Source: a virus
DNA: 23,501 nucleotides
Reading direction: 5' to 3' (one strand)
IMG/VR virus record: IMGVR_UViG_3300047548_000880
Location: 1 to 23,501 of that record
The position numbers and the translations under genes were made by a program. Below, in pieces: positions 1 to 23,501 of the stretch (positions are counted from its first letter, which is position 1; every line of letters begins with the position of its first letter). The notes under the pieces are model-generated. The model was not told the DNA's origin. It saw only the letters and a program-made list of their open reading frames with translations, and searched no databases.

Positions 1-2039
1 CCACTGGTTTCATAAGAACCACCGACAGTTATGCCGAATAAATCCTTTTTCTTACCACCAAAACGATGTGAAATATTTAGACCAACCTCACCAGAATGTG
101 AAGTATTGTTTACAGCATCTACGGTTCTTCTTGATTGAACTGATCCAGTCTCAGTAAAACCATCTCTCTGATAATTTCCAATAGTGTATCCAACAAATGG
201 AGTTACATTCTTATTAAGATGCCAGAATAATCTGTTATTAACAAACCACTCTTTTCCTTGTGTTGAACTTTCATTACTAAAAATACCCTGGACATTTCTA
301 GATACATTATATTTGTTCTGAGAGAAACCAACATTTGTTAAGAGTGATGTTGTATTTCCACGGAACATATTAAAGAAACCATAATGACTCTTAACAAGAC
401 TAGAAGTGCTATCAACACCACCTAAATCAATATTGACATTATTATACTGACCACCAATGGTCCAGGTTGGTTTGATATCAATTTCCAATCCACCACCAAT
501 AATCAGAGACTTACCATAGTATCCATAATCACCAGAAGACCAAGCATAATAGTTGTTGCTGAATACTCTTACTCTATCTGTAGTTGGCTCAGTTGGTTCA
601 TAGATAAAGAGATTTTGTAATCCACCACCAATCTTATCCAAAACTTCATGTTGGTCGGTACGTCCTGAAAGAACATCATGAGTATTATTTGTATCAACAG
701 AAAGAAGTAAAGAATAAACTACGGTATTATCACTATAAGTATCTTGCTGCAATAAAGGAGTTTCAGTTGTAGTTACAAAATCTCTTCTAATCTTTTGAAC
801 TCCATCTTTCTCAGATGCTGTATGAGTTACTTCAGTAGTAGAAACAACTGGAAGTCCTGGTGCAGGAACAGTTACAGAGTTTAATAATGTTGGTGGTTGT
901 GGTTCAGGAGTGGGTTCTGGTGTTGGCTCAGGTGTAGGTTCAGGAGTGGGTTCTGGTGCTGGGGTTGGAGTGGGTTCTGGTGTTGGCTCAGGTGTAGGTT
1001 CAGGAGTGGGTTCTGGTGTTGGCTCAGGTGTAGGTTCAGGAGTGGGTTCTGGTGTTGGCTCAGGTGTAGGTTCAGGAGTTGGTTCTGGTGTGGGTTCTGG
1101 TGTGGGTTCAGGAGTTGGGGTTGGAGTTGGTGCTACCTCATCAACAGATGGTGCATCTGGATTGTTTGGAGCAACAGGTGTAAATGCTTGACCGTTCTGT
1201 GTTGTAGTTCCAGGTTGACTATCAACTAAAAGAACTGGTGATAGTGCAGTGTCTCCAAGGTTGAATACTGCAAATCCTAAGAGATAATCACCATCAGCAC
1301 CTACTTGATATGTTGAATACTGCCATCCAGTAGAACCATAAGTTCCAGTTGAATAGTCACCTGTTCCTGGATTGGTAAATCCAAGTAATGCATAGTTTTG
1401 AAGTTGATTATTGACGGTTACTGTTGGAGATGAACCTGTTCCCTGATACACAAGTGAAGTAATGGAACCATCATTGAATGGAACATAATCAGTTCCAATG
1501 TAGTTCCAAGACATTGTATAAACTTTACCAGTTTCCAATGTAACTGACTTTGTAATCCAAGCAGCATCGGTAGGAGTTGGATTTCCTAATCCAGATTGCT
1601 GTTGTTGTTGAATGAGAAGGTCTTTGATTGCCTGATTTTCTTCTGGTGTTAATCCAAGTGCTTCTGTTGCTTGGTCAAATGTTTGTTGTCCATTGGGTTG
1701 TAATGCAGCACCAGAGTCACCATATGGAGAGAATTCCCAAGTTGTTGGTTCTACTGCGGGTGAATAATATGGATTAGGAGAACCATCTTGTAGAGTTGGG
1801 CTTCCCATAGATCCATGAGAAGGTGCATTAAAAATTACTGGATTATCAATAACACTAATACCAGTTCCCTGCCCAGTAATTGTGCTATCTAATGTTCCTG
1901 TTTGAGTTCCAGTATTCCATCCTGAAGTATCTCCAGATTCAAAATCTGTACCAGAAATCGTATCTGCAAGTGATATTGCTGGCACTCCAATAAGAAGCGC
2001 AGACGCTGCAGCAAGCGCCCTTTGCGTGTGGTTAGACAT
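1..2039 (-). CDS. Secreted autotransporter-like outer-membrane protein with (PEPT)n linker, C-terminus cut by window edge
   Basis: The reading frame is open from an ATG at 2039 to the left edge (679 codons, no stop), so the C-terminus is missing. Residues 1-27 look like a Sec signal peptide: a short basic N-region, a hydrophobic core rich in Ala and Leu, and an ISLA/D cleavage site. An extracellular-type beta region follows, starting with a FESGDTSGW motif seen in bacterial carbohydrate-binding-like domains, then a Gln-rich patch and a long Pro-Glu-Pro-Thr linker. The rest alternates polar and hydrophobic residues with many Gly, Tyr and Asn, as in an autotransporter-type outer-membrane barrel. 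It is the last gene of the late block and follows a late promoter. I see no good Shine-Dalgarno. A virion adhesin is the alternative, but the signal peptide argues for export by the host. Family assignment is inference. Confidence 0.75.
899..1132 (-). repeat. In-frame tandem repeats encoding Pro-Glu-Pro-Thr linker
   Basis: A 36-bp unit (full copies begin at 901, 997 and 1033, with variants between) is built from 6- and 12-bp subrepeats. On the minus strand it reads as repeated PEPT with a few PTPT or PAPE variants, in frame with the surrounding protein. The subunits differ by a few synonymous changes (GGTTCA, GGCTCA, GGTTCT on the plus strand). It probably forms a stiff extended spacer between the N-terminal domain and the barrel-like region. 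Copy number may vary by slippage. Confidence 0.9.
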
Positions 2040-2114
2040 AAAAATGCGGTGGTTGGTTTAGCAGTTATCCTTAAGAACTACTAAACGCAACTCACCGTGG
2101 TGTGTGGTTGAGTT

Positions 2115-2144
2115 GTTTCAACTCAATGGTTGAAACTATTTATC
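2115..2144 (-). promoter_or_regulatory. Late promoter box with adjoining inverted repeat
   Basis: Minus-strand GATAAATA (2137-2144) matches the T4/cyanophage late consensus NATAAATA. It contains the TAA stop of the lysozyme gene and lies about 100 bases before the autotransporter-like gene. Immediately downstream is a perfect 8-bp inverted repeat, GTTTCAAC-N6-GTTGAAAC (2115-2136). That repeat has no U-tract, so it looks more like a leader hairpin or protein site than a terminator. Confidence 0.65.
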
Positions 2145-2685
2145 CTTTTTTCCAAGCTTCACCTTCTGCTTTTCTTCTACGAGCAAGACCTGCTTCTACA
2201 TTTGATCCAGGATTGCGATAGAGATAAAGAGCATCAGGAACTAAATCCCACTCTTTATTTTTCAGGCGTTTAGTAATAGTATTAAAGTTATCGCCACCGT
2301 AGAAACCAGCACCAAGATTATAAGCAAAGCTGAGAAGTGCTCCCCTTTTACCATCAGACATTTCTCCCCAATGTGGAATTTTACGAAGTGCAGGAAGAAA
2401 CTGATTCTTACACTGACTAATTAATAATTCATCTGCTTCTTGCTGGGTAATTTTATCACCCATTTGGAATGGTTGCCCATTCTTATCTCTAGTAGAACCC
2501 CATCCAATTGTGATTGGAAGTCCACCAGTAAGGGGATCAGGATATGCCGATAAATGACATCCTTCAAATTCCTTAATTAACTTGATTCCCATCATTGGGA
2601 CATCATCACCACCACTTGCGACAGCAGGAACAGAAGCACCACTGCCGCTATTTACTTTCCCAAAGATTTTCCACAGTGAGGACAT
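2140..2685 (-). CDS. GH24 (T4/P21-type) lysozyme, endolysin or virion muralytic enzyme
   Basis: It hydrolyses the glycan strands of peptidoglycan. The catalytic triad of the T4-lysozyme family is visible: Glu41 in KEFEG, Asp50 in AYPD, and Thr59 in ITIGWG. The Glu-to-Asp spacing equals T4 lysozyme, but there is a small insertion before Thr. The remaining 120 residues fit the helical lobe, including GKRGALLSFAYNLG. Residues 11-30 are a Gly/Ser/Ala linker. The ATG at 2685 has GGAG four bases upstream, inside the preceding gene. That gene overlaps it by 34 bases in the zero frame, with a slippery heptamer just before its stop, so this product may also be made as the C-terminal part of a 244-aa frameshift fusion. 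No signal peptide or membrane anchor is seen, so lysis would need a holin, or the enzyme may act from the virion. Confidence 0.9.
   Translation of the reverse strand: MSSLWKIFGKVNSGSGASVPAVASGGDDVPMMGIKLIKEFEGCHLSAYPDPLTGGLPITIGWGSTRDKNGQPFQMGDKITQQEADELLISQCKNQFLPALRKIPHWGEMSDGKRGALLSFAYNLGAGFYGGDNFNTITKRLKNKEWDLVPDALYLYRNPGSNVEAGLARRRKAEGEAWKKG
2618..2661 (-). promoter_or_regulatory. Candidate programmed -1 ribosomal frameshift signal
   Basis: The minus strand reads TTG GGA AAG TAA in the zero frame, which contains the heptamer G GGA AAG (2661-2655), the same one used by the lambda G/T tail-assembly frameshift. It is followed by a 6-nt spacer (2654-2649) and a 7-bp stem, GCGGCAG (2648-2642) with CTGTCGC (2624-2618), containing one G-U pair and a 17-nt loop. 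The zero-frame stop comes right after the heptamer, and the -1 frame is exactly the lysozyme frame. Heptamer, spacer and structure all match the canonical layout. Function is inferred. Confidence 0.7.
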
Positions 2686-2873
2686 ACATCTCCAGAAGAT
2701 GAAGCAGCAGATGCTCCACCACCAGACTTTCCTCTAAAAATCTCTGCCCAGTCTGCATTATCCTCAAGATAGTCATTTGGAAGATTATCTTCTAACCACT
2801 GAATTGCTTTGATATGATTAGGGTTTCTATCGTCGTAGAACTTAAAAAAGTTGTGTAAATCTACTCTTGCCAT
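2652..2873 (-). CDS. Short LHNFFK-module protein with terminal half zinc ribbon, possible N-terminal part of frameshifted lysozyme
   Basis: This is a 73-aa protein. Residues 1-47 form a module (MARVDLHNFFKFYDD, NPNHIKAIQWLEDNLP, DWAEIFR) closely similar to the first 47 residues of the C39-like peptidase encoded just upstream. A flexible GGGASAASSSG linker and CPHCGKSLGK, half of a zinc ribbon, follow. The longer frame starts at a TTG; I chose the ATG at 2873 because TAGGAGAAC lies upstream. Read alone, the protein would be a bare module with no catalytic domain and would end within an unfinished zinc knuckle. Read through the -1 frameshift signal it becomes module plus lysozyme, matching the module-plus-peptidase layout next door. 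The module probably targets the partner enzyme to a wall or virion component, which is inference. Confidence 0.75.
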   Translation of the reverse strand: MARVDLHNFFKFYDDRNPNHIKAIQWLEDNLPNDYLEDNADWAEIFRGKSGGGASAASSSGDVCPHCGKSLGK

Positions 2874-2887
2874 TGGTTGTTCTCCTA

Positions 2888-3559
2888 TCAATCAAAAATA
2901 CGACCCCAACCATCGTTGCCACCTGGGCACCAACGATGCTTAAGAACTGCTTTGGTGTAAATGGTCTTTTTACCATTTGTTACTGGACCACTATAGTTAT
3001 CATTCAATGAACCATATGGGTCATTGACATAATATCCTTTGCCATCTGGTGTCTTACCGATAACAACGCACATATGTCCACCAGTAGGTGCAGATAAAGA
3101 ACCACGATGAAGAATACCGATAACAACTGGTTTACCTCTATCAAGGCTCTTATCAATATCAGCAAAAGAAAGATTGTAACTAAAGTGAGACTTTACTCCG
3201 TATCCAGCAAGAACTTTGGTCTGCACTGAGTGATCGGTTGTATCTCCAATTGCAAATACTTTTTTAACATATTCATCATCACCCTTAATACTTCCTGGTT
3301 TTAGGAATGCAAGGCACATAGCACAGGATGAACTATTACAAGTTCTGTGTGCGTCTCTGTAGTTGTCTACTTGATTAAAGTATGGAACGTCTAAAACTGC
3401 TGGAGTTGGTGGAGCAGTTCTAAAAATTCCAACCCAATCAGATTGGGAATCATCTAAGAATTTCTCTGGGAGGTTATCCTCCAACCACTGAACCGCAGCA
3501 ACATGGTTGGGGTTCTTCTCATCATAATATTTAAAAAAGTTATGAAGATCTAAGGTCAT
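2888..3559 (-). CDS. C39-like cysteine peptidase with N-terminal LHNFFK module
   Basis: This is a 223-aa papain-fold protein. Residues 1-47 are the LHNFFK/NPNH/WLEDNLP module shared with the next gene, and 48-55 is a Pro/Ala linker. The peptidase_C39_2-like domain begins at DVPYFNQ, with Gln63 as candidate oxyanion residue, Cys79 in NSSSCAMC as nucleophile, His162 in GGHMCVVIG, and Asn179/Asp180 in YYVNDPYG. Relatives cleave peptides, and in phages are usually thought to attack the wall cross-links. Together with the downstream lysozyme this suggests paired glycan- and peptide-cutting activities. A late promoter lies about 25 bases before the ATG. The stop is followed by the ribosome-binding site of the next gene. 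The exact bond cut cannot be read from sequence. Confidence 0.85.
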   Translation of the reverse strand: MTLDLHNFFKYYDEKNPNHVAAVQWLEDNLPEKFLDDSQSDWVGIFRTAPPTPAVLDVPYFNQVDNYRDAHRTCNSSSCAMCLAFLKPGSIKGDDEYVKKVFAIGDTTDHSVQTKVLAGYGVKSHFSYNLSFADIDKSLDRGKPVVIGILHRGSLSAPTGGHMCVVIGKTPDGKGYYVNDPYGSLNDNYSGPVTNGKKTIYTKAVLKHRWCPGGNDGWGRIFD

Positions 3560-3584
3560 AAGATATCTATCCAGACACTTAAGA

Positions 3585-3592
3585 TATTTATG
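3585..3592 (-). promoter_or_regulatory. Late promoter box for the peptidase-lysozyme genes
   Basis: Minus-strand CATAAATA matches NATAAATA. The TAA within it is the stop codon of the 64-aa gene upstream. It lies about 25 bases before the ATG of the C39-like peptidase gene. Confidence 0.7.
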
Positions 3593-3782
3593 GTTTTAGG
3601 TCATCAACAGTGATACTCGTTGTTTCCAATTCATTATATTTTTTGCATATATTTTCACTAGATTCATGTTCCCATTTATGATATAGAGATTTTAATTTTT
3701 TATGATATTCATCACCAGTACATCCCATCATTTCCTCAGCAACAATGGTTTTAATCAATTTTTCTCTAGTTAAATCTGACAT
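3588..3782 (-). CDS. Small hypothetical late protein (64 aa)
   Basis: I do not recognise this family. It is a charged, mostly helical protein with no membrane segment. It has two Cys (positions about 21 and 46) and a KLKSLYHKWEHE helix. The ATG at 3782 is preceded by a late-promoter box about 40 bases upstream, and its TAA stop is part of the next late box, so it is probably expressed late as a single-gene unit upstream of the wall hydrolases. Codon use and spacing look like its neighbours, so I take it as a real gene. Confidence 0.7.
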   Translation of the reverse strand: MSDLTREKLIKTIVAEEMMGCTGDEYHKKLKSLYHKWEHESSENICKKYNELETTSITVDDLKP

Positions 3783-3819
3783 AAAGGTTAACTTGAACTG
3801 CCCAAAATTGGGATTTGAT

Positions 3820-3827
3820 TATTTATC
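3820..3827 (-). promoter_or_regulatory. Late promoter box for the 64-aa gene
   Basis: Minus-strand GATAAATA matches NATAAATA. The upstream 54-aa gene ends TGATAAATA, so its TGA overlaps the promoter. The downstream ATG is about 38 bases away. Confidence 0.65.
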
Positions 3828-3990
3828 ACTGACTATATTCATCAATCTTGTCCAGAACTTTATTTAAATATTGATGAGCTAACCATTTCGGGTCATTTCC
3901 AGATTTATCCATCCATTCTTTATCTAAATCTCTTTTAATCTTAAGCACTTCACATTTAATAATATCTTTAGTAAGGTGTCCTCTAGGCAT
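3826..3990 (-). CDS. Small basic hypothetical protein (54 aa)
   Basis: The ATG at 3990 opens a 54-aa frame starting MPRGHLTKDIIKCEVLKIKR and ending with an amphipathic helix (WLAHQYLNKVLDKIDEYSQ). Small proteins starting MPRG with a Lys-rich helical body are, as I recall, common in cyanophage genomes, but no function is known to me. It starts only 5 bases after the U-tract of the peroxiredoxin-operon terminator, so it must depend on readthrough or on a promoter inside or upstream of that terminator. No clear Shine-Dalgarno is visible. Confidence 0.65.
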   Translation of the reverse strand: MPRGHLTKDIIKCEVLKIKRDLDKEWMDKSGNDPKWLAHQYLNKVLDKIDEYSQ

Positions 3991-3995
3991 AACAT

Positions 3996-4030
3996 AAAAA
4001 AATCTCTGCCTCTTATTTAGAGACAGAGAT
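3996..4030 (-). terminator. Rho-independent terminator of the light/redox operon
   Basis: The minus strand forms a 12-bp stem (ATCTCTGTCTCT with AGAGGCAGAGAT, one G-U pair) around a 5-nt loop, followed by six to seven T. It lies about 20 bases after the peroxiredoxin stop and ends the hli-to-peroxiredoxin operon. Confidence 0.9.
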
Positions 4031-4050
4031 AACTATTATCTATTATTATT

Positions 4051-4578
4051 TCAAACTGTTGCTACTTCACGAACAGTAGACTTTACATATTCAAGCACAT
4101 TTTCTGGTGTGCTCTTTTCGTATGGGTCGGTGTCTGCATTGTCTCTCATACCATCTTCGACAAAAAGTTTTTCAATAACTCCATTGTCAATGACAGCAGC
4201 ATAACGCCAAGAACGTTGACCAAAACCAAGATTTGACTTAGTTACAAGATACCCCATAGAGCGAGTGAAGTAAGCATTGCCATCTGGAATTAGTTTTACA
4301 TTCTTGATGTTTTGGTCTTTTGCCCAAGCATTCATCACAAAACCATCATTTACGGAGATACAATAGATTTCATCAATACCCAGTGCTTGGAATTCTTCAT
4401 ACTTATCTTCAAAGCCAGGAAGTTGGTATGCAGAACAAGTAGGAGTAAAAGCACCAGGAAGTGAGAAAATAACTACACGTTTACCATCGAATAATTCATT
4501 GGTTGTACGAGTTACAAATTCACCATTCTCACGAAAAACAAAATCTAATGTAGGAATAATGTATTTTTCTTTACGCAT
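4051..4578 (-). CDS. Peroxiredoxin (AhpC/TSA superfamily, Prx5-like)
   Basis: This is a thiol peroxidase reducing peroxides, probably in the host cytosol. The peroxidatic site is PGAFTPTCSAYQLPGF, with Cys after TPT as in the Prx5/hybrid group. It is followed by a helix (FEDKYEEF) and the conserved ISVNDGFVMNAW segment. Length (175 aa) suits a stand-alone Prx5 domain, and no glutaredoxin domain is fused. The frame extends upstream to a TTG at 4632, but I chose the ATG at 4578 (MRKEKYIIPTL) because GGAGG sits five bases upstream. An ATG at 4623 is possible. It is the last gene of the hli/ferredoxin operon, so it probably limits oxidative damage from photosynthetic electron flow during infection. 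The electron donor is not evident. Confidence 0.92.
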   Translation of the reverse strand: MRKEKYIIPTLDFVFRENGEFVTRTTNELFDGKRVVIFSLPGAFTPTCSAYQLPGFEDKYEEFQALGIDEIYCISVNDGFVMNAWAKDQNIKNVKLIPDGNAYFTRSMGYLVTKSNLGFGQRSWRYAAVIDNGVIEKLFVEDGMRDNADTDPYEKSTPENVLEYVKSTVREVATV

Positions 4579-4628
4579 AGGAACCTCCATATTTTTCTCA
4601 TTCTTTCTAAAAAAATTAAACATAAGTA

Positions 4629-4772
4629 TCAATTAAAAACAGCAGTTACACCAACAACTTTTGCATTTGGATTTCGGGCAAGTGCAGTTTCTCTCGCATC
4701 TTTATAATCTTTTGCCTCTACGATTTCGTGAAAGACTTTACCTGCCACATACAACTGCACTTTGCACCGCAT
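4629..4772 (-). CDS. Small conserved-looking protein (47 aa)
   Basis: The 47-aa frame starts MRCKVQLYVAGKVFHEIVEA and ends ARNPNAKVVGVTAVFN. The pattern (two strands, a helix with DYKDARETALARNP, a strand) suggests a small alpha/beta fold. I recall similar short proteins beside hli genes in cyanophages, with no known function. The ATG overlaps the TGA of the preceding hli gene by one base (TGATG), so translation is probably coupled. A longer frame reaching 4850 would start inside the hli gene and encode implausible sequence, so I rejected it. Confidence 0.75.
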   Translation of the reverse strand: MRCKVQLYVAGKVFHEIVEAKDYKDARETALARNPNAKVVGVTAVFN

Positions 4773-4879
4773 CACCAAATACCAGGAATAATTTGACCAG
4801 TAAATGCATAAGAACCCATTGCTGCAACAATACCAATCATTGCTGCCCAACCATTAATACGTTCTGCTCTTTCGTTCAT
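4772..4879 (-). CDS. hli: High-light-inducible protein (one-helix, 35 aa)
   Basis: A complete 35-aa Hlip: [16 protein letters not shown], a hydrophobic helix (IVAAMGSYAF), and the TGQIIPGIW end typical of phage Hlips. It matches the chlorophyll-binding ExxNGxxAM core of the LHC/Hlip family, except that the usual Arg of NGR is Trp here (NGWAAM). It would sit in the thylakoid membrane and help protect photosystem II or bind freed chlorophyll. Its ATG overlaps the stop of the preceding gene (ATGA), and its stop overlaps the next start (TGATG), so it is tightly coupled in the operon. Confidence 0.93.
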   Translation of the reverse strand: MNERAERINGWAAMIGIVAAMGSYAFTGQIIPGIW

Positions 4880-5088
4880 TGTTTTTCTCCTTGATAAGGG
4901 TGTTTTTGTTTAAGTTCTGGGTCTGGGTTGCAGACCATCTTTTCTTTAATTGGTTTGATTACGATAAACTTATCGTTTTTAAGAGTGCCTGCGATTTTGA
5001 CTTCTAGTTCTACATCTTTATCCCAAGCACCACTATCAACTAACTCTTGAAGAGCAAGGTTAAATTGCCCTAGCATATTAGCACTCAC
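4876..5088 (-). CDS. Small hypothetical protein after ferredoxin (about 70 aa)
   Basis: I do not recognise a family. The core reads [20 protein letters not shown], then strand-like [10 protein letters not shown] and [11 protein letters not shown], then a polar tail ending HPYQGEKQ. I chose the GTG at 5088 because GGAG lies five bases upstream and GTGA overlaps the ferredoxin stop. The ATG at 5076 is the alternative and would give 66 aa. The frame also extends to 5121, but that overlaps the ferredoxin needlessly. The stop overlaps the next hli start (ATGA). A role linked to ferredoxin or thylakoid proteins is only a guess from position. Confidence 0.7.
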
Positions 5089-5378
5089 AGATTCTCCTCT
5101 TGTTCGGTAAGAATCACACAATCACTAGTTGGATATGCCACACAAGTAAGCACCCAACCATCAGCAATTTGTTCGTCATCGAGGAATGATTGCTCCTCAT
5201 TATCTACAGTACCAGAGATAAGTTTCCCTGCACAAGCAGAGCAAGCTCCTGCTTTACAGGACGAAGGGAGGTCAACACCTGCTTCTTCTGCTGCTTCGAG
5301 GATGTACTGGTCATCAGGACATTGGATTGTGGTTTCCGTTCCATCAGGAGATTGAAGAGTGATATTAAAAATGGTCAT
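5085..5378 (-). CDS. petF: Plant-type [2Fe-2S] ferredoxin
   Basis: A 97-aa ferredoxin carrying one-electron flow from photosystem I to reductases. The cluster ligands are all present: Cys41, Cys46 and Cys49 (CKAGACSAC) and Cys79 (LTCVAYP). The fold markers [17 protein letters not shown] and [16 protein letters not shown] match cyanobacterial PetF over full length. The longer frame begins at a TTG, so I use the ATG at 5378, which overlaps the stop of the 28-aa membrane peptide (TGATG). In cyanophages such ferredoxins may feed bilin reductases, nucleotide reduction or host FNR. No such partner is in this window, though the peroxiredoxin follows in the same operon. Confidence 0.95.
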
Positions 5379-5464
5379 CAATAAGTCTCACAAATTTTTT
5401 CTACAGATGCTGCCAACAAAACGAAGAAGGCAACTGAAGTCATTGTAAATAAAAGTGAAGTCAT
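5378..5464 (-). CDS. 28-aa single-pass membrane peptide between hli and petF
   Basis: The ATG at 5464 opens a 28-aa frame, [20 protein letters not shown] followed by VEKICETY, which is one hydrophobic helix and a short polar tail with a Cys. It fills the gap between hli and petF exactly. It starts 9 bases after the hli stop and ends with a TGATG overlap onto petF. Size and topology resemble low-molecular-weight photosystem or cytochrome b6f subunits, but I do not recognise a named one. Its fit within the operon is the main evidence that it is real. Confidence 0.65.
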
Positions 5465-5473
5465 AGTCAAGTA

Positions 5474-5683
5474 TCAAATTACTCCGAAGAAGAGGTTGCC
5501 AGTGAGAGCATAAGAAATAGCCCCAGCAACAATACCGACCATAGCCCAGCGTCCATTCATTTTCTCCGCCTTCTCGGCATAGGGTTCAAACCCGTAACGT
5601 TCGATGTCTTCTTTAGACATCCACATTGTAGGTTCTTTGGCAAACATATTCATTTGCCCGAACTCATTTTTTGTTACAGTCAT
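5474..5683 (-). CDS. hli: High-light-inducible protein (69 aa)
   Basis: A 69-aa Hlip. The N-terminal 38 residues are polar and hydrophilic. The chlorophyll-binding core then reads AEKMNGRWAMVG (Glu40, Asn43, Arg45 in canonical positions), followed by a membrane helix (IVAGAISYALTG) and a short end (NLFFGVI). This is the full ExxNGRxAM motif, unlike the 35-aa Hlip downstream. It would act in the thylakoid membrane, protecting photosystems during infection. It is the first gene of the light/redox operon, about 20 bases after the expected start of a near-consensus sigma-70 promoter, so it should be transcribed early by host polymerase. Confidence 0.95.
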   Translation of the reverse strand: MTVTKNEFGQMNMFAKEPTMWMSKEDIERYGFEPYAEKAEKMNGRWAMVGIVAGAISYALTGNLFFGVI

Positions 5684-5709
5684 TATCTTTTGTAAAGATT
5701 TACAACAAA

Positions 5710-5738
5710 ACTATATAGCAAAAAAAGAGGGGTGTCAA
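5710..5738 (-). promoter_or_regulatory. Sigma-70-type promoter of the light/redox operon
   Basis: The -35 box TTGACA (5733-5738), a 17-bp spacer and the -10 box TATAGT (5710-5715) match the bacterial consensus at 11 of 12 positions. The -35 box is the loop of the porin terminator hairpin, and the -10 box lies just after its T-tract. Confidence 0.85.
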
Positions 5739-5744
5739 CCCCTC
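5720..5744 (-). terminator. Rho-independent terminator of the porin gene
   Basis: The minus strand reads GAGGGG TTGACA CCCCTC followed by seven T. The stem is 6 bp around a TTGACA loop, or 7 bp around a 4-nt loop. It lies about 30 bases after the porin stop and overlaps the next promoter. Confidence 0.9.
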
Positions 5745-5774
5745 CTTAAGATTTTGTTTAGATTTGCTGACTTA

Positions 5775-7244
5775 TCAGAACTTGAAGGTTGTCTGGATTA
5801 CACCACCCCAGTTGGAAGAGTTATCAGCAAGACGTTGGTTGTCACTTGCGTAAAAGATGGCAGGAGTGATGCTGATGTTATCAGACACTTGATACTTGTA
5901 GAAGATTTCAAGCATCGTTGCCTTCTCAAGGTCTTCACCAGTAGGTGCTTGACCGATAGCAACACCAGCAGAGTTACCACCAACAAACACATCTTCCCAC
6001 TGAAGAGCTGCCATCCAGGATTGACTATCGGTAGCAGCACTAGCAGTACCACTTACAGTGTTCCAACCATAACCTGCAGAGACAGAAGGAACAATACCAG
6101 ACTTAGTTGGTTGCCAGTAAGCATTAAGAGCATAACCGTTAGAAGTTTGACCAGGAACCAGAGTGCCAGAAGAACCATTCAGACCGTTGTAGGTACGAAC
6201 ACGAGTGCCTTCAGTACCATAACGATAACCAAATGCAGCACCCCAGTTAGTACCACGATAACCGATTTGTGCGAGAGTATTCAGAGCACCAGACTCATCA
6301 AACTCACCCTTGGAACTATCTTGACCCGCTTGTGCAACATAGTTTACACCAGCAACAAGACCCTTCTTACCATACTGAACACCGAAACCAGCACCAGTTG
6401 CCTTGTTATAGACACCAGGAGTACCAGCAACAGCAAAGAAGTCAAGAATACCAGACTTATATGCAGAAGGAACCCAAGCAATCTCAGTGTTACGAACTGC
6501 AGCACCAGCAGTCAGAGTTGCTTTGTTATTGAAAGCAGGGAACTGATAATACAGACGGTCGATAACTACATTGTTACCAACTTCACTTGCAGTGTTGTCT
6601 GCTTTATCAAGTTTAAACAGAGAAGAACTGGAACCAAAAGGATCACTGCTAAAGTTAGCAGAACGCAGTCGAGTCTTGAGCAAATCCTTACCAGTGAATG
6701 AAGTATCCAGGTTCAGACGCAGATCGTAATTGAATGCAGCATGAGTTACATCACCACCTTTAGTTTGGTATCCATCAACGTTACCAAGAACGAAGGATGC
6801 TTCACCACGCAGTTTGGTAGTGGTAGAAAACTGGGTTGCTTCCAGAGTACCCACTTTTGCTTCCAGTTTGTCTACACGACCACGAATCACAGAGAGTTCA
6901 TCAGCAAACTCCTTTGCAAGACGTTGAAGTTCATCAGTAACTTCAGTCACACGATCCAGACATGCATTTAGAAGTGCTGCTGCCTCATAACGGGTCATTG
7001 CCTTGCCACCACCATAGGTGCCATTAGGATAACCAGCAACACAACCATAACGATCAACAAGATTGTTGAGTGCCTGATATGCCCAGTCAGTGGGTTGCAC
7101 ATCAGATAATTGCGTAATGCTTGTAACTTGTTCCGAGGTGGAATATTGATTTACTGCTGCCATATTGAGATCTGCGGCATTCGCAGCAGCAGGAGCAACA
7201 ATTCCCAGAGCAACAGGTGCAAGCATCAGTTGTTTGAGTTTCAT
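5775..7244 (-). CDS. Cyanobacterial-type SLH-domain outer-membrane porin
   Basis: A complete 489-aa protein resembling the SomA/OprB-type major porins of marine cyanobacteria. Residues 1-24 are a Sec signal peptide (KQLMLAPVALGIVAPAAANA, cleavage at ANA/AD). Residues about 45-95 are an SLH domain (DVQPTDWAYQALNNLVDRYG, YPNGTYGGGKAMTRYEAAALL) that anchors to peptidoglycan. Residues 100-135 form a coiled coil (ELQRLAKEFADELSVIRGRV). A beta-barrel with repeating aromatic strands follows, ending in Phe (VIQTTFKF), the usual BAM signal. It would let small solutes cross the outer membrane, possibly nutrients taken up during infection, or might alter phage adsorption. It has its own promoters and terminator. 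It is likely a captured host gene, because all domains are intact. Confidence 0.93.
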   Translation of the reverse strand: MKLKQLMLAPVALGIVAPAAANAADLNMAAVNQYSTSEQVTSITQLSDVQPTDWAYQALNNLVDRYGCVAGYPNGTYGGGKAMTRYEAAALLNACLDRVTEVTDELQRLAKEFADELSVIRGRVDKLEAKVGTLEATQFSTTTKLRGEASFVLGNVDGYQTKGGDVTHAAFNYDLRLNLDTSFTGKDLLKTRLRSANFSSDPFGSSSSLFKLDKADNTASEVGNNVVIDRLYYQFPAFNNKATLTAGAAVRNTEIAWVPSAYKSGILDFFAVAGTPGVYNKATGAGFGVQYGKKGLVAGVNYVAQAGQDSSKGEFDESGALNTLAQIGYRGTNWGAAFGYRYGTEGTRVRTYNGLNGSSGTLVPGQTSNGYALNAYWQPTKSGIVPSVSAGYGWNTVSGTASAATDSQSWMAALQWEDVFVGGNSAGVAIGQAPTGEDLEKATMLEIFYKYQVSDNISITPAIFYASDNQRLADNSSNWGGVIQTTFKF

Positions 7245-7278
7245 AAAAAATTGTTTTTAGTACTAAACGACATACTGA

Positions 7279-7308
7279 GTATCCGTACAATAGTTGCGAT
7301 ACGGATAC
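7279..7308 (-). promoter_or_regulatory. Leader hairpin of the porin mRNA
   Basis: A perfect 9-bp inverted repeat, GTATCCGTA-N12-TACGGATAC, lies between the promoters and the porin start. It has no T-tract, so it is not a terminator. It may stabilise the mRNA or bind a regulator. Confidence 0.6.
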
Positions 7309-7315
7309 GTCAGGA

Positions 7316-7350
7316 TATTTATCTTAACACTTTCTTTGGGATTGTGTCAA
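7316..7350 (-). promoter_or_regulatory. Overlapping sigma-70 and late promoters of the porin gene
   Basis: A -35 box TTGACA (7345-7350), an 18-bp spacer and a weaker -10 TAAGAT (7321-7326) form a host-type promoter. The late box GATAAATA (7316-7323) overlaps that -10. The TGA inside TTGACA is the stop codon of the GT25 gene. The pair suggests both early and late expression of the porin. Confidence 0.65.
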
Positions 7351-8138
7351 CTTTGTTCTTGATTTTGGGTTATTCTCCCCAGATAAGGGTCATAATTCAT
7401 TAGTTCTTCAATTTTTAATTTTGACCCATTTTGCTGCCAAAATGTTAAAAGTCCATCATGACTAGAACGATGGAAAATATCAATATGCTCTGGGTGAATA
7501 GAAGATCCAAGAGCAATCCTATACAAGAACAGTGGAATAGAAAAAGTATTTCCAGAATTATAAATTAAATCATCAGCTACTGCTCTTGGTTTAACTCCAT
7601 TATCCAACTTATACTTATTTCCACGTATATGATGTTTGATAATTTTTTCTGCATGATGTCGAGATATCATGTAGCAAGCAGTAGAAAAGTCATTCACAAA
7701 CCTTTTGTGAAGTTGGACGTGAAGTGGTCCTGTGCAAATGATTGCTAATTGAATTACATCCCAATCATATGGAACGAGAGAATAAAATTGACTCCAAGTA
7801 AAGTCCCAATTTTTAACTATTTGCAAATCAACATCGTCTTCCATAATAACTGCATATGGAGAATCAGATGTTTCATACCAATGCTTAATTGCTTTTAGAT
7901 GAGATGTAGTACATCCAATTTCACCAGAAGTCATCATTTGAGGATATCTTCCAGAGACAATATCACTCAAATCATCTTCTCTCCCATCATATGCAGATAT
8001 TCTTGTGTAATTCTCAATCTCCCATTCTTTAAATTGTTGTTCCATATATTCTTTTCTTTCTGGTTGTCCATCAAGATTAAGATAATAAATGGGTCCAATA
8101 TTTTTAAGTTTATAAGTAGATTTATTCTTATCCATCAT
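7347..8138 (-). CDS. Family 25 glycosyltransferase (LPS/glycan biosynthesis)
   Basis: A GT25-type enzyme (263 aa), the family of bacterial LPS galactosyl- and glucosyltransferases. The start shows the family signature YYLNLDGQPERKEYM. It continues with RISAYDGRE, then GEIGCTTSHLKAIKHW, and the metal-binding acidic motif YAVIMEDDVDL. The frame extends to 8150, but I chose the ATG at 8138, which overlaps the stop of the upstream GT11 gene (ATGA) and has GGAAG upstream. It is the last gene of the glycan cassette. Donor and acceptor sugars cannot be read from sequence. It would act in the cytosol on host LPS precursors or phage-directed glycans. Confidence 0.88.
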   Translation of the reverse strand: MMDKNKSTYKLKNIGPIYYLNLDGQPERKEYMEQQFKEWEIENYTRISAYDGREDDLSDIVSGRYPQMMTSGEIGCTTSHLKAIKHWYETSDSPYAVIMEDDVDLQIVKNWDFTWSQFYSLVPYDWDVIQLAIICTGPLHVQLHKRFVNDFSTACYMISRHHAEKIIKHHIRGNKYKLDNGVKPRAVADDLIYNSGNTFSIPLFLYRIALGSSIHPEHIDIFHRSSHDGLLTFWQQNGSKLKIEELMNYDPYLGRITQNQEQS

Positions 8139-8992
8139 ACTACTTCCCATTCCTCACAATACAAATCTTTAGTATCCTTATCAGCATACGCAGGTCCAAA
8201 CCACATTTTTGGTGCTATGACTTTACCCGTATTTCCTTGCAACCAAGCACCCCACCAAGATAAAGATGAATTAGCAATAATTGCACCAGAGCACAATGAC
8301 ATCAAACACAAATCAACATATGGTGTATATGAACCATCTGGATATTTGTCTTGTGGTTCAGAGATAAAGAACCTGTCTGGTTTAAATATTTCTTGCTCAT
8401 TTACCCATTCTGGAGAATCAGAAAAAACGAGAACTGGTTGATCTTCATCAAAAAACTTTAGGGCATTTTCATAATATTCTATTGGTTGAACTGGATGAGT
8501 ATCAGCAAGATTTACATATGCCCATTTAAATCCTCTTGCATCAACAAGATTTGGGTCTCCTCTCCTTACATGAAGGAAAATTGGTTGTCTTTCAAATTCA
8601 GAAATAAACTCTTTACATGGTCCAAGAATTCCATCATCAAAAGTAAAATCTTCACGAATTTCTGATTCAATATCCTTGAACCATTTTTCAGATTGGAAAA
8701 AACCAAAAAGACTTACATCATCTGGGCACAAATCATGAAGTGTTTGGTCATAATGATATTCCCTTTCAACCACAACTGGGGCATGTCCTTGATCTAAAAA
8801 TTTCAGATTTCCACTATGGACATTAGAAAGTTTAAAGCATACATGCAAACTATAATTATCAATTCTTTTTGACTCAAATGGGGGAATACAAAAATCGTAT
8901 CCTCTACGTCTAGCAATCCCCTTCAATGCTGCATACTGGAACATTTGATTTCCAAGTCTGCCATTATTCCCAAGTCCATTAAACGCTAACAT
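8135..8992 (-). CDS. Family 11 glycosyltransferase (alpha-1,2-fucosyltransferase-like), copy 2
   Basis: A 285-aa GT11 enzyme that normally transfers L-fucose from GDP-fucose. The motifs run in order: GRLGNQMFQYAALKGIARRR at the start, FLHVRRGDPN near the middle (the HxRRxD donor site), VLVFSDSPEWV, and ANSSLSWWGAWL near the end. It is a paralog of the GT11 gene 800 bases upstream, and the two flank a GT2/GT7-like gene. The start overlaps that gene by 14 bases, with a run of G about eight bases before the ATG. No GDP-fucose synthesis genes are in this window, but a GDP-mannose 3,5-epimerase is, so its donor may be GDP-L-galactose (inference). Confidence 0.9.
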   Translation of the reverse strand: MLAFNGLGNNGRLGNQMFQYAALKGIARRRGYDFCIPPFESKRIDNYSLHVCFKLSNVHSGNLKFLDQGHAPVVVEREYHYDQTLHDLCPDDVSLFGFFQSEKWFKDIESEIREDFTFDDGILGPCKEFISEFERQPIFLHVRRGDPNLVDARGFKWAYVNLADTHPVQPIEYYENALKFFDEDQPVLVFSDSPEWVNEQEIFKPDRFFISEPQDKYPDGSYTPYVDLCLMSLCSGAIIANSSLSWWGAWLQGNTGKVIAPKMWFGPAYADKDTKDLYCEEWEVV

Positions 8993-9797
8993 TTAATTTT
9001 TCCCCCCTATTAATTAGATACGGTTGTTGCTCATAATATTTTATTACTGTTTCTCTGCTCTGAGTTCTAAACCACTGCCAAAGATTATAATTATCCATAA
9101 ATTTTGGATTATTATAATGAGAGTTAAAAGTTCTACCATGTTCAAGATGATAGATAACATCATTAACCCTTCCAACTCTGTAATTAAAAAGATTTAATCT
9201 ATAGTAAAACTCACAATCTTCTGCTCCCCAAGAAACAAAATTTTCGTTCCACATTCCAATATTGATTTCAACCTGACGTTTAATCATCTGTCCCCAACCA
9301 ATAGTAGATGAGGCATTTCTTGAATTTGAATTTAAAACTTCAAAATTAAATTTTGAATTTAAAAATTCATCATAAACATTCATTGGATATTCAACAGCAC
9401 GTTGATAAATTCCACAACCAAAAGGATATATTGCATCACAATGGTCTTCATCTAATGCAGAATATGCTAAATGATACGATTGTATCGGAAGAATCATATC
9501 AACATCATGATTAAAAACTATGTCAGACTTTGATTCTAGCAATAAATCATTTAAAATTCGAGTTTTATGAAATGCTTTTTCATCACTCTCTTCATAGATA
9601 TGAATTAAATTTTTTGTGTCTGCATATTTTTTAATCTCTGGTATTGCTCTAAACTTAAAATTAGATCTACTATCAACCTCTTTAACTATAACATTAGCAT
9701 CTGGAAAATTATGAAGTAAAAAAGAAACAGAAGTAATTATATTCTTTAACCTGTCCTCACTTTCAATACGGCAAGGTATCAAAAAATCAAGTTTCAT
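8979..9797 (-). CDS. GT-A fold glycosyltransferase (GT2/GT7-like)
   Basis: A 272-aa protein starting MKLDFLIPCRIESEDRL, a nucleotide-sugar binding start. It then has a DxD-type metal site in IVFNHDVDMIL and the galactosyltransferase C-terminal pattern GWGQMIKR followed by FVSWGAEDCEFYYRL. This last element (WGxEDxE) is typical of GT7/chondroitin-polymerase-type enzymes and places it in the GT-A superfamily. I chose the ATG at 9797 because AGAGG lies six bases upstream and it follows the previous stop by one base. The longer frame to 9842 starts inside the upstream gene. Substrates are unknown. It lies between two GT11 paralogs. Confidence 0.85.
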   Translation of the reverse strand: MKLDFLIPCRIESEDRLKNIITSVSFLLHNFPDANVIVKEVDSRSNFKFRAIPEIKKYADTKNLIHIYEESDEKAFHKTRILNDLLLESKSDIVFNHDVDMILPIQSYHLAYSALDEDHCDAIYPFGCGIYQRAVEYPMNVYDEFLNSKFNFEVLNSNSRNASSTIGWGQMIKRQVEINIGMWNENFVSWGAEDCEFYYRLNLFNYRVGRVNDVIYHLEHGRTFNSHYNNPKFMDNYNLWQWFRTQSRETVIKYYEQQPYLINRGEKLNVSV

Positions 9798-9798
9798 A

Positions 9799-10692
9799 TC
9801 AAACCTCTGCTGGAATTTCTTTTGGATCATTGTACTTTTCAATCCAACCCTCTGGTATTAGATCGTCCATAATGTAGTTATCATATGCAGGACCGAACCA
9901 AGGTTTGGGGGCAACAACTTTTTTATTTGGGTTATTGATTAACCAAGCACCCCACCAAGATAAAGATGAATTAGCTATAATTGCATCACTACAGAGTGAC
10001 ATTAAACACAAATCGATATAAGGAACAGACGCACCATCTGGAAAAAGTTCTAGAGAATTATCAGAAAATAAAAATCTATCTCCCTTAAAAAAGTCTTGCT
10101 TTTTACACCAATCAATAACATCAGAAAAAACAATTACTTGATAAGAATCATCAAATTCTTTAAGTGCTTCTTCATAATATTCAAACTTACACAAAGGATG
10201 ATATTGTTGAAGCATTTGATAAGACCAACGTTCACCTCTAATTCCTTGTAGGTTTGGATTTCCTCTGCGAACATGAAGAAAGACAAGTTTATCATTACCA
10301 ATACTTTGAATGTATTCTCTGCATGGATCTAACCACTCATCTTTAAATGTAAAATCTTCTCGAATTTCTTTTTCAATGTGTTTAAAATATTTTTCAGATT
10401 GGAAATATCCGTCAATGTCAACATTATCTGGACATTGCTCAAAAAGATTTTCGTTAAAATGAAATTCTCTCCAAGAAATAGTTTGCTTTGGTTGCTCTCC
10501 TTGATTAACTTCCTTACAATTTACCAACTTAAATGCATCAAATAAACCATAATTATCGCATCTGTCTGCATCAGCAGGAGGAATCATCCATTGATATCCT
10601 TTATGAGCCGCAATACCTCGGATAGCAGCATATTGGAACATTTGATTTCCAAGTCTCCCTGCATTGCCAAGACCATTAAATGAAATTGCCAT
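9799..10692 (-). CDS. Family 11 glycosyltransferase (alpha-1,2-fucosyltransferase-like), copy 1
   Basis: A 297-aa GT11 paralog of the gene at 8135-8992, with GRLGNQMFQYAAIRGIAAHK, YFQSEKYFKHIEKEIREDF, FLHVRRGNPN, VIVFSDVIDW and ANSSLSWWGAWL. Compared with its paralog and the family motif HxRRxD, the Asp is Asn here (RRGN), so donor binding or specificity may differ. The start is well supported by AAGGAG six bases before the ATG. The intergenic gap to the FkbM gene upstream is only 9 bases. Like its partner it should act on a GDP-sugar and add a branch to a surface glycan. The exact linkage is unknown. Confidence 0.9.
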   Translation of the reverse strand: MAISFNGLGNAGRLGNQMFQYAAIRGIAAHKGYQWMIPPADADRCDNYGLFDAFKLVNCKEVNQGEQPKQTISWREFHFNENLFEQCPDNVDIDGYFQSEKYFKHIEKEIREDFTFKDEWLDPCREYIQSIGNDKLVFLHVRRGNPNLQGIRGERWSYQMLQQYHPLCKFEYYEEALKEFDDSYQVIVFSDVIDWCKKQDFFKGDRFLFSDNSLELFPDGASVPYIDLCLMSLCSDAIIANSSLSWWGAWLINNPNKKVVAPKPWFGPAYDNYIMDDLIPEGWIEKYNDPKEIPAEV

Positions 10693-10701
10693 TTTTTCTC
10701 C

Positions 10702-11352
10702 TTAGTTTTTCTTTACAAATAAAACGTCACCCCAATCAGAGGTATGCTCGAATGTTTCCACATGCTGAAATCCAAATGAATTTAAATATGATTCCAACTC
10801 ATCAAACATAACATTATCAACATAATCTGGATTTTTCCAAGTTGCTTCAGATGTTACGTATAAAACATTTTCTAAAAGTTTAGTTGCACCTTTTAGAACC
10901 ATTAGTTCTGCTCCTTGAGTATCCATATCAAGGAGTTGGAAATCTCCAAAATTAAAATTATTTTCTTCAAGTAAAGTATCAAGTCTAGATGTATCTACTT
11001 TTATTGTTTTTCTATGCCAAGATTCAAACCTACCTTGTGGCTTAAGCAAAGAAGAACATCCCTTATTTCCTCTCATAAATCCAGCATCTGGACCATAGCA
11101 AACATGAAAATCTACATCCGTTGAATCAACATCACTTGCAGCAACACAAAATCCATGAGATTCAATAAAACTATCTGCTCTTTCTAATGCAATTTGCAAT
11201 TCCTCAAATACTTCTGGATTAGGTTCAATCCAGATTACTTGCTTGGCATTTAGTTTTTCATAGTCAAAGATTTCTTCTCCACGGTGTGCTCCAACGTGAA
11301 TTACTCCATCGACTTTAATATTATTTTCTGAAAAATATTTGTATTGACTCAT
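10702..11352 (-). CDS. FkbM-family SAM-dependent methyltransferase
   Basis: A 216-aa class I methyltransferase of the FkbM type. The SAM-binding motif I is VDGVIHVGAHRGEEIFDYEK, followed by VIWIEPNPEVFEEL (acidic residue binding the ribose) and LLDMDTQGAELMVLKGA, the FkbM hallmark DxxGxE-like block. Such enzymes O-methylate sugars and are common in phage and host LPS clusters. The ATG overlaps the stop of the upstream GT10 gene (ATGA). In this cassette it most likely caps or decorates a glycan residue. Confidence 0.9.
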   Translation of the reverse strand: MSQYKYFSENNIKVDGVIHVGAHRGEEIFDYEKLNAKQVIWIEPNPEVFEELQIALERADSFIESHGFCVAASDVDSTDVDFHVCYGPDAGFMRGNKGCSSLLKPQGRFESWHRKTIKVDTSRLDTLLEENNFNFGDFQLLDMDTQGAELMVLKGATKLLENVLYVTSEATWKNPDYVDNVMFDELESYLNSFGFQHVETFEHTSDWGDVLFVKKN

Positions 11353-12149
11353 TTAAAATAATTAGTATAGATAAAATCTTCTGCGACAGGAAGGTTTAAA
11401 GAACGTTCAAAGTTATCTTTAACTGCATCCATTTTAGAATAATAAAGGTCTTCTGTCAATGAAGAAATATCGAAATCATCATCTAAGAATATAATTCCAT
11501 CCTCATTGAAATACTCAGTAATTCCTCTACATCCATAAAAAATTGGAATAGTTCCAGTAGCAAAGCAATCAGTAATCTTCTCAGTGAAATAAGTATCATA
11601 GACTGCATTTTCCACTGCAATCGAGAACATATAGTCCTTTAGTGCTTCTTCTTTGCAAGAAATATCTCTGATACCTCTACCAAACAAATCAACTTGGTCT
11701 TTGAACCTATTCACAAACTCAAGTCTCTTTATATGCCCTGGAACCATAGACTTATTTGAAGAAACCATAGAAACTAATTTGGTCTTTTCAAATACCTGTC
11801 TATCTACAACCCAAGGTGCTGCATTACTAAGTGCGTACTTAATCTTTGGGTATTTTTCACATAGTTCTTTATCGCAACTAAAAATACCATCAACCCTGGT
11901 AGCAGCAAACTCATAATTTTTAATCACCCAATCATAGATTGGTTTGATGATTTGCTTAGATTCCAACAACCAAATATAAGTGGGTTTGGTTGGAACTGTA
12001 GAGAATGCTTCTAGAGAACGTTGATTTACATAGAAATTAACTTCTCCAGAACCATCATAAACCCACTCAGTAAACTTAGAAGTATTTTTATCTGAAGTAG
12101 AAGGAAGAAGAGAATCGTTGCAATAAAGATTAATCTTAAACTTGCTCAT
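11349..12149 (-). CDS. Family 10 glycosyltransferase (alpha-1,3/1,4-fucosyltransferase-like)
   Basis: A 266-aa protein. Its C-terminal half carries the GT10 signature: YMFSIAVENAVYDTYFTEK followed by CFATGTIPIFYGC, matching the AFENS...DYVTEK...GTVPV block of alpha-1,3-fucosyltransferases. The N-terminal half (residues 1-130) is less conserved and would bind the acceptor. No membrane anchor is present, as expected for the bacterial type. It overlaps the SDR gene by 14 bases. The family uses GDP-fucose, but GDP-L-galactose, which differs only by the 6-hydroxyl, may be the donor here given the epimerase upstream. Confidence 0.88.
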   Translation of the reverse strand: MSKFKINLYCNDSLLPSTSDKNTSKFTEWVYDGSGEVNFYVNQRSLEAFSTVPTKPTYIWLLESKQIIKPIYDWVIKNYEFAATRVDGIFSCDKELCEKYPKIKYALSNAAPWVVDRQVFEKTKLVSMVSSNKSMVPGHIKRLEFVNRFKDQVDLFGRGIRDISCKEEALKDYMFSIAVENAVYDTYFTEKITDCFATGTIPIFYGCRGITEYFNEDGIIFLDDDFDISSLTEDLYYSKMDAVKDNFERSLNLPVAEDFIYTNYFK

Positions 12150-12984
12150 TCTTCATTGCCTCAAAGACTTTAGCAATGCCTTGCTCGATAGTTGTTTTTG
12201 GCATCCACCACTTAGTCAAATAAGTATCTGGAAGATTCCTCTTATCCATTTGGACGGAATCTTTTTCTTCCGATGGTTGGACTTTGATTTCTTTTCCAAT
12301 CAGATTAAATTGCCCACTAATTATGCTAGCAATGTCAATAATTTTTGTAGAACGGAAACTTGTAATATGAAGATTATCTTCTGAAGTAAAGTCATTATAG
12401 TTTTCCATAATTGCCTCTAGTGCTTCGCAGCAATCTTCAGCATAAAGAAACTCACGTTGCTCCTGACCATCAGTAAGCATATCAATTACACCAGTCTCAA
12501 AACCTTTACGGATGAAGTCGGTAATAACGTGTGCTTTATCGTGGTCCTTTTCAATACCATATACATTCCAGAACTTAACAATAAGTCCATTGAGAGACTT
12601 AGTATAAAGTTCTCCGACATTCTTCAGAACTCCATATGGAGAATAACTCATATTGCTCATCTGAGATGATGCAAAAACAAACCTCTTATTGTACTTCTTA
12701 AGAAGTCCAAAAGCATTTGCCATCAGACGTGCATTGTTATCAATGAACTGAAATGTGTGCTGATACTTTTTAAGGTATCTAGAACCACCCACATCAAATG
12801 CAAGGAAGAATACAAAGTCAGAATCTTTGATATTATCTTCCAAGTTTTGATTTGGAATAACTGTCATATCTTGTTCTGGTCCATTCACAACATCAAATTC
12901 ATTGACGGTATGACCTTTTCCACGAAGATATTCGGTCAGGTATGCTCCAACCTGACCACTTGAACCTAATACTGAGATTTTCAT
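12136..12984 (-). CDS. NAD(P)-dependent sugar epimerase/dehydratase (extended SDR)
   Basis: A 282-aa extended short-chain dehydrogenase. The Rossmann motif is VLGSSGQVGAYL at residues 5-16. The catalytic Ser is in FVFASSQMS and the Tyr/Lys pair is in SPYGVLKNVGE. The tail has FLYAEDCCEALEAIM, as in nucleotide-sugar epimerases and reductases. The exact reaction is not clear. It could act after the GDP-mannose 3,5-epimerase or make a separate activated sugar. The ATG overlaps the stop of the upstream methyltransferase (ATGA), and its own stop lies within the start of the GT10 gene. Confidence 0.87.
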   Translation of the reverse strand: MKISVLGSSGQVGAYLTEYLRGKGHTVNEFDVVNGPEQDMTVIPNQNLEDNIKDSDFVFFLAFDVGGSRYLKKYQHTFQFIDNNARLMANAFGLLKKYNKRFVFASSQMSNMSYSPYGVLKNVGELYTKSLNGLIVKFWNVYGIEKDHDKAHVITDFIRKGFETGVIDMLTDGQEQREFLYAEDCCEALEAIMENYNDFTSEDNLHITSFRSTKIIDIASIISGQFNLIGKEIKVQPSEEKDSVQMDKRNLPDTYLTKWWMPKTTIEQGIAKVFEAMKNEQV

Positions 12985-13673
12985 TCTAAGCTATCTACTA
13001 TCCAAAGAGTTTGTACGTGTGGATACGCATATCCATTTTGATATAATTTAGTCATCGAGATTCCCCACTTATCCAGAATCTCTTTATGTGCTCTTGATTC
13101 TCCATCTTTAAATTCTTCGAATCCTGGAGTACCACCCCAATCATCATATCCAATCAAAGTACCAGGAACAATAAGGTTATTCTCCATCAAATAATCAAAT
13201 GCATATTTGGTTGGAGAATAAATGTCTAAATCAAAATCCACATAAAATGCTGGTTTTAAATCTTTTTGTTTTGGAAGAGTTTCCTCAACAAGTCCAGCAA
13301 CAACAGATACTTTACTTTGATTATTTCTACCAGTAAAGATATTCTGAACTTCTTGCTGAATATGATTTGCACAATCATCTGGAGTATCCAGACTCATATA
13401 CTTTAGAACATTAAATTCATCTGGAAAAATATCTGGATTCCAAGAATCTTGGAATATAGGTTCTGCTGTTTCCTTTGGCATTCCAGTAAAAACATCAAAC
13501 CCATGGAAAGTATTAACTTCTATTTTATGTTTATTTAAAATAGAAGCAATTTCTTTCATCGACCCACCATTGAAAACACCAAATTGATAAACATCATAAT
13601 TTATCAATTCTTCTGTTTCAAAACTATTATGGTCGTTAACTGCAATATCTAATAATGAAGTTCTCCAACTCAT
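12981..13673 (-). CDS. TylF/MycF-like SAM-dependent O-methyltransferase
   Basis: A 230-aa class I methyltransferase. The SAM site is YQFGVFNGGSMKEIASIL, followed by FHGFDVFTGMPKET. The metal-binding acidic cluster lies in FYVDFDLDIYSPTKYAFDYL and in LIGYDDWGG, as in macrocin O-methyltransferase relatives, which are Mg-dependent sugar methylases. Both ends overlap neighbours by four bases (ATGA). It lies directly after the GDP-mannose 3,5-epimerase, so a sugar or its nucleotide form is the probable substrate. That is inference from position. Confidence 0.83.
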   Translation of the reverse strand: MSWRTSLLDIAVNDHNSFETEELINYDVYQFGVFNGGSMKEIASILNKHKIEVNTFHGFDVFTGMPKETAEPIFQDSWNPDIFPDEFNVLKYMSLDTPDDCANHIQQEVQNIFTGRNNQSKVSVVAGLVEETLPKQKDLKPAFYVDFDLDIYSPTKYAFDYLMENNLIVPGTLIGYDDWGGTPGFEEFKDGESRAHKEILDKWGISMTKLYQNGYAYPHVQTLWIVDSLE

Positions 13674-14725
13674 GATTGTTTCTGGGCAATTTGCTCACTA
13701 ATCCATTCATATGTTTTACGGATACCTTCTTCAAGAGTTTGAGAGTAATCCCAACCTAATTTTTCACGAATTAAATCATTATTAGAATTACGACCACGGA
13801 CACCAAGAGGAGCATCAAGTTTATGTTGCTTACTAACTTGTTTACCCGAAACTTTTGCTGCAGTATCTACGAGTTGATTAATAGTAACCATTTCTTCAGA
13901 ACCAATATTCACTGGTCCCATAAAATTAGAATCCATCAATCGTCTTGTTGCTTCGATGCACTCATCAATATAGAGGAAAGATCTTGTTTGTTTTCCATCT
14001 CCCCATACTTCGATAGCACCTCCCTCAGACGGAAGATATGCCACTTTCCTACAAATCGCAGCAGGAGCTTTTTCTCTTCCCCCTTCCCAGGTCCCTTCTG
14101 GTCCAAAGATGTTATGATATCTAGCAACACGTACAGGAATGCCGTAATTGCGATTGTAAGCAAAATATAGACGCTCACTAAAAAGTTTTTCCCAACCATA
14201 TTCAGAGTCTGGATTGGCAGGATAAGCAGAAGACTCCCTACAATCAGGATTATCGGGATCAAGTTGGTTATGCTCAGGATACATGCAAGCAGAACCAGAA
14301 TAGAAAATTTTAGTATCGTTTTTACCGAGTCGTTCATTTAGTTTATGCTGCTCTTCAAGAACATTCAAATTAATACTAACAGAGTTATGCATAATGTCTG
14401 CATCATTTTCACCAGTGAAGACAAATCCTGCACCACCCATATCTGCAGCAAATTGATAAATCTCATCAAATGCTTGAATGTAACGATAAGGAACTGAGTT
14501 GTAGAAATTACCTCTGTCTCCTTTATATTCAAGGACACGACGAACAAAATCTACATCACGCAAATCTCCTTGAACAAACTCATTTGCTTCAGTTGGAGAG
14601 TATTCAGGTATTTTAAGGTCTACCCCACGAACCCAATATCCTTCAGAACGAAGTCTTTTTACCATGTGACTTCCAATAAAACCACCAGCACCAAGAACAA
14701 GTGCTTTTTTAATGTATTGACCCAT
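13670..14725 (-). CDS. GDP-mannose 3,5-epimerase (GME-like)
   Basis: A 351-aa extended SDR converting GDP-D-mannose to GDP-L-galactose (and L-gulose). The NAD site is LGAGGFIGSH (residues 11-20). Tyr176/Lys180 (SEYGWEK) form the SDR pair. Cys147 in SGSACMYPE and Lys219 in GGREKAPAA are the two acid/base residues specific to GME. All four are shifted by two from the Arabidopsis enzyme numbering as I recall it (Tyr174, Lys178, Cys145, Lys217). Other GME blocks present are RYHNIFGPEGTWEGGREKAP, WGDGKQTRSF and GVRGRNSNN. It is the first gene of the glycan cassette and follows a strong sigma-70 promoter by about 30 bases, so it is probably transcribed early. Confidence 0.93.
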   Translation of the reverse strand: MGQYIKKALVLGAGGFIGSHMVKRLRSEGYWVRGVDLKIPEYSPTEANEFVQGDLRDVDFVRRVLEYKGDRGNFYNSVPYRYIQAFDEIYQFAADMGGAGFVFTGENDADIMHNSVSINLNVLEEQHKLNERLGKNDTKIFYSGSACMYPEHNQLDPDNPDCRESSAYPANPDSEYGWEKLFSERLYFAYNRNYGIPVRVARYHNIFGPEGTWEGGREKAPAAICRKVAYLPSEGGAIEVWGDGKQTRSFLYIDECIEATRRLMDSNFMGPVNIGSEEMVTINQLVDTAAKVSGKQVSKQHKLDAPLGVRGRNSNNDLIREKLGWDYSQTLEEGIRKTYEWISEQIAQKQS

Positions 14726-14760
14726 ACTTTAATCAAGAAAATAATAATTCTTTAGTATAT

Positions 14761-14789
14761 ATCATACTAAAAAAGAGGGGTATTGTAAA
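14761..14789 (-). promoter_or_regulatory. Sigma-70-type promoter of the glycan cassette
   Basis: The -35 box TTTACA (14784-14789), a 17-bp spacer and the -10 box TATGAT (14761-14766) each match consensus at 5 of 6 bases. The -35 lies in the loop region of the upstream terminator and the -10 directly follows its T-tract. Confidence 0.8.
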
Positions 14790-14796
14790 CCCCTCT
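14769..14796 (-). terminator. Rho-independent terminator of the gnd operon
   Basis: The minus strand forms an 8-bp stem (AGAGGGGT with ACCCCTCT) around a 7-nt TTACAAT loop, followed by a T-tract. It ends the operon that starts at 17845 and overlaps the glycan-cassette promoter. Confidence 0.88.
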
Positions 14797-14921
14797 CTTA
14801 GTATAATTCATTTTTAACTGGAATAATAACCAGGCGGGAGTTATCCCATCCGCACCACCAATTCTTTAGAGAAATTGGAAACTCAATCAGTTGTTCGATT
14901 TCTCGGCTCCACCACCTAGTT
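14797..14921 (-). other. Short non-coding gap with possible gene remnant
   Basis: After the 88-aa gene the minus strand keeps an open frame of about 45 codons (WWSREIEQLIEF, NWWCGWDNSRLVIIPV) that ends at a TAA near 14803. It has no ATG, GTG or TTG start and begins right after an in-frame stop. Its residue mix looks protein-like, so it could be the tail of a decayed gene. Otherwise I see nothing here. Confidence 0.3.
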
Positions 14922-15188
14922 TTACTTGACTAGGAAAAGTTGTATGAGTTTTGGTAATTCTATAGCAGCATAAAAACCACATAAAAATAGTATATCCCAA
15001 AACTTATATTTGATTGCAAAGGGAACAACAAAAATATTCCCAATACATTTTACAAATAACCCAATTTTCATATCCCCCCACAACAGGAAAAAATATCCTG
15101 ATAATAGAAGAATATTGCCAATGTATCTGAAAAAATCAGATTTTGCCATAAGGGGGGATTGCTTCCGACCAGTGCTGTTAAAGTCCAT
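14922..15188 (-). CDS. Small multi-pass membrane protein (88 aa)
   Basis: An 88-aa hydrophobic protein with about three membrane segments: NILLLSGYFFLLWG, GLFVKCIGNIFVVPFAI, and WDILFLCGFYAAIEL. I recall similar short proteins with a GYF..LLWGD motif in marine cyanobacteria and their phages, of unknown function. The ATG at 15188 follows the upstream stop by six bases. Met14 (position 15149) is an alternative start that would remove a polar, unconserved-looking leader. Neither has a clear Shine-Dalgarno. It is the last gene of the gnd operon. Confidence 0.72.
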   Translation of the reverse strand: MDFNSTGRKQSPLMAKSDFFRYIGNILLLSGYFFLLWGDMKIGLFVKCIGNIFVVPFAIKYKFWDILFLCGFYAAIELPKLIQLFLVK

Positions 15189-15194
15189 CCGTGA

Positions 15195-15326
15195 CTATTT
15201 CTCATTACTACTAGAGTTTGAGTGTATATACATAATACCCATAAAAGGAACAACTGTCAACCCACAACCACAAAGAAAAAGAAAGAAAGGACTTGCTGCA
15301 AGTTTTTCTACGATATGAAAAATCAT
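15195..15326 (-). CDS. Small single-pass membrane protein (43 aa)
   Basis: The ATG at 15326 opens a 43-aa frame: a short polar start (MIFHIVEKLAAS), one hydrophobic helix with two Cys (PFFLFLCGCGLTVVPFMGIM), and a Ser/Asn-rich tail. It starts 5 bases after the upstream stop and fills the gap to the next gene. No family is recognised. It adds to the run of one-helix proteins in this operon. Confidence 0.6.
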   Translation of the reverse strand: MIFHIVEKLAASPFFLFLCGCGLTVVPFMGIMYIHSNSSSNEK

Positions 15327-15331
15327 TTTAC

Positions 15332-15505
15332 TCACCAATCATCATTTCCATTATAATCACCAGAAAGTTCTTTCAAATAATCAGTCCACCATTGAGGGTC
15401 TTTTTGCATTTTCCAATTTGGAACAGGTTTGCCTTGCTCAAAATACCAATCAAAAATTGCTTTTTCAATTGTTTCTTTAGTTTCAATAATCCTCTTCTTT
15501 TTCAT
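15332..15505 (-). CDS. Small hypothetical protein (57 aa)
   Basis: The chosen ATG at 15505 (MKKKRIIETKETIEKAIFDW) has GGAGACGTTA directly upstream, while the longer frame to 15568 lies inside the previous gene. The body is polar with several Trp (WYFEQGKPVPNWKMQ, DPQWWTDYLKEL) and an acidic end (GDYNGNDDW). Proteins with a DPxWW..YLKEL segment are, as I recall, common small cyanophage proteins of unknown role. It overlaps the upstream 63-aa gene by 23 bases. Confidence 0.72.
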   Translation of the reverse strand: MKKKRIIETKETIEKAIFDWYFEQGKPVPNWKMQKDPQWWTDYLKELSGDYNGNDDW

Positions 15506-15674
15506 TAACGTCTCCATATGGGTCTTCCAAATAGGGTCCGTGTTCTCGTTTTGCATCCTCTCTGACATAAGTGACTTCAGATACGCTTGTAGTTAACCAA
15601 AGAGATAACTTCATTACTATGTAGATGACTGCGAGAGGAAGGAAACATAGACTTAGAATTAATGCGTGTTTCAT
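15483..15674 (-). CDS. Small membrane-anchored protein (63 aa)
   Basis: A 63-aa protein with one N-terminal helix (LILSLCFLPLAVIYIVMKLS) and a polar, acidic tail containing VTYVREDAKREHGPYLEDP and GDVNEKEEDY. The helix could be a signal anchor with the tail facing the cytosol or lumen. The ATG overlaps the stop of the 39-aa protein (TAATG). I recognise the layout from other cyanophages but know no function. Confidence 0.75.
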   Translation of the reverse strand: MKHALILSLCFLPLAVIYIVMKLSLWLTTSVSEVTYVREDAKREHGPYLEDPYGDVNEKEEDY

Positions 15675-15793
15675 TAGTGTGCTGTTCCATTACCTTTGTA
15701 CTCATCGGTATCATAATAACCACCCTTTGTACCAAAATACAGTGTAGTCAATACAAATGGAATTGCAATAAACAAAAGTGCTTTACCTAACAT
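15674..15793 (-). CDS. 39-aa single-pass membrane protein following gnd
   Basis: The ATG at 15793 lies inside the last codons of gnd (11-base overlap), with GGAGGTCATC close upstream (reading across gnd codons). The protein is MLGKALLFIAIPFVLTTLYF, then a polar tail with GGYYDTDEYKGNGTAH. One membrane helix and a Tyr/Gly/Asp tail suggest a thylakoid or inner-membrane peptide. I recall closely similar tiny proteins in other cyanophages. Function unknown. Confidence 0.75.
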   Translation of the reverse strand: MLGKALLFIAIPFVLTTLYFGTKGGYYDTDEYKGNGTAH

Positions 15794-16817
15794 GATGACC
15801 TCCAAACATATATCGCATTCCATTCAAAACCTTGGCTGCGAAAGTACCAAGATTGCGTGAATTAAATCTTTCAAAAAGGGCAGTAGCAATGACAGGAGCG
15901 GGTACACCAAGGTCCACAGCGGCAGAAACAGTCCAACGACCCTCACCACTGTCGGAAACACCTCCAGAGAACTGTTTAAGTTGACCATCATTCCGCAGAA
16001 CATCAGCGGTAAGGTCAAGTAACCAAGAACCAACAACACTACCACGACGCCATAACTCAGCAACCTCAGCAACGTCAATGTCATAGCAATAAGATTCTGG
16101 GTCTGCCATTGGAGCAACCTCAGCATCTCCTTCTTTGACATATTTTGCGCCTGCATTTGCATTTTTAATAATATTGAATCCTTCAGCATATGCCTGCATT
16201 ATACCATACTCTATGCCGTTGTGAACCATCTTCACGAAGTGCCCTGCTCCTGGACCACCACAGTGCAACCAACCATATTCCGCAGAAGTTATGTCTGAGT
16301 CAAACTGAGTCCTCGGGGCAGCCTCGATTCCTGGAGAGAGTGCATCAAATATTTTTGAACAAATGGAGACTGCATTATTTCCGCCACCAACCATAAGACA
16401 GTATCCACGATCCAAACCGTAAACACCACCGCTAGTGCCGCAATCAATATATTGGATACCCAACTTTGCCAGACGTTCTGCTCTTTTCCTACTGTCTTTA
16501 AAATTGCTATTGCCATGATCAATAATAATATCTCCTTCACTACAATATCGTAATAACTCATTGATTGTTTCCTCGACTGTTTCTGCTGGAACAACCATCT
16601 GGAAAATTCCAGGTTGTTGCTTACCACTTTTATCTTGCTTAACTACTTTAGCAAGATTTTCAATAGAAGTTGTAATTCCATCCACATATCCCTTTTCATA
16701 TGCTTCATTTGCTTTTTCATAGTTTCTCCTATAACCCCAAACTTCTATTCCTGCTTTCATCATACGACGGGACATTCCTTCTCCCATTCGTCCTAACCCG
16801 ATTAATCCTACTTTCAT
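15783..16817 (-). CDS. gnd: 6-phosphogluconate dehydrogenase, decarboxylating (short form)
   Basis: It oxidises and decarboxylates 6-phosphogluconate to ribulose 5-phosphate, yielding NAD(P)H in the oxidative pentose phosphate pathway. In cyanophages this is thought to supply reductant and pentose for nucleotide synthesis. The Rossmann motif is GLIGLGRMGEGM (Gly7, Gly9, Gly12). The substrate motifs are IIDHGNSNFKDS, DCGTSGGVYGLDRGYCLMVG and HFVKMVHNGIEYG (catalytic Lys and Asn). At 344 aa it belongs to the short prokaryotic form, not the 470-aa form. GGAGGAATAG precedes the ATG, a strong ribosome-binding site. It lies mid-operon among small membrane proteins. Other pentose phosphate genes (zwf, talC) are not in the window. 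Confidence 0.96.
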   Translation of the reverse strand: MKVGLIGLGRMGEGMSRRMMKAGIEVWGYRRNYEKANEAYEKGYVDGITTSIENLAKVVKQDKSGKQQPGIFQMVVPAETVEETINELLRYCSEGDIIIDHGNSNFKDSRKRAERLAKLGIQYIDCGTSGGVYGLDRGYCLMVGGGNNAVSICSKIFDALSPGIEAAPRTQFDSDITSAEYGWLHCGGPGAGHFVKMVHNGIEYGIMQAYAEGFNIIKNANAGAKYVKEGDAEVAPMADPESYCYDIDVAEVAELWRRGSVVGSWLLDLTADVLRNDGQLKQFSGGVSDSGEGRWTVSAAVDLGVPAPVIATALFERFNSRNLGTFAAKVLNGMRYMFGGHHVR

Positions 16818-17027
16818 CTATTCCTCCCATTTTTCATATTCTTTTCTAAAATATTCATCAACCTTATTCAAGTCATCTAAATGAATATCACATTTATAGT
16901 TATGTTCATCACACCATTCTAATGCAAATGCATGAAATCTTTCTTCACTTTTGGTTTTGGGTACACCGTAAATTCTCGCAAAGGAAGACATCACAAAATG
17001 CCAACATTGGTGCTCTGTTTTTTTCAT
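16818..17027 (-). CDS. Small hypothetical protein (69 aa)
   Basis: A soluble 69-aa protein starting MKKTEHQCWHFVMSSFARIY. The middle has SEERFHAFALEWCDEHNYKCD and the end is highly charged (VDEYFRKEYEKWEE). It is mostly helical with three Cys and several His and Trp, and I recognise no fold. I chose the ATG at 17027, which overlaps the previous stop (ATGA). The longer frame to 17138 would run through two other small genes. Its stop touches the gnd start. Confidence 0.75.
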   Translation of the reverse strand: MKKTEHQCWHFVMSSFARIYGVPKTKSEERFHAFALEWCDEHNYKCDIHLDDLNKVDEYFRKEYEKWEE

Positions 17028-17113
17028 TGTGGATATGCGTTGTGAAGTCCCCAGTTGATAAAAAATACAATAAGTCCAAAAATAGAAATAGTAGAGAATA
17101 TTAAGTTGTTCAT
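17024..17113 (-). CDS. 29-aa single-pass membrane peptide
   Basis: The frame reads MNNLIFSTISIFGLIVFFIN then WGLHNAYPQ: one hydrophobic helix and a short polar tail. GGAGG lies six to seven bases before the ATG. The start overlaps the stop of the 41-aa protein (TAATG) and the stop overlaps the next start (ATGA), so it fills its slot exactly. Size resembles small photosystem subunits, but no match is recognised. Confidence 0.65.
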   Translation of the reverse strand: MNNLIFSTISIFGLIVFFINWGLHNAYPQ

Positions 17114-17238
17114 TACATTCCTCCGTCTCTAAATCCAACTATGTAACCAATAACGATTCCACACATAAAAGCAACAAACATATAAAGTAAATTCGAGACA
17201 AACTCAATAAATATTATCCATTCTGTCGTTGTCATCAT
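17113..17238 (-). CDS. 41-aa membrane protein overlapping the previous gene
   Basis: The frame opens with two ATGs at 17238 and 17235 inside the end of the 104-aa gene (35-base overlap) and ends on the next ATG (TAATG). It reads MMTTTEWIIFIEFVSNLLYM, then FVAFMCGIVIGYIVGFRDGG and a final Met: a nearly continuous hydrophobic stretch able to span the membrane once or twice, with a Gly-rich polar end. GAAGACGAAG precedes the start. Function unknown. Confidence 0.6.
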   Translation of the reverse strand: MMTTTEWIIFIEFVSNLLYMFVAFMCGIVIGYIVGFRDGGM

Positions 17239-17518
17239 CTTCGTCTTCATATGTGGATGGTTCTTCAAAAAGTTCGTCCATCTTTTGTCGAAGGACTCTT
17301 TTTTGTAGTTGTTCTAAATCTTCGTCTGTAAATCTAACCACTAGTAATGGATCTCCTGCTTTAACATCATTAAGTTCTGGGTGTTTTACTTTTGGACTTT
17401 TTGAATATCCATAATGGGCATTCATAATCATCCAACCTTGGACAATCATCGATAAAGAAATTGCAACAAGAACAAACCAAGGAACCAAAAATATTATTGG
17501 ATAGTAATGTTCAACCAT
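17204..17518 (-). CDS. Membrane-anchored protein with acidic tail (104 aa)
   Basis: Residues 1-30 form a membrane helix (YYPIIFLVPWFVLVAISLSM). A conserved-looking segment MNAHYGYSKSPKVKHPEL follows, then VKAGDPLLVVRFTDEDLEQL, a helix, and a very acidic tail (STYEDEDDDNDRMDN). I recall cyanophage proteins with the same PWF..VAISLSMIVQGW and HYGYSKSPK features, of unknown function. Its ATG lies inside the 68-aa gene (25-base overlap). Confidence 0.78.
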   Translation of the reverse strand: MVEHYYPIIFLVPWFVLVAISLSMIVQGWMIMNAHYGYSKSPKVKHPELNDVKAGDPLLVVRFTDEDLEQLQKRVLRQKMDELFEEPSTYEDEDDDNDRMDNIY

Positions 17519-17700
17519 GGAAATACAGGCGGAATTACTCCAATGAGTCGAAGGAGACCTTCAGCAAAAAGTGCAAGAACAACCCAACCAACACACATTG
17601 AAATAATCGAAGCATTACGATTATGTCTTCGTATGGCATCATCAATCATCTCCTGGACTTCAGAACGAGTTACATAATCATCATCAAAAGGTTCCATCAT
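17494..17700 (-). CDS. Small membrane protein with N-terminal charged helix (68 aa)
   Basis: The N-terminal half is a charged helix (DDYVTRSEVQEMIDDAIRRH). The C-terminal half is a membrane segment (SIISMCVGWVVLALFAEGLL) followed by a hydrophobic end with IGVIPPVFPWLN. I chose the ATG at 17700, with AGGGGG five bases upstream. A GTG at 17706 and an ATG at 17697 are alternatives. It overlaps both neighbours (17 and 25 bases). No function is recognised. Confidence 0.75.
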   Translation of the reverse strand: MMEPFDDDYVTRSEVQEMIDDAIRRHNRNASIISMCVGWVVLALFAEGLLRLIGVIPPVFPWLNITIQ

Positions 17701-17845
17701 TTGCACCCCCTAAAAATTTTGAAAGTGGGTCTTTTCTAGTTTTTACAATTTCGACAGCTCTTTTATAAAAAATATTGTCTGTGTTACCAGACTCTTCAAA
17801 AGTTGCCTTGATCTTCACCCAATTATCATAGGTGTGTTGATCCAT
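17684..17845 (-). CDS. Small soluble protein, first gene of the gnd operon (53 aa)
   Basis: The ATG at 17845 opens a 53-aa frame: MDQHTYDNWVKIKATFEESG, NTDNIFYKRAVEIVKTRKDP and LSKFLGGANDGTF. It is a charged helical protein without membrane segments. I recall similar short proteins (YDxWVxxKxxFExSG) in cyanophages, without known function. It is the first gene after a likely host-type promoter, and its end overlaps the next gene by 17 bases. Confidence 0.72.
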   Translation of the reverse strand: MDQHTYDNWVKIKATFEESGNTDNIFYKRAVEIVKTRKDPLSKFLGGANDGTF

Positions 17846-17871
17846 GAGATTTAAAACAAGTATACTAATAT

Positions 17872-17899
17872 ATTATAATTCCACTCACTCAAACGTCTA
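17872..17899 (-). promoter_or_regulatory. Probable sigma-70-type promoter of the gnd operon
   Basis: A perfect -10 TATAAT (17872-17877) lies 16 bp after TAGACG (17894-17899), which matches 4 of 6 bases of the -35 consensus. The expected start is about 20 bases before the first ATG. It is weaker than the other promoters in the window. Confidence 0.55.
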
Positions 17900-17946
17900 C
17901 CTAATGTGTTCAATACGACACAGTGATTAAGCAATTATTAATTTTG

Positions 17947-18198
17947 TTACCTAACTTCAAAATCTAATCTTTTTACTCTTCTAGTTCTTCTTGCTTCTTG
18001 ATATTGCAAATCTTCTCTACTCAAAACAGATTTTTCTTCCTTAGACTTAGTTAAATTTATTAACTCAACTAAAGAAAGGTCAACAGCACTTATTTTATCT
18101 CCAGTAATAGAGGTCAAATTATCACAACCACAGCACTTTGTTTGTGTAGAGTTTGATTCTAACTCAACATTACAATTTTTACATCTTACTTTTAACAT
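17947..18198 (-). CDS. Small zinc-ribbon-like protein (83 aa)
   Basis: The N-terminus carries two CxxC pairs, Cys6/Cys9 (VRCKNCNVELES) and Cys22/Cys25 (TKCCGCDN), as in a zinc ribbon. The remainder (ISAVDLSLVELINLTKSKEE, QYQEARRTRRVKRLDFEVR) is charged and ends basic, which would allow nucleic-acid binding. I recall close relatives in many cyanophages, with no known role. It lies 21 bases after the tRNA gene and is probably cotranscribed from the same promoter. Confidence 0.82.
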   Translation of the reverse strand: MLKVRCKNCNVELESNSTQTKCCGCDNLTSITGDKISAVDLSLVELINLTKSKEEKSVLSREDLQYQEARRTRRVKRLDFEVR

Positions 18199-18219
18199 TT
18201 TTCTTTTCGGTTATAAAAG

Positions 18220-18290
18220 AGCGGACAACGAGGATCGAACTCATGATTTCAACTTGGAAGGATGACGTGTTACCTCTACACCATGTCCGC
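18220..18290 (-). tRNA. tRNA-Gly (anticodon UCC)
   Basis: The 71-nt minus-strand sequence folds as a cloverleaf. The acceptor GCGGACA pairs with TGTCCGC, discriminator base T. The D-arm is GTGT..ACAC. The anticodon loop is CTTCCAA (anticodon TCC), the same loop as E. coli tRNA-Gly(UCC). The T-arm is ATGAG-TTCGATC-CTCGT with one G-U pair. The anticodon stem TCATC/GTTGA has one U-U mismatch at its fourth pair. CCA is not encoded. It would read GGA and perhaps GGG codons, useful for an AT-rich phage. Confidence 0.93.
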
Positions 18291-18299
18291 ATTGTTTAA

Positions 18300-18327
18300 A
18301 TTATATATTATATAATAAAAATGTCAA
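18300..18327 (-). promoter_or_regulatory. Consensus sigma-70 promoter of the tRNA-Gly gene
   Basis: A perfect -35 TTGACA (18322-18327), a 16-bp spacer and a perfect -10 TATAAT (18300-18305) precede the tRNA, with the expected start within about five bases of its 5' end. The -35 directly follows the stem of the upstream hairpin. Confidence 0.85.
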
Positions 18328-18354
18328 GGGGAGAGATTTTTGCTGCTCTCCCCC
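18328..18354 (-). terminator. Hairpin terminator of the tail-lysozyme-like gene
   Basis: On the minus strand GGGGAGAG pairs with CTCTCCCC (8 bp) around a 10-nt loop, 14 bases after the stop. The sequence after the stem is TTGACATTTTT, so the T-tract is interrupted by the next -35 box and termination may be partial. Confidence 0.65.
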
Positions 18355-18367
18355 ATTATTCAGTTTG

Positions 18368-19033
18368 TCAAACTTCTACCGTGATTAGTTTAGAAGCATA
18401 CTCATGAGCATACGAAGTACGGGCACCATGAATACCCCAACCAATCCAACTATACGCATAGTTCATGTAACGATCGATAGATTTACCTGGCATTTTCATT
18501 CTATCGGAAATTCGTTGCCATTGAACTTCAGTCGTTAGATAACGAAGTTGCGTGTGAAAATCTGATGGAGAACCACCATATTTCTTAGCAAATTCACCCA
18601 ATCCATAATAACGGTTGGCAGATGTCCATTGAATCAGTCCGTAACCGCCACCGCAGTTACCCCAACTGGTTCTGCTACCACCTTCACAAATATTAGGCAC
18701 GAACATAGATTCTTGCTTAATATTGCCCATGATAGTAGCAAGGGCGTTTCTGTCTTTAATTCCTTTACTTTGGAAAAAATCCAAAGCAAGGTTTTCATGT
18801 GTTGAACACCCTTTACAAATTAGCCTTTTTTCCTTTGGTTTATCTGGAGCAACCTCTCGGATTGCTGTCATCTTTTCATCTACAAGATTCACGTTTTTCA
18901 TAGATTTAAAGGATGTGGTCTGCTCCACTGGTGGAGGTGGTCCTTGCATCTTGTAGTTGACGAATGGCAGTGATGCCGTGTTGGTTGTAACCGATGCCAA
19001 AAGAGGCAGGGCTACTGTAAAGAAATTTTGCAT
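18368..19033 (-). CDS. Phage-tail-lysozyme-type protein with signal-like N-terminus
   Basis: A 221-aa protein. Residues 1-22 (MQNFFTVALPLLASVTTNTA) resemble a signal peptide. Residues 23-75 are a Pro/Lys-rich linker. The rest matches the Phage_lysozyme2 (tail lysin) family: a helix with ALATIMGNIKQESMF and candidate catalytic Glu108, then CGGGYGLIQWTSANRYYG (130-144), and HTQLRYLTTEV near the end. Such domains cut peptidoglycan glycans. Cys pairs (73/76, 116/127) suit an exported protein. It has its own sigma-70 promoter, so it may be made early rather than as a structural lysin. The periplasmic location is inferred from the N-terminus only. Confidence 0.85.
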   Translation of the reverse strand: MQNFFTVALPLLASVTTNTASLPFVNYKMQGPPPPVEQTTSFKSMKNVNLVDEKMTAIREVAPDKPKEKRLICKGCSTHENLALDFFQSKGIKDRNALATIMGNIKQESMFVPNICEGGSRTSWGNCGGGYGLIQWTSANRYYGLGEFAKKYGGSPSDFHTQLRYLTTEVQWQRISDRMKMPGKSIDRYMNYAYSWIGWGIHGARTSYAHEYASKLITVEV

Positions 19034-19076
19034 TAATTTTAATAGAACTCTACATCCTAATAGAGAAAGCGCACTT

Positions 19077-19092
19077 CCCCTTTTTCAAGGGG
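19077..19092 (-). promoter_or_regulatory. GNRA-capped hairpin in the leader of the tail-lysozyme-like gene
   Basis: CCCCTT-GAAA-AAGGGG forms a 6-bp stem with a GAAA tetraloop about 45 bases before the ATG and downstream of the promoter. No T-tract follows, so it is probably an mRNA leader structure. Confidence 0.45.
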
Positions 19093-19142
19093 CAATCTCC
19101 TAGGCTCTAAATGTCACTTCAAACTCTCATAATAAAGTTTTC

Positions 19143-19171
19143 ATAATATCAGATTATTTAGAATGTGTCAA
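19143..19171 (-). promoter_or_regulatory. Sigma-70-type promoter of the tail-lysozyme-like gene
   Basis: The -35 TTGACA (19166-19171), a 17-bp spacer and the -10 TATTAT (19143-19148) match consensus at 11 of 12 positions. The TGA within the -35 is the stop codon of the upstream 65-aa gene. The leader would be about 100 bases. Confidence 0.8.
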
Positions 19172-19365
19172 AAATCCAAATAATAACCGCTGATATAATC
19201 CAAAGATATTACTTGAAGATTCTCTTTTTGAATAACCCAATCTCTAATCTCACTATAGACACTTTCGGCATCTTTGATTCGACCTTCATCACACAATTCA
19301 TGCATACGATTAATGTGCTGTTCAATTAGTGTATTGCAAACTTTTTTTACTCTTAGGTCATTCAT
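19168..19365 (-). CDS. Small hypothetical helical protein (65 aa)
   Basis: A 65-aa soluble protein with two helices (VKKVCNTLIEQHINRMHELC, EGRIKDAESVYSEIRDWVIQ) and a strand-like end (LQVISLDYISGYYLDF). The helix pair resembles a TPR-like hairpin, but a single hairpin is weak evidence. The ATG overlaps the end of the nuclease-like gene by eight bases, so the two are coupled. No function known. Confidence 0.72.
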   Translation of the reverse strand: MNDLRVKKVCNTLIEQHINRMHELCDEGRIKDAESVYSEIRDWVIQKENLQVISLDYISGYYLDF

Positions 19366-19783
19366 TGAAATAATCCTTCCGATAATATCTTCCTAGGACG
19401 TTAGAATTGTAGTACGCTGGTTCTCCAGTGTCAAGAGACTCTATTAGAACATTGTTCATAAACAACTGTCTGGTCTCTTCGTAATTTACTTTACCAAGAG
19501 TTTTATGCAGTGATATTATTTCTCTATCAAAGTTTTCTTTACCATATTTTTTGATATCTTCTTTCAATTCTGGACAAGAACCATAGTACTTTTTCCAATC
19601 AGATTCTTGCTTTACTTTTCTAGTCTTCCCCTTTGGTTTCCTAAAGGACCAAAAATATTTCCTACCAATGTATTTCCTGCTATTAATACTATTCTTGATA
19701 AGATAAACAAAACCAAAATTATCTTGAATATCACAAGACTCAAAAATTTCTCCATTAAATTTCCAAGGATTTTCATAGCTCAT
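19358..19783 (-). CDS. SegE/GIY-YIG-like putative endonuclease
   Basis: A 141-aa protein. After a short start (MSYENPWKFNGEIFES) it shows a degenerate GIY-YIG core: FGFVYLIKNSINSRKYIGRK, with Tyr in VYLI, YIG, and a following basic helix (FRKPKGKTRKVKQESDWKKY). A conserved YGSCPELKEDIKKYGKENFD segment and a likely catalytic Glu near NYEETRQLFM follow. This is the layout of the SegE-like nucleases of T4-type phages, which act as free-standing homing endonucleases. No intron is visible nearby. A sigma-70 promoter lies about 60 bases upstream. Confidence 0.82.
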   Translation of the reverse strand: MSYENPWKFNGEIFESCDIQDNFGFVYLIKNSINSRKYIGRKYFWSFRKPKGKTRKVKQESDWKKYYGSCPELKEDIKKYGKENFDREIISLHKTLGKVNYEETRQLFMNNVLIESLDTGEPAYYNSNVLGRYYRKDYFNE

Positions 19784-19844
19784 AATTTAGTCTTATACTT
19801 TGAGCTATTTAGAACCTAGAATTTTCTTGAAACTCCACAGAGTC

Positions 19845-19874
19845 ATTTTAGACATAAAAAAACACCCCCGTCAA
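19845..19874 (-). promoter_or_regulatory. Sigma-70-type promoter of the nuclease-like gene
   Basis: The -35 TTGACG (19869-19874), an 18-bp spacer and the -10 TAAAAT (19845-19850) each match consensus at 5 of 6 bases. The -35 is exactly the loop of the upstream terminator hairpin. Confidence 0.7.
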
Positions 19875-19882
19875 GGGGTGTT
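19856..19882 (-). terminator. Rho-independent terminator of the late structural block
   Basis: The minus strand forms an 8-bp stem (AACACCCC with GGGGTGTT) around a TTGACG loop, followed by a T-tract. It lies 22 bases after the stop of the 478-aa gene. Confidence 0.92.
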
Positions 19883-19904
19883 AAGAATTATGATTTTTGT
19901 ATAA

Positions 19905-21341
19905 TCAATTACCGTTTAGAATTTCATTTAACCAAACTTCACTCATATTTTCAATGATTACATTTGCATCATTTAGACTTTCTGCAAAACTATTTTCAAG
20001 CAAATATGATACTACAATTTCATAAACAGAATACTCTTCACCCAATTGCTTTTTCTCTTTTGGAGTTAAAGTTCCTGCACTTCTTGCAGAACCTCTTGCT
20101 GATTGTAGGTCCTTATCACTACCAGATACCTTAGCAGCATATCCTCTAAGACCACCCTCACCCCTTACGGACTTTCTTCTGGATGAAGCAAGTCCTCTTA
20201 GAGTCTTTGCCTTCTTTTCATCTCTAGTCCAGTCTGCTGCTCTTTCTGCTGCTGCGATAGTCTTGTCTACACTTCCAGAACGATTATGTGCCTTAGAACG
20301 TGCTGCAAGTTCCTTGCGGGTTGCAGTCTCACCCCCCTTGCCGAGTTCTTTACGCATTCTAGTTGCTTCGTCTAGTTCAACCTCTTCATTATAAGGCTTG
20401 TTCTTAACTGCTGCGATTGCTTCTGCTTTTGACATTCCAGATGCAATCATTCTTGCAATTCTTACATCTGCAAAATCATTATCACCATCCTTATCTTGAT
20501 CTTTTTTCTTTGCCTCATAAATTGAAGCATATGCACTAGCAACATCTTTAAGTGTTGCTTTTGTTCCCCATTGGAAAGAAGACATTATAGCTCCTGGTTT
20601 TTTGATAGGAGAAGTGGAAGGTGTTGGTTTTGCGGTTAACGATTGAGATGAAAAAGCAGTTGAAGTTTGGTTTGTAGTTGGTTTAGTAGATGCCGCAGTT
20701 CCAGCAGATTGCACAGCAGGTGCTGATGATGCCAATGCTGGTGTTGATTTTGCGAATGCTGTTGTTGATGTTGTTGGTGAAGGTGATTTTGGTGCAGGAA
20801 GTCTATCTTTAAAATCCTTCATTAGAGGATTTGTAGTTGCACTAGTTCCTCTTGTTCTATCTCTTTCTGCTTTTGCTGCAGCAAGTTTTGGATTTGCAGC
20901 AGCCCACTGGTCCATTGCTGACCCTGCTGGTTTTGCTGGAGTTGCTGGTTTTGCTGAAGACGGAGCAACTTTAGCACTTGAAGTTGCTGTTGGTTTTACA
21001 GAAGAACTTGAACTACCAGAAGTTAATGGAGAAGAAGTTGGTTTTGAACCAACCACAGGAGAACCCTTTATTTGTCTTGCCCTAGCAATTGCAGCATCTC
21101 TGTTTCCAGCAAAACGTGATTTAAATGGTTCTGCTGCTGGTCTAGCTGCGGTTGGAACTGGAGCAGCACCTCTTCTCGATCCTTGAGCACTAGGAGTTGG
21201 TCTCCAAATATTTGAATTGGAACCAGTTCTTGTTCCTTGTTCCTCAAGGTGTGAACTTTCAGTCAAATAATCACTGTTACTTTTGGGCAAATAGACACCT
21301 TCATATAAACCTGCCAAAGCATCCAAGTCTTCTTTCTTCAT
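19905..21341 (-). CDS. Disordered Ala/Pro/Ser/Thr-rich putative head-internal or structural protein (478 aa)
   Basis: The N-terminus has a short helix (EDLDALAGLYEGVY) and a YLTE site resembling the T4 prohead-protease cleavage pattern (L/I-x-E). Residues about 40-270 are low-complexity Ala/Pro/Ser/Thr with Lys. A second copy of the short helix follows (TLKDVASAYASIYEA), then a Ca-binding-like DQDKDGDND loop leading into VRIARMIASGMSKAEAIAAV. A basic region (residues about 330-420) comes next. The C-terminal 40 residues (YEIVVSYLLENSFAES, then an NMSEVWLNEIL end) share a pattern with the 531-aa protein. I recall similar late proteins in cyanophages. An internal head protein packaged with DNA is my inference. 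Two late boxes precede the gene. Confidence 0.82.
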   Translation of the reverse strand: MKKEDLDALAGLYEGVYLPKSNSDYLTESSHLEEQGTRTGSNSNIWRPTPSAQGSRRGAAPVPTAARPAAEPFKSRFAGNRDAAIARARQIKGSPVVGSKPTSSPLTSGSSSSSVKPTATSSAKVAPSSAKPATPAKPAGSAMDQWAAANPKLAAAKAERDRTRGTSATTNPLMKDFKDRLPAPKSPSPTTSTTAFAKSTPALASSAPAVQSAGTAASTKPTTNQTSTAFSSQSLTAKPTPSTSPIKKPGAIMSSFQWGTKATLKDVASAYASIYEAKKKDQDKDGDNDFADVRIARMIASGMSKAEAIAAVKNKPYNEEVELDEATRMRKELGKGGETATRKELAARSKAHNRSGSVDKTIAAAERAADWTRDEKKAKTLRGLASSRRKSVRGEGGLRGYAAKVSGSDKDLQSARGSARSAGTLTPKEKKQLGEEYSVYEIVVSYLLENSFAESLNDANVIIENMSEVWLNEILNGN

Positions 21342-21376
21342 CTTTTTGAGTATTGAAAAGTACTTTTCTTTAATAT

Positions 21377-21395
21377 TATTTATTGTTTATTTATT
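21377..21395 (-). promoter_or_regulatory. Tandem late promoter boxes of the 478-aa gene
   Basis: Two minus-strand AATAAATA boxes (21388-21395 and 21377-21384) lie 11 bp apart, about 40 bases before the ATG. The first overlaps the TAA stop of the 132-aa gene. Spacing of one helical turn suggests two overlapping starts, or that only one is used. Confidence 0.6.
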
Positions 21396-21785
21396 CTCAT
21401 CAGTTTTCCAAATTGCCCTAATACCAATCTCTCCACCCAAAAGTTCTTGTGCTTTACTTCCATCAGGTTCTTTTTCATAATATATAAAATCTTTTTTTGG
21501 TTCCTCTTCTTGCTTTTTATAATCTTCTATTGCTTTGTCTACATCTCTTTCAACTCTTTGGTCTAGTAACTCTGGAGTATTAATCACATAATCATTTACT
21601 GTATCATCAATTAAACCTCTTTTAAGAAGTTCTCTTTGGATTTCATCTACAACATCCCAAAGTTTCTTCTTATCTATTTTTAATACAGAAGACAAAATCT
21701 CAATGATGCCCTCAAGCACCACTGAGATTTTTGCCCATTCTATAATACCTTTTTTCTTTTTACCAAAAGAAAAATCAAATTTCAT
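21387..21785 (-). CDS. Hypothetical late protein (132 aa)
   Basis: The start (MKFDFSFGKKKKGIIEWAKI) is basic. A helical region (VVLEGIIEILSSVLKIDKKK, VVDEIQRELLKRGLIDDTV) follows, then an acidic, Lys/Glu-rich linker and an end with GGEIGIRAIWKTDENK. No family is recognised. A TTG at 21791 overlaps the previous stop, but I prefer the ATG at 21785. It lies between two putative head proteins under late control, so a structural or head role is possible. Confidence 0.75.
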   Translation of the reverse strand: MKFDFSFGKKKKGIIEWAKISVVLEGIIEILSSVLKIDKKKLWDVVDEIQRELLKRGLIDDTVNDYVINTPELLDQRVERDVDKAIEDYKKQEEEPKKDFIYYEKEPDGSKAQELLGGEIGIRAIWKTDENK

Positions 21786-21787
21786 AA

Positions 21788-23383
21788 TCAATCAATAAAC
21801 TGCTTCCAGTAATCATAAGCACTCATCTCTTCACTCTTTGTTGCTTGATATGAACGAACTCTGGATTCACCTTTCTTGTCTGGTGCCACCATATGAGTTT
21901 TGATTTTCTTTGTTGTTGGTGCTTCTTTCTTCTCTTTTTCAAATGCCTTGTGAACTTTGGCAGCATCATCATACATATGGATTTTCTTAGCATCACTCTT
22001 CTTTGCTATTGCTTTGGCAACATCAACTTTTTTCTTTCCAATATCACCACCTTTCATTCCACCAGTGTAATGAATATTTGACTTTTCTACATCGACACCG
22101 TGCTTCTTAAGGTGTCCCTGGAATTCACTTGGATTGTCAAACTTAGAACGAGCAGTGATGAGATGAACGTTTTGTCCTCTTGCCTGTTTCCTCTTAATAT
22201 CTTTAATTACTTTCTTATTTGGACTTGAGGTTTCCTTGAACTTCTTAGCACTTTGGAACTCACTGAAGTCGTAAGAATGACCCTTATCTAACTTATGAGT
22301 ATTAAACTCTTGGTTGCTTAGACTCTTAACTCTCTTGCCAGATGCATCCTTAACGTGAACCTGAACATTTGGTTTACCCTTCTTGCCGTGTGCGAAAAGA
22401 GTTTCATCAACATCATATGCGTGAACTGTTCTCTTTGGTCTAGTTCCTCTTGCCTTTTCTTCAATATACTCTTCAAGGATTGTTGCAGTGAACTTATCAC
22501 TAATATGCTCAAACATTACCTCTGCTGCTTCATAACTTTCTGCATAATCAGCAGCAACTAACATCTCGATGATGTAGTTATAAGCATCATCGTAGTCAAA
22601 TGATTGATTCAATTGCTTTAATTGACTTGAGTATCTATCCCCACCAATTGGAGATGTTTTTCTTGCTTTATCCATTGCTTTGTCTACTGCTGGTTTTGCG
22701 AATTTTTTAAGTAAATATGGAGCAGCTGCTGCACCAGCAGCAAGTGCTCCTGCAGCAAGAGGTGCAATCTCATCCAACTGCTCACCTTCTACCTCAAACG
22801 AATCTGCCATTGCTTTCTTTCGGATGGTAGCAAAATAAATCTGAGTTCCTCTCTCTTTTCCGTATTGGTCTATCATACTCTTCTTCATTGATGAAGTATC
22901 ATACTTCTTTTTAAGTTTTTTCTCTTTCTTCATCTCTCCAGCAGTCATTTCTCTTTCCAGGATATACTCTTCTTTTTCAAACTCCTGATAAAATGCTGCT
23001 GCTTCTCCGTGTCTACCTTCTTTTGTTGATTTCTTACTCATATCTAGAAGTTCTCTCTTAGAATATTTGTGTCCTTTGAGAACGTCAAGCATTGCATCTT
23101 TTGACATTCCCTTTGCTTCATCAACCATATCACCTTCTGGTTCATATCCAGCAACTTGCATTCCTGGTTTTGCTTTTGCAAGAGGAAGTTGGGGACCAGT
23201 TTTCTTTAACCACTCCTTTTCAGTACCAGCACCTTCCTTTGCTTTATTATAAATTTTTTGGGTTTTTTGTGCTGCTTTATGCCCAGGACCAATTTCAAAA
23301 CTTGCTTCAGAAAGTAAAGTTCCTGCAGTTTCAGAAGTTTTAATTTGCTTATACAAGTCTGTAATATCGTTAATGCTGGACAT
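21788..23383 (-). CDS. Late protein with embedded HAD-type hydrolase domain, possible head-internal protein (531 aa)
   Basis: Residues 1-28 hold a short helix (INDITDLYKQI) and LLSE, again like a prohead-protease site. Residues 30-200 are a Lys/Glu/Gly-rich region with repeated short helices (KAAQKTQKIYNKAKEGAGTE). An Ala-rich hydrophobic stretch follows (LAAGALAAGAAAAPYLLKKF). The helical module shared with the 478-aa protein is at about 265-305. The HAD-like domain at about 315-490 has motif I YDVDETLF, motif II HLITARS, a Lys-rich motif III region, and motif IV HMYDDAAK. These are the catalytic Asp and metal ligands of a phosphatase or nucleotidase. It is first in the late block after a TATAAATA box. 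Confidence 0.82.
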   Translation of the reverse strand: MSSINDITDLYKQIKTSETAGTLLSEASFEIGPGHKAAQKTQKIYNKAKEGAGTEKEWLKKTGPQLPLAKAKPGMQVAGYEPEGDMVDEAKGMSKDAMLDVLKGHKYSKRELLDMSKKSTKEGRHGEAAAFYQEFEKEEYILEREMTAGEMKKEKKLKKKYDTSSMKKSMIDQYGKERGTQIYFATIRKKAMADSFEVEGEQLDEIAPLAAGALAAGAAAAPYLLKKFAKPAVDKAMDKARKTSPIGGDRYSSQLKQLNQSFDYDDAYNYIIEMLVAADYAESYEAAEVMFEHISDKFTATILEEYIEEKARGTRPKRTVHAYDVDETLFAHGKKGKPNVQVHVKDASGKRVKSLSNQEFNTHKLDKGHSYDFSEFQSAKKFKETSSPNKKVIKDIKRKQARGQNVHLITARSKFDNPSEFQGHLKKHGVDVEKSNIHYTGGMKGGDIGKKKVDVAKAIAKKSDAKKIHMYDDAAKVHKAFEKEKKEAPTTKKIKTHMVAPDKKGESRVRSYQATKSEEMSAYDYWKQFID

Positions 23384-23405
23384 TTTTATACTCTAGTTTT
23401 TTAGT

Positions 23406-23413
23406 TATTTATA
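23406..23413 (-). promoter_or_regulatory. Late promoter box of the HAD-domain gene
   Basis: Minus-strand TATAAATA is the exact T4 late consensus. It begins at the end of the T-tract of the upstream terminator and lies 23 bases before the ATG. Confidence 0.8.
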
Positions 23414-23435
23414 AAAAAAGGGGGCATATGCCCCC
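23413..23435 (-). terminator. Rho-independent terminator of the gene at the right edge
   Basis: The palindrome GGGGGCATATGCCCCC (6-bp stem, 4-nt loop) is followed on the minus strand by seven T, seven bases after the edge gene's stop. It abuts the next late promoter. Confidence 0.92.
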
Positions 23436-23442
23436 AAATAAA

Positions 23443-23501
23443 TCAAAGCTGGAATCCAGCAAATGTATCTTTTTTCATATCTTGTTTGATACCACCAACA
23501 A
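23443..23501 (-). CDS. C-terminal end of an unidentified gene cut by the window edge
   Basis: An open minus-strand frame runs from the edge to a TGA at 23443-23445, giving 18 residues, VGGIKQDMKKDTFAGFQL. It is followed directly by a strong terminator, which supports a real gene end. The sequence is too short to identify. A late structural gene is likely from position. Confidence 0.6.
   Translation of the reverse strand, partial: VGGIKQDMKKDTFAGFQL

Follow-up and report, generated by a model that had tools for sequence, protein, structure and literature searches.

Cyanophages of the Kyanoviridae carry, far above chance, predicted terminator hairpins whose loop is the -35 box of the promoter that follows, a design found in none of the coliphage relatives or host genomes that we checked. 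These elements very probably act as interdigitated intrinsic terminator-promoters that insulate and restart transcription between co-directional genes; here and below, termination, initiation, their timing and any benefit are read from sequence signals. The window, by which we mean the whole 23.5-kb stretch analysed, is a fragment of a T4-like cyanophage of Kyanoviridae type; its best hits at the DNA level are to Synechococcus phages. It has genes for a porin, a high-light-inducible protein, peroxiredoxin, ferredoxin, 6-phosphogluconate dehydrogenase and nucleotide-sugar epimerases, and its minus strand carries nearly all of its genes together with all four reported elements.

A preliminary description of this DNA had claimed four copies of the design. 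All four were found where it placed them, on the minus strand (Table 1); three (sites 1-3) are true fusions of loop and -35 box, whereas site 4 is an adjacent form with another geometry. The stem at site 1 does enclose TTGACA, with TATAGT 17 bp on, and at site 4 TTGACA directly follows the 3′ side of the stem at a spacing of 16, both as described. At sites 1-3 a GC-rich hairpin runs at once into a series of T residues, the sequence signature of an intrinsic terminator, and the -10 box sits just past the U-tract, 17 or 18 bp from the -35 box; the -35 hexamer of site 3 begins one base within the stem. Site 4 has the hairpin with a broken T-tract (TTGACATTTTTATT). Each of the four sites carries the hexamer pair of a sigma70-type promoter, TTGACA-like and TATAAT-like boxes 16-18 bp apart. 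Some elements have imperfect boxes (10/12 at sites 2 and 3), which counts against the terminator-promoter reading.

Table 1. Features of the four sites, their neighbouring genes and related loci. L numbers are our own handles for the sequences compared.
Feature	Position	Strand	Remarks
Site 1 element, AAGGAGGGG-TTGACA-CCCCTC-TTTTTTTGCTA-TATAGT	5747-5710	-	spacing 17; promoter match 11/12
Site 1 hairpin, AAGGAGGGGT-tgac-ACCCCTCTTT	5724..5747	-	T-tract then to ~5720; predicted -14.7 kcal/mol
Site 1 -35 box, TTGACA	5733..5738	-	covers hairpin loop; 6/6 consensus
Site 1 -10 box, TATAGT	5710..5715	-	17 bp after -35
Gene upstream of site 1, OprB-type porin with SLH domain	5775..7244	-	Pfam OprB 1.6e-13, SLH 1.8e-7
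Gene downstream of site 1, high-light-inducible protein	5474..5683	-	PHROG 178, 2.3e-30
Site 2 element, AACACCCC-TTGACG-GGGGTGTT-TTTTTATGTC-TAAAAT	19882-19845	-	spacing 18; promoter match 10/12
Site 2 hairpin, AACACCCCT-tgac-GGGGGTGTT	19861..19882	-	T-tract follows; predicted -13.9 kcal/mol
Site 2 -35 box, TTGACG	19869..19874	-	5/6; inside loop
Site 2 -10 box, TAAAAT	19845..19850	-	5/6; spacing 18
Gene upstream of site 2, 478-aa protein	19905..21341	-	no family match
Gene downstream of site 2, SegE-type GIY-YIG endonuclease	19358..19783	-	Pfam SegE_GIY-YIG 1.2e-51
Site 3 element, GAGAGGGG-TTTACA-ATACCCCTC-TTTTTTAG-TATGAT	14799-14761	-	spacing 17; promoter match 10/12
Site 3 hairpin, AAGAGAGGGGT-ttacaat-ACCCCTCTTTT	14771..14799	-	predicted -16.4 kcal/mol
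Site 3 -35 box, TTTACA	14784..14789	-	5/6
Site 3 -10 box, TATGAT	14761..14766	-	5/6; spacing 17
wcaG RNA (RF01761), directly upstream of site 3 hairpin	14796..14886	-	cmscan 61 bits, E 2.6e-9
Gene upstream of site 3 and wcaG RNA, 88-aa protein	14922..15188	-	PHROG 2318, 4.6e-17
Gene downstream of site 3, NAD-dependent nucleotide-sugar epimerase	13670..14725	-	Pfam Epimerase 1.9e-36; PHROG 540
Site 4 hairpin, GGGGGAGAG-loop-CTCTCCCCT	18327..18354	-	-35 abuts 3′ arm, not fused; predicted -15.0 kcal/mol
Site 4 promoter, TTGACA-N16-TATAAT	18300..18327	-	12/12
tRNA-Gly (TCC), predicted target of site 4 promoter	18219..18290	-	
wcaG loci	window 14886-14761; L031:1709-1820; L070:6912; L082:2392; L085:6801; L190:11427-11580		
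RB49 early promoters with spacer-filling (exactly 17 bp) or -10-in-loop hairpins	L212-L219		

The site 4 layout of GC-rich hairpin, strong promoter and apparent tRNA gene recurs in related contigs, at L084:277, L085:2577 and L040:5475, with a confirmed tRNA behind it at L084:316-386.

Fused motifs were counted at thresholds of our own choosing, a combined -35 and -10 match of at least 10/12 and a stem of at least 6 or 5. At these settings the window holds three fused elements among six strong terminators, against a mean of 0.003 in 300 dinucleotide-preserving shuffles of the window, none of which reached three. A generic promoter scan of the window returned 72 matches where 69.3 were expected, which is no enrichment, so the signal lies in the combination of hairpin and promoter and not in the hexamers alone. 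Extending the count to 2.1 Mb of related viral contigs, retrieved with porin and gnd baits, gave 119 fused elements with redundant copies included, and 0, 0, 0, 1 and 0 in five shuffles; the scan that the preliminary description had proposed, for TTGACA-like loops with a -10 box at 16-18 bp in cyanophages against shuffled sequence, thus returns a very strong enrichment. With near-copies removed, the design is present in 30 of 214 terminators of these contigs. Redundancy was cut by k-mer clustering without phylogeny and the related contigs are partly non-independent, making p-values indicative, yet the effects are large enough that this handling leaves the verdict unaffected.

The enrichment is specific to both the loop sequence and the spacing. 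In the loops of 382 non-redundant cyanophage terminators, the hexamer seen most often is TTGACA, with 23 occurrences where its 179 permutations average 0.66; 47 terminators (~12%) have a loop that matches it at five or more of six positions. In 27 of these 47, a TATAAT-like hexamer (at least 5/6) lies at exactly 17 bp, with every other spacing represented at most five times; the remaining 335 terminators show no peak, and 11 of them have such a hexamer at 17 bp. Among non-redundant fused elements of the relatives, 37 of 46 have a spacing of 17. Ordinary terminators of the same cyanophages share a GC stem and a U-tract with the fused ones, and the two kinds are about equally stable (median -13.3 against -12.4 kcal/mol, p 0.055), but the ordinary kind has loops such as CTTCGG and no -10 enrichment at 17 bp. 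In a reverse test, we picked 1,571 non-redundant promoter-like sites blind to hairpins, a set that includes many false positives. A hairpin centred on the -35 box accompanies 27 of the 68 sites with a T-tract in the spacer versus 14 of the 1,503 without (Fisher p ~1e-29), and the hairpin rate falls to 2.4% upon shuffling of the 14 nt upstream. Because this promoter-first test finds the hairpins too, the enrichment seen from terminator loops is not circular.

The fusion is restricted by lineage. Counted at 10/12 or better, it occurs in the complete phages S-SRM01 (3 of 28 terminators), S-SM2 (2/15), S-PM2 (1/20), P-SSM2 (3/22) and P-SSM4 (4/20). At the same threshold it is absent from the complete genomes of the cyanomyoviruses Syn9, S-CRM01 and SynMITS9220M01, and is therefore not essential. 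It is likewise absent from the pelagiphage HTVC008M, the podovirus Syn5 and the phages T4, RB49 and Aeh1, the last three having no terminator with a -35 box in its loop (nearly whole records were scanned for HTVC008M, Syn5 and Aeh1). An exact form built on the GGGG-TTGACA-CCCC core, GGGGTTGACACCCC-N13-TATAAT, is found in 51 of 2.9 million IMG/VR contigs, versus none of the 2.9 million for a reversed-loop version. For 49 of the 51 contigs the best protein matches are to Kyanoviridae, never to T4, RB49 or Aeh1; the other two have no match among these reference phages. A clear T-tract is present in ~40 of the 51, and the ~11 without one suggest that a smaller part of the set may combine a promoter with an inverted repeat but lack a terminator. 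Several GGGGTTGACACCCC promoters without a T-tract (L506, L507, L508, L526, L536, L544, L513 and L514) have a common downstream pattern, for example TGCCCAGATGCCC-TATAAT, and perhaps form a different promoter class.

We also followed the elements at a single locus, the 3′ end of the porin gene, where the fusion occurs in 31 of 78 sequences and takes 19 distinct forms. The stems there include GGGGGC/GCCCCT, AAGAGGGG/CCCCTCTT, GGGGGGTT/AACCCCCT, AAGAGGGTG/CACCCTCTT, AGGGGTCT/AGACCCTT, GGGGGTTG/CAACTCCC and others, their two arms covarying, while the -35 core, the -10 box and the spacing (17, once 18) stay constant. In other contigs this position is occupied by a plain terminator whose loop is ordinary, sometimes with a separate promoter after it (L022, L041 and L056). 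In the cyanophage elements the centre of the hairpin lies within ~2 bp of the centre of the -35 box, and elements whose centre falls on the same base may have either GGGG/CCCC or CCCC/GGGG arms. This turnover of stems, with the swap of G and C arms, points to repeated adjustment of one functional layout and speaks against a palindrome bound by protein.

These observations bear on several simpler accounts of the design. The AT-rich DNA of the window is full of promoter-like matches, and common sequence of this kind could overlap terminators by accident; the near-zero counts in shuffles, permuted hexamers, the reversed-loop scan and coliphage relatives refute this and leave chance a negligible probability. 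Selection of the loop for RNA stability is also unlikely, as the top terminator loop in a general virus sample is CTTCGG, and TTGACA forms the loop of 0 of 91 GGGG-N6-CCCC-T6 hairpins sampled across viruses at large. An origin from the host is rejected for the exact core: a pattern search across the whole cyanobacterial class (390 genomes) gave 13 GGGGTTGACACCCC matches versus 28 for the reversed control, hence no enrichment, and none of the 13 has a -10 match above 4/6. An inverted repeat over the -35 box is the classic position of an operator, here one bound by a phage or host repressor or activator, and some exact-pattern matches do lack a T-tract. A specific protein site would not tolerate arms that differ so widely between orthologous positions, however, and the hairpins accompany T-tracts that an operator does not need, making this account very improbable. 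Freshwater cyanophages have a separate class of early promoters with no T-tract and with a palindrome, GCCAGT-N4..6-ACTGGC or similar, whose midpoint lies 16 bp upstream of that of the -35 box (L005:15636, L007:7382, L011:5309, L050:16635, L065:5314, L096:12001, L103:3169, L150:6697 and L153:6700), which is a candidate protein-binding site.

The placement of the elements between genes is consistent with a role at operon boundaries. Counting redundant copies, 143 of 174 elements lie between two co-directional ORFs and none of the 174 lies inside an ORF on the same strand, with median distances of 22 nt from the upstream stop to the hairpin and 35 nt from the -10 box to the next start codon. The porin and a PstS-like protein are among the products encoded upstream; those encoded downstream include a high-light-inducible protein, a SegE-type endonuclease, an epimerase, glutaredoxin and ThyX (the names PstS, glutaredoxin and ThyX were assigned by eye, from translations). 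The earlier suggestion of a standard operon-boundary element is borne out as to position between co-directional genes, but "standard" overstates it: the fusion is one common solution, used by about an eighth of terminators and missing in three cyanomyoviruses.

We propose that both signals operate in these ~45 bp. As RNA made by polymerase arriving from the upstream gene, the GC-rich hairpin and U-tract would stop the transcript. As DNA, the same loop would serve as -35 box, with the 3′ arm and T-tract filling the 17-bp spacer and the -10 box directly after, allowing a host sigma70-type holoenzyme to start the next transcript ~35 nt before the next start codon. A terminator leaves its loop free and a promoter leaves its 17-bp spacer free, so the two can interleave and both be fully satisfied. 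Because the start site would lie beyond the -10 box, the RNA hairpin would form only in transcripts from upstream and cannot be the leader of the new one. The probable function of the element is to keep the upstream unit from reading through or occluding the promoter, and to restart transcription downstream, so that the high-light-inducible protein, SegE-type endonuclease, epimerase, glutaredoxin or ThyX gene would gain an early promoter of its own, with stop and restart packed together.

The closest known systems are the PeSL cassettes of T4-type phages, consisting of an early promoter and a stem-loop. Where PMC4503421 touches on them, it cites PeSLs as mediating gene shuffling and says that the authors of the S-PM2 work sought them in one region, in which they were not dense. 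PeSLs of RB49/phi1, PST and nt-1 (Arbiol et al. 2010, Comeau et al. 2014) share with the elements described here a sigma70-like early promoter, a stem-loop described as a terminator, an intergenic position and a T4-type phage genome. The cyanophage elements agree with PeSLs in that they, too, combine early promoter and stem-loop in one short intergenic cassette. Recombination between PeSL copies reportedly yields mini-circles, as Arbiol and colleagues are said to have found in 2010. Judged by the RB49 sequence itself, the geometry there is of two kinds, neither with a canonical U-tract: the hairpin takes up the -35/-10 spacer (TTGACA-GGGGATCGGTGATCCCC-TATAAT), or its loop contains the -10 box (GGGGGTAG-TAATAT-ACCCCC). 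RB49 hairpins are thus ~11 or 21 bp downstream of the -35 centre, whereas the cyanophage hairpin sits on the -35 box, within 2 bp, and has its U-tract in the spacer; the cyanophage element is accordingly PeSL-like in working and differently built. In phiX174, an overlapping promoter-terminator in one short intergenic stretch decouples neighbouring genes (PMC9135205). That case, which we know from its description, is a single element in a small phage, unlike the cyanophage fusion with its many loci and changing stems. We found no description of a -35 box within a terminator loop in the part of the literature that we searched.

Two further proposals accept the anatomy and differ on why it is kept. 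If the elements were mobile cassettes of the PeSL type, retained mainly as short homologous sites for gene shuffling between phages, synteny should often break at them, and it does so more than at plain junctions (0.50 versus 0.32, p ~6e-6, at non-independent sites), in line with the shuffling attributed to PeSLs where PMC4503421 mentions them. Stand-alone terminators mark breaks equally, though (0.48, p 0.88 against fused elements), which suggests that module edges coincide with terminators of any kind, with no measurable contribution from the fusion; nothing here supports the fusion as a special hot spot of recombination. Stems that vary between copies also leave little shared homology, and we consider the cassette account improbable. 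The other proposal couples termination to initiation: a polymerase that has released its RNA would be left between the -35 and -10 boxes and reinitiate by recapture or short-range diffusion, upstream transcription thereby feeding the downstream promoter. The predicted RNA end does lie inside the promoter, ~16-18 bp from the predicted start. Such reinitiation is physically plausible, as polymerase has been shown in vitro to diffuse on DNA after termination and reinitiate at nearby promoters (37%, and 55% with added sigma70), in a manner that the authors expect to depend on the distance between terminator and promoter (PMC6978380). The sequence features would nevertheless be the same under coupling and under simple compactness, and one locus, the porin end, can carry either the fused or the stand-alone form. 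Sigma, moreover, is usually lost during elongation. Coupling is accordingly a reading that we regard as unlikely, and it is a doubtful step further to suppose that the -35-centred hairpin of Kyanoviridae was selected because the terminating polymerase passes straight to the promoter under it, as an operon relay beyond a space-saving boundary.

As probable terminator-promoters, the elements would provide a compact and easily searched operon-boundary marker for an abundant marine and freshwater virus family, from which annotators gain paired predictions of a 3′ end and a 5′ start. Terminator and promoter appear to have been fused in differing geometries by T4-type phage lineages. The variants are natural constructs for studying how polymerase is recycled from a terminator to an overlapping promoter, a question so far addressed on artificial templates, and could serve in engineering as a ready insulator-promoter.

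Site 3 is the only one of the sites with a wcaG RNA, whose match exceeds the RF01761 gathering score (61 versus 42 bits). In five of six distinct sequences, including the isolate S-SRM01, a wcaG RNA is followed 28-48 nt on by a terminator with a -35-like loop (TTTACA, TTGCAA or TTGCAT) and a -10 box at 17 bp. This RNA adjoins site 3 and its relatives, but it is a separate structured RNA and no part of the fusion of hairpin and -35 box at sites 1 and 2. A cis-regulatory role in cyanophages has been predicted for it, at positions ahead of exopolysaccharide or high-light genes (PMC2864571). Since wcaG lies upstream of the gene's nearest promoter and not in a simple 5′ leader, it would act on the gene only via transcripts from further upstream, or else be part of the upstream transcript, at its 3′ end. 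The recurrent arrangement and the earlier cis-regulatory proposal would both suit a regulated attenuator at site 3 and its relatives, in which wcaG gates upstream transcription past the terminator into the epimerase gene and the fused promoter gives a basal supply. Folding of the whole stretch, however, showed no base competition or shared pairing between wcaG and the terminator and no visible antiterminator between them, and the idea is inapplicable to sites 1 and 2; we hold it as a tentative and rather unlikely addition for this subset. In the 181-kb S-SRM01 region, a match to the Rfam abiF RNA (RF03085) lies beside a tRNA cluster (L190:4077-4113). Elsewhere on the minus strand of the window, positions 897-1130 are a long repetitive stretch of GGTTCTGGTGTTGGCTCAGGTGTA type within an open ORF of 679 aa, encoding Pro/Glu-rich protein repeats.
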